From positions 1,612,001 to 1,676,000 of the forward strand of contig NZ_JNIF01000003.1 in NCBI RefSeq assembly GCF_000702445.1: 64,000 nucleotides of DNA. The letters run 5' to 3'. Below the pieces are notes generated by a model, which ran no database searches, was not told the origin of the DNA, and saw nothing but the letters and a program-made list of their open reading frames with translations. Origin of the DNA: Bryobacter aggregatus MPL3. Lineage in GTDB: Bacteria > Acidobacteriota > Terriglobia > Bryobacterales > Bryobacteraceae. This document shows, in pieces, positions 1-64,000 of this stretch (its first letter is position 1; the number at the start of each line of letters is the position of its first letter). The position numbers were made by a program, and so were the translations under genes.

Positions 1-183
1 TGTGTCCATAGCGATATGAGCCTTACGGCCGTTCCTGCACTACCCGGGGTTCATAGCGGGGACAGCGCTGGCGATCTTCATCGGTGCCCAGAATCTCTCG
101 CTACGTTGTTCGCAGACCAGATCGTGGGGATCTCTCATTACAAGTGGATGCGCCGAAACTGCGCTCGGTGCAAGAGTTGGCGG
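1..183. other. window edge, no gene recognised
   Basis: I see no supportable gene here. Every frame carries stops or lacks recognisable sequence, and the minus-strand hydrolase gene ends at the right edge of this stretch. Confidence 0.4.
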
Positions 184-2142
184 TTACGGGCGCGTAGCGT
201 TCGGCACTTGCCAGCTCTCGTTGAAGAAGTCTGCAGCCACCACCTTGCCGGGCCGCACGGGACCGGGAGCCTCGGAGAGATCGATGAGCGCGAAGTCCGG
301 CAGGCGCGGAGTCTGCAGCGAGTTGGTGCCATTCGAATCTTCACGGAAGGTGGGGCCACTGTTCAGAACGATGTAGCGTTTGGGGTTCAGCGGGTTCGGG
401 TAGACCATTACCGGCATGCAGCCCTGTGCGTCACAGGAGTTCTTCCCGATGCTGAGCTTGCTCGAGTTCCACTCGAGCGGCAGCTTCGCCGCAATACGGG
501 CAAGCACGGCATTGCTCGCCGGATCGCCCCACAGAATCAGATTCGAAGCAGCAATGTCGGCATCCGTGATCTCACTATCCTTCTTGACCCGAGCCGCACC
601 CCGGAACAACGATCGCCAGTTGCGGATCGCACGGCTGCTCTCGGCCTCCACCCATTTTCCAGTAGCTTCACTTTGTGGCTTGCCGCTGGGCAGCACCATC
701 ACAAAGCTGGACAAAAACGCATCATCGATCGGACCTTGGAGGCCGTGGCGCTTGCGCAGTGACTCGTTGGGGCTCGCAGACTGCCAACCAGTTGGGGTCT
801 TCGAGAAGCTGCCCTGAAGGCTTTGGTCCGACAGAGGCTGGAGCTGGCCTGCCGGTTGGCCATCAATGCGCACGCTCACCTTACGGTCGAGCGGCTGTTG
901 CCAACCCCCGGAACCGAAGTGGATGGTGAGCCCGGCAACGTTCTGCGTTTGGATCTGGATCTCGCCGGCCGCAGTGATCTCTGCATTCACGCGCGCCCGC
1001 TCCCAATGCTGGTTCAGCGCGTCCACAGTAATCCAGCGCATGCGGTTGTAGCGCAGGGTGTAGGTGGTGAAGCGGAGCGTACGCGGATACGTGTCACGGC
1101 CGGTTTTGGCAATGGCGGCCAGTCGCGATTCGAGAATTGGCTTCGAATCCGGATGGTACTTGTGCTCCGTATTGGGTCCGATGACGTGTGCGAGCGCCAT
1201 GCCTTCCTGCGCGAGATAGCGCTGCATGATCTGCGCGGCCTGGATCTGCTTGTCGATCTCGCCTGAGTAAGCGATGAGCGGCGTATTGTAGAAGTTTGCC
1301 GCGTACTCGGTCGCATCGTACCAGCGCCAAAGCTTCTGCTCATACCAGGGGCGGACATCGCCCTTCTTTTCAAGGCCCTGGTACTCGCGCGTCTCGGCAA
1401 AACCAGCACCGGGAGCAACGCCAGCCCAACGATCCGCGAAGTGCGCGCCGATGTGCCAGGACGAAGCGCCACCCATCGAGAAGCCACGGATGAAGGCGCG
1501 GTCTTCATCGATGCGGTAGCGGCTCTTCACCGAAGCCTGCGCTTCCAAAACATCGACTTCACCAGCGAACTTTGTCGCATTGCAGTAGCGGCCATAAGGA
1601 TGCAGCACGATCGCATCGGGCGGCGCGAATTCACCGGGCCGGGTCATACGTTCGGTGAGGAAGTTCACCTCGCTGCGGACATCGCTGCGGCCAGCCAGCC
1701 AAGTATCGAGACGCCACGGAGCCGCGCCGCTCGCCTGCCATCCGGCGGGGATCACCAGGCCGTAGGGCTGCACGCTGCCATCGATCTTCGAGATATAGCC
1801 GCGCACGATGAGTCCGCTCGCCGTGGTCCAGGGCGACTGGCCACTCGCCAGTTGCCGCGCGCGCAGCAGCCCTTCCTCCAGCAGCTTGACTGCCTTCAGC
1901 CCTTCGTCTTCTTTGAAGAACTCGTTGTAGGTGAGCGCGGTGTGCACCGCATCGCGGAAGATCAGCACATCGGGCAGGAGCGGATGCTTCGCGATCGGCT
2001 CGAGGTTCTGGTTCAGCTCTTTCAGCTTTGCCTCAAGAGTTGCTCGCACGGCAGCGGGGATTGCGACACCGGGAGGAGGTAATGATTTGGGAGCCTGGGC
2101 AAAGACGACAGTGGCTAAGAGAGTGAGAGCGAGAGTTTTCAT
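184..2142 (-). CDS. secreted alpha/beta hydrolase (prolyl-oligopeptidase-like)
   Basis: Predicted secreted serine hydrolase of 652 residues. The first 15 or so residues form a short hydrophobic signal (MKTLALTLLATVVFAQA). The nucleophile elbow GFSMGG lies at residues 220-225 with Ser222 as nucleophile, preceded by an oxyanion-region stretch ending in LHPYGR (about 180-185). A later GEID and a TEHKYH stretch are candidates for the acidic and His members of the triad. The roughly 300-residue C-terminal part is not recognised. I chose the ATG at 2142 because it creates the signal peptide and overlaps the upstream stop codon as ATGA, which suggests translational coupling to the phosphoesterase gene. 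An esterase or peptidase role follows from the fold; the substrate is unknown. Confidence 0.75.
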   Translation of the reverse strand: MKTLALTLLATVVFAQAPKSLPPPGVAIPAAVRATLEAKLKELNQNLEPIAKHPLLPDVLIFRDAVHTALTYNEFFKEDEGLKAVKLLEEGLLRARQLASGQSPWTTASGLIVRGYISKIDGSVQPYGLVIPAGWQASGAAPWRLDTWLAGRSDVRSEVNFLTERMTRPGEFAPPDAIVLHPYGRYCNATKFAGEVDVLEAQASVKSRYRIDEDRAFIRGFSMGGASSWHIGAHFADRWAGVAPGAGFAETREYQGLEKKGDVRPWYEQKLWRWYDATEYAANFYNTPLIAYSGEIDKQIQAAQIMQRYLAQEGMALAHVIGPNTEHKYHPDSKPILESRLAAIAKTGRDTYPRTLRFTTYTLRYNRMRWITVDALNQHWERARVNAEITAAGEIQIQTQNVAGLTIHFGSGGWQQPLDRKVSVRIDGQPAGQLQPLSDQSLQGSFSKTPTGWQSASPNESLRKRHGLQGPIDDAFLSSFVMVLPSGKPQSEATGKWVEAESSRAIRNWRSLFRGAARVKKDSEITDADIAASNLILWGDPASNAVLARIAAKLPLEWNSSKLSIGKNSCDAQGCMPVMVYPNPLNPKRYIVLNSGPTFREDSNGTNSLQTPRLPDFALIDLSEAPGPVRPGKVVAADFFNESWQVPNATRP

Positions 2143-4658
2143 GGTTGTGTGATGGGGTCGCGCGGTTCGCGAGCGCGTGCGGGATCGAAGATTTCGAGGT
2201 TGGCCGGAACAGCCTGGAAGGGCGTGAGGTCGGGCGAGAGCGCAAAGCAATCGGCAAGGTCCTGTGCGGTGTGATCGAGGAGATGGAGGCTGGGAATCTG
2301 CAACAGGCGGTAGATGGTCTTCAGCAGGCCGGGGAAGCTGGTGTTCACGCGCGAGACGTAATTCTGTTTTGCGTAAGGCCCGAGGACCATAACAGGTGCG
2401 CGGTGAGAATCGATGTGATCGACGCCGCCTTGGGTGGTGGCCTCGGTGACAAAGATCGCCATGCTCTCCCACTCCTTGGTGTGCGAGAGGTGTTCGATGA
2501 TGCGGCCGAGTGCGAGATCGTTGTCGGCCATGTAGCTCGCCTCCACCGGATAACCTTCTTCGCGGCGGGGACGGGCCGTGTGATCGTTGGGCAGGTGGAT
2601 GAAGGTGAACTGCGGCAAGCCTTCTTTTGATTCCGCGATGAACTGCGAGGCGCGGTATTGATCGGGGATGTACATGTTGTACAGCGGGTAGTTGCGCGAA
2701 GTGTTGTGGAACAGAATGTCGGGCATCGAGACGTTGGTGCGGAAGCGCGCACCGGTGGGCTTCATGCCCATGCCTTCGTCCGCGCCAGCCAGTTCAAAGC
2801 CTTCGCCGAAACTGCGGAAGCTGATCTTGTGGCGGGCCAGATGATGCCACAGCGAACCGGCTTCGATCAACTCTTCGGCGTGGATGCTCGCGTTGGTGCC
2901 GGGGAACTGCAAACGGCCTGGAGCGTTGGTGGGCAGACGGAAGTCTTTCTGGCCACCGAAAGCCGCCATCAGCGAGGACTCGGTCCAGGCATTCGGATAA
3001 GCTCCGGCCAGCCAGTGGTGGCCATCGACGCTGGTCTCACTGTCGGCGTAGAAGTTGTCGCTGATCGAGAAGCGTTGGGCGAGCGCGATGTGATTCGGGC
3101 TCACCACCTGCCCCTTCTGGCTGATGCGTGGCTTCAGGGCGCTGCGCTCCACCTGGACAATGCCATAGCGGCCAAAACGGGCCAGCAGCCAGGCGCCGCG
3201 GATGTCGCCATTGCCGGCCTTTTCAAGATCGCCAAACAGCTCGTCGAAGCTGCGGTTTTCTTTGACGATCAGCACCACGTGCTTCACTCCTGCCGGGAGC
3301 GGCGCGGGATCCTGATTGCTTTCGAGAAAGCCATTGTTCTTGAGGACAGTCTGGGTGAGCGGCGCGAGTTCAGCGTCGCCGGGCAGCTCGAAGGTCTGGA
3401 TGCCACCGCGGCGCAGATCGGCCTGGGCGGTGCGCTCGAAGGCAACCGTTGAGGTGGCATTGGGACCTGTGCCGAGGCCCTTGGCTGTCGCGACGTGGAT
3501 GCGGTTGCCGCTGACAGCGATGTCGGTGGGGAAGAAGGCGCTCGGGATGTGGCCGAGCACGCGGCGCGCCTGCGGATCGATGACGCCAATCGCGTTGATG
3601 CCCGCTTCAGCCACCAGCAGACGGCGGCTGCCGGCGTGCCAGGCAAGACCGATGGGCAGCACACCGCGCAGGCCTTCGAGCTTAGGGATGTGAATCGGAA
3701 TCGTCGCGACCGTCTCGAGCTTGCGGGCATCGATGACGCTGATCGAGTCGTTGTGCGCGTTGGCGACATAGACCTGATCGTGCGTCGCCACCACGCCACT
3801 CGGCGAACTGCCGCCGATGATCAGATCGCCAATGGAAAGGCCGGTGCGGATGAACTTCAGCAGCTTGGCCTGGCCCGGGCTGGCAATGTCCAAGACCGCC
3901 AGCGAGTTGGCCTCGTCCTCATTCGGGTTGCCGAGCGTCGATTGCGCAACGGGGAACGGCGCGCGCTCGATCGGTTTGGATTCGAAGATACCAAGATTCG
4001 TGACGTAGAGGCGGGTCTGGTCGGGGGAGAGAGCGAGCGCAAAGGGAAGGCGGCCGACACGGACACTTTGCAGGAGGCGGCGCTTGTCGGTGTCGAAGAT
4101 GCCGATGCGGAAGTTCGCCTGATCGACAACGTAGAGCAGCTTGCGCTTGGCGTCATAGGCCAAGTCGCCTGAATAGCTGTCGCGGAAGTCGCCTTGGTTC
4201 AGTTCGAGCTTGTAGAGGGTACGGCCGCTGTCGATGTCGATGCGACGGATGCTGCCGGAATTGCCTTCCGAAAAGAAGAGGCCGGAATCGGTTTCAAAGG
4301 CGAGTCCCTGGAAGACGCTGGGGAAGCCGTCGGGGTCGTCGTCTTCGGCATCAGGCTTGCGACCACGGATGGTTTTCGAGCGCCAGGAGTTCGAGTCGCG
4401 CTTAAGCACGGTGAGCGAGAAACGTGTCGGGCCGCCATCCGCCGAGACGACCGCGTCGCCCTTGGGGTTGACCGCGATGCCAAAAGAGCCGGGACCGCTG
4501 GACTGGAGCTGCCCAAAGGGCGTGAGGTAGCGGCCACCGGGCAAAACGGTGAGCGCACCCGGACGCCGGGCTGCGGTTTCTGTACCGGCTGGGGTACGGA
4601 AGTCACCGGCTTGGAGGAGGCACGTGGCGACGGCCAACAGTGCTGGACGAATGGGCAT
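2139..4658 (-). CDS. secreted YncE-like beta-propeller fused to PLC-type phosphoesterase
   Basis: Two-domain exported protein of about 839 residues. After a signal-like N-terminus, residues about 40-400 contain repeated propeller blades with phrases such as LYVVDQANFRIGIFD and VYVANAHNDSISVID, typical of YVTN/YncE surface propellers. From about residue 460 comes a phosphoesterase domain of the acid phosphatase/phospholipase C type: HVVLIVKENRSFDELFGDL carries the catalytic-region ENRSFD signature, followed by a DGHHW stretch and, near the end, a VDHIDSHRAP motif. The same fusion is often annotated as bifunctional YncE/alkaline phosphatase-family protein. It may hydrolyse phosphate esters at the cell surface. 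A TTG one codon earlier (4661) is the other possible start. It is coupled to the downstream hydrolase and divergent from the NIPSNAP gene. Confidence 0.82.
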   Translation of the reverse strand: MPIRPALLAVATCLLQAGDFRTPAGTETAARRPGALTVLPGGRYLTPFGQLQSSGPGSFGIAVNPKGDAVVSADGGPTRFSLTVLKRDSNSWRSKTIRGRKPDAEDDDPDGFPSVFQGLAFETDSGLFFSEGNSGSIRRIDIDSGRTLYKLELNQGDFRDSYSGDLAYDAKRKLLYVVDQANFRIGIFDTDKRRLLQSVRVGRLPFALALSPDQTRLYVTNLGIFESKPIERAPFPVAQSTLGNPNEDEANSLAVLDIASPGQAKLLKFIRTGLSIGDLIIGGSSPSGVVATHDQVYVANAHNDSISVIDARKLETVATIPIHIPKLEGLRGVLPIGLAWHAGSRRLLVAEAGINAIGVIDPQARRVLGHIPSAFFPTDIAVSGNRIHVATAKGLGTGPNATSTVAFERTAQADLRRGGIQTFELPGDAELAPLTQTVLKNNGFLESNQDPAPLPAGVKHVVLIVKENRSFDELFGDLEKAGNGDIRGAWLLARFGRYGIVQVERSALKPRISQKGQVVSPNHIALAQRFSISDNFYADSETSVDGHHWLAGAYPNAWTESSLMAAFGGQKDFRLPTNAPGRLQFPGTNASIHAEELIEAGSLWHHLARHKISFRSFGEGFELAGADEGMGMKPTGARFRTNVSMPDILFHNTSRNYPLYNMYIPDQYRASQFIAESKEGLPQFTFIHLPNDHTARPRREEGYPVEASYMADNDLALGRIIEHLSHTKEWESMAIFVTEATTQGGVDHIDSHRAPVMVLGPYAKQNYVSRVNTSFPGLLKTIYRLLQIPSLHLLDHTAQDLADCFALSPDLTPFQAVPANLEIFDPARAREPRDPITQP

Positions 4659-4687
4659 CAAAGGGTACTCTAACTAGTGTGCCGCGA

Positions 4688-5425
4688 ATGGCGCAAACAA
4701 ATTTGGAGGCGGGCAACTTGATTGGTGTGAATGCGCAGTATGAATCGGGACGGCTGATCGTCCTGCAACAGTTTCTTCTCGATAATGGCGAACAGATTGG
4801 CCGCCTGCATGGCTATCTGAAGGATGCACTTTTACCTGCTCTCGCACGCGAGGTGGGTGGGGCGCAGATTGTTCTCGAAGCCATTGTGGCGGCACACCAA
4901 CCGCAGGTCCTGTTTTTGCAGGAGTACGAAGATGTCGCCCAGTGGCGCGCCGCTTCGTTGCGTTTGAAGCAGGATGCGGCGCTGCTCGCAGCGCATGCCG
5001 CCTGGGACAAGGCGGGGCCTTATTTGTCGCATGCCACGAGCCTGCTCGCCGCAACGCACTACTCGTCGCCGATTGCGCCGTCCGAGACACCCCGGATTTT
5101 TGAGCTTCGGCTGTACCAGGCCCCGAGCGAGTGGCAGTTCAACGGCTTGCACGAACGCTTTGCCGGGCCTGAGGTGCCGATCTTCCACCGCTGCGGAATC
5201 TTTCCGCTGTTCTATGCGTCGACCATCGCCGGTCCGCAGATGCCGAATCTGACTTACCTGACCCCCTTCGCCAGTTTGGCTGTCCGGGAAGAGGCGTGGG
5301 CGAAGTTCCAGGCCGATCCGGAATGGCATGCCGCGCGGCAGCACTCAATCGACCAGCATGGCTATACGCCGCGGGCCTTGTCGGTGTCGCTGTATAAGAG
5401 CGCACCTTATTCGCCGATTCGCTAA
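4688..5425 (+). CDS. NIPSNAP family protein
   Basis: Protein of 245 residues made of two NIPSNAP-like ferredoxin-fold halves. The second half is clear: IFELRLYQAP near residue 137, then PIFHRCGIFP, PNLTYLTPFASLAVREEAW and FQADPEWHAAR, the usual order of conserved blocks. The first half (MAQTNLEAGNLIGVNAQYES onward) is more diverged. The family has no established enzymatic activity. I chose the ATG at 4688 rather than a start 48 bases upstream, because the upstream extension overlaps the divergent phosphoesterase gene and has no family similarity. Its stop overlaps that of convergent rsmI by four bases. Confidence 0.75.
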   Translation: MAQTNLEAGNLIGVNAQYESGRLIVLQQFLLDNGEQIGRLHGYLKDALLPALAREVGGAQIVLEAIVAAHQPQVLFLQEYEDVAQWRAASLRLKQDAALLAAHAAWDKAGPYLSHATSLLAATHYSSPIAPSETPRIFELRLYQAPSEWQFNGLHERFAGPEVPIFHRCGIFPLFYASTIAGPQMPNLTYLTPFASLAVREEAWAKFQADPEWHAARQHSIDQHGYTPRALSVSLYKSAPYSPIR

Positions 5426-6279
5426 ATTGGCTTTGTTTTGTCTTTGCTCTGCTCGAGGAGCTCATAGGCCTCGCGCTTGTTGAGTCCGGCGCGCTTGGCA
5501 GCGAGCTTGATTGCGTCCATGCGGGATTTGCCCTCAGCCATCAACCGTTCCACGTCTGCTTTCAAATCAGCAGGTTGCGCCGGATTGGCTTCGTTCTGTT
5601 CCGGGTTATGACGCTCCAAAACCAACGTGAACTCGCCCTTGATCGAGGGCCGGGCGGCGAGGGTAGCGTGGATCTCGGCGGCCTTGCCGCGCAGAATCTC
5701 CTCATAGATCTTGGTCAGTTCCCGCGCAGCGGCCAGACGGCGATGGGGGTACATCTTGGCAATCTCTTCGAGAGTTTCGAGAATGCGGTGCGGGGACTCG
5801 AAGAAGATGAGCGTCGCTTCGATCTGTCCCCAGCTTTCCAGTAATTTCTGCCGGGCTGCACTTTTGTGAGGCAAAAAGCCAATGAAGGCGAAGTGATCGG
5901 TGGGGAGCCCGGAAACACTGAGTGCACTCAGCACGGCGCTGGGGCCGGGAATCGGGCTGACGCGCACACCGGCGGCGACGGCGGCTTCGACGAGGCGGAA
6001 ACCCGGGTCGGAAATGAGCGGAGTGCCCGCGTCGGAGACGAGCGCGAGGTCCTCTCCGGCGAGCATGCGGTCAATGAGCTCCTGGCTTCGTTCCTTCTCA
6101 TTGTGCTCGTGCAGGCTGATGAGGGGCCGGTGCGCTCCGGCAGCCGCCATGAGCTTTGCGGTCTGCCGGGTGTCTTCACAGGCGACGGCGGCAACAGATT
6201 GAAGAATTTTCGCGGCCCGGAGGGAAAGATCTTCCAAATTCCCAATTGGAGTCGCAACGATATAAAGTAGTCCGGCCAC
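5422..6279 (-). CDS. rsmI: 16S rRNA (cytidine-1402-2'-O)-methyltransferase
   Basis: RsmI methylates the ribose 2'-OH of C1402 in the decoding centre of 16S rRNA, using SAM. The N-terminus GLLYIVATPIGNLEDLSLRA is diagnostic, followed by VACEDTRQTAKLM, the SDAGTPLISDPGFRLV block and IPGPSAVLSALSVSGLP, all in family order. The C-terminus has a short lysine-rich helix (AAKRAGLNKREAYELLEQ). Length (about 285 residues) fits the family. The conserved region begins only two residues after the GTG at 6279, which I take as the start. A TTG at 6309 is the alternative. Neither has a strong Shine-Dalgarno. Confidence 0.93.
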   Translation of the reverse strand: MAGLLYIVATPIGNLEDLSLRAAKILQSVAAVACEDTRQTAKLMAAAGAHRPLISLHEHNEKERSQELIDRMLAGEDLALVSDAGTPLISDPGFRLVEAAVAAGVRVSPIPGPSAVLSALSVSGLPTDHFAFIGFLPHKSAARQKLLESWGQIEATLIFFESPHRILETLEEIAKMYPHRRLAAARELTKIYEEILRGKAAEIHATLAARPSIKGEFTLVLERHNPEQNEANPAQPADLKADVERLMAEGKSRMDAIKLAAKRAGLNKREAYELLEQSKDKTKPI

Positions 6280-6407
6280 TTGTCGATAGTAGCTGAGCGG
6301 CACTCGCAAAAGTGACAGGGAAATTTTCCCTCTGGCCCCTCACGGTACCTTGAGAAAGCTCAGGCTCAGGGCGTAGCATAGACAGAGGTGGCCCGAAAGG
6401 ACGTGTG

Positions 6408-7619
6408 ATGTCTCATTGGCAGCCTTCCAGCCAACCCAGCCCGACCGAATCCGGCTCCGATTCGCAGAACACCGCACTCATGGAAAATTTCGTACAAACG
6501 CCGACGTACTTCGTTTGGGAGGTCGCCGGCAAGCCTGTCACCATTCATCTCGACTTCGAAGTCGTTGATAAATTGGCGATGGAAGTGATGCGCGGATTTG
6601 GTGCGGTACCGCGCCGTGGGGCTGAGGTCGGTGGCATTCTGATGGGCTCCATCGAGATGGGCGACAAGCTGTTGGTACGGGTGGAGGATTTCATTCCTGT
6701 TCCCTGCGACTACATGCGCGGTCCTTCCTATCTGTTGACGGAGAATGACGAGGCGCGTTTTCGGGCAACCGTCGAGACAGTAAAGCAGTCCTCTGAGAAG
6801 CGTTTGTACGCGGTGGGCTTCTATCGCAGCCACACACGGGATGGATTGGCACTCAGTGACGAAGACTTGCAGATTTTTGAGAAGTACTTCGCCGACCCGA
6901 CCAATGTGATTCTGCTAATTCGTCCGTTTGCGACCAAGCCCAGCGTCGGAGGGTTCTTTTTTGAGGAGAATGGCGGATTCCACCGGGAGTCGTCGTACCT
7001 CGAGTTTCCATTCAAGCGGCGCGACCTGGGCGGTGGCGCTTCGCCGTCGATGCGGACGGCTCCGGCAGAAGAACGGACAGAACCGCGCGGGCCGGAATCG
7101 GCGGAACAGACACCCGGCGAAGGCTTGTCCAATCCCGGCAATCCGGATGATCTGCGCGATTGGATTCAGAATCGCAGATCCCAGGCGGACAGTTCTGATC
7201 GCGAGGCGACCACTTCGGCCCGTTTCCGCAGCAAGTCCGTGTGGATTCCGCTTTCCTTCGTATTTCTGTTGCTCGGCGTGATCATTGGCTTCCAGGCCGC
7301 ACTGGTGCTGAACCGGGGAGATGCCCAGAAGATTGCGGCGCAGAGCTTGAGCCTGTCGCTGACGGCGCAGTTGGAATCCGGCAAGCTCATTGTGCGCTGG
7401 GATCGCAATTCTGCAGCAGTCCTCAATGCGAAGAGCGGCACGCTGCAGATTCTGGATGGCAGCTTTACCAAGACCGTGAATCTCGATGGCCGCCAATTGC
7501 AGAACGGTAGCGTCATCTACATGACGGCGGACAGCAAGGTGAGCTTCCGTCTGGAAGTGGTTACGAACAACAAAGGAACGATCAGCGAGACGGTCGAATA
7601 CCTTCCGCCGTCCCGCTAG
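6408..7619 (+). CDS. membrane protein with degenerate JAMM/MPN domain
   Basis: 403 residues, function not known. Residues about 30-200 look like an MPN (Mov34/JAB) domain: Glu73 in a GAEVGGILMG stretch matches the JAMM glutamate, and residues 140-153 read R-S-H, then seven residues, S-x-x-D. In active JAMM proteases this block is H-x-H-x7-S-x-x-D, so the first zinc-ligand His is replaced by Arg140. A low-complexity Pro/Glu-rich linker leads to one membrane segment (about 277-301) and a small C-terminal beta domain of about 95 residues with alternating strands. The topology suggests a cytoplasmic MPN domain and an extracytoplasmic C-terminus. The start is ATG 6408, with AAGGA upstream; a GTG immediately precedes it. 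Confidence 0.7.
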   Translation: MSHWQPSSQPSPTESGSDSQNTALMENFVQTPTYFVWEVAGKPVTIHLDFEVVDKLAMEVMRGFGAVPRRGAEVGGILMGSIEMGDKLLVRVEDFIPVPCDYMRGPSYLLTENDEARFRATVETVKQSSEKRLYAVGFYRSHTRDGLALSDEDLQIFEKYFADPTNVILLIRPFATKPSVGGFFFEENGGFHRESSYLEFPFKRRDLGGGASPSMRTAPAEERTEPRGPESAEQTPGEGLSNPGNPDDLRDWIQNRRSQADSSDREATTSARFRSKSVWIPLSFVFLLLGVIIGFQAALVLNRGDAQKIAAQSLSLSLTAQLESGKLIVRWDRNSAAVLNAKSGTLQILDGSFTKTVNLDGRQLQNGSVIYMTADSKVSFRLEVVTNNKGTISETVEYLPPSR

Positions 7620-7631
7620 ACCGCGCGGCGC

Positions 7632-8684
7632 CTAAGTGTCCTCTTCTTCCTCATCGCCGGGGTGAATCCGAATCAGGATCCGCTCGCCATTCTTCAGATC
7701 CATTTCCACCAGTGCGCCGGACGGGATTTTTCCGTCGTTGATCACGGCCGCCAGGGGCTGGAGGATCAAGCGTTGGATGGTGCGCTTCAACTCGCGGGCT
7801 CCGTACTGGACGCTGGTTCCCTTTTCAATGAGAAAGCGCTTCAGCCGGCCGGTGAGATCGAGCTCGAACGCTTCAGAGCCCAGCCGGGTGTCGATGTGGG
7901 TCTGGATATTTTCAATTTGCAGTTCGAGGATTCGGGAAATCGCTTTGTCGTCGAGCGGGGCATAGGTGATGGTGGAATCGATGCGATTCAGGAACTCGGG
8001 CGAGAATTTCTTCTTGGCCGCAGTGAGACCAATGGCTTCGAGACGCTGATTGCTTGCAACGGTGTCGTTGACCGGAGCAATCGCCGCAAAACCCATGGTG
8101 GGCTTGAGCTCCTTCTGCATGCTCTCCGCACCCAGGTTACTCGTAAGAAAGATCATCGTGCGCTCAAGACTCACGAGATTGTTGTCGCCCAAGCGCAGCA
8201 ATCCCCGGTCGAGGATGCCGAGCAGGACACGCATCATCGAAGGGGCTGCCTTTTCGATCTCATCAAAGAGAAGGATCGACAGGGCCGAGCGATCGCTCGC
8301 CACCGAGTTGATCCGGGCTTGCGATAGCAACGGTTGGGTCTCGCGGTGGCCCAGGTAACCGGGCGGAGCCCCCACCAGCTTTGCCACTTCGTGATCCATC
8401 TGGTATTCCCCGCAGTCGATACGAAGGATGTTGCGAACGTTGCCATGCAACGCTTCCGCAAGTGCCTCGACGGTGCGAGTTTTGCCCGTGCCCGTAGGGC
8501 CGAGCAACAGAAAAACTCCAGCGGGACGGCCTTCTGGCGATAAGCCTGCCTCAAACATCTGAACAAACGGCAGCACATGTCTCGCCACGCCCGGTTGCCC
8601 GATGAGCAACCGATCGAACTCCATCGTGATCCCACTATCGAAGTTATTTCTACGGTTCTGATTTCCTGATCCGAAAGTAGCCAT
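7632..8684 (-). CDS. stand-alone ClpB/ClpA-type AAA+ ATPase (D2-like)
   Basis: About 350 residues, only the second ATPase module of a Clp/Hsp100 protein. Walker A is GPTGTGKT at residues 62-69, Walker B is ILLFDEIEKA, followed by LTSNLGAESMQKEL (sensor-1 region) and EFLNRIDSTITYAPL, all typical of the AAA_2 domain. A ClpB D2-small-like C-terminal domain ends with YGARELKRTIQRLILQPLA. It lacks the N-domain, D1 module and coiled-coil propeller. ClpB-like DNA is absent nearby, so it probably acts alone or with an unlinked partner. The start is chosen at ATG 8684; an upstream extension would be Arg/Cys-rich and unlike the family. It is convergent with the MPN gene. Confidence 0.82.
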   Translation of the reverse strand: MATFGSGNQNRRNNFDSGITMEFDRLLIGQPGVARHVLPFVQMFEAGLSPEGRPAGVFLLLGPTGTGKTRTVEALAEALHGNVRNILRIDCGEYQMDHEVAKLVGAPPGYLGHRETQPLLSQARINSVASDRSALSILLFDEIEKAAPSMMRVLLGILDRGLLRLGDNNLVSLERTMIFLTSNLGAESMQKELKPTMGFAAIAPVNDTVASNQRLEAIGLTAAKKKFSPEFLNRIDSTITYAPLDDKAISRILELQIENIQTHIDTRLGSEAFELDLTGRLKRFLIEKGTSVQYGARELKRTIQRLILQPLAAVINDGKIPSGALVEMDLKNGERILIRIHPGDEEEEDT

Positions 8685-8863
8685 AAAGAATCGCTTCCGA
8701 GAACAGCGTAGCTGGAGGCGGTAGCGGCTTTGCGGCGATTCGGGCAGGCACACGTCAACTGCTGGACGCGTAACCTACTTCAAATCAGAAGTTTAGGATG
8801 GTAAAGGAAATATTTGGAGGGGGTCGCAAAAATCTGTGACCGTCTTTGCGGGCCAAGGTGCAA

Positions 8864-9082
8864 TTACTTATGGCGGTAGGTAATGCGGCCTTTGGTGAGA
8901 TCGTAGGGCGAGAGTTCGAGCGTAACCCGATCGCCAGCGAGGACACGAATCCGGTTCTGACGGAGCTTGCCGGCCAGATGCGCAAGCACCATGCGTTCCT
9001 GGTCCAGCTGCACGCTAAATTTGCCATCAGGCAGCTTTTCAATCACCACACCGGTGACTTCAATTGAATCTTCCTTACTCAT
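8864..9082 (-). CDS. infA: translation initiation factor IF-1
   Basis: 72 residues with an S1-type OB fold. IF-1 binds the ribosomal A site and assists initiation with IF-2 and IF-3. Sequence runs [20 protein letters not shown] through [20 protein letters not shown] to [20 protein letters not shown], matching the whole family. An excellent AAGGAG Shine-Dalgarno lies just before the ATG at 9082. The gene is outside a ribosomal-protein cluster, and the stretch [10 protein letters not shown] is more diverged than in many IF-1s. It may therefore be one of several copies. Confidence 0.95.
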
Positions 9083-9171
9083 CAGTCTCCTTAAGCTAGA
9101 TTGCGCCACAAGGGCGCGAACGGAATTTACCATCCTGAGTATAACCTAGCCCTGCGTACGGTACACTCCGA

Positions 9172-10029
9172 ATGGCGACTGGAATGGGTGTAATCAACGG
9201 TGCAAAGGCTTACCCGGTAGACGGGTTGAATGTAGTGATCACAGGCGCAGGGCGCGGGATCGGCAAACGTTTGGCGATTGGATTTGCCGCCCGGGGAGCA
9301 CGAGTGGGACTCGTAGCTCGCACGGGTACGGAGCTCGATCTGACCGACCTCGAGATCAAACATGCAGGCGGCATCAGCCACAAACTGGCTGCTGACGTGC
9401 GGGATTTTGAACGGGTGAGCGGCGTGCTCGACCTGATGCGGCATCGCAATGGGCCGATCCAGGTGCTGATTTGCGCTGCGGGCATCCAGGGTCCGATCGG
9501 CCCGTTTCATAAGACCATCGGCAAGCTTTGGCTGGAGACGATTGATACGAACCTGATGGGTGTCGTCAATTCGTGCCGGGCCGTGATCCCCAGAATGATT
9601 GAGAACCGGCGCGGCAAGATTATCGTGCTAGCCGGTGGAGGAGCAGCAGCGCCACGACCCAACTTTACGGCGTACGCAACGTCGAAGGCGGCAGTGGTGC
9701 GCTTTTGCGAGTCGCTGGCAGAGGAGTTGCGGGAGCATAACATCCAGGTGAATTGCTTTTCACCGGGCGGATCTTATACCTCGATGACCGACGAGATTCT
9801 GTCAGCGCGGAATACGGCCGGTTGGAAGGAAATTGAGGCCGCCGAAAAGATCCAGCATAGCGGCGGCGTGAAGCCGGAGAAGCAGATCGATCTGGCGTGC
9901 TTTCTGGCCTCCGAGGTTTCGAATCATATTTCCGGAAAGTTTCTGCATGTCGATGACGACTGGAAACGCCTGGTCGAGACGCAGGTGACGCCGGATCTGT
10001 ACACGCTGCGGCGCCTAAAAAAAGCGTAG
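9172..10029 (+). CDS. short-chain dehydrogenase/reductase
   Basis: 285-residue SDR with a Rossmann nucleotide-binding motif TGAGRGIG at residues 24-31, LICAAGIQGP (NNAG-like) and the catalytic pair Tyr168-x3-Lys172 in AYATSK. The position 13 residues before the Tyr, where classical SDRs have Ser, is Gly in a run LAGGGAAAPRP, so the canonical Ser is missing or shifted. Related SDRs with an (S)GGG motif exist, so activity is not excluded. The substrate is unknown. It is divergent from infA, with 89 bases between the start codons. Confidence 0.85.
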   Translation: MATGMGVINGAKAYPVDGLNVVITGAGRGIGKRLAIGFAARGARVGLVARTGTELDLTDLEIKHAGGISHKLAADVRDFERVSGVLDLMRHRNGPIQVLICAAGIQGPIGPFHKTIGKLWLETIDTNLMGVVNSCRAVIPRMIENRRGKIIVLAGGGAAAPRPNFTAYATSKAAVVRFCESLAEELREHNIQVNCFSPGGSYTSMTDEILSARNTAGWKEIEAAEKIQHSGGVKPEKQIDLACFLASEVSNHISGKFLHVDDDWKRLVETQVTPDLYTLRRLKKA

Positions 10030-10070
10030 GAGTTGCATCGGATCGGGGGGTTGTCGCATCCAGCTATCCG

Positions 10071-10592
10071 ATGACCTATGACTTGCAGCAGTCGCTCGCG
10101 TTGTTGACGCGCTTTCCTCGTTCGCTTCAGAATTTGCTCTCGGGCTTGCCTGAAGGTTTGCTGCTGGGGAATGAGGGCGAGGGAACGTGGACGCCGAGGC
10201 AGATTCTGGCGCACTTGATCCATTGTGAGAAGACGGATTGGATGCCACGGGTGAAGTTTGTGCTGGAGTTTGGGGAGTCGCAGACGATGCGGCCGGTGGA
10301 GCGGCTTGGGGAGCCGAATGGGGCCTCGATCGAGGAGTTGCTGGAGGAGTTTGTGCGGGCGCGGGCAGCGAGTCTCGAAGAATTTGAAAGTCTGGGGCCG
10401 TTGGATTTAGAACGCCGTGGGGTGCATCCGGCGTTTGGTTCCGTGACGCTGGGACAGTTGATCGCGACCTGGGCCGTGCATGATCTAACGCATTTGCATC
10501 AGTTGTCGCGGGTGATCGCGGTGCAGCATCGGGAGGCGGTGGGGCCGTGGGCGCAGTATCTGGGAGTGTTGCATTGTTTGGGGCGGAGCTAG
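10071..10592 (+). CDS. DinB/YfiT-like four-helix metal-binding protein
   Basis: 173 residues predicted as a DinB-superfamily helical bundle. Three metal ligands can be proposed: His48 (or His51) in QILAHLIHCEK, and the His137/His141/His143 cluster in AVHDLTHLHQL. TWTPRQILAHLIHCE resembles the usual first-helix block. Many family members are thiol-dependent transferases or hydrolases of unknown substrate. It follows the SDR gene by 41 bases on the same strand, so co-transcription is likely. Confidence 0.8.
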   Translation: MTYDLQQSLALLTRFPRSLQNLLSGLPEGLLLGNEGEGTWTPRQILAHLIHCEKTDWMPRVKFVLEFGESQTMRPVERLGEPNGASIEELLEEFVRARAASLEEFESLGPLDLERRGVHPAFGSVTLGQLIATWAVHDLTHLHQLSRVIAVQHREAVGPWAQYLGVLHCLGRS

Positions 10593-10787
10593 CCCACTTT
10601 CAGCTCATTCGGCTCGTGCGTGATGGTGCTTCGGTGGGGGTTGCAAGCGTTCTGCTTTTCGGCTTCTTGCACATCCGATTTTATGGGGACCAGTGGTGCT
10701 CGGCGATTGGCGAGTGACCTTCACTTTCACGGCTTGAGCCGCCTAGTTGTTCCCAGATCGATCTTCAGACGATTCCGGAAAGCAGTG

Positions 10788-13505
10788 CTACTCATTTTTG
10801 AGCACGATGTTCGGATCTACCCGAGAGGCACGCCAGGCCGGTAGCCAACTGGCAACCATCGCTACTACCGTAATCACCGCAATCACAAAGGCGATCGTCA
10901 CCGTATCCGTCGGCTGTATGCCAAACAGCATTGACGAGATCAGCCGGTTTAAGGCAAGCGCGCCTGCCAGGCCGATCGCGATACCAGCTGCCGTGACCTG
11001 CAGGCCTTGCTTCATGATCTGTGTGAGCACCTGGGAGCGAACTGCACCCAGGGCGATTCGAATGCCGATCTCACGCCGGCGTTCCGTCACCATGTAAGAG
11101 AGCACACCGTATGTGCCAATGGCCGAGAGTACCAGCGCGAGTGTGGCAAATGCGCCCAATAGCTGCGCCAGGAGTCTTGGCCGGCGAATTGATTCAGCGA
11201 ACACCGAGTCCATGTCACGAAGGCGCACAACGGGAACCGAGGCGTCTACTTCCGACACTACACGCTCGATCGTTGCGGACAGCGACGTTGGCGGCAGCGT
11301 CGTCCGCATCACCACATTCATACTGGGCGGAGAAACCCTGTGTTGGTCCAGGGACAGATACAGTTCAGATCCTGGCTGACGTTCTAACCCTTGCTGCCTG
11401 ACGTCCTTGGCCACTCCGATCACCGTATGCCAGGCGTCATCGGTTGCACCAAACGAGGCACCAGGAGGACGCAGACGCTTGCCGATCGGGTTCTGTCCCT
11501 TCCAGATCCTTCTCGCCAAGGTCTCATTGACGATAGCTAGTTTGCCCTGCGACGCGTTGTCGGTTGATTCGAAGCCGCGGCCAGTGACGATCGGGATGCC
11601 CATTGTTCTGAAATAGTCGCCCATGACGAATTGGTAGTAGTCGACGATTTCAGAGGGCCTTCCGTCCTCAGAGATGTGGTTCTCGATCGGAGTCGCCACC
11701 GCATCTGGAGTTCGATGTGGCGGCAGACCCGACATCGCCACTGTTCCCAGCACTCCTGGTATGGCGCGAAGTCTGTCCAGGATCCGCTGGTAGGCTTGGG
11801 CCCGTGTGTCGGGATTCGAATTCGCCATTGGCATTGTCATCGAGAATGTCACGAGTCGCGACCGGTCAAACCCTGCATCGATCTTGGTCAGGTTGTAGAC
11901 GGTTTGAACCAGCAAACCCGCTCCGATCACGAGCATCACAGCGAAAGCGACCTGGGCGATCACGAGTCCACGGCGGGTGTAATCGTGCAGCGTGCTGCTG
12001 ACGCCCCTCGCGCCGTCCTTCAGCGCACTCGCTAAGCTACCCGACCTCGTCCGCCCGAGTGACAGGAATCCGAAAAGCAGGGCAGTCCCAGTCGAGATCG
12101 CTAGCACAACCAACAGAACGGGTAAATCGATCCTAAGATCACTTGTCCGCGGGATGCTGGTTGGGTAGGCCCGGATTAGCATCTTCAAGCCAGCGTTGGC
12201 CAGCCACAAACCCAGGATGCCACCGGCCCCGGCCATCACCACACCTTCGGTAATCGACTGCCGGAGCAACCGGCCGCGGCTGGCGCCAAGAGAAGTGCGC
12301 AGTGCAAACTCGCGGCTGCGTGATCCGGCGCGAGCCATCACCAAGTTTGTAAGATTCGCGCAGACGATCAGCAGAACAAATCCAACGGCGGCCTGCAGAA
12401 CCCAGATTGCCCGGCTGGCATTTCCAACAATCGCATCCTGGAGCGTCCGCAACCGGAGCGTGTGGTCGATTGAGCGGATAGGGCGCTTGATGGGGACATG
12501 GTCCGTCACACCGGCACGATCACCCCAGTTTTCCAGAAATGCGCTCAACTCCGCCTGTGCCGCCTCCGCGCTGGCGCCGTCTTTCCGCCTCGCAACAACG
12601 TACAGGACATGCGCTTCGCGTTGCCGCGCCGCATTGGGGTGGAGCCAGAGGGGTAACCAAATCTGGGTGTGATGATCCATCACGTCGGCCCCAGGTGGCA
12701 TAATGCCAACAATTTCGTGAGGGCGGCCTTCGATTTCCACCTTCTGTCCGATGATTGGCCGTCCTCCAAATCCGGTTCGCCACAGTTCGTGCGAGAGCAT
12801 TGCGATCGGTGGCGGTAGTGTTCCGGTCCAGCGAGCGGTTTCTTCGTCCCGGAAAAAGCGTCCGTGCTCCGGCTGAATCCTGAGCGCCTTGAGCAAAGGT
12901 GCATCGACTGAGATTGAGCGCACCCGCAGAGGGCGATCCCCCGCCGTCAGGTTCACCTCCCCAGTAGTGTATGCGGCACCGCCGGTAGAATAAGCGCCAA
13001 CATCCGCGAATGACTGGTTCATCTGGCGGAACTCCAGGTACTCTGGCGCGGAGAGTGCAGTTCCAGTTGCTCCCGTGACCGGAGATTCCGCGGTCAGATA
13101 CATCAATTGATCGGGCTTAGGATAGTCCAGTGGACGCAGGAGCACCCCATGTACGATCGTGAAGATCACAGTGGTGACGCCGAACCCAAGAGCCAACGTG
13201 GTAACGACTACGGCAGTGAACCCTAAGCTCTTTGCTAATGATCGAATCGTATGACGGACGTCCCGTACAAAATCTTCAACAAAGTTTACGCTGCGCATAT
13301 CCCGGCACTCCTCTTTGTATTGCGTGGCGCCTCCGATCGTTCGCCGCGCGGCCCAGCGGGCGGCCTCGGGCGTCATGCCGGATGCAATGTTCTCTTCGAT
13401 GAGCTGATCCAGGTGGAAAGCAAGTTCGGCTTCAAGCTCGAACTCGACCTTCCGGCGGCGGAACAGCGACCGAAGCCGCAAACGGGCTTTGTCCAAAATC
13501 CGCAT
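10788..13505 (-). CDS. ADOP-type ABC permease (MacB-like), first copy
   Basis: 905-residue membrane protein of the acidobacterial duplicated orphan permease type. The N-terminal cytoplasmic prefix (about 1-70) includes SGMTPEAARWAARRTIGG. A first membrane segment near 95-115 is followed by a MacB-like periplasmic domain, a first FtsX domain (about 390-500), a second periplasmic domain and a terminal FtsX domain ending DPNIVLKNE. ALRTSLGASRGRLLRQSI and EIGIRIALGAVRSQVL are the repeated FtsX signatures after each periplasmic domain. No ATPase gene is adjacent. The start has AGGAGG eight bases upstream. The PadR gene lies two bases upstream, so the two are almost certainly co-transcribed. Confidence 0.88.
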   Translation of the reverse strand: MRILDKARLRLRSLFRRRKVEFELEAELAFHLDQLIEENIASGMTPEAARWAARRTIGGATQYKEECRDMRSVNFVEDFVRDVRHTIRSLAKSLGFTAVVVTTLALGFGVTTVIFTIVHGVLLRPLDYPKPDQLMYLTAESPVTGATGTALSAPEYLEFRQMNQSFADVGAYSTGGAAYTTGEVNLTAGDRPLRVRSISVDAPLLKALRIQPEHGRFFRDEETARWTGTLPPPIAMLSHELWRTGFGGRPIIGQKVEIEGRPHEIVGIMPPGADVMDHHTQIWLPLWLHPNAARQREAHVLYVVARRKDGASAEAAQAELSAFLENWGDRAGVTDHVPIKRPIRSIDHTLRLRTLQDAIVGNASRAIWVLQAAVGFVLLIVCANLTNLVMARAGSRSREFALRTSLGASRGRLLRQSITEGVVMAGAGGILGLWLANAGLKMLIRAYPTSIPRTSDLRIDLPVLLVVLAISTGTALLFGFLSLGRTRSGSLASALKDGARGVSSTLHDYTRRGLVIAQVAFAVMLVIGAGLLVQTVYNLTKIDAGFDRSRLVTFSMTMPMANSNPDTRAQAYQRILDRLRAIPGVLGTVAMSGLPPHRTPDAVATPIENHISEDGRPSEIVDYYQFVMGDYFRTMGIPIVTGRGFESTDNASQGKLAIVNETLARRIWKGQNPIGKRLRPPGASFGATDDAWHTVIGVAKDVRQQGLERQPGSELYLSLDQHRVSPPSMNVVMRTTLPPTSLSATIERVVSEVDASVPVVRLRDMDSVFAESIRRPRLLAQLLGAFATLALVLSAIGTYGVLSYMVTERRREIGIRIALGAVRSQVLTQIMKQGLQVTAAGIAIGLAGALALNRLISSMLFGIQPTDTVTIAFVIAVITVVAMVASWLPAWRASRVDPNIVLKNE

Positions 13506-13507
13506 GG

Positions 13508-13837
13508 CTAAGCCTCCTGGACCACGACGTTGATGGCCGCCGATAGCCGAACCCAGTTCGCCAATTCCTTTTCCAGTTGTTCTCGTCCCGAAGGCGTCAG
13601 CGAGTAGAACTTAGCCATACGCCCGGTCTCAGTCGTCCGCCACTCGGCCTCAATCCAGGCCTGCTGTTCCAGACGGTGTAGCGCCGGGTACAGAGACCCC
13701 TGTTGGATCTGGAGAGCATCTTGTGAAACCAGTTGGATGCGCTTGGCAATCGCCCAGCCATGTTTGGGTTCGAGCGAGATGGTCTTGAGAATCAAGAGAT
13801 CGAGAGTGCCTTGGACAAGATCGGTTGGCTTTGCCAT
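13508..13837 (-). CDS. PadR-family transcriptional regulator, first copy
   Basis: 109 residues, winged-helix PadR domain. LVQGTLDLLILKTISLEPKHGWAIAKRI and LQIQQGSLYPALHRLEQQAWIEAEW are the classical helix and wing blocks, followed by RMAKFYSLTPSGREQLEKE. It directly precedes the ADOP permease. PadR proteins usually repress their own operon and respond to small molecules or stress; the ligand is unknown. An ACAATTGT palindrome lies in the 40 bases upstream of the start and may belong to its operator. Confidence 0.93.
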   Translation of the reverse strand: MAKPTDLVQGTLDLLILKTISLEPKHGWAIAKRIQLVSQDALQIQQGSLYPALHRLEQQAWIEAEWRTTETGRMAKFYSLTPSGREQLEKELANWVRLSAAINVVVQEA

Positions 13838-14062
13838 ACGCCTAGACTACCAACAATTGTAGATAATCTGAATATCATCCCTCAGGCTGGCCTGAGTGAC
13901 GGACGACAGGCGTCGAGAGCAAGCAGCTACTTCGATCTTGGCTTTGGTCCATGTTTTCAACTGGAGATCTCGACGTAGTTCGTACGAACCGAAGCCTGGC
14001 AGAACGCTGTACTGCACGGAGTGATTGAGTATCGCCTGAGCTTCAGGTTGGGAGTTTCCGGT

Positions 14063-15346
14063 TCACTCCGCCTTCGGATTCGGGCGTGCCGCCGAGGTCT
14101 GATCGATGAAGAACAAGCTATCGTATCGCTCTGTGATCACTTGCTCGAAGATTGTATAGTTCGGCGCGTCCTCATCAAAACGCCCCATGATGTTGCGTGT
14201 GGAATGCTTCACGCCGAGCCACTCAGCGACGGGACCAGTTCTCGGGGCACCCCGCAGATCCAGGGCAAACAGCGGTGTGCCGCTCGCTGCCAGCGTGGCA
14301 TCCAAGCTTCCCGCCGGAAGCGGGCCAACCGTAAAATTCTCCATCCCTCCATTCCTTGCCCCTGCCCGGAACGAGCCCTGGTTGAAAGCAAAGCCAAAGG
14401 TGACCAACTTGTCTCCGTACATCTTTCGCAGCACCGCTCCCATGCTGTTATCTGGCCCCGTCATGACGTGAAAATTGTGAGCTGACAGAACGATCTTGGC
14501 GCCCTTCGACTGATTGAGAATCCACTTTAGGTTGGCCGCCATGCTCGCGTCGCGCATCGCCATGGATAATGGCCCATTCCTCATGTTGGCGGCCTGCTGG
14601 ATAAACTGCCGCACAATATGCGCGTTCTGGATCGCCCACTCGAGGCCAGCGCGCGGGCGCTGAGCCTCCAAACGCTTCACGACCTTCTCCCACTCAATCG
14701 CAATTTCCGGATCCACTGCTCTCGGATTCAGGGCAAGCGCCATCTTTGAGGCGTGCGCCAAAGCGGGTGCGTAATCCACATCTGCCTTCTCTACGAAATC
14801 ACGCACGATCTTGAGGGCAAGAGTGGGATTCTGCATATCAAAGCCTGTGAACTCGATACGTCCTTTTCCCGATTTGTTGTAGTCTCGCATCCACAGCACC
14901 ATGTCGAGCACTTCCTGTGTGTCCCACAGCGTGAGCGGACCTTTGAGAAGCTTCGCCGGATCGCCCTCTCCCTTGAGGACGAAATCGTTCAGGCGATACG
15001 ACTCTGGCATGCTCGCTTCGAGTGAGAAGATCGAAAAGCCCATCTGTGTAACGAGGAACTCCAGCATCCGGTGCTTCAGATGGAAGAATTCCCGTGTGCC
15101 ATGCGTTGCTTCGCCGAGCGCCACAATGCGCGCATCACCCACGATCTTCTTCAGCGGCTCCATGTCCTCAAACCCGTGCCCTGCAACCGGCGTTGCCAGC
15201 GGGATTGCAGCGCGGCGAATCCACTCTGAGACGGCATCGGATGGACTCGGCGTCATGGGGAGGTTGCTCTTCGTATTCTGGGCAAGTGCAAGGGCTGCAC
15301 CGGCAGTTGCTGCCAAGGCGGCACGTCGAGAGAGTCTCATGCCCAT
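14063..15346 (-). CDS. erythromycin-esterase-like protein, Tat-type signal
   Basis: 427 residues. The N-terminus MRLSRRAALAATAGAALALAQ has a twin-Arg and a hydrophobic segment, so export, perhaps by Tat, is likely. The family signature follows as ARIVALGEATHGTREFFHLK with Glu79 and His82, then FSLEASMPESYRLN, and later KIVLSAHNFHVMTGP. Family members such as EreA/EreB hydrolyse macrolide lactones, but most bacterial members have no known substrate and I do not claim resistance. An alternative start is two codons downstream at 15340. It lies between two PadR/ADOP pairs. Confidence 0.88.
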   Translation of the reverse strand: MGMRLSRRAALAATAGAALALAQNTKSNLPMTPSPSDAVSEWIRRAAIPLATPVAGHGFEDMEPLKKIVGDARIVALGEATHGTREFFHLKHRMLEFLVTQMGFSIFSLEASMPESYRLNDFVLKGEGDPAKLLKGPLTLWDTQEVLDMVLWMRDYNKSGKGRIEFTGFDMQNPTLALKIVRDFVEKADVDYAPALAHASKMALALNPRAVDPEIAIEWEKVVKRLEAQRPRAGLEWAIQNAHIVRQFIQQAANMRNGPLSMAMRDASMAANLKWILNQSKGAKIVLSAHNFHVMTGPDNSMGAVLRKMYGDKLVTFGFAFNQGSFRAGARNGGMENFTVGPLPAGSLDATLAASGTPLFALDLRGAPRTGPVAEWLGVKHSTRNIMGRFDEDAPNYTIFEQVITERYDSLFFIDQTSAARPNPKAE

Positions 15347-15564
15347 ACCAGACGCGGGGCTCTTTTAGAAAGTTTGCCCGGCAGTGGGTACTGCTAAAAA
15401 TTCGAGTGGGCCGGATCGACACCTTTTGCGACTGATCCTTGGCCGGGGAGCGAGCAGAATCTCCATTCGGATATGCTCAGGTAAATCCAGATCGTGTCCA
15501 GTTTAGCGGCAAACGGAGGAGCCCTCCCTGTGAACTATAGATCTCGAAAGGGAAAGGTGGAGCG

Positions 15565-15969
15565 ATGAAGAGAACAGCATTGCTGCGATTCGACGGCGCT
15601 GTCGAGCGGGATCCTGCTATCGATGTCTGGATGAAAGAGCATGCCGGTGAATTGGGAGCCATTGCGCATCAATGGTTTGAGGCGATGCGGAAATGCGGAG
15701 ACGAAGTCCGGGAGCTCTTTCATGACGGCTGTCCAGTTGCCTGTTTGGGAGATGTCCCCTTCGGCTACGTCAATGTATTCACTTCGCATGTCAACGTGGG
15801 GTTCTATCAGGGGGCATCGCTGCCGGATCCGGCTCACTTGTTGCAAGGCGCCGGCAAGTTTATGCGCCATGTGAAGATCCGGCCGGGAACGGCCACAAAC
15901 GCCGCAGCACTACGCCAGCTCATTGATGTGGCTTACTCGGATATCAAGGTGCGCGTCGAACACGGCTAG
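15565..15969 (+). CDS. DUF1801 domain protein
   Basis: 134 residues. The conserved stretch GFYQGASLPDPAHLLQGAGKF followed by MRHVKIRP is characteristic of DUF1801 (YdhG-like), a small alpha/beta fold related to the SufE/frataxin-like group. The biochemical role is unknown. An AGGTGGAG stretch just before the ATG is a good ribosome-binding site. It has no obvious operon partner. Confidence 0.8.
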   Translation: MKRTALLRFDGAVERDPAIDVWMKEHAGELGAIAHQWFEAMRKCGDEVRELFHDGCPVACLGDVPFGYVNVFTSHVNVGFYQGASLPDPAHLLQGAGKFMRHVKIRPGTATNAAALRQLIDVAYSDIKVRVEHG

Positions 15970-16176
15970 CACCTGAAGAGGGCAACGCGGGTAGGAACCA
16001 TCAGATTCGTAACAGTATGTCGTAGTTAGTTGTCGTGGCTGGATTGCCCACGATGCAGGAGCGACCAGACCACAGCGTGGGGCTCGACTTCGGCATCTCA
16101 TGCGAGCGCCTACCAGGACTGACATACGCTCGCCCGAAACACTTGCCTCCTTCGTTGCGGTACGAAGGACCCTGTC

Positions 16177-18903
16177 TTACTCGTGCCGCAGAGCCACCAG
16201 CGGGTCAATTCGAGACGCTCGCCTTGCCGGCACATAGCCAGCGAGAATCGCGGCGCCGAGGAGGACAGTACCTGCCAGCGCCAGGATTCCCGGATCATTG
16301 GGCTGGGTTCCGAACAGCAACGATTTGACAAAGCGGGATGCGCCTAACGCAACAGGCACGCTGATCGCCAGTCCCACTGCGGCCAGGAGGAGAACGCGGC
16401 GCAGAACCATCCAGATCATAGCGCCGCGTTTCGCGCCCAGAGCCATACGGATTCCAATCTCACTAACCTGCCGCGCGACGCTGTAGGACATCGTTCCGTA
16501 GAGTCCCACACAGGCAGTCAGCAGCGCGAGAACCGCGAAACCCGTGCATAATTTCGCGAACGTGACTTCCCGGCTGATCGTTCGATCAATTTCCGCAGCC
16601 TGTGTGACCACCTTAGTGAGGGGTATGGAGGAATCTGCCTCCCGCACGATCTCACGCACATTCCTGACATACAGCAGCGGATCGCCCGTGGTACGCAGCG
16701 CATAGGTCATTCCGCCAGGAGAAATCTGGCTGGCCGCCACAAACACGGTCATAGAGCTCTCCTCTTTCAGACTGCCGTGCCGCAGGTTAGCCGACACACC
16801 GGTGATTTCGAGATCGCGCTTCTCATCCAGGAACGTGATTCGTCGGCCCACTGGGTTTTCGTTCCCGAAGTAAGTCCGTGCCAGCCGCTCGCTGATGACT
16901 GCAACCGGTGTGGAGCCCGGCTGGTCGCGGTCGTCAATCTCACGCCCAGCGAGGACCGGGATCTGCATCGTCGTGAGGAAACGCGGTCCGGCGACCAGGA
17001 CGCGCGCGCCTTCGACGGTAACAGCGCCGATCTTTATGGGCCCCCTGTATGTGACCCCGGCACGGTCGGCGCTGATGATCGAAGCGTGCGAAAGCGTTGC
17101 GCTATTCACTCCAGGGATCGATTCGAAACGTTTGCGCAGATCCGCGTAGAAAGTGGCAATCTCCGGGTCGCGATGCCCGGCCTGCCGCGCATTCAACGAG
17201 AACAGAAGGATGTTCTCGCGGGTGTACCCCAGTTGGACGGAGTGCAGCTTATGGAGCGTCTGGACAAACAAACCCGCGGCAACGAGGATGAGAAAAGACA
17301 TCGCAATTTGGGCAACCACCAGGACGTGCTGCATGCGACGGCGCGATCCGCCCCCGCGGCTAATCTTTAGCTCTGGTATGACGTCCGGACGCGTCGACTG
17401 AATCGCTGGGACGAGGCCAAATAACAGGCCACAAACCACGGAGAGCGCCGCCGTCATAGCCAGCACCTTCCAGTTCAATTCCGCGTGCAGCGTAAAGTTC
17501 TCCTGCCCCTTGGAGAACAGAAAGGTCAGCGATTGCACGCCCCAGATCGCAAACAAGACCCCGAATGCTCCGCCGAGCGACGCCAACATGACACTCTCGG
17601 TCAGCAACTGCCGCACGATGCGGAAGCGCCCCGCTCCCAAGCTGAGCCGGACCGCCATTTCGCGGCGCCGCGCGGCTGCCCGTGCCAGCAGCAGGTTGGC
17701 GATGTTTGCGCATGTGATCGCCAGAATCAATCCCACCATCGCCAGGAGCACAGATAGAGGCTTGGAATACTCGCGGCGCAAGCTGCCCAGACCGGCGGCC
17801 CCCGGATGCAGCAAGAGCGCGGGCAATTTGACGCGTTCACCGTCGGTCGCCGCCGTGGAGGCAACCCATTGGTGGAAGCGGGGAGCCAGCGCGGCCTGCG
17901 CCTGGGCCATGCTGACACCGGGACGCAGGCGGCCCATCATTTCGACCCAATAGTGGTTTCCGTCGCGATAGATGCGCTCCGTTCCGGGTCCGTCCACGAG
18001 CAGATTCGTGTGCAATGGAAGGTAAAGGCCCGGCGCCGCCGCCGGGTCGACCCCGAAAAATTCCGGCGGTGCAACGCCGATCACCGTAAAGGGCACGTTA
18101 TCGACGAGAATCGCTTGTCCAATCGCATTGGACGGCCCTCCAAAGCGCTGCTGGCTTGTCGCAAAACTGATGACGGCGACGGCCGCTGCGCCTGGACGGT
18201 CGTCTTCGGAGCCGATCAGCCGTCCCGCAGCCGGCGACACAGCCAACCCGCGAAAATACTCACCGCTGACGTACTCCGCGCTGACGCTCATGGCCTGCCC
18301 GCGGATGGACAGGGTACGGTTTCGTCCGTTCACGTATCCGAAAAGCGTCGAAAAGACGGGATTGTCCTCGCGTAGCGTCTCGAACGCCCCATACGGGAAT
18401 ATCCCGGTGACCACGGCGCCTTTGGCGCCCTGCCAGAAAAGGCCGGATACCGAATGGACAACGTGCACCCAATCCTTACTCGCGCCCTGGGGCGGCTGGC
18501 TATGCCAGTTCAAAACCACCAGCGACTCAGGATCGGCCACCGGCAGCGAGCGCAACAGAATCGACTCCATAAAACTGTAGATCGCAGTATTGGCCCCGAT
18601 GCCGAGCGCCAGCGACAAGACCGCCAAAGCGCTGAATGCCTTGTTGGTGGCCATGGTCCGAAAGCCATAGCGGATATCCTGACCCAGTTCCGACCAGAAT
18701 CGTGTCAGCCAAATCTCCCGTGACTCTTCGTGCTTGAGGCCGAGGTTGCCAAATCGCCGGCGTGCTTCCGCCCGGGCGTGATCTGCCGTCATCCCGTCTG
18801 CTTCCAGTTCCGCGGCTCTTTCCGCCAGATGGAGTTCCAGTTCTTCACGCAGCGTCTCGCTGCGCCTGGCGCTTTCTATCCAATACTTCAACCGTCGGAA
18901 CAT
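16177..18903 (-). CDS. ADOP-type ABC permease (MacB-like), second copy
   Basis: About 908 residues with the same architecture as the other two copies: prefix with AELEADGMTADHARAEARRR, first membrane segment ALAVLSLALGIGANTAIYS, MacB-like periplasmic domains, FtsX signatures EMAVRLSLGAGRFRIV and EIGIRMALGAKRGAMI, and the ending DPLVALRHE. I take the ATG at 18903, which has GGAG eight bases upstream. A GTG at 18912 would overlap the PadR stop codon but its ribosome-binding site would be too close. No ATPase or membrane-fusion gene is adjacent. Confidence 0.88.
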   Translation of the reverse strand: MFRRLKYWIESARRSETLREELELHLAERAAELEADGMTADHARAEARRRFGNLGLKHEESREIWLTRFWSELGQDIRYGFRTMATNKAFSALAVLSLALGIGANTAIYSFMESILLRSLPVADPESLVVLNWHSQPPQGASKDWVHVVHSVSGLFWQGAKGAVVTGIFPYGAFETLREDNPVFSTLFGYVNGRNRTLSIRGQAMSVSAEYVSGEYFRGLAVSPAAGRLIGSEDDRPGAAAVAVISFATSQQRFGGPSNAIGQAILVDNVPFTVIGVAPPEFFGVDPAAAPGLYLPLHTNLLVDGPGTERIYRDGNHYWVEMMGRLRPGVSMAQAQAALAPRFHQWVASTAATDGERVKLPALLLHPGAAGLGSLRREYSKPLSVLLAMVGLILAITCANIANLLLARAAARRREMAVRLSLGAGRFRIVRQLLTESVMLASLGGAFGVLFAIWGVQSLTFLFSKGQENFTLHAELNWKVLAMTAALSVVCGLLFGLVPAIQSTRPDVIPELKISRGGGSRRRMQHVLVVAQIAMSFLILVAAGLFVQTLHKLHSVQLGYTRENILLFSLNARQAGHRDPEIATFYADLRKRFESIPGVNSATLSHASIISADRAGVTYRGPIKIGAVTVEGARVLVAGPRFLTTMQIPVLAGREIDDRDQPGSTPVAVISERLARTYFGNENPVGRRITFLDEKRDLEITGVSANLRHGSLKEESSMTVFVAASQISPGGMTYALRTTGDPLLYVRNVREIVREADSSIPLTKVVTQAAEIDRTISREVTFAKLCTGFAVLALLTACVGLYGTMSYSVARQVSEIGIRMALGAKRGAMIWMVLRRVLLLAAVGLAISVPVALGASRFVKSLLFGTQPNDPGILALAGTVLLGAAILAGYVPARRASRIDPLVALRHE

Positions 18904-18908
18904 GTCCG

Positions 18909-19247
18909 TCACTCCGTTCCCATCACGCGCGCGATCGCGAGCGTGAGTTTGGCATACTGCCGGGTTTCAACGGCTAGCTGTTTGCGGCCAGCCGCCGTAA
19001 TGGTGTAGATCCTCGCCCGCCGATTGTTCGACGTCACGCCCCAGACACCGTCGATCCAGCCGTTGAGCTCCAGCCGTTGGAGGGCGGGATACAACGAGCC
19101 CTCCTCGACAAGGAGTTCATTGTCGGAGGATTGTTGGATGAACTGGACGATGCCGTATCCATGGAGGTCGCGCAGCGACAGCGTCCGCAGAATCAACATG
19201 TCCAGGGAACCGGGTAATGAATCGTTCTTTTGCGCCTTGCGTCCCAT
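18909..19247 (-). CDS. PadR-family transcriptional regulator, second copy
   Basis: 112 residues. SLPGSLDMLILRTLSLRDLHGYGIVQFIQQ, NELLVEEGSLYPALQRLELNGW and RRARIYTITAAGRKQL are the PadR wing-helix blocks. It lies immediately upstream of the second ADOP permease and is presumably its repressor. An AAGAATTCTT palindrome sits a few bases upstream of the start. Confidence 0.93.
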   Translation of the reverse strand: MGRKAQKNDSLPGSLDMLILRTLSLRDLHGYGIVQFIQQSSDNELLVEEGSLYPALQRLELNGWIDGVWGVTSNNRRARIYTITAAGRKQLAVETRQYAKLTLAIARVMGTE

Positions 19248-20231
19248 ACCAAGAATTCTTAGCTTATGGCCACGAGAATGCGCGCGTCAAGTTCAGGTTG
19301 TTTAGCCCTCGAGCCGCTGATGGTTTGGGCAAGTGGTGCGCATGCCCTGTCAACCGGAGATGATCCGATGAACGAGAAGTCGCCACGGCCTCTGTCTCGA
19401 TTGCTCCTGGATCACGCGCGATTCGCCAATGGACAGCTAGCCGGCGACTTCGCCAGAAGTGGAGCACCCGTGCCCGCGCTGCGAAAATTGAAGGGAAGCA
19501 CGCTGTATGCTCCTGATTCCAAAAGCATCACTTTAGGTGGATTCCGTCATTGCGAGCGCGATGTCCAGGCATACCCTTGCCATCGTTGGATCGTCGAAGC
19601 CTCGTGTTGAGAATCAGGAAATCGCGCCCGGTGTGGCCCAAGAACACGTTGTGGTTTTTCCTACCGGCGCGACATCGCAGTTTGCGCCTCAGAAATTCCA
19701 AGCGATGCCGAAAGGTCGAAGCGCGTACACTGGTCGAGCGACTCGACCCTAAACCGGCGGTTTTCGTGGACTCTCCGATCGATCTCGCGGCGATCGTTCT
19801 ACCGCCATAGCCCGGTGCGGAGGATTGCTTTGCCGTGTTGGACCAACAAGCAGCGATGCGGACGAAGGCTGCGCAAGTTGGCGCACTCGGCTCCCCATGG
19901 GCATGCAAGATTCTGCTCGGCCCAAACTACATGGCCACGCCAGAGCACTTTTTCGGCCCCTTGGACAGGAATGCCGGCATGAACCCTGGCAGGATTTCAC
20001 GGTGCTTATGAAATGGACCACCAGCCAGGGCCGATAGTGTGCTTTTTCGAAAGAAAGTAACGATGGCTCGCGTAATATACCCCGATCAAAATCCATGCTC
20101 AATCACGCGCGATGCGGAGGTTGAGCGATGATTCCCGAACAGTCGAGAGTAGGACGGTTTCAATTCTGGAGTTGCATCGACAGTCTGATGCCGCTCGCGT
20201 GTTCGGGGCGGAATATGAGGGCAAATACGAA
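19248..20231. other. gene-poor kilobase, nothing recognised
   Basis: The stretch has only short open frames on both strands that cover one another and match no family I recognise. One frame near 19810-20000 could be read as a degraded coding region, but no domain emerges. It may hold eroded genes. Confidence 0.4.
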
Positions 20232-20254
20232 GAGCCTCCCAGGAGGGGAGGCTC
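20232..20254 (-). terminator. hairpin terminator of the 231-residue protein gene
   Basis: Nine-base inverted arms GAGCCTCCC (20232-20240) and GGGAGGCTC (20246-20254) with a five-base loop, 30 bases beyond the stop codon at 20285. On the minus strand it is followed by a moderately T-rich stretch. Confidence 0.55.
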
Positions 20255-20284
20255 AGACTTGCATTCGAATTTGATATCGATCGA

Positions 20285-20980
20285 CTAAAGACTGGAACTG
20301 GAGCTGGAGCGCACTCGACCGGCGCCGAGGAGTCTCAGATCGCTGTCGGTGAGGCTGTCATGACGTTCGTCGAAAACCTTCCAGAGTTCGTCTTTTCCAG
20401 ATACGAGCAGGTCGGTTCCGGCTTCAGCCCACTTGCCCAGATTCTCCATGCGGCTCTCGCCAAGATCCACCAGTTCGGCAATCTTGAGATTGTAATGGTC
20501 GACGCGGTAGTAGGCGTAAGCTGCGGCCTTGAACGCATTGAGCCAGTCCTGACAGGAGATTTCACCTGATCCGGAATCGGCCTGATTCAGTTTCCGGAGA
20601 GCGGCGTCGAGTTCCTGATAGGCAGCCTTCTGCTTTGTGATGTTGGAATCGATCTTTGTCGCCAATTCAGACAAGGACTTGGACATGAACTTTGCGTTCA
20701 CTGCGCTGGCAGACTCGCCTTCGGCTTTGAAAACACCCGCCTTGAGGCGCTTTTGACGGATCTTGGCGCTGATCTTGTCGACTCCAAAGCTGAGCACACT
20801 CCCAACCAAGGGAACTCTTCCGGCGAGAAACCGGATCGCCATGGTGGGCGACTTGCGCATCATCTTGCGGCCGGTAAATCGAGCGCTCGTCTGGAGGCGG
20901 CTGGTGAAGTTGTGGCTGTTCCGCCAGGCGGCGGCTTCCGCCTCCTCCATGATCTGGTTGAATTCATCTTGGCTTGGCAT
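20285..20980 (-). CDS. hypothetical protein with serine tail
   Basis: 231 residues, not recognised. The N-terminal region is basic and helical (SARFTGRKMMRKSPTMAIRF), followed by a hydrophobic stretch LAGRVPLVGSVLSFGVDKIS near residues 55-75, which could be membrane-associated. A helical middle region follows, and the tail is RVRSSSSSSL. The start is ATG 20980; a GTG at 20995 is possible. The gene stands alone between gene-poor DNA and the TonB receptor, with its own hairpin downstream. Confidence 0.5.
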   Translation of the reverse strand: MPSQDEFNQIMEEAEAAAWRNSHNFTSRLQTSARFTGRKMMRKSPTMAIRFLAGRVPLVGSVLSFGVDKISAKIRQKRLKAGVFKAEGESASAVNAKFMSKSLSELATKIDSNITKQKAAYQELDAALRKLNQADSGSGEISCQDWLNAFKAAAYAYYRVDHYNLKIAELVDLGESRMENLGKWAEAGTDLLVSGKDELWKVFDERHDSLTDSDLRLLGAGRVRSSSSSSL

Positions 20981-21165
20981 TGTGTGGGTACGCACAGCTT
21001 ATCACTGCCATGGAGAAAGCAACTACAAGCCCAAAGAAAAGGCACTAGCGATTGATTCAGATCGATTAAGAAATTTATGAAAAAACAAATAACCTAAGGC
21101 ATTTCACCTATTCACCCTAGAGCCATCCGTCTAGAAAAAACAAAAATATTCATGGCCAGATTGTT

Positions 21166-21199
21166 ACGAATTGGACGGGCGCTCGCCCGTCCAATTCGT
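21166..21199 (-). terminator. long perfect hairpin after the TonB receptor gene
   Basis: Sixteen-base perfect arms (21166-21181 and 21184-21199) with a two-base spacer, just beyond the receptor stop codon. No long T tract follows on the minus strand, so it may be a terminator or a 3' stabilising hairpin. Confidence 0.55.
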
Positions 21200-21207
21200 T
21201 GCATGTG

Positions 21208-24200
21208 CTAGAACGCGAAGCGGAGACCGAGTTCGACCACTCGCGGGGCGCTCACCGAGGTGATTTTTCCGAAGGTGGTTGTATTCAACTGCGTCGTGTC
21301 CGGGTTGTTCAGATTCGCGTGGTTGAACAGATTGTAGAACGAGGCCCGGAATTCAAGACGCCGGCGCTCCGTAAAGCGGAGTTGCTTTTGCAGTGCCAGG
21401 TCGGTGTTCCAGGTGCCAGGACCACGCATGAAGCCGATGCCTGTATTGCCGAAAGTTCCGGGGGCGTTTTGCGCGAAAGCGGCCGGGTTGAACCAGGCGC
21501 TCATCTGGTCCTGACGGCTGCGGTCGCCGGAAAGGTGCCAGTTGCCGATGACGTCCGCCGTGTCGCCGCCAATGGCGCTGAGGGAATTGTCACGGCCGGC
21601 GCGGATGGTGAGCGGCGATCCACTGACCGCATTGGCGATGCCGCTCAACTGCCAGCCACCAATCGTGTAGCGCTGCCATTTGGGAGAGCCTGCATTCGCA
21701 AACGGCAGATCCCACATCGCCGAGACGATGAAGTTGTGCGTTCGATCGAGGCCAAGCGGACCGTAGTCCGATTGGTAGTTGTAGGGATTGCGCGGGCCGT
21801 TGCTGCCTTCGCCATTTGAGACGTTCACGCCCATCGCCTTGGACCAGGTGTAGGAGCCGAGGACACTGAAGCCTTTCGCATATCGACGGTTCATCACCAC
21901 TTGCATCGCATTGTAGTTGGAGCTGAAGGCGCTGAGCGTGTTGTTGATCTGACCGAACTGCGGGTAGAGACGGCGGGTCTGGGTGTTCGCAATCGTGGAC
22001 TGGCCGGGGATGTATTGCGCAAAGTTCGATTCGACCGTCGAGAAGAGGTTCACCGAGGAGCTGCCGATGTAGTTTAGTTCGAGCGCAGTTCCTTTTCCGA
22101 TCGCCTGTTGCAGCGAGAGGCTCCATTGGTAATCGGACTGCGTCTTGAAGGGTAGGCTCCAGGTGGTTTCGTTCGCGGTGGGAACGAAGTCGGCATTTTT
22201 GAGGTTGGCGCCCGAGGGACGCGGGAAGGGGCTAACGCCGTTGAAGGGCGCATTGGCGAAGATGTTGTAGGCATCGCCGCTGACAACGGTGAGATCGGTG
22301 GTGTAAGGCTGGATCAGCGTAAAGCGGTTGAGGCTGATGCCACGGGTCATCGGGACGAAGTACTTGCCACCGCCGAGGCGGATGGAAGTTTTGCCGTCGC
22401 CGAAGACGTCCCAGGCGATGCCGAGACGCGGCGCGATGTTATTCCAGCGGCTGCCGACCACACTCTGCGGGACGTTGGGGTCGCCTGCGAAGAGCAGTCC
22501 TTGCGGGGCCTTGGGGAAGAGCTGCGATTGCTTGCCGGGGGCGAAGAGCATCATCTGGCCGTCTTCAGAGACATAGCCGTTGTAGGGTTCCCAACGGACG
22601 CCGATGTTGAGGGTGACGCGGCGGCTGAGCCGGAAGTCGTCGTGTGCAAAGAGGGCCGGGAGATTCTGGCGCACGCGCGAGGTGAGTCCGGTGACCTGGC
22701 GGTAGGAGTTGAATTTGCCGAGCAGGAAGTCGGCTGCGGCGTTGCCCGATTGCGCGCCGGTGAATTGGATGTTGCCGCCGGACTGCCAGTTCTGCAGCTC
22801 ATTGACGCGGTTGCGGTAATACTCAAAGCCGAAGCTCATCGAGTGTCGGCCTTTGTTCCAGGACAGCGTGTTGTTGATGTGGGTGGTGGGCATGATGTCA
22901 CGCGTGGGCGCGCCGGTACCGGCCGAGACAAAGCCCGAGATGCCGAGAACCGATTCGGGCGTGAGTCCGAAGCCGGTGTTGATGTTGGCAATGCTGATGG
23001 GCAAGCCGAGCCCGGTGAGCGAGAAGTCCTTGCGGGTGAGGAGGCCGAAAGCGCTGCGGACATAGCTCATGCGGAAGGAGTTGACGAGCGACGGCGAGAA
23101 GATGTGGTCTTCGCCGAGAGTGTAGTTCTGGAAGCGGGTGGGGAGATCGCAGAGCCAATCGGCAGCAACGCTCGCGCAGGGTTGCACTTGCGGGACGTCG
23201 TTATAGAAGGCGCGGAAGTTGATCTTGTCCTTTTCGCTAATGGTGTAATCGAGGCGGCCGATGATCTGGTTCTGGTCGAGACGGTTGCCGCTGGGCGCGA
23301 AGCTGTAGAAGTTGGTGGCGTCGTTGGCGCGCGGGAGGTATTTCGCCATGAAGGTGTTGGCAAAGGGGCGGATGCGACTGGCCGGGATCTGGTTGTTGGG
23401 GAAGACGGCGCCGGGATTGTCGGGGTCGCGGATGACGGTGCTTTGGCCGGAGAAGTTGCCGAGACGCTCGGCATCGTTCAAGGTGCGGTAGCGGGTGTCG
23501 CTGGGGGTGCCGCGGGTCTTGGTTCCCTGGTAGCCGAAGAAGAAGAATAGTTTGTTTTTGACGATGGGGCCACCGAAGGTGCCGCCGTATTGGTTGCGTT
23601 TGAAGTCTGCGCGCTTGGCAGCAAAGAAGTAGCGGGCATCGAGTTGGGTGTTGCGAATGAACTCGAAGGCGGAGCCGTGGAATTCATTGGTTCCGGAGCG
23701 GGTGACGGCCGAAACCGAGGAGGTGCCGCGGCCGAAGGCGGCCGAGTAGTTGCGGGTGGTGGTGGTGAATTCCTGGAGAGCGTCGGGATTGGGATACTCG
23801 TTCGCAATCGAGTAGAAGGAGTTCATGTTGTAGCCACCATCGAGCGTGAAGTTCATGTCGATGTTACGGCCGCCGGAAGTGCTGAAGGTGGACTGCGTCG
23901 CGCCGAATTGGCCGCCGGTGCCTGCGTTAACGACGCCGGGCAAGAGGGCGACGAGTTGGAGAGCGTTGCGGCCATTGAGGGGCAGTTGCTCGATGCGCTT
24001 GCTGTCCATGAGTTGGGAGACGGAACTGGTGGAGGTGACGACGGGCGGAGGCGTGCCTTCGACCTCGACGGTCTCGCTGACGCTGCCGATTTCGAGTTTG
24101 GGACGCACGGTGAGCTGCTGACCGACGGTGAGTTGGAGAGGACCGAGATGGAGTTCGCGAAAGCCTTGGGCGGTGACGTTGATCGAGTATTCGCCGCGGG

Positions 24201-24411
24201 GAAGATCGATGAAATTGAAGAAGCCTTCGGCGCTGCTTTGGGTATGCCGCGTTTCACCGGTTTGGGTGTTTCGTAGGACGAGGTTGGCGCCGGGTAGAGC
24301 GGCTTGGGTGGAGTCGGTAACGGTTCCATTGATGGAGCCGTTGACTTGCGCCAGCAACATTGCTGGCAGAAATATCGCTAAGTATAGACTACAGAGTCTA
24401 AATATGTTCAT
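21208..24411 (-). CDS. Oar-like TonB-dependent outer-membrane receptor
   Basis: 1067 residues. After a signal peptide (about 1-24), residues about 25-105 form a carboxypeptidase-regulatory-like beta domain (NGSINGTVTDSTQAALPGAN, TGETRHTQSSAEGFF, LPRGEYSI). A plug-like region (MDSKRIEQLPLNGRNALQLV) and a long beta-barrel follow. The protein ends in FAF, the aromatic C-terminus typical of outer-membrane barrels. This is the Oar/CarboxypepD_reg type abundant in Acidobacteriota, thought to take up large substrates with TonB energy. An AGGAGGG stretch just before the ATG at 24411 fixes the start; longer versions upstream are poor. The ECF sigma gene lies upstream on the same strand but is separated by about 570 bases. 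Confidence 0.9.
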   Translation of the reverse strand: MNIFRLCSLYLAIFLPAMLLAQVNGSINGTVTDSTQAALPGANLVLRNTQTGETRHTQSSAEGFFNFIDLPRGEYSINVTAQGFRELHLGPLQLTVGQQLTVRPKLEIGSVSETVEVEGTPPPVVTSTSSVSQLMDSKRIEQLPLNGRNALQLVALLPGVVNAGTGGQFGATQSTFSTSGGRNIDMNFTLDGGYNMNSFYSIANEYPNPDALQEFTTTTRNYSAAFGRGTSSVSAVTRSGTNEFHGSAFEFIRNTQLDARYFFAAKRADFKRNQYGGTFGGPIVKNKLFFFFGYQGTKTRGTPSDTRYRTLNDAERLGNFSGQSTVIRDPDNPGAVFPNNQIPASRIRPFANTFMAKYLPRANDATNFYSFAPSGNRLDQNQIIGRLDYTISEKDKINFRAFYNDVPQVQPCASVAADWLCDLPTRFQNYTLGEDHIFSPSLVNSFRMSYVRSAFGLLTRKDFSLTGLGLPISIANINTGFGLTPESVLGISGFVSAGTGAPTRDIMPTTHINNTLSWNKGRHSMSFGFEYYRNRVNELQNWQSGGNIQFTGAQSGNAAADFLLGKFNSYRQVTGLTSRVRQNLPALFAHDDFRLSRRVTLNIGVRWEPYNGYVSEDGQMMLFAPGKQSQLFPKAPQGLLFAGDPNVPQSVVGSRWNNIAPRLGIAWDVFGDGKTSIRLGGGKYFVPMTRGISLNRFTLIQPYTTDLTVVSGDAYNIFANAPFNGVSPFPRPSGANLKNADFVPTANETTWSLPFKTQSDYQWSLSLQQAIGKGTALELNYIGSSSVNLFSTVESNFAQYIPGQSTIANTQTRRLYPQFGQINNTLSAFSSNYNAMQVVMNRRYAKGFSVLGSYTWSKAMGVNVSNGEGSNGPRNPYNYQSDYGPLGLDRTHNFIVSAMWDLPFANAGSPKWQRYTIGGWQLSGIANAVSGSPLTIRAGRDNSLSAIGGDTADVIGNWHLSGDRSRQDQMSAWFNPAAFAQNAPGTFGNTGIGFMRGPGTWNTDLALQKQLRFTERRRLEFRASFYNLFNHANLNNPDTTQLNTTTFGKITSVSAPRVVELGLRFAF

Positions 24412-24761
24412 GATGCCCTCCTGAAGAGCAACTGCAGATTCTTGCTGGGACAATATCACATTCGAGGGGCAGGTTCTTCGTTGGAGGCCACAGAATTGCT
24501 TCATTTAAGGTCGCCTGGAAACCTCTTAAGCAATTGAAAATAATTGAGATATTTGCTCGGTAGTTTTATCCCTTCGTTTTTGGTGTCTAGGTGAGTTTTG
24601 GGATCGGAGGGCGACGAGACATCTACTGCTTATTTCAGTTGATCTCCTCCGGAGGGTGCTGCAGCAGGAGTGCAAGAGGATTTTCTGGGAAATCCATTTA
24701 GGAATCGGTGACCGGGTTGCGAGTGTTTCGCGAGTTGGAGATCACGCCGTGCGGGCTCTTG
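24412..24761. other. 350-base gap between receptor and small membrane protein gene
   Basis: Contains the receptor's ribosome-binding site and an A+T-rich stretch around 24530-24560 that could hold its promoter. No gene is recognised. Confidence 0.4.
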
Positions 24762-24986
24762 TTAGAGCACGCCACTCAAACGCGAGGCTGCCTGGAGCAC
24801 GGCCGACAAGTAGAGACACAGGACGGCCAAAGCGGCACAATCGACCAGCCTCAAGCTTTGTGGAGCCTGCCTGAGCGTCATTTTCGAATGGCAGCGCGCG
24901 CGAACTCGCTTCTCCCAATCGGCGCTGGGTTTGACAGTTCGCAAGTTGGCCAAGCGTTCAATCACTTGATCTTCGCGATTCGTCAT
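24762..24986 (-). CDS. small membrane protein, possible anti-sigma partner
   Basis: 74 residues with a charged N-terminal part (MTNREDQVIERLANLRTVKP) and one hydrophobic segment near residues 47-65. Its start overlaps the sigma factor stop as ATGA. Short membrane proteins coupled to ECF sigma genes are often anti-sigma factors, but no zinc-binding HxxxCxxC motif is visible, so the assignment is inference from position. Confidence 0.6.
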   Translation of the reverse strand: MTNREDQVIERLANLRTVKPSADWEKRVRARCHSKMTLRQAPQSLRLVDCAALAVLCLYLSAVLQAASRLSGVL

Positions 24987-25576
24987 TGGATCACCTCATT
25001 CGAAAGGATGCCGCTAGGCAGTTCCTGGTCCTTCAATCGTTGCGCGAGTAGGGCGCGAGCGCGACTCAGGCGTTGGCGCAGGGCTTCCGGGGAGACGCCA
25101 CAGACGAGGGCGGCATCTAAGGGGCGCAGGCCTTCATAGCCAACCAGCAAGAGGACTTCCCGGTATTTGGGCGGCAACTCCATGAGAGCTGTTTCGAGCC
25201 GCTGTTCCAATTCATCGACAACCGCTAAGTCGAGCGGCGAGGACGGGGCGCCGCTTTGGCATAAGGATATCCAATCGCGCGCTTCAGCTTGTTCGCGGGA
25301 TCTGGAACGGTAGTCGCTGAGGAACAAGTTGCGTGCGACGGTGAAGAGCCAGGGTCCGAGCCGGGTGTCGGGGGCGAGCGTCTTTCCGTTGGAGACCAAT
25401 CGCAACCAGGTTTCTTCCAGTAAATCCTCGGCAGCGCTGCGGTTTCTTGTCATGCGCAGGAGGAAGTTGAAGAGGCGCAAGTTATAGGCATCGTAGATCG
25501 CGTCAAAAGCACGGACATCACCAGCCCGCAACTGTTGGACAAGCGCGACTTCCTGTTCTCGCTCCATAGGAAGCAT
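24983..25576 (-). CDS. ECF-type sigma-70 factor
   Basis: About 197 residues with the two ECF regions. Region 2 includes AGDVRAFDAIYDAYNLRLF, TRNRSAAEDLLEETWLRL and a WLFTVARNLFLSDYRSR stretch. Region 4 includes LMELPPKYREVLLLVGYEGL followed by AALVCGVSPEALRQRLSRAR, the helix-turn-helix for -35 recognition. Starts at 25576 or 25567 are both possible. It is transcribed away from the membrane protein gene at 25675, across a palindromic region. Confidence 0.9.
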   Translation of the reverse strand: MLPMEREQEVALVQQLRAGDVRAFDAIYDAYNLRLFNFLLRMTRNRSAAEDLLEETWLRLVSNGKTLAPDTRLGPWLFTVARNLFLSDYRSRSREQAEARDWISLCQSGAPSSPLDLAVVDELEQRLETALMELPPKYREVLLLVGYEGLRPLDAALVCGVSPEALRQRLSRARALLAQRLKDQELPSGILSNEVIQ

Positions 25577-25594
25577 AACGCCAACCAAGCTTGT

Positions 25595-25654
25595 TCGTGA
25601 CAGCTGTCACGAGTTGCGGCTTGCGGCGTTATTCCCAAGTGTAGTCACTGTGAC
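25595..25654. promoter_or_regulatory. palindrome pair between sigma factor and membrane protein genes
   Basis: A perfect 18-base palindrome, TCGTGACAGCTGTCACGA, lies at 25595-25612. A second, GTCACTGTGAC, lies at 25644-25654, with centres about 45 bases apart. Both contain TGTCAC/GTGACA. They occupy most of the 98-base intergenic region, so a dimeric regulator acting on both divergent genes is likely. Confidence 0.6.
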
Positions 25655-25674
25655 AACAAGTAAGGAGAATCGAT

Positions 25675-26013
25675 ATGCGTGGAATTGTTGGAGCGAGCAT
25701 GGCTTCGCTTTTGGGTTTACTGATTTGCGTGGCGCCGACCCTGGTTGGCGTCTGGTATGCGATTCGGCCGAGCGAGCGGGGGTTGGCGCTGATGAAGCCG
25801 CTGACGCTGGCCGCCACGTTTTCGGCGCTCTGTGGACTTGTCTTGGCGATTGCGAATGGCGCTCTCGTTGCCAGCACATTGGCCGATATAAATCTGGCGG
25901 GCGTCCGGCTGATAGGAGCCGTTCTGTCGGAAGGGCTTGCGCCAGTGGTAGCGTCGTTTGCCTGCCTGACCGTCGCGTGGGCGTGTGTGGCGATCGGGAC
26001 GCGGCGGCTTTAG
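25675..26013 (+). CDS. small integral membrane protein, unknown
   Basis: 112 residues with three hydrophobic segments (about 7-28, 43-65 and 82-106) and a short basic tail GTRRL. The sequence is not recognised beyond a general resemblance to small MotA/TolQ-like membrane proteins, which I do not rely on. The AAGGAG before the ATG is strong. It is divergent from the ECF sigma gene and may be in its regulon, or share a repressor via the palindromes. Confidence 0.7.
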   Translation: MRGIVGASMASLLGLLICVAPTLVGVWYAIRPSERGLALMKPLTLAATFSALCGLVLAIANGALVASTLADINLAGVRLIGAVLSEGLAPVVASFACLTVAWACVAIGTRRL

Positions 26014-26216
26014 CGACGAGCGGCCGCTGGCGGACTGATGGGGGCGCCTTCGCTATTGTCAATCCGCCCGAAGTGTCAAAATTTCGTGAGCCTGTTGCAG
26101 AATCGTGCAACCAATAACTGGAGCGAACCGAGAACTGCAACGCAAACATTTCACTTTGTCCGCTCCGGCCTCCGTCTCTGATCCTATTGCCTGGTAAATA
26201 TCCATCTGCATCTCAG

Positions 26217-27080
26217 CTAATATTGATCCCGATTCCTGTCTCTGAAGATCTGTTGGATTTCGGAAATCGAACGCACAGCTCCCTCAGTGATAATTCCAAA
26301 TTCCACAGGAAACTGCATTTCGGGCTTTCTGGGCTTCGTAAAATGGGCATCCTGATCTAATTCCAATACTCTCTCGGACGCCCAGGCCAGTGCCCACGGT
26401 ATCTCAAAAGTCGATTCTGCTTCCACTCTTTTGAACCACTCAAGATAACGTTCATACTGAATCGCCCTAGAGCCGGAGATCAACCAAGTTGAGTTGCTAA
26501 ATTTAATAATCATTAGCATGCAGCAGGTAGTTTGTGAAATAGAAACACACGCGTAATCGGCAAGCTCTGGAACTTCGACCGTAAATCTACCACGAAGCGA
26601 AATAGGATCGATCCGCACTTCAAACTGATGATCTCCCACACTACTCTGCGCATAGGCCAATGACTTCGTCGATACCCCGGCCGGAAAAATAGGTGAGGTC
26701 GACGAACGAATTCGATATTGAACCCGATCACCCACGGATAATGAGCGCTCGCCAATTTTACAATCGGAGACTGGGTACCGATGTCGCTCATGAATGCTCA
26801 CATATCGAAATGCTCCGCTTGGGTCGCGTCGTCGCAATAACGGCTCAATGACGGACCGCTCCGGCGACGTAGTCGGTACGATGACACTCTTTTCGCTGTG
26901 GAGGTTAGCGATAGAAACAATGACATGAAGCTTTTCGGCAGGGAATAGCACTGGATAAGCGCTTTGGGCTTCCGCTGATATCATTTGATCTGCTAGCAAT
27001 CGAGAAAATCCAACACAGTCATTCTGTGTTCCCGGGCTTAGCTGTTGGAGGGCCAGGGCAAACCAGAGGGAGAAGATCAT
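26217..27080 (-). CDS. secreted hypothetical protein, paralogue 1
   Basis: 287 residues with a short hydrophobic N-terminus (MIFSLWFALALQQL). It is related to the next protein upstream. The shared layout has a Cys-containing start, a beta-rich middle, then the signature VEVPELADYACV, which matches AEAELVDYTCV in the partner, and a region with a MIIKFSNSTWLI block aligned with FAIVNLEGRHLL. No database family is recognised. The coding region is A+T-rich compared with the window. It is coupled to the upstream gene by an ATGA overlap (27077-27080) and ends the three-gene operon. Confidence 0.65.
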   Translation of the reverse strand: MIFSLWFALALQQLSPGTQNDCVGFSRLLADQMISAEAQSAYPVLFPAEKLHVIVSIANLHSEKSVIVPTTSPERSVIEPLLRRRDPSGAFRYVSIHERHRYPVSDCKIGERSLSVGDRVQYRIRSSTSPIFPAGVSTKSLAYAQSSVGDHQFEVRIDPISLRGRFTVEVPELADYACVSISQTTCCMLMIIKFSNSTWLISGSRAIQYERYLEWFKRVEAESTFEIPWALAWASERVLELDQDAHFTKPRKPEMQFPVEFGIITEGAVRSISEIQQIFRDRNRDQY

Positions 27081-28027
27081 GGACGAAAGCGCTTTCTCGA
27101 TTCCTGATACGTCTCCTCAATCCACTTCGAGTCGTGAGTGAAAGTCGAGGACTGCACAATTAACTGCTTGAGTGAAATAGACTCGCTCGACCGCGAGATC
27201 CGGAACCTCGTATCTGGCGGCACTTCTGTAAGCACCAAGCTATTGCGCTCAATGAGGAACCTGGATGCTAGCGCAGACTTCTCCCGGTGATAGTCCCGGA
27301 CTGCTGCCTGATAACCAATCGTATGCCCTGCCCCAACTGCTGCCAAGAGGAGATGGCGTCCCTCGAGATTTACGATTGCGAAGGGCTGACAGAACTTCCT
27401 TGGGTCTTGGACCATTTTGCCTTTCTCCATATAGGTCCGCACCACCTCTCGATCAACACAGGTATAATCGACAAGCTCTGCTTCCGCAACCTGGTAATAT
27501 CCTTCTACCCGAAAGCGCCCAAGATGAAAGATATAGAGCTGCTCCCCTGCATTTCTACTGGCTGTCGCGATATATCGTGTGGCATCAATCTCGCCTTCCA
27601 GGAGTCGATCCGGAAACCACGCCAAGTTGAACTCCTTGGTTTCACCAGGCAGAATCAAGATTGTATCTGGCAAGCAGAATGGCTTGTCACCTTCTTTACG
27701 GGGTTGATGGTATACAGACCGATACGCATATTTGTGCTCAGCTTCATTCCAAGTCCGTGTTGGACTTTCGATGAGCATTCCCGTGTAGCTTTTTAAGTTT
27801 GGAATTTGAAGAGCCACACCGGCTTGATTCGTCACTGCTATCACAGGAGCGAGCAACTGACCAGGTAGTAAGGGTTGATTCCGAAGCTCCGTTCGCCAGT
27901 TCAAGCCTTTTTGCTCCATCAAATCCTGGAACTGGCGGCATTGGGGAGTGAAGTCTTGACCGTGTGCCGCCTGGTACGTACACCAGATGAGCAAAACAGC
28001 GCGTACGTGAAAAGAAGATGTATTCAT
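27077..28027 (-). CDS. secreted hypothetical protein, paralogue 2
   Basis: 316 residues with a signal-like N-terminus (MNTSSFHVRAVLLIWCTYQA). The middle carries an ILPGETKEFNLAWFPDRLLE block and a beta-rich region, then EAELVDYTCV as in the neighbour. The LPGE...W...L pattern recalls Ig-like beta-sandwich domains such as the BsuPI proteinase-inhibitor fold, but this is weak. The gene is eight bases downstream of the metzincin-like gene, so a protease-associated role is a reasonable hypothesis. Confidence 0.65.
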   Translation of the reverse strand: MNTSSFHVRAVLLIWCTYQAAHGQDFTPQCRQFQDLMEQKGLNWRTELRNQPLLPGQLLAPVIAVTNQAGVALQIPNLKSYTGMLIESPTRTWNEAEHKYAYRSVYHQPRKEGDKPFCLPDTILILPGETKEFNLAWFPDRLLEGEIDATRYIATASRNAGEQLYIFHLGRFRVEGYYQVAEAELVDYTCVDREVVRTYMEKGKMVQDPRKFCQPFAIVNLEGRHLLLAAVGAGHTIGYQAAVRDYHREKSALASRFLIERNSLVLTEVPPDTRFRISRSSESISLKQLIVQSSTFTHDSKWIEETYQESRKRFRP

Positions 28028-28035
28028 AAGAGACC

Positions 28036-30171
28036 TCAGTTCAATCTGAGCAATGAGACGTCATTTCTGCTCGCAGACAGCGCACTTGTTGTGCTTTGGA
28101 ATATATAACTTCCGGGCAGGAGGCTCACGAGTCCGGGATCGATGATGGCACTCATAATTCCTTGCAAGTCAAATAGCTCTAAGTAGGTGAGAAGGCTTGT
28201 ATTCGGAGCGCTCAAAAAATCAAACCGAGTAGGAGCGAACTGAATAGTGGTTGTGCTTGAAGCCGAAGTACAGAGCGCAAGAGACAAAGATGTGGTGCTC
28301 AGACCGGCACTAGCTCCAATATGCGGACTTGGACTATCTAATACTTTGGCATAAGAGAGACCACCGCCCGTATAGCATATATACTGTGTCGTAGCATAGA
28401 GTGATTTATTGGAGGAAGTAGACTCCGAATATTCGTTGAACCCTAGAGATGAGAGAGCTGTTGTATCATCTAGCGGAGTCGGTTTTCGCGTCAACGGTCG
28501 CATATAATGTTCGAGACCAAACCTATGCCCAACTTCATGGGCCACGGATATGGCAACGATCATATCCTGCACAGCTGGACTATTAGTTGCGTTGTCAATA
28601 TTAACCAAACAAATATTTATCTTAACTTTATCCTTTCCGAGATTCGGAACCCATCCCATCGTCTCTGCAGAATTGCAAGCGCCGGTGGTGGAGGCTGTGA
28701 AGACAAGTGGAAAATTTTGAAGATCGCTTGAGGCTTCTGAATTTAAGTTCAATTTGTCTAGATCGCCTGTCGGCAGTGTTGAATACTGTGTCGATCCAAG
28801 CTCGAAGAACTCTACCTCGTTTTCTAGCTTGGGTTTTAAGATAACCCCGATAGCTGTCTTTGCCCGATTATTTATACCTGTTTCATCAGCGAAGAATGAA
28901 GTCAAGATGAGAGGATTGGTTCGTATATGCTCGGGCTGTCCGTCGACAGTTATATGAAATCCTCGATACTCATCATAGGCGCTATAGCCATCACCAGCCT
29001 TAATACCAGTGGCAGCGACAGATGTTTTTTCCTCATCCCAGTTTGGCGGAAAGTGATCTTGCATTAGTGCCGTCCTTGCATAATCGATTTCCCAACTGTC
29101 TGCAATTTTGTTGCAGTCGGTATCAATGGGTATCTGTATGATTGTTCTGACATCTTCCATCCCTACAGCGCAAGTAGGAGGCGGAAGAATATTTTCATAA
29201 TCCGCGTCATAAACTGGAGTTGATTCTGCGTATATCCACTCATCCCCAATTTTGGCCTTTGCTCGCAGCAAAGTGACGCCCCCGTAATCCAGGGAGATCA
29301 CTTTTACCGCAGCGAAGTTAACATCATCAATCGTCGTGATGGATTGCCCATTGGAGATTGGTGGATCAAAATCATCTTCAACGAAAGGCTCGAGCTTATA
29401 ATCTGGATCGTTAACAGTATCAGCGCCAACGTTACTGCTGATTCCTGGACGAAATCCACTATCACCTGCATACTTAGTGAGTTCAAACGTGATTTTGGCG
29501 GTAAATCCGGTTCGTGTTGAGAAGCCAGTATAATACTCAGACTCACAAACCAAATTTTCCACGCCACATTTCGCTGCCGAATCTCCTTTAGCCCGAGGAA
29601 GGAATGAATAAGGAGTCGAGTTCATATCAAAGGAAAACCGACAATCGATCACAATGTCAAATCCTAGCGGTGAAAAATATGATCCTCGGGTTGAGGTTAC
29701 CTCGAATTCGAATGAGGCTTCTTCATCAGTAGTGAGGTGGCTAATGTCAATTGCCTTAGGAATGGAGCGAGTCCACAATGTTCCGTCTGATGTCGGCATT
29801 GACGTCCAACCTGAGCCACTAGGGGGCGTAGTTCCCCCACTCACCGAAGAGGAAAAGTCAATAAGGGCCGTATTCGTGGTCAGATCCTTTAGAGAAGTCT
29901 GGAAAGAAGCGCTACACGTTTCACCTGGCGTCGGGCTTGAGCAACGGATGTGGTTCTGCAAGTAATATTCGCTCATGATGACTAAAATGAGGCGCTGACC
30001 GATTGGAGCCGTCATCGGCTGAGTACAGGTGAACGATGGATCTCTAAGTTCTCCATCGATGGCAGTTCCGACAGAAACATTTTCCACAGTTGGCCAGTTT
30101 GCACAAGTGGTTTGACCCAAAAGGGTAAACGAGCCGACCAAGAAACAATATGCGGTAAGGAATCGACGCAT
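28036..30171 (-). CDS. secreted metzincin-like metalloprotease candidate
   Basis: 711 residues with a signal peptide (about 1-21). The zinc motif HEVGHRFGLEH (His545, Glu546, His549, His555) matches the metzincin pattern HExxHxxGxxH. Before it, residues about 350-410 include DTDCNKIADSWE and GDGYSAYDEYRG, resembling calcium-binding thrombospondin-type-3 repeats of secreted proteins. A canonical Met-turn is not obvious after the motif, although a Met directly follows the last His in HYMRPL. The coding region is A+T-rich. It heads an operon with two secreted paralogues. A secreted peptidase is the best reading; an inactive relative is possible. Confidence 0.7.
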   Translation of the reverse strand: MRRFLTAYCFLVGSFTLLGQTTCANWPTVENVSVGTAIDGELRDPSFTCTQPMTAPIGQRLILVIMSEYYLQNHIRCSSPTPGETCSASFQTSLKDLTTNTALIDFSSSVSGGTTPPSGSGWTSMPTSDGTLWTRSIPKAIDISHLTTDEEASFEFEVTSTRGSYFSPLGFDIVIDCRFSFDMNSTPYSFLPRAKGDSAAKCGVENLVCESEYYTGFSTRTGFTAKITFELTKYAGDSGFRPGISSNVGADTVNDPDYKLEPFVEDDFDPPISNGQSITTIDDVNFAAVKVISLDYGGVTLLRAKAKIGDEWIYAESTPVYDADYENILPPPTCAVGMEDVRTIIQIPIDTDCNKIADSWEIDYARTALMQDHFPPNWDEEKTSVAATGIKAGDGYSAYDEYRGFHITVDGQPEHIRTNPLILTSFFADETGINNRAKTAIGVILKPKLENEVEFFELGSTQYSTLPTGDLDKLNLNSEASSDLQNFPLVFTASTTGACNSAETMGWVPNLGKDKVKINICLVNIDNATNSPAVQDMIVAISVAHEVGHRFGLEHYMRPLTRKPTPLDDTTALSSLGFNEYSESTSSNKSLYATTQYICYTGGGLSYAKVLDSPSPHIGASAGLSTTSLSLALCTSASSTTTIQFAPTRFDFLSAPNTSLLTYLELFDLQGIMSAIIDPGLVSLLPGSYIFQSTTSALSASRNDVSLLRLN

Positions 30172-30539
30172 GCGTGAGACAGTAACAGAACTAGAAAAAA
30201 TGTCAACAGATATAAGGTAGAATATTCCTAAATATCAGTAAATAGTTACCGAAACTCATCCGGATCGCCGACTTTCACATCTCGCTTGGCTGGGCATTCG
30301 GCCTCGAGATGATTCTGGGATGGATTTGGAAGTTTCTAATTGATTCCCGCAGGCGCTTTCTGAACCATGATCCTTAGCAAAAGTCTGGTGCCTTTGGCTT
30401 CAGTCAAACTGCAGTTCCGTGTAAAGTGGCCCCACTATGAACGCTTCGCGGCTGAGCACCATTCTCCTTGCCGCAACATATATAATGAAATCGAGCGCTC
30501 GGCTGGATTGCCGACGCATGTGGGTTCCTCTGGAATTCA
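30172..30539. other. gap between metzincin operon and riboswitch
   Basis: Contains the divergent promoter regions of the metzincin operon and metA. The first 80 bases are very A+T-rich. No gene is recognised; a short plus-strand frame across 30367-30669 overlaps the riboswitch and is rejected. Confidence 0.4.
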
Positions 30540-30615
30540 CACATCAAGAGTTGGGGTGACGCCCAACGCCAACCTGCTATCCGAGCAAGGTGGCGCTCCC
30601 GCGAGGGAGGATGTG
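30540..30615 (+). promoter_or_regulatory. compact SAM-I-like riboswitch aptamer upstream of metA
   Basis: Read as RNA, 76 bases fold into a four-way junction. P1: CACATC (30540-30545) with GATGTG (30610-30615). The joiner AAGAG follows. P2: TTGGG (30551-30555) with CCCAA (30562-30566). P3: an 11-base 5' arm CGCCAACCTGC with 30585-30595 GCAAGGTGGCG, each arm with one unpaired A. P4: CTCCC-GCGA-GGGAG (30596-30609), a GNRA-capped hairpin. CATCAAGAG and the GCCAACC...AAGGTGGC pair resemble the SAM-I core (TATCAAGAG; GGCAACC...GGTGCC), and the gene is a methionine-biosynthesis gene. P2 is much shorter than in SAM-I and has no visible kink-turn. It could be a SAM-I/SAM-IV-type variant. Confidence 0.72.
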
Positions 30616-30647
30616 GCCGATTCGGCAACGAAACGGAGTACGGTGAG

Positions 30648-30678
30648 GCGTCTATCCCCTGAAATGTAGGAGAGACGC
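30648..30678 (+). promoter_or_regulatory. Shine-Dalgarno sequestering hairpin of metA
   Basis: GCGTCT (30648-30653) can pair with AGACGC (30673-30678). The enclosed stretch CCCCT also nearly pairs with AGGAG, the ribosome-binding site of metA. This would hide the site when formed, fitting a translational riboswitch output. Confidence 0.6.
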
Positions 30679-30682
30679 GTCC

Positions 30683-31636
30683 ATGCCGATCAAAATACCC
30701 GATCATCTGCCTGCCTGTAGCACCCTCGAAGCCGAGGGCGTGATGGTGTTGCGTGAGACCGACGCTGTGCGCCAGGATATCCGCCCCCTGCGCATTGGGC
30801 TACTGAACCTGATGCCCAACAAAATCAGGACCGAAACGCAGATTGCGCGCCTGATTGGGGCCAGTCCTCTACAGGTGGAGCTGAGCCTGATTCGCATCAC
30901 GAACCATGTCGCTCGCAATACCCCGACCGAACACATGATCTCGTTCTATCGCCCGTGGGAAGAAGTGCAGAACGAGCGCTTCGATGGCTTCATCATCACC
31001 GGCGCGCCGGTCGAACGGATGCCTTTTGAGGACGTCAACTACTGGGACGAAATGCGCCGCGTTTTTGACTGGTCGCAAACCCATGTCCATCGCAATCTGA
31101 ATATCTGCTGGGCCGCCCAGGCCGCCGTCTATCACTTCCACGGGATGCCGAAATATGATCTTTCGGCCAAGGCCTTTGGCGTGTTCCGGCATCACAACCT
31201 GGCGCCCGCCTCGCCGTATCTGCGCGGATTTTCTGACGACTTCTCGATTCCGGTTTCGCGCTGGACGGAGATTCGGCGGGAAGACATTCCGTCTGGTCAT
31301 GGGATTCGAGTTTTGGCAGAGAGTGAAGAGACCGGAGTCTGTCTGCTCGATGATCCGAAGCGCCGCGCTCTCCATATGTTCAATCATGTGGAATACGATT
31401 CGACATCGCTGGCTGAGGAATATGCGCGCGATGTTGCGGCCAACAGCGAGATTCTCGTTCCGCGGAACTACTTTCCGCATGACGATCCGCATCGGCCCCC
31501 GGAGAACCGTTGGCGCAGTCATGCGCATCTGTTGTTTGGAAACTGGATCAACGAGATCTACCAGACAACGCCCTTTGATGCGACGCAGATTGGCAGTCGC
31601 TCCGCAGAAGACTCCCTGATCGAGACCCCGGCTTAG
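30683..31636 (+). CDS. metA: homoserine O-acyltransferase MetA
   Basis: 317 residues; acylates homoserine in methionine synthesis. Catalytic Cys142 is in [30 protein letters not shown] and a [18 protein letters not shown] region are diagnostic. Position 111 is Glu ([10 protein letters not shown]). In the MetA family Glu at 111 has been linked to acetyl-CoA use and Gly to succinyl-CoA, so it is probably a homoserine O-acetyltransferase despite the metA name. The ATG at 30683 has AGGAG about eight bases upstream, inside the regulatory hairpin. Monocistronic; followed by a terminator. Confidence 0.95.
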
Positions 31637-31650
31637 GCCGGGGTTTTCTT
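31625..31650 (+). terminator. rho-independent terminator of metA
   Basis: Arms ACCCCGGC (31625-31632) and GCCGGGGT (31637-31644) with a TTAG loop, then a TTTTCTTTT run. The metA stop codon lies in the loop, so the terminator overlaps the gene end. Confidence 0.9.
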
Positions 31651-32120
31651 TTGTTCGCGATCTAGATGTAGAGAGTCTACTGCCACGGATGGATAGTGAC
31701 TTGGACTGGGGCTCTGATTGCGCTGGCCGCAGCCTGGATCGAGGAACCGACAACACAGGCGGCTCCTTCCTGAGGAATCGAAAAGCGAACAGCCTCAATT
31801 CTCAGATTGTTCTCCAAAGAGGGAACATCCATGCCTCACGCCGTGTTCCTGATTACATAAGGAGTAAGAACAAGGCGCGTACGCTGCACATGGTGGCGCT
31901 CGGCAGCATCGTCGAATGCAGGGCTGAAGAGAAGATTGAGGAAGTATACCTGGATTGCAGCATCGAGAGCAGCTCGGTTGCGCCGCAGTAGGAGCGGAAG
32001 GCGGTGCGCGTAGGATTTTTGCCCGAAAGATCTTTGTGCGGGCGGAACGCTTTGCGGATCGATTGGTGGGATGCAGGAACGGCTAGATCACGTTGGCAAT
32101 CGCGGACAGGAAAATCTAAT
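31651..32120. other. gap between metA terminator and methyltransferase
   Basis: About 470 bases with no recognised gene. A short plus-strand frame to 31991 has no convincing ribosome-binding site or similarity. Confidence 0.4.
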
Positions 32121-32157
32121 CGATACTCGATTCCACAACCCTAGAAATCGAGTATCG
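32121..32157. repeat. 12-base inverted repeat before the methyltransferase
   Basis: CGATACTCGATT (32121-32132) and its reverse complement AATCGAGTATCG (32146-32157) flank a 13-base loop, ending seven bases before the GTG start at 32165. No T tract follows. It could be an operator or an mRNA hairpin. Confidence 0.6.
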
Positions 32158-32164
32158 TATTGAG

Positions 32165-32920
32165 GTGCCAATCGCTGAAAATCAATTGCCCCTGCCCGCA
32201 CAGAAATGTCCGACACTTCGTGAGATCTATTTGACGGATATCGTTACGGATCACGCAGGCCAGCAACGGAATCCGTTTCCAACTTCCACTCCGCCTGAGA
32301 TCAGCGCTCATCTCTACGACAAGATTGTCGGCAGTGAACGCCGGCGCACCATCGAAATCGGCATGGCCTATGGCCTCTCGACGCTCAGTATCCTGCAAGC
32401 CCATTGTGACAACGGTGGCGGGACACACATTGCACTCGACCCGGGACAAGACCATCGCTGGGGAAATATTGGGCTATTGAATGTCGAACGGTCTGGACTC
32501 GGCAAGAATTTTCGCTTCTTCGAACAAGCCTCTCATGTCGCATTGCCGGCACTTCTGGCCGAAAAACAGATCTTCGACTTTGCTTTTATCGATGGCTGTC
32601 ATTTGTTCGATTACGCACTGCTCGACTTCTTCTACATCGACAAGATGATGGAAGTGGGCGGGCTGATCATGATCGATGACGTGTGGATGCCCGCGGTTCG
32701 CAAGCTGATTTCCTTTATTCTGCGGAATCAGAACTATCGCATGGTTCCCTATGAATCCAAGCCAGGCTTTGGATCGCCGATCAAACGGATCGCAGGCCGA
32801 TTGCGGCGCTCGCCCCGCGAAGGCTTCCATCTCCAGACCATGTTGCTGCCGTCCAACATCTGCCTGCTCGAGAAGACGAGTGTAGAACTGCGGCCTTGGG
32901 ATTTTCACCAAAGCTTTTAA
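32165..32920 (+). CDS. class I SAM-dependent methyltransferase
   Basis: 251 residues resembling the Methyltransf_24 group. Motif I is IEIGMAYGLSTLSIL (about residues 58-72) and the acidic end of the second strand is in IALDPGQDH. FDFAFIDGCHLFDYALLDF is the post-I region with the usual DG(C/S)H. The C-terminal part is typical in length. The start is the GTG at 32165, since no ATG precedes the conserved region. The substrate is unknown. Confidence 0.75.
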   Translation: MPIAENQLPLPAQKCPTLREIYLTDIVTDHAGQQRNPFPTSTPPEISAHLYDKIVGSERRRTIEIGMAYGLSTLSILQAHCDNGGGTHIALDPGQDHRWGNIGLLNVERSGLGKNFRFFEQASHVALPALLAEKQIFDFAFIDGCHLFDYALLDFFYIDKMMEVGGLIMIDDVWMPAVRKLISFILRNQNYRMVPYESKPGFGSPIKRIAGRLRRSPREGFHLQTMLLPSNICLLEKTSVELRPWDFHQSF

Positions 32921-32994
32921 TTTTTTTTGCGGAATGAGGGAACGCTCTCCGCCTCAGCGCGTAGTACTGATGTGGCATCGCCACAGGAGAGTGC

Positions 32995-33339
32995 ATGGCT
33001 GAAGAGAAACTCGATCTGCTGCAAGGGACCCTCGATGTGATGGTGCTGCAGACACTGAACGCGATGGGCGCGGTGCATGGCTACGGCATTGCCCGGCGCA
33101 TTGAACAGGTGAGCGGCAATGAAGTGCTGCTGAATCAAGGGACCATTTATGCTTCCCTGGTGCGCTTGCAGCAGCGTGGGTGGATCGATTCCGAGTGGGG
33201 TTGCTCCGCGAATAACCGCAAGGCAAAGTTCTACACGATCACGCCGAGAGGCAAGAAGCAACTCGAAGAAGATCTCGCCTATTGGCGGCGCCTGGCCGGC
33301 GTGATGAGCCGTGTTTTTGCCATGGAGGCCGGACAATGA
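32995..33339 (+). CDS. PadR-family transcriptional regulator, third copy
   Basis: 114 residues with the blocks LDLLQGTLDVMVLQTLNAMGAVHGYGIARRIE, NEVLLNQGTIYASLVRLQQRGWI and RKAKFYTITPRGKKQLEED. AGGAG lies six bases before the ATG. An AGTACT palindrome lies about 20 bases upstream of the ribosome-binding site. It is overlapped by the permease start. Confidence 0.93.
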   Translation: MAEEKLDLLQGTLDVMVLQTLNAMGAVHGYGIARRIEQVSGNEVLLNQGTIYASLVRLQQRGWIDSEWGCSANNRKAKFYTITPRGKKQLEEDLAYWRRLAGVMSRVFAMEAGQ

Positions 33340-35981
33340 GCGCCTCCCGGGAATGGTTTGCCAAACTGCGCTCGGTGTTCCAGAAGCAGCAGATGGATGC
33401 GGATCTGAAGGCAGAACTCGCCTCGCACATTGAACTGGCTGTGGAGGAGAACCTCGCGCGAGGAATGAGCGAGACCGAGGCTCGGCGTCAGGCGCTGATC
33501 AGCCTGGGAGGCATGTCGGCAACAACGGAGCAGCAACGCGATGCGCGGGGCCTGCCCTTTCTCGAAACGATTCTCCAGGACCTCCGCTATACAGCGAGAA
33601 CCTTGCGCAAGGACCTTGGCTTTACTGTGTTTGCCGTGTTGATCGTCGGCCTGGGGATTGGCGCGAGTTGCACCATCTTCAGCGTCGTCAATGCGTTGTT
33701 ACTGCGGCCACTGCCCTTTGCCGATCCGGCGAGCTTGGTGTGGCTGGCGAATGCGAAGAGCGATGAAGGCCTCTCGGCGCAGACCGTGCAAGTGAATCAT
33801 CTGCTCGAATTCAAAAAGCGCAACCAGAGCTTCTCGGATATCGCCGCTTACTTTGCTTTCTATGGGAATGGTGATCTGAAAATGGTGGGCAACGGACCGC
33901 CGGAGCGGCTCACCCAGTTACCGGTGTCGCAGAATTTCTTCCCCCTCCTGGGCATCCAGCCTGAACTGGGGCGCAACTTCACCGACGAGGAGTGCAAGTG
34001 GAACGGCCCCAAAGCAGTGTTGCTGAGCCATGGCTTCTGGGAGCAACGCTTTGCCTCGGACCCGAAGATTGTTGGCCGCACCTTGACGATGGAAGACGCA
34101 ACCTTGACGGTGGTGGGTGTGCTGCCCGCGTCCTTCGATTTTGCCTCGGTCTTTGCGCCAGGTACGCATTTTGATCTGTATGCTCCCTTCCCGTTGACGG
34201 CCGAGACCAATCGCTGGGGCAACACCTTGGCGTTGATTGGCAGATTGAAGCCGGGCGTGTCGCTACCAGCAGCGAATGCGGAAGCACAAGCCTTGAGTGT
34301 CCAGTTGATGCAGCAAAACCGCAACATGAACAGGCTCACTCTCCAGGCCAGCCGTCTCACAGAGCATGTGAGCGGCAGGCTGCGCTCCGCACTGCTCTTG
34401 CTTGCTTTTGCAGTCGGTGTCGTGATGCTGATTGTCTGCGCGAATCTTTCCAATCTTCTGCTGGCGAGAACAACCGCCCGGCAGAAGGAAATCGCCGTTC
34501 GCATTGCACTGGGCGCGGGCCGGAGACGCTTGATCCGGCAGATGCTGACAGAGAGTATCGTGCTCTCCTCGCTGGGCGCCATCGTCGGACTCGCACTGGC
34601 AGCTGGTGGCACCTATCTTCTTTCTCACCTCACGACAGTCAGCGTTCCTCTCTTGGGCAAGGTCAACTTAGATCTGGGAGCATTTAGCTTCACGTTGGTG
34701 GCGGCTATTCTGACCGGCTTGCTGTTTGGCGTAGTGCCCGCCTTTCAGATTCCGAGCCTTGCCTTGCATGAGTCGTTGAAGGACAACAGCCGGGGATCGA
34801 GCGAAGGCAAGGGACGCGGCTCGATTCGAGGCGTGCTGGTCGTGGCCGAAATTGCCTTTGCCTGTGTCCTGGTTGTCGCCTCCGGACTGCTGATTCGCAG
34901 CTTTCTGCGTGTGCTCGATGTGAATCTTGGGTTTGAGCCCGCCCGTACGGCGGCGATACGCATTGACCCTGGCTCGAAGTACAACACCAGGGAAAAACAG
35001 AACGCTTACTTTGATGAAGCGCTGCGCCTGACCAAGGCGATTCCGGGAGTGGAGGCCGCAGGCCTGACGGACGCTTTACCGCTCGGCCGCAACCGTACCT
35101 GGGGTGCAGGCGCAAAGGGTGTTGCCTATGATCCCGACAAGTATCCAGAGGCCTTTGTCCGCATCTCGAGCGATGGCTATCTGAAGGCGATGGGCATTGC
35201 GCTCAAGGAAGGCCGCGACTTCAGTCCGCGCGATACTCCGGGCACGGAGCCGGTTCTGATTATTAACGAGACCATGGCGCGCACGCTCTGGCCGGGGCAG
35301 AATGCAATCGGACAGCTAGTGCCTTTTGGGCCGAAGATGGATCGCCGTGTGATCGGCATTGCCGCGGACGTGAGGCATCTGGCGCTCGAGAAGGAGTCTG
35401 GCAACGAGATGTATGTGCCCATTCGGCAGACCGGAGACTTTGCTTCCGTCGATTTGGTGGTGCGGACGACGCTGCCTCCCGCGCAATTGGCCGAGGCCGT
35501 GCGCCAGGCACTCCGCCCGATTGAACCAAATCTGCCAGCGAACGAGTTCCGTACGCTGCAGCAGTTGGTCGATAAATCCACTTCGCCACGGCGCCTGATC
35601 GTGATGCTGCTGGGAGGCTTTGCCGCCTTTGCCCTGGTGCTCGCTTCGCTTGGGATTTATGCCGTGATCTCATACTCCGTTAGCCAAAGAACTCAGGAGA
35701 TCGGCATCCGCATGGCGCTCGGCGAGACGGCGGGCGACTTGCAATTGCGGATTCTCAAGCAGACGCTTGTGTTGGCTGCCATTGGGATGACGGTTGGCTC
35801 GGCGGCGGCCTGGGCGCTGGGGCAGTCGCTGTCCGGCTTGTTGTTCGGAGTGACGCCGAATGACCCGCTCACCTTCGCGGTGATGCTGATTACGATTTCG
35901 GCGGTGGCGCTGCTGGCGGGATATCTACCGGCGCGCCGGGCTTCCAAGATCGACCCCATGGTGGCGTTGCGCTCAGCTTAG
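33336..35981 (+). CDS. ADOP-type ABC permease (MacB-like), third copy
   Basis: 881 residues. The prefix SETEARRQALISLGG and first membrane segment FAVLIVGLGIGASCTIF match the other copies, followed by MacB-like periplasmic domains and FtsX signatures EIAVRIALGAGRRRLI and EIGIRMALGETAGDLQ, ending DPMVALRSA. The start at 33336 overlaps the PadR stop as ATGA, with GGAGG seven bases upstream. No ATPase is adjacent. Transported molecule unknown. Confidence 0.88.
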   Translation: MSASREWFAKLRSVFQKQQMDADLKAELASHIELAVEENLARGMSETEARRQALISLGGMSATTEQQRDARGLPFLETILQDLRYTARTLRKDLGFTVFAVLIVGLGIGASCTIFSVVNALLLRPLPFADPASLVWLANAKSDEGLSAQTVQVNHLLEFKKRNQSFSDIAAYFAFYGNGDLKMVGNGPPERLTQLPVSQNFFPLLGIQPELGRNFTDEECKWNGPKAVLLSHGFWEQRFASDPKIVGRTLTMEDATLTVVGVLPASFDFASVFAPGTHFDLYAPFPLTAETNRWGNTLALIGRLKPGVSLPAANAEAQALSVQLMQQNRNMNRLTLQASRLTEHVSGRLRSALLLLAFAVGVVMLIVCANLSNLLLARTTARQKEIAVRIALGAGRRRLIRQMLTESIVLSSLGAIVGLALAAGGTYLLSHLTTVSVPLLGKVNLDLGAFSFTLVAAILTGLLFGVVPAFQIPSLALHESLKDNSRGSSEGKGRGSIRGVLVVAEIAFACVLVVASGLLIRSFLRVLDVNLGFEPARTAAIRIDPGSKYNTREKQNAYFDEALRLTKAIPGVEAAGLTDALPLGRNRTWGAGAKGVAYDPDKYPEAFVRISSDGYLKAMGIALKEGRDFSPRDTPGTEPVLIINETMARTLWPGQNAIGQLVPFGPKMDRRVIGIAADVRHLALEKESGNEMYVPIRQTGDFASVDLVVRTTLPPAQLAEAVRQALRPIEPNLPANEFRTLQQLVDKSTSPRRLIVMLLGGFAAFALVLASLGIYAVISYSVSQRTQEIGIRMALGETAGDLQLRILKQTLVLAAIGMTVGSAAAWALGQSLSGLLFGVTPNDPLTFAVMLITISAVALLAGYLPARRASKIDPMVALRSA

Positions 35982-36174
35982 CTCTAACTACAGCTAGAAG
36001 GAGATCACTGAACGCGGCGAATAATAAAAAATTTCTATCATTTCTCTGGAACTTATAAGCCTTCCAGGTATGAACTTTTTTTTATTGCAATCGCTACATA
36101 TGTCCTATAGCATCTCAACATGGACTATCCACAGAGTGGTAAAGAAACAAACTAATGAAAATGGAGTAGCTTGA

Positions 36175-36954
36175 ATGAAAATCATCCTTTTATTTTTAAT
36201 AGTGTGCAACAACATTCTTGGACTCTACTATCTTAAGCCGGGAACCACCATTCCACTTTCGGGATGTTTATCGTCCGGCGGGTCTGGGGAACTTGTAACC
36301 TTTACTACGACTTCCGGCGGGGGCGGAGGACATGAGGCGACGAACCACGATGTCAGCGCGCGTCCTCGAGGGAGTTTCTCTGGATTTGGATCCGCAACAA
36401 CTATTGGCGTCTACACGGGTGTTGATGGATGTGCTCACGTCACATGGGTTGCCCCAATATTTTCTGGCTTTTATGATATTTCCGCATACGGAGGCGGCGG
36501 TTCAGACCTCTCGAACTTGCTGGTATACACTCAGGCCGATGGAGGAGACCTATTGCTTCCATTAGCTGTTGCCCCTTCCAGCTACCAACTAATTGGAATG
36601 ACGCCTCCACATCCACAAAACCACTACGGCACCACTGACGCAATTACGAAATTAGGAGTAATTATTGGAGCATTCAGAGGATCAACTGGATTATTGCCCT
36701 CCGTGAACGATATGAGTTTAATATATGGAGGGAAATTTGATTTTGTGGTAGGGAGTTCCAGCTCCGGGTGCTGGACAGATACTGTGTCTTGCGGCCATCA
36801 AGAGCACCGACTTGGAACGAATGCTGATATTTCATTCGCTTCTTTAGGAACAGTGACTCAAAGAGCGCTATTTAAAACGATGGCTGAAGCGGGAGGTGGG
36901 GATGGTGGCGGCCCCATTGTCGTTCACGCTGATCATTTCCATTTAAGGTTTTAA
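36175..36954 (+). CDS. secreted protein with LAS-type metal-binding site
   Basis: 259 residues with an N-terminal signal (MKIILLFLIVCNNILG). The C-terminal part carries EHRLGTNAD (His211, Asp218) and ends HADHFHLRF (His254, His256), which matches the HxxxxxxD...HxH metal ligands of LAS peptidases such as VanX, VanY and MepA. Before these, Gly-rich segments and Cys residues (SSSSGCWTDTVSCGHQ) suggest a secreted beta-rich N-terminal region. A peptidase role on peptide or peptidoglycan is an inference. The coding region is A+T-rich. GGAG lies about eight bases before the ATG. Confidence 0.62.
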   Translation: MKIILLFLIVCNNILGLYYLKPGTTIPLSGCLSSGGSGELVTFTTTSGGGGGHEATNHDVSARPRGSFSGFGSATTIGVYTGVDGCAHVTWVAPIFSGFYDISAYGGGGSDLSNLLVYTQADGGDLLLPLAVAPSSYQLIGMTPPHPQNHYGTTDAITKLGVIIGAFRGSTGLLPSVNDMSLIYGGKFDFVVGSSSSGCWTDTVSCGHQEHRLGTNADISFASLGTVTQRALFKTMAEAGGGDGGGPIVVHADHFHLRF

Positions 36955-36969
36955 TAAATAAGGTGCTTT

Positions 36970-37860
36970 ATGAAATATTTACACCGACTGCCAGTAATTG
37001 TAACCTACAGCATAATTGCGACGGCACAGCAAACCAAACCTATCCGGATCACCGTCGGTCAGCCATCAACTGCACCTCAGTTGGAGCGGGAAGAGAACGA
37101 TTCCGTTCAGTTGGACGCCGCAAGCGGAGATATCATCGTGTCTTCCAGGAATGAATCCTTTCGGATCCCTCCTGAAACAAACATCAACGCCAACTGGAGC
37201 TGCGACATTTCACGTGCGGCATCGAAGTTTATCTATGACTGCAAGCTGACAACTGGCCCCGGTGCGCTAAACCAAGTCATCGCGTTCAGCATGGCCAGCG
37301 AAGATCCAGACTCTCTCACGGTCAGATTGCCCTCAGGGTGGAAGACATTTAAAGGTGTCGATAAATTACATCCGTCGCTTGAGTTTATTTTAGTGGGAGG
37401 CGATGGCATCGACCGGGAGGCAATGGCTGCAACCGGACGAACGGATGCGTTCCGCTTCGAGAGTGAACTCATGCCAGGAGTGGTTTCGTTTGATCTCAGA
37501 CCTGTCCCGCGTTTTCCGAAGCCAGGAGAGAAGTCGCTTGGAGAGCGACTCGACGCCATCTCCCCTTGGGCGAACGCTGAAATTTTGAAATTAGAGACCA
37601 AAGACCGTCATCGTCGTCGCTTTCTAACGGTTGGCCCAAAGATCCGCGCACAAGTGGATTCCTATGCAGCGTTGCGAGCTGAACTGATGATATTGATTGG
37701 CGTACCCGAGTACGGCCTGTGGCAGGTTCATCTATCCAAACTGTCTCAGACCACAGATCCCGAACTGGGGAGCCTTGTACGAAGCCTACCAGAAAGCTCT
37801 CCCACCCAGACCGCTCTGCGGCAGGCGTTGCTTCTACGTGTGGAGTCACTCCCGCGCTAA
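36970..37860 (+). CDS. secreted hypothetical protein, companion of the LAS-like protein
   Basis: 296 residues with a hydrophobic signal-like N-terminus (MKYLHRLPVIVTYSIIATAQ). Not recognised. It contains an SWKTFKG-like beta region and a charged, helical C-terminal part (about 190-296) that may contact DNA or protein, but no motif is evident. It starts 15 bases after the preceding stop, with AAGGTG as ribosome-binding site, so the two genes form an operon. It overlaps the UPF0489 gene tail-to-tail by 15 bases. Confidence 0.65.
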   Translation: MKYLHRLPVIVTYSIIATAQQTKPIRITVGQPSTAPQLEREENDSVQLDAASGDIIVSSRNESFRIPPETNINANWSCDISRAASKFIYDCKLTTGPGALNQVIAFSMASEDPDSLTVRLPSGWKTFKGVDKLHPSLEFILVGGDGIDREAMAATGRTDAFRFESELMPGVVSFDLRPVPRFPKPGEKSLGERLDAISPWANAEILKLETKDRHRRRFLTVGPKIRAQVDSYAALRAELMILIGVPEYGLWQVHLSKLSQTTDPELGSLVRSLPESSPTQTALRQALLLRVESLPR

Positions 37861-38550
37861 GGGCAAAATCGAGGCGCCAAACAAATAGCGCTGCACCAGC
37901 TCCCAGATACGGTCGGCATTGGCTTCGCCGCCGCAGCAGCCATGTTCGCGGCAAACGGTGATGAGCCCGGCGCGGCGGACGTATTGCGCAAACAGCGGCA
38001 GGCTTGCACCAAACTCGCTGGCAAAGATGCCTTCGTCCCAGGCCAGCACGCGGTCGCGGTAGGCATAGGCAAAGCAATCGAGATCGATGTCGAGCAGGAT
38101 CGGCGTGTCGGTCCAATCGAGCAACGCTTTTGCGCGCGCGCCAAGACTGTCGAGCTTGGCCGGCATCTGGTAGCGGCCCATGATCGCCGCATTGCCGACT
38201 GCCTTGGGCAAGTCTCCCATGCGATCGTCGACACCAAAGATGAAGACATCTTCGAGGATGCCAAGCCGGATGCCGGCAACGATCCAATCGTCGTCGTGAT
38301 GGCTGAGCGTGTGTTCGCAGAAATCGAGGAGCGAGGCCAGGGTGAGCGGGAAGAGCTCGAAATCCACCGGGTCGGCGGCATCGGTGTGGCGATCGAAAAG
38401 GATTGTCTTGACGGGCCGGGGAAGCCGGCCTTCTTCTTGCGCCTGGAAAATGAGCGGCAACACCCAGCGATGGTCTTCATGATAGAAGAGCGGCGTTTCG
38501 CCATAGCGGAAGGAGCGCAGGCGATCTTTCTCGATCAGCGAAGCGAGCAT
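37846..38550 (-). CDS. UPF0489 family protein (peptide-arginase relative)
   Basis: About 234 residues. FDRHTDAADP and LLDIDLDCFAYAY match the arginase-like metal ligands of the UPF0489/C5orf22 family, to which peptide arginases such as OspR belong. The start at 38550 is one base after the lpxI stop and has AAGG six bases upstream; an ATG at 38595 would overlap lpxI by 44 bases. Gene position after fabZ-lpxA-lpxI implies co-transcription with lipid A genes. Function is not established here. Confidence 0.75.
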   Translation of the reverse strand: MLASLIEKDRLRSFRYGETPLFYHEDHRWVLPLIFQAQEEGRLPRPVKTILFDRHTDAADPVDFELFPLTLASLLDFCEHTLSHHDDDWIVAGIRLGILEDVFIFGVDDRMGDLPKAVGNAAIMGRYQMPAKLDSLGARAKALLDWTDTPILLDIDLDCFAYAYRDRVLAWDEGIFASEFGASLPLFAQYVRRAGLITVCREHGCCGGEANADRIWELVQRYLFGASILPLARE

Positions 38551-38551
38551 C

Positions 38552-39373
38552 TCAGCCTTCTGCCGGTGCAAAGCCAATGATGCTGATACGGGCATCGTCT
38601 GCCGCCTTCAGCAGAGCGTCTTTGTCGAGCAACAAGGTGCGGCCCGCATCGACAGCCAGCACCCGCGCGCCACATTCCCGCATCACCTCGATGGTGGTGG
38701 GTCCGGTGACCGGCACGTCAAAGAGCAGATGCTTGCGGCGGCGCGACGCCTTGACCAGCGTAAGTTCTTTGCCATTGACCAGACTGGCCGCACGGCGCAG
38801 CATCGCGTCCGTGCCTTCCATTGCTTCCACCGCAACGCAGGCCTGGTCGGCAATGGCCACGCTTTGTCCGATGTCGAGACCGGCCAACGTATTAGCCACC
38901 GTGCGTCCGTAGGCGACATTCTTTTCTTCGTCGCCAGTCAATTTGCGGCGCGCCATCAGGCCTTCGGTCGCAAGAAGACTGGTGAGCAGGCGTGTTGAAG
39001 CAACCAGCTCAATGCCTTCGCTCTTCAGCTCGTCGACCACGACGCCGATCAGCGAGTCTGTGTTCTTAGTGGCGAGCTTGCCCAGCAGCTTGAAGAGCCG
39101 CCAATCGGGCCGGATCGCCGAAAAGATGCTGACATGCTTCACCTGGCCCGCCATCATCACTTGCGTGATGCCGTCCTGGTGCAGCGTGTCGATCAGCTTG
39201 CTGAGATCGCCCAGCGAGATCCAAACCGTCTTTGCCGCCAGCGTCTCGATCACCGGATCGGCCTCTTCTTTGATCGCCATCGCCAGCACTTCGTCGCCCT
39301 GCCGGCGCGCGGCTTCGAGAGCCAGAACCGGAAAGCGGCCATTGCCGCAAATGATGGCGTAGCGGGAGGACAT
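38552..39373 (-). CDS. lpxI: UDP-2,3-diacylglucosamine pyrophosphatase LpxI
   Basis: 273 residues. LpxI hydrolyses UDP-2,3-diacylglucosamine to lipid X and UMP, replacing LpxH in many Gram-negatives. MSSRYAIICGNGRFPVLALEAARRQG and KLATKNTDSLIGVVVDELKSEGIELV match the family; TVANTLAGLDIGQSVAIADQACVAVEAMEGTD is also characteristic. It follows lpxA directly (TAAATG). Confidence 0.93.
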   Translation of the reverse strand: MSSRYAIICGNGRFPVLALEAARRQGDEVLAMAIKEEADPVIETLAAKTVWISLGDLSKLIDTLHQDGITQVMMAGQVKHVSIFSAIRPDWRLFKLLGKLATKNTDSLIGVVVDELKSEGIELVASTRLLTSLLATEGLMARRKLTGDEEKNVAYGRTVANTLAGLDIGQSVAIADQACVAVEAMEGTDAMLRRAASLVNGKELTLVKASRRRKHLLFDVPVTGPTTIEVMRECGARVLAVDAGRTLLLDKDALLKAADDARISIIGFAPAEG

Positions 39374-40153
39374 TTACTTGATGAAGCCGCGCTCGGAGCT
39401 GGCGATGAAGGCCAGCAGCTCTTCGCGCTCGGGAAGCGCTGGCACCTCGGCGCGAATCGCTTCGATCGCCTTGGTCGTGTTCAATTTCTTGTCACGTAAG
39501 AGCCGGAAGCACTTGTGCAAAGCCTGGATCGCCTCAGCACTGAAGCCACGGCGCTCGAGCCCCACCTTGTTGACATCGAAAAGCTTGATCTCGCGGCCAC
39601 TGCCCGTCGTCAGCGAAAAGGGCAACACGTCCTGCACCACAACGCTAAAGCCGCCAATCATCGAATGGCGCCCGATGCGGCAAAACTGATGGACGGCCGA
39701 GTGGGCGCTGATCACAGCCCAATCACCCACCGTGACATGCCCAGCGAAGGTGACGCCGTTCGACAGCACGCAGTGGTTGCCGAGTTGGACATCGTGCGCC
39801 ACATGCGTATAGGCCAGCAGCGAATTGTCGTCGCCAATGCGCGTGATGAGCCCGCCGCCTTCGGTGCCGCGATGGATTGAGACAAACTCGCGGATGCGAT
39901 TGCGGTTGCCGATGTAGGTATAGGCGCGCTCGCCATGGTACTTCAAGTCCTGCGAGGCGACGCCGACCGTCGCATAAGGATAGAAAACGTTCTCCTCGCC
40001 GATTTCGGTGGAGCCTTCGACGTAGACATGCGCCATCAGACGCGTACCCGCCCCGATCTTCACATCGGGACCAATCACACAAAAAGGACCGATCTCGGCG
40101 CTCGGGTGGATCTCGGCCTGGGGATCGAGGATTGCCGATGGATGTACCGGCAT
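39374..40153 (-). CDS. lpxA: UDP-N-acetylglucosamine acyltransferase LpxA
   Basis: 259 residues with left-handed beta-helix hexapeptide repeats. It transfers the 3-hydroxyacyl chain from ACP to UDP-GlcNAc, the first step of lipid A synthesis. The catalytic region is AYTHVAHDVQLGNHCVLSNG; GERAYTYIGNRNRIREFVSIHRGT is also diagnostic. The start at 40153 (MPVHPSAILDP) is preferred over an upstream ATG that would overlap fabZ; AGGA lies upstream. Eight bases separate it from fabZ. Confidence 0.95.
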   Translation of the reverse strand: MPVHPSAILDPQAEIHPSAEIGPFCVIGPDVKIGAGTRLMAHVYVEGSTEIGEENVFYPYATVGVASQDLKYHGERAYTYIGNRNRIREFVSIHRGTEGGGLITRIGDDNSLLAYTHVAHDVQLGNHCVLSNGVTFAGHVTVGDWAVISAHSAVHQFCRIGRHSMIGGFSVVVQDVLPFSLTTGSGREIKLFDVNKVGLERRGFSAEAIQALHKCFRLLRDKKLNTTKAIEAIRAEVPALPEREELLAFIASSERGFIK

Positions 40154-40161
40154 CGCCTGTC

Positions 40162-40605
40162 CTACAGAACTGCCTTGTCGCGAAGAACGCACATCACTGT
40201 GCATTCGGCAACCAGTTCGTTGTTGACCCGCGCTTCGCCGCGCATCTTGGCGAGGGAGGAGCGCTTGGAGATGACGGTCATCTCGATGCGCAACTGGTCG
40301 CCGGGGACCACCGGCTTGCGGAACTTCGCGTTGTCGATCGAGGTGAGCAGCACCACTTTATTTTTCCGGTCGGGAATCTGGCTCAGCACGAGGATGCCCG
40401 CGGTTTGCGCCATGCATTCGACGATCAAGACGCCGGGCATCACTGGAAAGTCGGGAAAGTGACCCTGGAAATGAGGTTCCGTTGCCGTGACATTCTTCAA
40501 TCCCACAACGCGCGTCTCCTCAAGTTCGAGGATGCGGTCGACTAACAGCAGGGGATAGCGATGGGGAAGAATCTCTTGGATCGCGAGAATATCGAGCTCA
40601 GGCAT
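40162..40605 (-). CDS. fabZ: 3-hydroxyacyl-ACP dehydratase FabZ
   Basis: 147 residues, hot-dog fold. FabZ dehydrates 3-hydroxyacyl-ACP in fatty-acid elongation and competes with LpxA for it. ILPHRYPLLLVDRILE and PHFQGHFPDFPVMPGVLIVE contain the active-site His and Glu regions. First gene of the minus-strand lipid A block. Confidence 0.96.
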   Translation of the reverse strand: MPELDILAIQEILPHRYPLLLVDRILELEETRVVGLKNVTATEPHFQGHFPDFPVMPGVLIVECMAQTAGILVLSQIPDRKNKVVLLTSIDNAKFRKPVVPGDQLRIEMTVISKRSSLAKMRGEARVNNELVAECTVMCVLRDKAVL

Positions 40606-40629
40606 GCAAACAAGCTATTATAGCCGCCG

Positions 40630-41769
40630 ATGGACCCTTTTCTTTCCTGGACACAAGCGAACCAACCGGAATGGATTGCTTTTCTCAAGGCAATGGTCGA
40701 AGTGGAGACCCCCAGCGGCGACGAGATGGCGATCACGCGCTTTGCCGATCTGCTGGAAAAACACGTCTCGGACATTGCAACCGTCAAGCGCGTGAAGGGC
40801 CCCGGCTTTGGGCCGCATCTGCTGTTGGAGTTTGATTTGCCGGGCGCAAAGAAGAAGGGGCAGATTCTCGGCCTCGCTCATTCCGACACCGTGCATCCCA
40901 CCGGCACCTTGCAGAAATTCCCCTTTGCAGCGAAGGCAGGAAGGCTGTTTGGGCCCGGCGTGCTCGACATCAAGGGCGGCATCGCGCAGTTCGTATTTGC
41001 GGCGCGGGCGCTGCGCGCCTGGGGGATTCCGGTTGCGAAGAAAGTCGTCTTGCAGATCAACAGCGACGAAGAGGTTGGCAGCGATTCCTCACGCGCGCTG
41101 AGCGAAAAAATGGCGAAGCAATCGGACTATGTGCTGGTGGTTGAGCCCGGCACAGGCCTGAGCGGCAAGCTGAAAACCGCGCGCAAGGGCACCGGCGACT
41201 ATAGCGTCCGGGTGAAGGGCATCGCAAGCCACGCCGGAGTCGATTTTCTGGCCGGGGCAAGCGCGATTGTCGAGTTGGCGAAGCAAATTGAAGTGATCGC
41301 AGGCTTTACGGATCTTGAGCGCGGCTTAACCGTGAACCCCGGCGTGATCCAAGGCGGCACGCGGACCAATGTGGTGGCGGCCGAGGCGCAAGTGGATGTC
41401 GACATTCGCATTGCGAGGCTGAAGGATTTTAACGCGCTCGACCGCAAATTCCGCAAGCTGAAGGCGATCGACAAGCGCTGCCAGATCACGGTGGAAGGCG
41501 GCCTGAACCGGCCGCCGATGGAGCGCAGCCAGGCGATTGCGGCGATGTTTGCCAAAGCACGCACGCTGGCGCTCGATCTCGATGTGAAGCTGGAGGAGTC
41601 TGCAACGGGAGGCGGCAGCGACGGCAACTTTACGGCTGCCCTTGGCGTGCCGACGCTTGATGGCCTCGGCATGGTGGGCGAAGGCGCACACACCCTACAG
41701 GAATGTCTGCTCCTCGACCGCGTTGCCGACCGCACCGCGCTACTGGCCAAGCTGATCGCCAATCTGTAG
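40630..41769 (+). CDS. M20 family metallopeptidase (CPG2-like)
   Basis: 379 residues. Zinc ligands and catalytic residues can be seen at His84 (LGLAHSDTVHPTG), Asp113 (GPGVLDIKGG) and Glu147/Glu148 (INSDEEVGS), with a late His in GEGAHTLQE. It resembles glutamate carboxypeptidase G2-type enzymes with a dimerisation domain near residues 190-300. A leader is not evident. Divergent from fabZ, 24 bases apart. Substrate unknown. Confidence 0.88.
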   Translation: MDPFLSWTQANQPEWIAFLKAMVEVETPSGDEMAITRFADLLEKHVSDIATVKRVKGPGFGPHLLLEFDLPGAKKKGQILGLAHSDTVHPTGTLQKFPFAAKAGRLFGPGVLDIKGGIAQFVFAARALRAWGIPVAKKVVLQINSDEEVGSDSSRALSEKMAKQSDYVLVVEPGTGLSGKLKTARKGTGDYSVRVKGIASHAGVDFLAGASAIVELAKQIEVIAGFTDLERGLTVNPGVIQGGTRTNVVAAEAQVDVDIRIARLKDFNALDRKFRKLKAIDKRCQITVEGGLNRPPMERSQAIAAMFAKARTLALDLDVKLEESATGGGSDGNFTAALGVPTLDGLGMVGEGAHTLQECLLLDRVADRTALLAKLIANL

Positions 41770-41778
41770 CCGTTATTT

Positions 41779-42607
41779 TCAGCACTCCCCGGTGATGACA
41801 TCGAGGCGTCCCGTCGCGATCTCAAATTCGCCAACCTGTATGTGAATGGTCTTCTGGCATCCAACAATCCAGTTGGCGAAGATGGAGTGGTCATCTGACA
41901 CGTTCCACATCGAATTCATCGATGTTGGCGTACTCAGGGTTCTTTGCACGGCAAGTCGCCCCATACACCAAGCAACCATGTCTGCGGCCTGCATTCCCGG
42001 ATGAGCGTTAGATCCTGTCCAAGTAGGACAGCGCCAGAAGACCAGTCCGGAGCGGATGATTGAGCTTTAAGCGTTCAATGTGCTTTCGAAACGGCTCGTT
42101 CCTGTCGAAGTTCAAGTCGACTTGGCTTGCGATTTTAAGAGGAAGACTTGAGTACCAACGCAGAAGTGGAACGACAACAGCACGAGCGCAAACAAAATCA
42201 GGACTGTAAAGTTTTTTACGTTTGCTCCACTTTTGAAAGGCTTGCAGGTCAATGGTGCATGTGACAACAAGGATCCGCGATTCGTGGGTGTAGCATGCGA
42301 GCAAATCCGATGCGCCACTTATCGTCCACCGGATCTCGTTAGGATCGGGGCTTCTAAAGTTTCCGAGCTTCGGCATCAGATGCTTCATGTGCAAAGTATC
42401 GATCGCACCGCGTTCCATGAGGAGGGATCGCCATTGCTCATCAAACTCAACCCAATCATTGTTCAGTGCAGCAACGGCGCAGAGTGAGAGCGACTGACCG
42501 TCGCGCTTACTTCCATCCAGGAACGCTGTTGCGAAGGAGGGGCCAGGCAGAAGGGAATCCATTGGCGACCACCGTGAGTATAGCCAGGAGAGGCTGGCCC
42601 GCCTCAT
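41779..42607 (-). pseudogene. DUF3800 protein, interrupted by a frameshift
   Basis: The first part ends at an early stop at 42008 after LLALSYLD; a one-base frame change continues into GSNAHPGMQAADMVAW, a typical DUF3800 C-terminal block (QAADxxA). The N-terminal part has FATAFLDGSKRDGQSLSLCA, a degenerate version of the usual YIDESG start of this RNase-H-like family, followed by DTLHMKHLMPKLGNF. The start at 42607 has GGAGG ten bases upstream. A sequencing error or programmed frameshift is also possible. Confidence 0.65.
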
Positions 42608-42711
42608 TTCTACCTCCGCCGCAATAGCAGTCCAGCAGAGGCAACCCGACGCCGCGGCCCACGCTAGCGCTATCCTGAAAATTTGCTCCAATTTTTGTTT
42701 GAGGTACCCTC

Positions 42712-44499
42712 TTGTCGAATCTCCCCTTAGCTGCCATCCGCAACGTGCGTCTGCAAAAGATCGCATCACTGCGTGAACTGGGCCTGAATCCCTTCCCATC
42801 GAAGAGCCACCGCTCGCATATGGCTGCCGCCATCACCAGCGACTACGACGCAAAAGAAGGCCAGCAGGTCACCGTGGCCGGCCGCCTGATGAGCTGGCGC
42901 AAGATGGGCGGCATGGCCTTCGGCAACGTGCAGGACCAGAGCGGGCAGATTCAAATCGCACTGCGCCGCGGCGAAATGCAAGGCACCGATGCAGCCAACG
43001 GCACCCTCGGCTTTGAGAACTTCAATCTGCTCGATGTCGGCGACGTCGTCGAGTGCACCGGCAAGGTGGGCAAGACCAAAACCGGCGAAATCTCGGTGAT
43101 TGCCGATAGCCTGCGCATCCTCACCAAAAGCCTGCGCCCCTTTCCGGATAAGCATTTCGGCATCAAGGATCGCGAGATCATCCTGCGCAAGCGCTATCTC
43201 GACACCACCGTAAACCCCGAGAACCGCACCCACTTTGAACAGATCGCATTGATGCTGTTTGAGATCCGGCGCTTCCTCAATCTGAAGGGTTTTCTTGAGT
43301 TCAACACGCCGATCATCCAGCCGCAGTACGGCGGCGGCACGGCCAAGCCCTTCCTCACACGCGTCAATGCGCTGTCGACGGACATGTATCTGGCCATCTC
43401 GCATGAGCTGTATCTGAAGCGGCTGATCACAGCCGGCTTTGACAAGGTCTTCATCATCGGCCGCCACTTCCGCAACGAGGGCATCGATCGCAGCCACCAT
43501 CCCGAGTTCGTGATGCTCGAGACCATGACGGCCTATGAGAACTACGAATACAACATGCGCCTCATCGAGGAGATGTTCCGCCACATCGCGGTGAATGTCT
43601 TCCAGCGGACCACCTTCCAGGTGAAGGGCCACGAGGTGGACTTTGCCCACGACTGGCCGCGTATCCGCATGACCGACGCTGTCCGGGACGCAACCGGCAT
43701 CGATTTCACCGCCATCACTGACGTCGAGGTCGCAAACGCGAAGCTGGCCGAAATCGGCATTCACGATCCGCAACCGAGCGTCGGCAATGCGCTCGTGCGG
43801 GCCTTTGAAGAAAAGGTTGAAAAGACTCTCATCCAGCCGACCTTCATTTACGGGCACCCGATCGAGATCTCTCCGCTCGCCAAGCCCATGCAGGAAGACC
43901 CGCGCTACGTCGAACGCTTCGAGATCTTCATCGCCGGCATGGAATGCGGCGACAACTGGACCGAACAGAACGACCCTGTGCAATTGCTCAGCACCTGGAA
44001 GAAAGCCTTCAAGCCCGAGGATCGCGACGAGGGCGAATTCCATCCGCTCGACTACGATTTTGTCGAGACGCTCGAACACGCCATGCCGCCAACCACCGGC
44101 ATCGGCCCGGGTCTTGAGCGCATGGCGATGATCTTCACCGGCCAGGAAGACATCTATGACGTGATCTTCTTCCCGATGATGAAGCCGCTGCTCGGCGAAG
44201 TGAACAAGGTGATCTTCGAGGTAAAGGACGAGGACGCAGCGCAGGAGAAGATCGATCTGCTGCTCGGCGCGGAAGAGTTCGAGGCGCTCTTGAAGCAGGG
44301 CAAGCTAAAGCCGCGTGGCGGAGCCGTCGCGCTCACGCCAGTCGAGACGACATGGGAGGGCCTGAAGCTGAAGCATGATGAAGTGACGGGCCTCTCGAAT
44401 GGCGGCAAGGTCACTGTACGCGGGGCGGATATCGCAGGATTACTGGAGCAGTATTTTCCAGGTACGAGCGTAAAGCGCCGGCCGCTGGTGAAATCCTAA
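42712..44499 (+). CDS. lysS: lysine-tRNA ligase, class II
   Basis: 595 residues, longer than the usual 490-510. The OB-fold anticodon domain (about 40-165) contains VTVAGRLMSWRKMGGMAF. Motif 2 is FRNEGIDRSHHPEF (about 258) and motif 3 GIGPGLERMAMIFTG (about 463). The C-terminus has an additional segment of about 90 residues with no recognised domain. A TTG at 42712 is the start, since no in-frame ATG precedes the conserved region; GAGG lies about ten bases upstream. Confidence 0.93.
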   Translation: MSNLPLAAIRNVRLQKIASLRELGLNPFPSKSHRSHMAAAITSDYDAKEGQQVTVAGRLMSWRKMGGMAFGNVQDQSGQIQIALRRGEMQGTDAANGTLGFENFNLLDVGDVVECTGKVGKTKTGEISVIADSLRILTKSLRPFPDKHFGIKDREIILRKRYLDTTVNPENRTHFEQIALMLFEIRRFLNLKGFLEFNTPIIQPQYGGGTAKPFLTRVNALSTDMYLAISHELYLKRLITAGFDKVFIIGRHFRNEGIDRSHHPEFVMLETMTAYENYEYNMRLIEEMFRHIAVNVFQRTTFQVKGHEVDFAHDWPRIRMTDAVRDATGIDFTAITDVEVANAKLAEIGIHDPQPSVGNALVRAFEEKVEKTLIQPTFIYGHPIEISPLAKPMQEDPRYVERFEIFIAGMECGDNWTEQNDPVQLLSTWKKAFKPEDRDEGEFHPLDYDFVETLEHAMPPTTGIGPGLERMAMIFTGQEDIYDVIFFPMMKPLLGEVNKVIFEVKDEDAAQEKIDLLLGAEEFEALLKQGKLKPRGGAVALTPVETTWEGLKLKHDEVTGLSNGGKVTVRGADIAGLLEQYFPGTSVKRRPLVKS

Positions 44500-44522
44500 A
44501 CGCGTTTGGAATTTTGCACTGG

Positions 44523-44557
44523 AAAAGGGCGTGTGCCACTACGGCATACGCCCTTTT
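44523..44557 (+). terminator. terminator of lysS
   Basis: A fifteen-base stem with one G-T pair joins 44523-44537 and 44543-44557 around ACTAC; the A-rich start and TTTT end make it work in both directions. Confidence 0.85.
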
Positions 44558-44689
44558 CAGCTATGGACAGGCCAACCAACCATCCTCTGACCCTAGAAGC
44601 TGAAGGGAGACGCCTCAATTCCTGAAACAGGACGTGCAGCGCCCTATCTGACCTTGACAGTTGCGGTATCTCGTGAATTCCGGAGTGTC

Positions 44690-44937
44690 CTGACAATTGA
44701 TGCCGCACACAACGCTGGATTCGGGCGCAGGTGTTTGAAGCCATGGTCATGACCTCCGAGAGGTGGTGCGCTTGCGGGAAGGACGGCAGGTGCAACCGAC
44801 CACGGTGATTCTCGATAGCCGTGCCTTGCAAGCCCTGCAATCGACACCAGAAAGCGGAGCCCGAGCCGACTACGGCGGGGCAAAACGACGAAAGAGAACT
44901 AAGGTCCATATTGCCGTTGGCCTCGAGTCAAAGTGAA
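44690..44937 (+). pseudogene. IS5-type transposase remnant
   Basis: In two frames: a FEAMV fragment, then [20 protein letters not shown] and [20 protein letters not shown] followed by [18 protein letters not shown]. These match the central DDE part of IS5-family transposases (ILDSR holds the first Asp; STPESG and GAKRRK are typical). Both ends of the gene are missing and a frameshift separates the halves. The rest of the 44558-45030 stretch shows nothing else. Confidence 0.75.
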
Positions 44938-45030
44938 TGACAGGCTCTAGCCGTGATGCCTCCATAGGTGGTCTACCTGATCAACAACTGGGAAGCTGAG
45001 TTTGCAAAGACCGGCGACCGAGGAGACCAG

Positions 45031-45424
45031 ATGGACTACCACCAGAATGCCCGACTGACCATTCATCATCGAGAGCAACTTGCCCGGAAACGAACGTCAA
45101 CGCCCAGACCGCAGCAAATGGGTCCAGCGTTTTCGCCCGCCGGGCTCTGCAGGCTTGGTCGATCGCAGTTCACGACCTCATCGATTCCGCTGCCTGTCGC
45201 GATCCTGGGATCAAGCATCGCTTCACAAAACCCGACACGCCACGCACCAACGACAAGGCCGAACACTTTCTTCAAACAGCGCTCAGAGAACGGGCTGATG
45301 CACGGCCCTACCAGGATTCCGCGGACCGATTCCGGGCTCTTGCCCCTGGCTCCACCAATACAACCAGCACAGACCACATGCGAGCCTGGGCCTGTCGCCT
45401 CCGATCAGCAGATCCCTACTTGAG
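45031..45424 (+). pseudogene. IS481-type transposase remnant with internal deletion
   Basis: Three frames each match part of an IS481 transposase. MDYHQNARLTIHHREQLAR is the N-terminus, then SKWVQRFRPPGSAGLVDRSS ending in RPHR, then GIKHRFTKPDTPRTNDKAEH followed by FLQTALRERADARPYQ. The middle of the catalytic domain is deleted, and frameshifts separate the blocks. Confidence 0.8.
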
Positions 45425-45810
45425 AGGAATCCCTGTTGAGACCCCACACCTAGGCATCCGAGAACAGTGTACGGTGGCAGGCAAATTTCGTCATCCCACG
45501 CCACCAACTGAATCTATTCGGGGCATCGATTACTTGACACGGTATAGGCAAGCGGTCAAGGACAGATTGCCGGATTTCACGTTCACGGATGCAGGGCGAC
45601 CCAACATCGTCATTGCCTGACGTAGAAGGTCTTCGATCTGCGGCTGCCCAATCGCTGCAAAACCTTCCAGTGCTGTTGAAGAAGAACTATTCGAGAACTA
45701 GCTCCCTCGCAGCACGCACTTCATCCTTCGAAATAGGCACTCAATTGTCTCCTAGGCTCCAAGCCGACAGAATTATTTGTCGGCTTGGAGCCTGGCTGCG
45801 TGATTCGCTG
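45425..45810. other. gap after the IS481 remnant
   Basis: No gene is recognised. Short plus-strand frames here (for example from 45589 into the bcp gene) have no family match. The hairpin near 45754-45793 is listed separately. Confidence 0.4.
45754..45793 (-). terminator. hairpin beyond bcp
   Basis: Sixteen-base arms AGGCTCCAAGCCGACA and its complement with an eight-base loop, 18 bases beyond the bcp stop codon. A T tract is absent. Confidence 0.5.
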
Positions 45811-46275
<465 letters not shown>

Positions 46276-46281
46276 ATAGAT

Positions 46282-46935
46282 TTAGATTGTGCCTCGGTTA
46301 CTAGGAATCAGAAAATGGTGCCGCTTGAGAAATTCCGTGGTGCGCGGCGGCGTGGGATGCGTCACCAGACGGACGAGATCGGCGGGCGAATTCACAGAGA
46401 ACCACTCGCGGCCAATCTCAACACTGCAATGACAACGCTGGGCGGCTTCCGTCAGTTGCTGGGTAAGATCGCTCCGGGTCCAATCAACAGTGTTCAGAAG
46501 AAATGGGGGGAGCTTCCGCAGACTGAGAGCATAGAAGGAGCCATCCTCAGTAGGACCGATCGCCAGATCGGCCGGAGATTCCAGCAGCTCTTGCAGGTAG
46601 GCCGGCGGTAGATTCGGCGAGTCGCTGCTCAACACGATCACCTGCTTGCGTCCTTCGGTCATGGCGGCGCTCACCGCGTCGAAGATCCGCTCCCCCAGAT
46701 CGCCCTCGCCCATGAGGACACGCCGGTAGGGATAGTCGCGCCAGGCGTCGCTAATCAGATCGGTGTGCAGCTCGATGTCCGCCAAGCTGTTGTAACCCTT
46801 GAGCCAGTCGAGCACGTCTGCTACGAAGGAAAGGTGCAGTTCAGCGCTCTCGGCAGGAGTGAGAACAGGCTGGAGTCCGGTTTTTACTTGGCCCGGCACC
46901 GGTGCCTTCGCGAAAAGCAAGATGACGGGGAACAT
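46282..46935 (-). CDS. TIGR04282-type transferase (DUF2064)
   Basis: 217 residues related to nucleotide/sugar transferases of the arsenosugar-biosynthesis TIGR04282 group. The N-terminal motif VILLFAKAPVPGQVKTGL is followed by VLSSDSPNLPPAYLQELLE (acidic metal-binding DSP) and LAIGPTEDGSFYALSL. The chosen start at 46935 gives the usual N-terminus. It is divergent from the cytochrome c gene. Confidence 0.8.
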   Translation of the reverse strand: MFPVILLFAKAPVPGQVKTGLQPVLTPAESAELHLSFVADVLDWLKGYNSLADIELHTDLISDAWRDYPYRRVLMGEGDLGERIFDAVSAAMTEGRKQVIVLSSDSPNLPPAYLQELLESPADLAIGPTEDGSFYALSLRKLPPFLLNTVDWTRSDLTQQLTEAAQRCHCSVEIGREWFSVNSPADLVRLVTHPTPPRTTEFLKRHHFLIPSNRGTI

Positions 46936-46959
46936 ATGCTCATTGTAAAATTGAATCGC

Positions 46960-47298
46960 ATGAAGAAGAGTACTCTGCTGACTTTCGGCGCGACTTCGTT
47001 GATGACCTTGTCGCTGGTATCGCTCCCGTCCGCTGCGGCTGACAAGGGTGATGCGGGGAAAGGCAAAGAAGTGTTCGAGCAGTGCTCTGTTTGCCACAAC
47101 GCTGACACGGACGAAAAGAAGATGGGTCCGGCCTTGAAGGGTCTTTTCAAGAAAGAAAAGATGCAGAACGGCAAGAAGCCGACCGAAGAGAATGTCCGCG
47201 GTTTGATCAACAGCGGTGGCAATGGCATGCCCGCCTATGAAGAGTTGTTGAGCGCTGAAGAGCGCGACAATCTGATCGCCTATCTGAAGACACTGTAA
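46960..47298 (+). CDS. secreted class I cytochrome c
   Basis: 112 residues, with a signal peptide (about 1-26, MKKSTLLTFGATSLMTLSLV). The single heme site is CSVCH at residues 42-46, with Met90 in GGNGMPAYEELLSAEE as likely axial ligand. It ends LIAYLKTL. A small periplasmic electron carrier. The start at 46960 is 24 bases from the divergent transferase start. Confidence 0.92.
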   Translation: MKKSTLLTFGATSLMTLSLVSLPSAAADKGDAGKGKEVFEQCSVCHNADTDEKKMGPALKGLFKKEKMQNGKKPTEENVRGLINSGGNGMPAYEELLSAEERDNLIAYLKTL

Positions 47299-47322
47299 AT
47301 CTTACAGAACTTCACGCCAGCA

Positions 47323-47353
47323 TTGCTTCAATCGGCCTTCTGTCTGGTACAAT
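47323..47353 (+). promoter_or_regulatory. possible promoter of tRNA-Glu
   Basis: TTGCTT (47323-47328) and TACAAT (47348-47353) are separated by 19 bases, somewhat longer than the optimal 17. A nine-base hairpin (47359-47367 with 47378-47386) lies between it and the tRNA. Confidence 0.4.
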
Positions 47354-47395
47354 CAATAGCTGTGGCCGGTCCTCTGCGGCCACAGCAAACAATGC

Positions 47396-47471
47396 GTCCC
47401 CATCGTCTAGAGGCCTAGGACACCGCCCTTTCACGGCGATAACCGGGGTTCGAATCCCCGTGGGGACGCCA
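47396..47471 (+). tRNA. tRNA-Glu (anticodon TTC)
   Basis: 76 bases. Acceptor arm GTCCCCA pairs with TGGGGAC; the anticodon loop CTTTCAC has TTC. GTTCGAATC forms the T loop. The CCA end is encoded. Confidence 0.96.
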
Positions 47472-47949
47472 CAAACAACTTCTTCCTTCTTCTCCTCTCT
47501 CCCTTCCTTTCGCGAATCTCCCTCGCTTCCTCCAATCGCCCAACCGGAACCAGCATCAGCAGCCTAGGCGCTCAAGCAACCCCTCACGAGCACACGACAG
47601 CAAATGCCTGACGTCCGCCGTAAAGCAAGAGAGCCCTTGCCACAGCGGATTCGATCGACAGATCACCAACCATCAAACTCACCAGATCCCTCCTCTACGC
47701 TGCCCAGCCTTAGAGTATTTATCAGAAATTCTGAATTTCAGTAATTTCATGCCCTGTGACCGGAAAAATATATTGTCGGTAGCGAAACGCGAACCGACTC
47801 GCACCTCAACTTTCTTTACTATTACTGACAAGTATTTTTGTCGGTAGCGAAAACTCTCATTTTGATTCACTCCAGAACACTCTCCCTCCTCACTCACGAT
47901 CCTCCAAGAAATCCAAGATCTTTGGGGCGCAATCTGGAATCCTAGCAAT
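47472..47949. other. gap after tRNA-Glu with a 15-base direct repeat
   Basis: 478 bases without a convincing gene. TTGTCGGTAGCGAAA occurs twice (47773-47787 and 47838-47852), 65 bases apart. Nothing else is recognised; a minus-strand frame overlapping the MDR gene start is rejected. Confidence 0.5.
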
Positions 47950-52525
<4,576 letters not shown>

Positions 52526-52781
52526 TCGTTGGTGGTCCTTGCCCGACGCTTTCCGGAAGTACTACAAGAAGACAAGATATCTATGTATTCTCTAGAACCG
52601 TAATAGTAGGTGCTGCGGAAATGTGGATATCTCTCTAAATTATACAAAACAAAAACGCTTGCCGCTATGGCTTGCGATTAAAACCCTGTGGCCGACTTCT
52701 GCAACACTCGGCTCCACGGCCCGTTTTCCTATCCCGTCCTGTACGCGAAGAAGGAGCGAAGATGTGGAAAACGACTTATCA
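52526..52781. other. dnaA-dnaN intergenic region with DnaA-box-like sites
   Basis: 256 bases. TGTGGATAT (52622-52630) and TGTGGAAAA (52763-52771) are close to DnaA boxes; another, TGTGGAGAA, lies in the dnaA end (52804-52812). An A+T-rich stretch lies near 52630-52660. It could contribute to the origin. Confidence 0.5.
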
Positions 52782-54137
52782 CTAGTGGAATGAGTCGATT
52801 AGGCTGTGGAGAAGTTTGTTCAAATCCTGGTCCTTATGGCGCAACTCGTCAATCTTGTGGATGGAGTGCAGCACGGTGGTATGGTGTTTGTTCCCAAGGG
52901 AACGGCCAATCTCAAGCAACGAAGCCGTGGTCAGCTCCTTGGCCAGATACATCGCAATCTGACGAGGATAGGCGATGCGGCGCTCATTCGACTTCTGCTT
53001 GAGCTGGCTGGGCACTAAATCAAAACGATCGGCGACGGCCTTCAGAATCGATTCGATGGATACCCGCTTCTCGCTGTTCTGGGTCAGGTGCTTGAGAAGC
53101 TGCTTGGACATCTCCAGCGTGATGGGGCTGCCCGTCACACTCGAATAGGCCATCAGCTTCACCAGAGCGCCTTCCAGCTCCCGGATGTTCGATTTCGTAC
53201 GTGTAGCCAGGAAGATGCGCACGTCTTCCGGCAGGTTCATGCCTTCGTGCTCGGCCTTGTGGTCGAGAATCGCCATTTTCGTTTCGAGATCAGGCGGCTG
53301 GACGTCGACAATGAGACCCCACTCAAAACGGCTGCGCAGGCGTTCGACCAGCCCCGAAACTTCCTTGGGCGGTGAATCGGAGGAGATCACGATCTGCTTC
53401 TGGTTGTCGAACAGCTCGTTGAAGGTGTGGAAAAACTCTTCCTGGGTTCGTTCCTTGCCGCCGATGATCTGGATGTCATCGATCAACAGCACGTCGGCCG
53501 AGCGATAGAACTGGTGGAAGTAGCTCATCTTCTCCATGCGGATGCATTGGATCATCTGGTTCATGAACTTTTCGCTCGTGGTGTAGATGATCTTCATCCC
53601 CGGATGTTCATGGAGAAGGTTGCGGCCGATGGCGTGCATCAGATGGGTTTTTCCCATGCCCACTCCGCCATAGATGAACAGCGGGTTGTAGCTGCGGGAA
53701 GGGCGGGTGGCAACGGCATGCGCCGCGGCGTGGGCGAACTGATTGCAGGAACCGACAACAAAATTGTCGAAAGAAAACTTTGGATTCAGCGGAGCAACTG
53801 GTTGCGAGAACAGGTTCTCAATCGACTGCGGGGAATCAGTGTAGGCATGATTCATTTGCGCAGGCCGGTTGAAACTGGGGGCTGGCGGCGCAATCGGGGC
53901 GATCGCTTCAAGGTCATAGACAACGCGGCGATAGGGCAGGTTGAGATGGGCAATGGCTTGCTCCACCTGCAAAGAGTACTCGCGTTCCATCCACTCCCGC
54001 GTGGTTTCATTCGGAACAGAGACGTACAGAATGTCTCCATCCGTCCTGGCAAGCGTAGTCCGTACTACCCAATTCTCAAAGCTCTCTGCGCTTAGGGTCG
54101 CTGCCAGCGTCTGTTTTACTAATTCCCAGGCGTTCAT
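52782..54137 (-). CDS. dnaA: chromosomal replication initiator DnaA
   Basis: 451 residues. Domain I (about 1-80) begins MNAWELVKQTLAATLSAESF; the AAA+ domain has Walker A GGVGMGKTH (about 157) and Walker B LLIDDIQ (about 215); domain IV has the DNA-binding signature GRSLGNKHHTTVLHSI near the end. It opens oriC. Confidence 0.97.
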   Translation of the reverse strand: MNAWELVKQTLAATLSAESFENWVVRTTLARTDGDILYVSVPNETTREWMEREYSLQVEQAIAHLNLPYRRVVYDLEAIAPIAPPAPSFNRPAQMNHAYTDSPQSIENLFSQPVAPLNPKFSFDNFVVGSCNQFAHAAAHAVATRPSRSYNPLFIYGGVGMGKTHLMHAIGRNLLHEHPGMKIIYTTSEKFMNQMIQCIRMEKMSYFHQFYRSADVLLIDDIQIIGGKERTQEEFFHTFNELFDNQKQIVISSDSPPKEVSGLVERLRSRFEWGLIVDVQPPDLETKMAILDHKAEHEGMNLPEDVRIFLATRTKSNIRELEGALVKLMAYSSVTGSPITLEMSKQLLKHLTQNSEKRVSIESILKAVADRFDLVPSQLKQKSNERRIAYPRQIAMYLAKELTTASLLEIGRSLGNKHHTTVLHSIHKIDELRHKDQDLNKLLHSLIDSFH

Positions 54138-54475
54138 GATTTCCGCAATTTCAAAGCGATACTACTCCGCGCAGACCAAAACACAAAAATCCCACAAGTT
54201 TTCCACATGCTGTGGAAAAGTCGGGGGACGAGCGATGTGAGTTGGAGAACTATTCGGCTCGAGAGAATCTCGAGGAGCAGAAGGCATTAGCCCGCTATTT
54301 GGCCTGCGATTACAGAGTCTAGCACAGATACTGAAGAGGGCAACCAAAAAACAATCAAAATATAAGTGCTTTGTTGTGAGGTATTTGGCAGCGTTTTTCA
54401 GGGGCTTCCGATAGTTGACAAATGGGTGTAGAACTTGATGCTGTCATCGGGTTTTCATCGTCTCAAACAGAGCAT
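54138..54475. other. oriC: candidate replication origin region
   Basis: 338 bases upstream of dnaA. It holds an inverted pair of DnaA boxes at 54199-54219 and, further right, a strongly A+T-rich segment near 54345-54375 that could unwind. The gene order supports an origin here or in the dnaA-dnaN gap; skew was not computed. Confidence 0.55.
54199..54219. promoter_or_regulatory. inverted pair of DnaA boxes
   Basis: TTTTCCACA (54199-54207) and TGTGGAAAA (54211-54219) flank a three-base spacer. Each differs from the consensus TTATCCACA by one base. They lie 62 bases from the dnaA start and may also control dnaA transcription. Confidence 0.75.
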
Positions 54476-54505
54476 TTGACAAGCTGGGACTCTGTCGGCG
54501 ATACT
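54476..54505 (+). promoter_or_regulatory. promoter of tRNA-Gly
   Basis: A perfect -35 TTGACA (54476-54481), an 18-base spacer, and GATACT (54500-54505) as -10, ending 39 bases before the tRNA. Confidence 0.6.
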
Positions 54506-54544
54506 AAGATTTCGGCGCTTGTAACGCAGACGCCGGGCTCCTGT

Positions 54545-54620
<76 letters not shown>

Positions 54621-54647
54621 ACACCCCTTTTCCTCTTTTCTCCCTCT

Positions 54648-55526
54648 CTATTTCTTCCAATCCCATTGTTTGAGATGCCGGATAAACGATGCCCGGATCG
54701 GAGTGGCCTGCCGTCCTTTCGCGAGCGCGTAGCCGATGCGGCGGACTGCTGTCGGCTCAAAAGGCACAAAGCGGCAATCCGTACGGCCTTCAGCGGCCCG
54801 GTCTGGTACCAGACTCAGCCCATACCCTTCCGCAACCAGACGCAGAATACTCTCGAGGTGATCACTCTCGAAGATCTGCTGGAATTGCGCCTTTGCCTTG
54901 GTGCAGGCGGTGAGAACATCTTCTCGCAGGCAATGGCCTTCTTTGAGTAGGAGCATGCGTTCAATGCCGAGGCGGCTTAAATCAATCTTGGTGCTGTTGG
55001 CCAGACAATGATCGAGAGGAACGGCGGCGAGCAGTGGTTCTCGAAAGAGTTCGCTGCAGACGATCTCCGCATGTTTGATGGGGAGTGCGAGGATGGCGAC
55101 ATCGATTTCTCCCCGACGCAGGTGCTCCACCAGATTCGCGGTGGTGCCTTCGCTGAGGATGACATTGGCTTTGGGGAAACGCTGCTGGAAATTTGAGATT
55201 GGTTTTACGAGCGCATAAGGAAGCACGGTCGGAATCACACCAACCTTCAAGTCACCACTGTCCTCGCCTTTGAGCGTTTCAATGGCGGCGCGCGCTTCAT
55301 CCATCTGGAACAGGATGCGCTCGCTTTGTTCGACCAATTTTTCCCCGTAAGTGGTGAGCCGGACACTGCGGCCCAGGCGATCAAACAAAGAAACGCCCAA
55401 CTCCCTCTCCAACTTGCGAATTTGCTGGGAGAGGGAGGGTTGAGCGATGCCTTCCTGATCGGCGGCACGGACAAAACTTCCGGTGCGTGCGACCGCGAGA
55501 AAATAGCGGAGCTGCTGAAATTCCAT
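54648..55526 (-). CDS. oxyR: OxyR-type LysR regulator
   Basis: 292 residues. N-terminal helix-turn-helix: ARTGSFVRAADQEGIAQPSL. The effector domain contains GHCLREDVLTAC with Cys199 and Cys208, the same spacing and positions as the redox pair of E. coli OxyR. It should activate peroxide-defence genes when oxidised. It is the third gene of the katA-ankyrin-oxyR run, 24 bases after the ankyrin gene. Confidence 0.9.
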   Translation of the reverse strand: MEFQQLRYFLAVARTGSFVRAADQEGIAQPSLSQQIRKLERELGVSLFDRLGRSVRLTTYGEKLVEQSERILFQMDEARAAIETLKGEDSGDLKVGVIPTVLPYALVKPISNFQQRFPKANVILSEGTTANLVEHLRRGEIDVAILALPIKHAEIVCSELFREPLLAAVPLDHCLANSTKIDLSRLGIERMLLLKEGHCLREDVLTACTKAKAQFQQIFESDHLESILRLVAEGYGLSLVPDRAAEGRTDCRFVPFEPTAVRRIGYALAKGRQATPIRASFIRHLKQWDWKK

Positions 55527-55550
55527 TGCTATCTCAACATCCTTACACCT

Positions 55551-56078
55551 TTAGCGGCCGTGTAACTTTGCAATCAGGCGATCGACAAGTGGCTGGTTGC
55601 CTTGCGCTTCGGCTAATTGGATGGCATCGTAGCCGCGTTGGTCGCGACGGCGAAGATCGGCGCCTTTTTCGAGCAGCAGATCGACGACATCGCTTTTGCC
55701 GGTGAGCGAGGCAAACATCAGAGCCGTGGCTCCGATTTTGTTCGTATCATTCACACGGGCGCCCTTGGCCAACAACTTCAGCACAATGCCTTTGTGGCCC
55801 TTGAAGCTGGCGGCCATCAAGGCGTTTGAGCCGGTCCAATCGGAATCGCCGACGCGGGCGCCGCGGCGGAGGAGTTCTTCCACCGCGGCCTCTGAACCTG
55901 CATAGCAGGCCAGAATCAGGGGCGAGAAGCCCTTATCGGTTGGGGCGTTGATATCGGCCCCAGCATCGAGCAGCGCGCGAATTTTGACAACGTCGTCAGC
56001 ACGCGCTGCGTTCTGCAACTCTTCCGGTGTAGCGGCAAAAGCAGCAATGGCGAACAGTGTTAGGATTGCGATCCTCAT
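55551..56078 (-). CDS. secreted ankyrin-repeat protein beside catalase
   Basis: 175 residues with a signal peptide (MRIAILTLFAIAAFAATPEE) and about four ankyrin repeats (GADINAPTDKGFSPLILACY, GSNALMAASFKGHKGIV, GATALMFASLTGKSDVV and a terminal one). Its start overlaps the katA stop (ATGA). Ankyrin proteins next to catalase in other bacteria (AnkB of Pseudomonas; Cj1386 of Campylobacter) assist the enzyme, so this one probably does so in the periplasm. Confidence 0.88.
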   Translation of the reverse strand: MRIAILTLFAIAAFAATPEELQNAARADDVVKIRALLDAGADINAPTDKGFSPLILACYAGSEAAVEELLRRGARVGDSDWTGSNALMAASFKGHKGIVLKLLAKGARVNDTNKIGATALMFASLTGKSDVVDLLLEKGADLRRRDQRGYDAIQLAEAQGNQPLVDRLIAKLHGR

Positions 56079-57607
56079 TCTGCTGCCGCCTTCTGCACCT
56101 CGCTCAGGTTGAGGCCAAGAGCCTTCATCAGACGGGTGCCATAATCCTTATCGGCCTGGTAGAAGTAATTCACCATGCGGCTCAGCACCACCTTGTCGGT
56201 CACTTGGCTAAGGTCGCCGGCAAGATTCGAGATCAGGTTTGCGCGTTCGCTCTCGCTGAAGGAGCGGTAGAGCTCGCCAGCTTGTGCGAAGTTGTCGGTC
56301 TTGGCAATGGCCTGTTGCAGCGTGGTTCCGGAGAGAGGCTTTCTCGAGTAACGATACTTGTTGTCGTCGAGATACTCAGACTTGTTTGCATCGTTGCGAT
56401 TCTGACGGCTGGGTTCGTAATTCACTTCGCCCGTGCGGCCTTGGTTACTGAAGGCTCCGTTCTGGATATTGGTCACGACCTTGACCGCCGGGCGGTTGAT
56501 CGGCAGTTGCTGGAAGTTCGATCCAATGCGGTAGCGCTGCGTATCGAAGTAAGAGAAGAGACGGCCTTGCAGCAGGCGGTCTTCACTAGGCTCAATGCCG
56601 GGAACCAGATTGCCTGGAGAGAAAGCGCTCTGCTCGGTCTGCTCAAAGAAGTTCTCTGGCATGCGATTGAGAGTCATCGTTCCCAGCTTGGTCAATGGGG
56701 CAATGGCTTCGGGCCACAGCTTGGTGGCATCGAGAGGGTTAAAGGAGAAGTCGTTCAGACGCTCTGGCTTCAGAGTTTGGACATAGAGATCCCACTGCGG
56801 ATAATTGCCCTTGCGAACATTCTCATAAAGGTCAGTGGTGAGATGGGCCCAATCCTTACCGACAACAGCTTCTGTCTCTTTTGCAGTCAGATTGCGATGG
56901 CCTTGCTTACTCTTCCAGGTGTACTTCACATAAGTGACATCGCCCGCGGCATTCACCCATTTGAAAGCGTGGACGCCGAAGCCATCCATCTCGCGATAAC
57001 TGGCGGGAGTGCCCATGTCGGAATAGACAAAGGTGAGCATGTGCGTCGCTTCCGGTTGGTGACTGAAGAAGTCAAAGAAACGTTTTGGGCTTTGCTTGTT
57101 GTCGACGGGCGATGGCTTCAGCGAGTGCACCATGTCGGGAAACTTCAGCGCATCGCGAATGAAGAAGACAGGCAGGTTATTGCCCACCAGGTCGTAGTTG
57201 CCTTCTTCGGTGTAGAACTTGGTGGCGAAGCCGCGTGGATCGCGAGCCACTTCGGGAGAGCCCTGGCTATGAATGACGGTGGAGAAGCGGACAAAGACAT
57301 TGGTCTTCTTCCCGGGCGCAGAGAGGAAGGCGGCCTTGGTTTGCGAGCTGAAATCACCGGCGCTGACGAATTCGCCGTGCGCACCTGTGCCTCGTGCATG
57401 GACCACGCGTTCTGGAATGCGTTCGCGATCGAAGTTGGCCAGCTTCTCGATCAGGTGGATGTCTTCGAGTACGACGGGCCCATCGGCGCCGGCGGTTTTG
57501 GAGTTCTGGTTATCGCCCACGGGGACTCCGCCGTTGGTGGTGAGCACGGGCTTTTGCGCGAGGCTCAGCACGGCAAACAGAGGGAGAGCAGTCAGGAGTT
57601 TCTTCAT
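56075..57607 (-). CDS. katA: periplasmic monofunctional haem catalase
   Basis: 510 residues with a signal peptide (MKKLLTALPLFAVLSLAQ). The catalytic His70 lies in VVHARGTGAHGEF; the haem ligand Tyr353 lies in LFSYFDTQRYRIGSNF. FVRFSTV and the RDPRGFATKFYTEEGNYDLV region are diagnostic. It dismutates hydrogen peroxide. Length and signal fit clade 3 periplasmic catalases of the KatB type. AGGA lies upstream of the start. First gene of the oxyR operon; a palindrome lies upstream. Confidence 0.95.
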   Translation of the reverse strand: MKKLLTALPLFAVLSLAQKPVLTTNGGVPVGDNQNSKTAGADGPVVLEDIHLIEKLANFDRERIPERVVHARGTGAHGEFVSAGDFSSQTKAAFLSAPGKKTNVFVRFSTVIHSQGSPEVARDPRGFATKFYTEEGNYDLVGNNLPVFFIRDALKFPDMVHSLKPSPVDNKQSPKRFFDFFSHQPEATHMLTFVYSDMGTPASYREMDGFGVHAFKWVNAAGDVTYVKYTWKSKQGHRNLTAKETEAVVGKDWAHLTTDLYENVRKGNYPQWDLYVQTLKPERLNDFSFNPLDATKLWPEAIAPLTKLGTMTLNRMPENFFEQTEQSAFSPGNLVPGIEPSEDRLLQGRLFSYFDTQRYRIGSNFQQLPINRPAVKVVTNIQNGAFSNQGRTGEVNYEPSRQNRNDANKSEYLDDNKYRYSRKPLSGTTLQQAIAKTDNFAQAGELYRSFSESERANLISNLAGDLSQVTDKVVLSRMVNYFYQADKDYGTRLMKALGLNLSEVQKAAAE

Positions 57608-57626
57608 GGTGTGTCCTGACAGCCAG

Positions 57627-57682
57627 CCTATCGGCAGAACACAATTCAAACCAGACACATTTGCCTATCGCTCCGATAGGCA
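57627..57682. promoter_or_regulatory. OxyR-like operator before katA
   Basis: A perfect 9-3-9 palindrome (57662-57682) contains CTAT-N7-ATAG, the core spacing of OxyR sites. A further GCCTATCG copy lies at 57626-57633, 37 bases from that in the palindrome. The outer half sites of a full OxyR site are not well matched. Confidence 0.6.
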
Positions 57683-57685
57683 GAA

Positions 57686-58774
57686 TTAGACGTAGTGCCG
57701 GGGGACCCGCGTTGAGATGCCGCAAAGAATGGAATAGGCAATGGTGCCGGCCTCGCGAGCCATCTGCCGGGCATCGATCGACACTTCGCCTTCACTGCCC
57801 AACAGGGTGACGGAATCTCCGGCATTGAGTTGCGGCGTGCCGGTCAGATCGACGGTGGTGACATCCATCGAGACCGCGCCAAGGATTCTGGCATACTTGC
57901 CGGCGGCGATCACCTGCCCGCGATTGCCCAGGCGATGGGGCAGGCCATCGGCATAGCCGACTCCGAGGATGCCGATCTTCATGGGCTTGTCAGCGACAAA
58001 CTGCGCGCCATAGCCGACTGGCGCCCCAGCCGGAATCTCTTTGGTCAGCAGGATCTTTGCCTTCCAGGAGAGGGCGGGCACGACATCTAAAAGTTCTGTC
58101 GGCGCCTTGCCTTGGGGACGTGAGACAAAGCCATAGATCGCATAGCCTGGACGAGCCAGGTTGCCCCAGCTTTGGCGGAGGCCAAAGTGCAAGGGATTGG
58201 TGCTGGCCTGGTGGAGATAGTGGGGTCGGATGCCTGCTTCTTCGAGCGCCAGGCGAATGCCTTCAAAATACTGCTGCTGCGATTTGGTCTGCTCGCTCTC
58301 GAAGTTTGCCGAAGAAGCATAGTGCGTCATCAGGCCTTCGATCCGGGTGCCACGAACGGCGGCGATAATGGTCTCCGCACTTTCATTGGTGCCGAGACGG
58401 GCCATGCCGCTATCGATTTTGAGGTGATAAGAAACATCGGGGTGGAGGGTGGCAATCTCGCGGAGGTCATGGATCACCGGAGTCAGGCGCGCTTGGCTCC
58501 AGGCATTGGCGTCGCTATCGACACGGTCGGCCATGACGAGAATGCGGGTCCGGATGCCGGCATCCCGCAGCGCTTTGCCCTCTTCAATGTTGCTGACGGC
58601 GAGCCACTTTGCGCCTTCGCGCTCGAGCACCTGGGATACCGCAGTCGCCCCATGGCGGTAAGCATCGGCTTTGACAACCGGCATCGTTTCGATGCCCGAG
58701 CCCGCAGTGCGTTGGATCATCCGATAGTTCAACGCAATCCGGTCTAAAGAAACTTCTAACCACGTCCGCGGCAT
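57686..58774 (-). CDS. alr: alanine racemase
   Basis: 362 residues. PLP-binding Lys35 is in MPVVKADAYRHG; catalytic Tyr255 is in VGYGAQF. LKIDSGMARLG is typical. It provides D-Ala for peptidoglycan. It overlaps the preceding glycosyltransferase end by 19 bases; the katA operator lies between alr and katA. Confidence 0.94.
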   Translation of the reverse strand: MPRTWLEVSLDRIALNYRMIQRTAGSGIETMPVVKADAYRHGATAVSQVLEREGAKWLAVSNIEEGKALRDAGIRTRILVMADRVDSDANAWSQARLTPVIHDLREIATLHPDVSYHLKIDSGMARLGTNESAETIIAAVRGTRIEGLMTHYASSANFESEQTKSQQQYFEGIRLALEEAGIRPHYLHQASTNPLHFGLRQSWGNLARPGYAIYGFVSRPQGKAPTELLDVVPALSWKAKILLTKEIPAGAPVGYGAQFVADKPMKIGILGVGYADGLPHRLGNRGQVIAAGKYARILGAVSMDVTTVDLTGTPQLNAGDSVTLLGSEGEVSIDARQMAREAGTIAYSILCGISTRVPRHYV

Positions 58775-59835
58775 AAACCCTCAAACAGAGCTTCGTACTG
58801 ATTCGTCACTACATCCCAACTGTAACGCTGGCGCACACACTCGATCGAGGCGGCACGCATCGCTTCGCGTTTTTCTTCCGGCATCTCAATCACTTGCTGC
58901 ATTGCGTGGCTCAGCGTCTTTGGATCAAAGGCAATACCCACATCGCCCGCGACTTCGCGATTCTCCGGCGTATCGAGGTAGAGGATCAACGCGCCGCGGC
59001 CCATCGCTTCAATCAAGGCCGGATGCGTACCGCCCACCTCGGTGGCATGAACATAGGCGAAGCAATGCGATTGGAGAACCCGGTAACCTTCGCCGAAGAT
59101 GGCGCCCGGGATCAGCACGCGCGGATCTTCGGTCGCACGAACGCGGGCAATGTAGTCGTGGGCATAAGGCGCATCGCCAATGAGAGCGAGCTTCAAACTT
59201 GTGCTGACTTTTTCAAAGCTCTCTCGCACCAGCAAGGGGTTATTCTCGGGTTCAAAGCGCGTCACGTACAGAAAGTATTGCCGCGGCTCCAGGCCGAGGA
59301 TGGGTTTCCAGGCAACCGGTTCCGTTTCGGCGCCATAGGGAATGAAGGTGGATTCGGCGTGATAGGCTTCGCGATAGTAGCGTTCGATCTCGAGCGCATC
59401 GGTGATGATGCGAGTGGGGCAGAAAGTGGAAAGCCATTCGGATAGGTGATACCACTTCTTGGCAAGCGCGTTCCACTTCTTACGCTTGCGCTCGAGGCCA
59501 TCGACATTGATCGCAACCGGCATGCCGAACAAGCGAGGCAGCCAGGTGTAGATCGCGTTTGCTCCGTTGCAATAGAGCACAACATCGACGGGGTGCGCGA
59601 GGAGGTGGGCGGTGGAGAAGCCGGTGTGGGCGAGGGTGTCGAAATACTTGTGGCGGATGGTGGGCAGATATTGCCGCTTGGCGCCGCGATAGAAACCTTC
59701 AGGTTCGCGCTCCCGGCAATAGACCGTTACGGAATGGCCGCGCTCGACCAGGCGCCAGGATAACTCTTCGGCGAAGGTCTCAAATCCACCATAGCGGCCA
59801 GGAATGCCGCGTGTGCCCAGAATCGCGATCCGCAA
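58756..59835 (-). CDS. GT4-type glycosyltransferase (DUF1972)
   Basis: 359 residues. MRIAILGTRGIPGRYGGFET is the DUF1972 N-terminus common to rhamnosyltransferase-like GT4 enzymes. The second Rossmann domain carries the donor-site motif EVGGTHPALIEAMGRG (E-x7-E). It probably uses a nucleotide sugar in polysaccharide assembly; the donor is not known. Confidence 0.88.
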   Translation of the reverse strand: MRIAILGTRGIPGRYGGFETFAEELSWRLVERGHSVTVYCREREPEGFYRGAKRQYLPTIRHKYFDTLAHTGFSTAHLLAHPVDVVLYCNGANAIYTWLPRLFGMPVAINVDGLERKRKKWNALAKKWYHLSEWLSTFCPTRIITDALEIERYYREAYHAESTFIPYGAETEPVAWKPILGLEPRQYFLYVTRFEPENNPLLVRESFEKVSTSLKLALIGDAPYAHDYIARVRATEDPRVLIPGAIFGEGYRVLQSHCFAYVHATEVGGTHPALIEAMGRGALILYLDTPENREVAGDVGIAFDPKTLSHAMQQVIEMPEEKREAMRAASIECVRQRYSWDVVTNQYEALFEGLCRGRG

Positions 59836-59843
59836 CTTACAGT

Positions 59844-60890
59844 CTACGAGCTACGCGCTTCTTTAACCCGTGCCGCAACGCGGACGGTCTTGGGAGCCGG
59901 TTGGCTGACCGGTTGGAACTGGAACCAGTTCGCCAGGTATTCATCGCTGACCTTGCGGTTGGCCATGATGATCTTGCGCTTGGCCCGGACGCTCTTCCAC
60001 TTCTTGGCCAACAGCCAGAAGGCCTTCAGCGAGGATCGTTCCTGCAACAAACAACAACCGACCACGACGATGTCTCGAAACGTGATCGGGATGAAATTGC
60101 GGAGGTAGAGATCGGGGGTCATGTTCTTCACTCGCATCAGGAAGCGATTCTTGACGGAGTGCATGTTGATAGCGGGAGAAAGAGAACGGCGGTTGCCAGG
60201 CAAAACCGTACGGACATGATAGCCGCGGGCATGCGGCGTATAAAGAGTCTTCCAGCCATAGAGCTGGGCGCGCCAGGCAACGTCGGCATCTTCGCGGTAG
60301 ACAAAGAAGTCGGCGTCGAAGAATTCGTTGTAGATCGAAATATCGTCGATCATCTCGCGGCGGTACAGCGCAGCGGCGGCAGTGGCGCCGAAGACATATT
60401 CAAAATTCAGGTAATGGCCATTATCGACATCCTGGCTGCCGCGATCGAGATGGCGCAGCATCGGATTGAAGTAGATTCCGGTGGAATCGACCATCGACTT
60501 CTCCGGCAGATCGAAGGTGGCCATCATGGCCATCAGCTTGCCGCAGACGGTGCCAATTTGAGGGTCGCGATTGCCGGCATCGACGAGGCTCTGGATGAAG
60601 TTTGGCATCAACAGAACATCGGGATTGAGGGTGAGAATCCATTCGGCATTCGACATGTGAATGCACTGATTCTGGGCAGCGGCGAACCCAACATTTTCTT
60701 CGTTGGTGACTAAGCGGATGCGATCGGTGAACTGGTCGAGGATGTCGAGGGTGCCATCGGTGGAGCCGTTATCGACAACGATGATTTCCTTCAGTGTGTA
60801 GCGCTGCGCTAACACCGATTCCAAGCATCGTTTGATGAAACGTCCGCTGTTGTACGTAACGATTGTGACTGAGACTAAGCCGTTATGCAT
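59844..60890 (-). CDS. GT2-family glycosyltransferase A
   Basis: 348 residues. VSVTIVTYNSGRFIKRCLES and EIIVVDNGSTDGTLDILDQF open the GT-A domain. LTLNPDVLLMP holds the metal-binding region. A basic C-terminal region follows. The start at 60890 gives the family N-terminus and overlaps the previous stop by eight bases. Confidence 0.9.
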   Translation of the reverse strand: MHNGLVSVTIVTYNSGRFIKRCLESVLAQRYTLKEIIVVDNGSTDGTLDILDQFTDRIRLVTNEENVGFAAAQNQCIHMSNAEWILTLNPDVLLMPNFIQSLVDAGNRDPQIGTVCGKLMAMMATFDLPEKSMVDSTGIYFNPMLRHLDRGSQDVDNGHYLNFEYVFGATAAAALYRREMIDDISIYNEFFDADFFVYREDADVAWRAQLYGWKTLYTPHARGYHVRTVLPGNRRSLSPAINMHSVKNRFLMRVKNMTPDLYLRNFIPITFRDIVVVGCCLLQERSSLKAFWLLAKKWKSVRAKRKIIMANRKVSDEYLANWFQFQPVSQPAPKTVRVAARVKEARSS

Positions 60891-61851
60891 TGTCGATATG
60901 ATCGGGGCCTTCCACCTGCCGGCCTGGCCGGAGGGTATCAACCCGGCCCTTGATGAGACTCACCAATGCCAGTCGCAGAACGCTGACATAGACGCCGGGA
61001 GTGCGGGCACTCTCGGGCCGGAAAATAATCCTAGAAAACATCTTCAGGACGGACGCAGCGGCTACAGCCAAACCAACCAAACACCGGGAACACCACCCAA
61101 AACGCTTGGCGGCGTACCTTAGAAGGCTACCATACCATGTTAACTCTTTAAAGGACCACTCAATTTTCCGGATGCTGCGCCCGCCGGCATGTTTTGCCTG
61201 GGCTAAAGGAGTGTAGCGAATGGAGAAGCCATGGTCCAGCAGCCGCGCACAGAAGTCGACATCTTCAAACCAGACCGGCCAGAACTGCTCATCCATGCCG
61301 CCGAGACGCTCGAAGATGTCGCGCTTGACCATCAGAAAGGCGCCGGGAGGCTGTTCGACCTCCTGCGCTTTTGAGGCGTCAAAGCCCGCGCAGCGATAGC
61401 GCCGGTTCACCGGATTGCCCGGAAAGAGCCGGTTGAAACCGAGGGTTTCAAAGATCAACGTGGCGGGAGTGGGCAGACGCCGGATAGCAAAGCCGCTTTG
61501 CAGCGCGCCATCCAATCCAGACAACATGCCGCCTGCCGCTCCCCCACCCGCCGCCGCCGCCATTTCTGACAGACCTCCTTGGACGACGGTATCGGGATTG
61601 AGAATCAGTGCAAACTCACTTGCAAGCGCCATCACCCCGCGATTTACTCCTCCGCTGAAGCCTAGATTCTCGGGGTAGTAGAGGAGTTTCACCTGCGGAT
61701 AGGAGGCGGCAATATTTCTGGTATTGTCTGTTGATCCGTTATCGACCACCACGATCTCGCGCAATCCGGCCCTGTCGAGCGCTTCGATGCAGGCGGCGAT
61801 TTCGTCGGCGGAATTCCAGGTGACAATGACGGCGCCGATGCTGGCGCTCAT
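60883..61851 (-). CDS. GT2-family glycosyltransferase B (rhamnosyltransferase-like)
   Basis: 322 residues. GAVIVTWNSADEIAACIEAL and EIVVVDNGSTDNTRN, followed by LILNPDTVVQGG and a PVWFEDVDFCARLLDHGF acceptor block, as in WsaF/rhamnosyltransferase-like GT2 enzymes. A hydrophobic segment lies near 245-265. It overlaps the upstream gene by four bases. Confidence 0.9.
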   Translation of the reverse strand: MSASIGAVIVTWNSADEIAACIEALDRAGLREIVVVDNGSTDNTRNIAASYPQVKLLYYPENLGFSGGVNRGVMALASEFALILNPDTVVQGGLSEMAAAAGGGAAGGMLSGLDGALQSGFAIRRLPTPATLIFETLGFNRLFPGNPVNRRYRCAGFDASKAQEVEQPPGAFLMVKRDIFERLGGMDEQFWPVWFEDVDFCARLLDHGFSIRYTPLAQAKHAGGRSIRKIEWSFKELTWYGSLLRYAAKRFGWCSRCLVGLAVAAASVLKMFSRIIFRPESARTPGVYVSVLRLALVSLIKGRVDTLRPGRQVEGPDHIDNA

Positions 61852-62789
61852 GTGAGCATCCAGTAGCAGCGCCAGAAGCGGTCGCTGCCGGTTGCGGCGT
61901 CAGAGGCGAAGATCTCGCTTTCCAATCGCGACAGTAGAGCCGTCGAATCGGCTTCGTTTTTGAAGTTCCGAATTCCTTCGAGTTTGCCTTCGAGCCAAGG
62001 GAGAAAGCAGCCATGGCGCGCCGCGGCAAAACCCCAAAGTCCTTGGCCGACTATCACTTTCCACCAATCGCCGCCGTGCCTGGCGACGAGTTTCAGTTGG
62101 TTGCGCGAAGTGAGTTGCACCTGGCGGGGGTGCCAGGCGCCGAGCGTCGAACTACCCCGGTGCCAGGCGACCGCCGCCGGTTCATAGATGCCGCGCAGCC
62201 CGAGTTTGCTGCCGCGCAAGCCGATATCGACATCTTCAAGATAACTTTCAAAGCTGAGGTCGAGCCCGCCGGTGGCCTCCCAGTACTCCCGGTTGAGGAG
62301 GATCGCCGTCCAGGGGGCGAGATCGATCGAGCGGCCGCGATTCCAATAGGCGCTATCCCGTTTGCCCGCTCCAGCGCGCATCGGCACCCCGCTGAGGCTG
62401 GCCAGATCCCAGGTGGCATCGATCCGCTCCGGGTGTTGCCATTGCAGGACTTTGCCGACGGCGAAGCTGGCATCGACGCGGGCGAGGCACTCGAGCCAGT
62501 CCGGCGCGAGGCGAATGTCGTTGTTGAGAATTGCGATCCGGTGGGCGGTTGACGCTTCGATGCCGGCGTGGACGGCTGCGGCAAAGCCCAGATTTTTGCC
62601 GAGGTCGAGCCAGGTGGCGCCATATTCTGCAGCAACTTCGCGCGAACCGTCTTCTGACGCACCATCGACGAGAATCACTGCAGTGGGCTGGAGAGTCTGC
62701 GCGGCAAGACTCGGCAACAATTGCGCCAGATGCTCCCGCCCGCGCCAGGTGGGAACGACTACGTGAATCGCTTCTTCAGAAGAAACCAT
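61848..62789 (-). CDS. GT2-family glycosyltransferase C
   Basis: About 313 residues. VVVPTWRGREHLAQLLPSLA, ILVDGASEDGSREVAAEYG and AILNNDIRLAPDWLECL are the GT-A blocks; YLEDVDIGLRGSKLGLRGIY corresponds to the acceptor region. An alternative start is at 62813. It overlaps the next upstream gene. Confidence 0.9.
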   Translation of the reverse strand: MVSSEEAIHVVVPTWRGREHLAQLLPSLAAQTLQPTAVILVDGASEDGSREVAAEYGATWLDLGKNLGFAAAVHAGIEASTAHRIAILNNDIRLAPDWLECLARVDASFAVGKVLQWQHPERIDATWDLASLSGVPMRAGAGKRDSAYWNRGRSIDLAPWTAILLNREYWEATGGLDLSFESYLEDVDIGLRGSKLGLRGIYEPAAVAWHRGSSTLGAWHPRQVQLTSRNQLKLVARHGGDWWKVIVGQGLWGFAAARHGCFLPWLEGKLEGIRNFKNEADSTALLSRLESEIFASDAATGSDRFWRCYWMLT

Positions 62790-63430
62790 AGGTTGTAGAA
62801 GCCATCCCGCCACGGGTTTAGCTTAATTTCCCCGAGCCGCGACGTATAGTGAATCGAGAGTTCGGCAAAACGAACATTCTCTGCCTTGATCGCCTCGATT
62901 TTTATTTCTTCCGAAAACGCCATTCCGTCGCTTTCGAGCGTCATTTGAGAGAGGATGCTTCTGCGGAAGACCCACATGCCGCTTTGTGAGTCGCTCACCC
63001 AGCGAAAATAAAGGATGCTCATCGCAATCGACAGGATGAAGTTGCCGATCTTATGCTTGAAGCTCATCGCCTCCGGGTCTCGCACCGGGAAGCGCGAGGC
63101 GTTGAGGAAATCGACGTCCAAATGACGGAAGGCTTCGAGCAGATAAGAGATGGCGTCGGGAGGATAGCTATGGTCCCCGTCGAGGGTGACGATAATGTCA
63201 CCGGTGGCAAAGGCAAAGCCCTTCTTATAAGCACGCCCGTAGCCGCGGGCATCTTCGCGAATGACACGCGCGCCGAAGCGGGCCGCCACCTCACTGGTGC
63301 GGTCTGTGGATCCGTTGTCCACCACGATCACTTCATCGACCAGGGGCGGCATACGCAGCAGAACCTGCTCGATTCCCTGCTCTTCATTGAGGCAGGGCAT
63401 GATGACGGTGATGCGTTGGTTGTTATACAT
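62759..63430 (-). CDS. GT2-family glycosyltransferase D (DPM1-like)
   Basis: 223 residues. ITVIMPCLNEEQGIEQVLL, EVIVVDNGSTDRTSEVAARF, then IIVTLDGDHSYPPDAI with the metal DxD-like site and VSDSQSGMWVFRRSIL. It resembles dolichol/undecaprenyl-phosphate mannose or glucose synthases without a membrane domain. It is divergent from the following secreted protein, starting 24 bases apart. Confidence 0.9.
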   Translation of the reverse strand: MYNNQRITVIMPCLNEEQGIEQVLLRMPPLVDEVIVVDNGSTDRTSEVAARFGARVIREDARGYGRAYKKGFAFATGDIIVTLDGDHSYPPDAISYLLEAFRHLDVDFLNASRFPVRDPEAMSFKHKIGNFILSIAMSILYFRWVSDSQSGMWVFRRSILSQMTLESDGMAFSEEIKIEAIKAENVRFAELSIHYTSRLGEIKLNPWRDGFYNLWFLLKKRFT

Positions 63431-63454
63431 CAGAAAAGGAAATTCCAGAATGCC

Positions 63455-64000
63455 ATGCGCACTCTAGCTCTACTAGTCTCTACTACACTGACGGCCGTGA
63501 TCGGCCTGGCCCAGGGCAATGCCGAATTGAGCCAGGTGCAAACCGTGTACCTCATGCCGATGGCGAATGGCTTTGACCAATATCTCGCGAATCGCCTGCG
63601 CAATGGGGTGAACCAGATTCGCATCGTGACCGACCCTTCCAAGGCCGATGCTGTTTTTACCGATCGCATCGGGACCAGCTTTGAGGCGAAGCTCGAAGAA
63701 ATGGAAGAGGCGGCCAAAGAAAAAGTGGCTGCTGTCGCGCCGGTGACTTCGCCGCTCCCACAGGACATCCCACACAATGCGGGTCCGGTGGGCGACACGC
63801 CGTCCGCAGGCTTCAAGTTTGCCCCAAAGATTTCGTCCAGCGCCGGCCGTGGCCGTGGGACGTACTTCCTGGTAGACCGCCGCTCGCGTCTGGTGCTCTG
63901 GTCGACATACAAGGCATCAAAAGACATGCAGCCGAAGACGCTGAATGGGACCGCGGGCAAGATTGCTGAGGAGCTGGAACGAGACTTCATCGGCAAGAAG
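63455..64000 (+). CDS. secreted protein, cut by window edge
   Basis: At least 182 residues, open to the window end. Signal-like N-terminus MRTLALLVSTTLTAVIGLAQ, then a region with YLMPMANGFDQYLANRLRNG, a Pro-rich middle and GRGTYFLVDRRSRLVLWSTY, which resembles proteins of unknown function with a periplasmic domain. AAGGA lies upstream. It could not be placed in a family. Confidence 0.6.
   Translation, partial: MRTLALLVSTTLTAVIGLAQGNAELSQVQTVYLMPMANGFDQYLANRLRNGVNQIRIVTDPSKADAVFTDRIGTSFEAKLEEMEEAAKEKVAAVAPVTSPLPQDIPHNAGPVGDTPSAGFKFAPKISSSAGRGRGTYFLVDRRSRLVLWSTYKASKDMQPKTLNGTAGKIAEELERDFIGKK

Follow-up and report, generated by a model that had tools for sequence, protein, structure and literature searches.

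A membrane-anchored pseudo-JAMM family of Bryobacteraceae with a constant arginine at a zinc-ligand position: probable conversion of a protease fold into a membrane-spanning binding protein

RESULTS

The locus and the domain architecture of its product

We analysed a window of 64,000 nucleotides of Bryobacter aggregatus MPL3 (contig NZ_JNIF01000003.1, positions 1,612,001 to 1,676,000), which contains a gene for an MPN-domain protein. Its parts and its divergent neighbour, in positions of the window, are as follows; row counts refer to the alignments described below.

5422-6309, minus strand: rsmI-like methylase gene (TP_methylase by Pfam), divergent neighbour
6398-6401, plus strand: possible ribosome-binding site AGGA, read by eye, 6 nt 5' of the ATG
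6408-7619, plus strand: whole gene, a 403-aa ORF with ATG start, encoding MPN (pseudo-JAMM) domain, linker, transmembrane (TM) segment and FN3-like domain
6507-7031, plus strand: MPN/JAMM-fold domain, residues 34-208 (AlphaFold pLDDT mostly >90; structural matches)
6624-6626, plus strand: Glu73, position of the JAMM general base (78/78 rows; 121/127 Arg rows in the wider set)
6825-6827, plus strand: Arg140, replacing the first zinc-ligand His (78/78 rows; outside the retrieval patterns)
6831-6833, plus strand: His142, second zinc-ligand position (H in 63/78 rows; N 13, Q 1, T 1)
6834-6839, plus strand: Thr143-Arg144 (78/78 rows; usual also in HxH sister paralogues)
6855-6857, plus strand: Ser150, position of the catalytic Ser (S in 17/78 rows only)
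6864-6866, plus strand: Asp153, third zinc-ligand position (78/78 rows)
7032-7232, plus strand: linker, low-confidence and fast evolving (pLDDT block means 41-67; highest dN of the three parts)
7242-7310, plus strand: TM segment, about residues 279-301 (model helix 279-312), predicted N-in/C-out (AlphaFold model; row counts)
7344-7610, plus strand: outer FN3-like beta domain, residues about 313-401 (pLDDT 93.6; FN3 structural matches)

The six neighbouring ORFs were assigned by Pfam to TP_methylase, a ClpB-D2-type AAA, NIPSNAP, Phosphoesterase, short-chain dehydrogenase and IF-1. The AAA+ gene (7632-8753, minus strand) is convergent with the pseudo-JAMM gene and encodes a stand-alone protein with ClpB D2-type AAA_2 and D2-small domains; a neighbour like it was seen in 14 of the clustered loci.

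Sequence profiles recognise the MPN domain only faintly. Pfam JAB (PF01398) scored 22.4 bits on the window protein, just under its gathering cut-off of 22.5, Prok-JAB scored 14.5 bits against a cut-off of 25, and a phmmer search of PDB sequences reached an archaeal Rpn11 at E = 0.03, pairing VGFYRSH with VGWYHSH. The AlphaFold model, for which the 78 aligned rows served as input, is confident over most of residues 34-208 and 313-400 and places between these two parts a low-confidence linker followed by one long helix that opens with the TM segment. Its MPN domain matches the Rpn11 homologue CsRpn11 (6fno_B) with a Z of 14.1 and an rmsd of 3.0 Å over 144 residues, and Cap3 (9ild) with a Z of 13.6, while Foldseek led from the window model to a human 26S proteasome chain (E 4.6e-7) and to the Rpn11-Rpn8 heterodimer (4owp_B, E 7.4e-7). 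Since the model matches known MPN structures where the profiles remain faint, it is the predicted structure that settles the fold and bears out the MPN domain proposed for this gene in the initial annotation.

Arg140 is constant, the catalytic positions are not

According to a section of a review (PMC9313428), JAMM enzymes are defined by the motif ExnHxHx7Sx2D; in CsRpn11 the residues are E24, H83, H85, S93 and D96, as listed in part of the text describing it (PMC6043591). The window protein has E73, R140, H142, S150 and D153, and the spacing of 140/142/150/153 is identical to that of H83/H85/S93/D96. It thus combines the MPN fold, the catalytic Glu and the zinc-ligand Asp with RxH instead of HxH.

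Of 107 relatives we took the best 80, dropped three that were short or partial and aligned the other 77 with the window protein. In 77 of these 78 rows the peptide pattern P[RK]RG[AVI]EVGG is found, which was used for retrieval and includes Glu73, so that the constancy of residues 68-76 is partly built in. Outside the retrieval patterns lie Arg140, Thr143, Arg144 and Asp153, and all four are invariant over the 78 rows (as is the retrieval-biased Glu73). The Arg in place of the first zinc-ligand His, noted initially in a single protein with a survey of homologues as the proposed check, is therefore found in every row of that survey; judged from the aligned sequences, it is a constant signature of an orthologous group and not a one-protein oddity.

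The S-x-x-D and the second His had been described as a perfect fit to the JAMM pattern. Both are indeed present at JAMM spacing in the window protein, but this part of the description does not extend to the family, where His142 and Ser150 are kept in 63 and 17 of the 78 rows and rank only 50th and 133rd in conservation among 175 positions. Because these two residues vary and Arg140, Thr143, Arg144 and Asp153 never do, catalysis is apparently not what selection keeps. A metal site restored by other residues, the alternative against which the initial annotation had set its reading, was not found either: a search for conserved His and Cys in the aligned part gave only His47 (37/78 rows), His192 (8/78) and Cys100 (73/78), with no replacement His, and on these sequences we reject such a site.

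Several searches together yielded 208 distinct MPN segments, a wider set in which position 140 is Arg in 127, His in 53, one of Val, Ile, Leu, Ala, Cys or Gln in 25 and a gap in 3. Asp153 is present in 127/127 Arg rows and Glu73 in 121 (5 gaps, 1 Asp), Ser150 in 23/127. The 53 rows with His at 140 have the second His in 51 and Ser150 in 47; 20 of them come from loci L140-L159 (PF14464 matches, mostly short cytoplasmic JABs) and were excluded from later architecture and tree counts.

A transmembrane segment and a predicted outer FN3-like domain follow the MPN domain

The MPN domain is followed by a TM segment in 120/127 Arg rows, and by a TM segment and then an FN3-like domain in 116/127 Arg rows, 23/33 His rows and 18/25 of the others, which supports the membrane anchor and the outer beta domain that had been suggested initially. 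The model of the outer domain was obtained by folding it alone, and the matches listed for it (Z 9.4-10.9) are mostly FN3 domains. Because the best Foldseek E is 1.0e-3 and Pfam FN3 gave no match on the window protein at E <= 10, the assignment to FN3 is one of fold only and not of sequence family. A profile of this FN3-like domain matched in 33 of the 37 Bryobacteraceae genomes searched and in none of the 24 genomes outside the family.

A TonB_C domain was found at the C end of 8/10 long Arg-type proteins, which had been chosen because most C-terminal ends looked TonB-like, and also in one further Arg-type relative (L029). TonB_C works in the periplasm, which supports an N-in/C-out topology. 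Of 173 TM-bearing rows, 121 have more positive charge on the N side of the TM segment, 26 have equal charge on both sides and 26 show the opposite. We infer that the MPN domain is cytoplasmic and the C-terminal domain lies outside, a topology with which the charge is not in line, being not N-positive, in 52/173 rows.

Sister paralogues with a complete JAMM motif

Many Bryobacteraceae have further members of the family, including HxH membrane paralogues. For the tree the rows were thinned from 178 to 115 (Arg rows at 60% identity, others at 90%). A sister group of 57 rows (SH-aLRT 100) includes proteins with GWYHSHTR...S..D, in which the JAMM motif is complete and continues with HTR as in the window protein, and on one of these (L163) Pfam JAB PF01398 scores 35.3 bits. 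The same group also holds replacements of the first His by Val, Ile, Leu, Ala and Cys as well as four Arg rows. The Arg rows L184, L173, L218 and L002 fell inside the sister group, and Arg would accordingly have arisen more than once. The remaining 50 Arg rows as one clade were not rejected (p-AU 0.51), in a test where L184, L173 and L218 had been removed from the clade beforehand and on a tree without the six long-branch rows L227, L249, L117, L238, L245 and L002.

How often was the first His exchanged? Quick trees gave 5-6 changes of the label Arg. For the other 56 rows parsimony counted 10 His/other-residue changes, but many branches of the quick tree used are weak, and its starred branches force only 1 to 3 changes per label. 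Since the sister group mixes intact and His-less members, near relatives do possess a complete motif, and loss of the first His appears to have happened more than once among the sister paralogues, the exact number and the root being uncertain. With far JAMMs as outgroup, on very long branches, the root fell among Arg rows, which, taken literally, would mean that His was regained; the direction from His to Arg suggested here comes from the known motif, and the tree is no proof of it. The initial doubt about peptidase activity gains support from these comparisons, with Arg at the first ligand throughout the 78 rows, a drifting Ser and a sister group that keeps the full motif.

By eye, the sister paralogues L165, L168, L233, L236 and L239 (three HxH, one HxR, one CxH) have an extra C-terminal stretch with NGW and IEW-like motifs, in which Pfam found no match.

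Selection, distribution and inheritance

Against the nearest orthologue (L037), the MPN domain has a dN of 0.084 at a dS of 2.1, which is near saturation, and the linker a dN of 0.43; in all six comparisons the linker had a higher dN than either of the other two parts. By these rates, both the MPN part and the FN3-like part are under strong purifying selection.

The wider MPN family was matched in 60/61 genomes of the family Bryobacteraceae (Acidobacteriota) and 2/40 others, and in 10/297 genomes of the phylum, 3 of these 10 being from Bryobacteraceae. An Arg-type member was among the fetched loci of 49/61 Bryobacteraceae genomes, as not every family match is an orthologue. In 69 of 79 usable loci (one of 80 had no room) an rsmI-like gene is divergent from the orthologue, with a median gap of 71 nt, and in 10 the arrangement is otherwise. 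Because this divergent pairing is kept, the gene is likely to be old and vertically inherited in Bryobacteraceae. A plasmid location was rejected: tblastn against 72,556 plasmid records found no match, and the contig of the window is 4.26 Mb long.

One orthologue (L020:1483-2799, minus strand, genome G016) is cut in two by a stop codon, either a sequencing error or a real inactivation. A record titled as a Bordetella parapertussis MAG (L072) contains the Bryobacteraceae gene and is probably a mislabelled bin.

The family in the window genome, and the search for a defence system

A family search of the window genome at E <= 1 returned only the window gene and a second gene, itself Arg-type. The latter (L002:970-2052, minus strand, the same as L134:6928-8004, minus strand) encodes a second membrane pseudo-MPN protein with R-S-R replacing H-x-H; seven other members of the genus that were searched gave two family matches each.

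A role in defence is not supported. NCBIfam 6A-MBL cap2_3 scored 20.6 bits on the window protein against a cut-off of 320, about 300 bits under it, and PADLOC gave weak generic JAB matches alone (best E 3.1e-4). With the anti-phage JAB of Cap3 / 6A-MBL cap2_3 the window protein has in common the MPN fold and this weak NCBIfam match to the JAB part, but Cap3 systems differ in their setting, as Pfam found no E1, E2 or CD-NTase in the six ORFs scanned around the window gene.

DISCUSSION

Excerpts of one source (PMC4579573) define MPN-minus proteins as having the MPN fold without an essential zinc-coordinating residue. With Arg140 in the first zinc-ligand place of an MPN fold, the window protein falls within this definition. 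It has the fold and the spacing of the last four motif positions in common with the Caldiarchaeum Rpn11 homologue (6fno, 6fnn) and with eukaryotic Rpn11, but differs from them by the Arg for the first His, by the added TM segment and FN3-like domain and by a locus without a ubiquitin operon. With Rpn8, CSN6, eIF3f and KIAA0157/Abraxas, which are MPN-minus proteins, it is alike by class definition, an essential zinc ligand being missing; unlike these eukaryotic proteins it is bacterial and membrane anchored, keeps other motif positions and has one constant substitution. The missing catalytic motif is in itself no proof of inactivity, because eIF3f, counted as MPN-minus in part of a review (PMC9313428), has been reported as a deubiquitinase in another paper (PMC2990700). 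For the window protein, the sequence comparisons nevertheless suggest that both zinc and peptidase activity are absent. Since His142 is present in most members, some weak metal binding by His142 and Asp153 may persist.

The reading we favour, and consider probable, is that of a membrane-tethered pseudo-JAMM (MPN-minus) protein whose old cleft has become a binding pocket coupled through the TM segment to a periplasmic FN3-like domain. The MPN domain would face the cytoplasm and no longer hold a catalytic zinc, and the former active-site cleft, with its conserved Glu73, Arg140, Thr143 and Asp153, would serve to bind some ligand or partner. Binding in the cleft would be coupled through the single TM helix to the periplasmic FN3-like domain, to which TonB_C is added in some relatives, and helix and FN3-like domain would either pass on a signal or hold the protein to a partner in the envelope. 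The protein might thus work as a trans-envelope adaptor or sensor, in keeping with the binding or signalling role that the initial annotation had suggested and that we, too, consider plausible. We speculate that an Arg at the zinc place amid Glu and Asp would suit a salt-bridged, metal-free pocket able to hold a carboxylate.

Could the window protein instead be the silent half of an active protease? As the chief rival, which we regard as unlikely, it would be a regulatory MPN-minus half that dimerises with an active JAMM, either an HxH membrane paralogue or a small cytoplasmic JAB, as KIAA0157 does for BRCC36. Such MPN-plus/MPN-minus pairs are well described, according to the excerpts of PMC4579573, and candidate partners exist: HxH membrane paralogues occur in many Bryobacteraceae, of 53 genomes with an Arg-type row, 18 yielded an HxH row as well (in fetched loci, small JABs excluded), and the window genome encodes a canonical JAB of 146 aa. 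The latter, however, is located elsewhere on the contig, and what weakens the proposal is that the search at E <= 1 found no HxH membrane paralogue in the window genome and that 35/53 Arg-type genomes are without an HxH row, a count from fetched loci only and therefore an upper bound.

A more specific proposal, to which we give a slim chance, makes the Arg a built-in substitute for zinc, with its guanidinium placed between Glu73 and Asp153. A deconjugating enzyme would thereby have become a reader that grips a carboxylate, for example the free C-terminus of a Ubl or peptide of the kind formerly cleaved in the JAMM cleft, and reports across the inner membrane to the periplasmic FN3-like arm, TonB-type in some relatives. 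If true, a deubiquitinase-like ancestor would have given rise to a trans-envelope signalling family, with the first His lost repeatedly in the sister paralogues.

It is very unlikely, to our mind, that the protein is a metallohydrolase with a rearranged site, in which His142, Asp153 and perhaps Glu73 or a water would serve as ligands. The window protein does have Glu73, His142, Ser150 and Asp153, but across the 78 rows Asn, Gln or Thr stands in for His142 in 15 and Ser150 is replaced in 61, and there is no other well-conserved His. A decaying relic without function, as the broken catalytic motif might suggest, is hardly credible given the strength of purifying selection on the MPN and FN3-like domains, the four residues outside the retrieval patterns (Arg140, Thr143, Arg144, Asp153) that are unchanged over 78 rows, and the rsmI-like neighbour retained in 69/79 loci.

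If the tethered binding protein is the right reading, a JAMM protease fold was probably converted long ago, in the window family, into a binding protein that spans the membrane. Eukaryotic complexes are the best-known setting of MPN-minus proteins; here such proteins occur in a bacterial family in which paralogues with active and dead motifs coexist. The nearest sister group, the HxH membrane paralogues of Bryobacteraceae (for example L163, L161 and L208), has in common with the window protein the HTR continuation and the architecture (the His-140 rows counted above include a few from outside Bryobacteraceae), but differs in retaining the complete JAMM motif. With a His-to-Arg swap that is exceptionless among close relatives, an old zinc-ligand Asp that is kept and a catalytic Ser that drifts, the family provides a natural series in which the path from JAMM protease to binding protein can be studied. 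Our literature search, part of which was swamped by ecology papers, found by title no work on an Arg-type membrane MPN family.

The family also indicates that bacterial JAMM-like proteins can span the envelope apart from any local Ubl operon. Indeed, no Ubl, E1 or E2 gene is among the six ORFs scanned around the window gene, and a search for Ubl genes with the YukD profile (PF08817) alone gave no match in the window genome and matches in 4/61 genomes, 2 of them in Bryobacteraceae and none in the genus of the window. Three distant acidobacterial relatives (L118, L119 and L121, in loci L129, L130 and L131) resemble the window protein in having an MPN domain followed by a TM segment and in belonging to the same phylum, but differ in their intact HxH..S..D motif, in Ubl-type genes within about 2 kb and in giving no match to the FN3-like profile. 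The JAMM of L129 adjoins a YukD-type Ubl, a UQ_con E2 with zinc ribbons and a VWA/Prok-RING protein, that of L130 a YukD-type Ubl and a ThiF-type E1, and in L131 about 2 kb separate the JAMM from a ThiF-type E1. Gene neighbourhoods that join JAB, E1, E2 and Ubl in this manner have been on record since 2006 (PMC1779556).

Two arrangements with YukD-type Ubl genes were seen in passing. Four scanned ORFs of L129 (5038-9568, minus strand) form a run of Ubl, E2, membrane-anchored canonical JAMM and VWA/Prok-RING genes. In another genome, a 1179-aa frame with two JAB domains (G068:C10:617536-618750) is located ~1.2 kb downstream of a YukD-type Ubl match.
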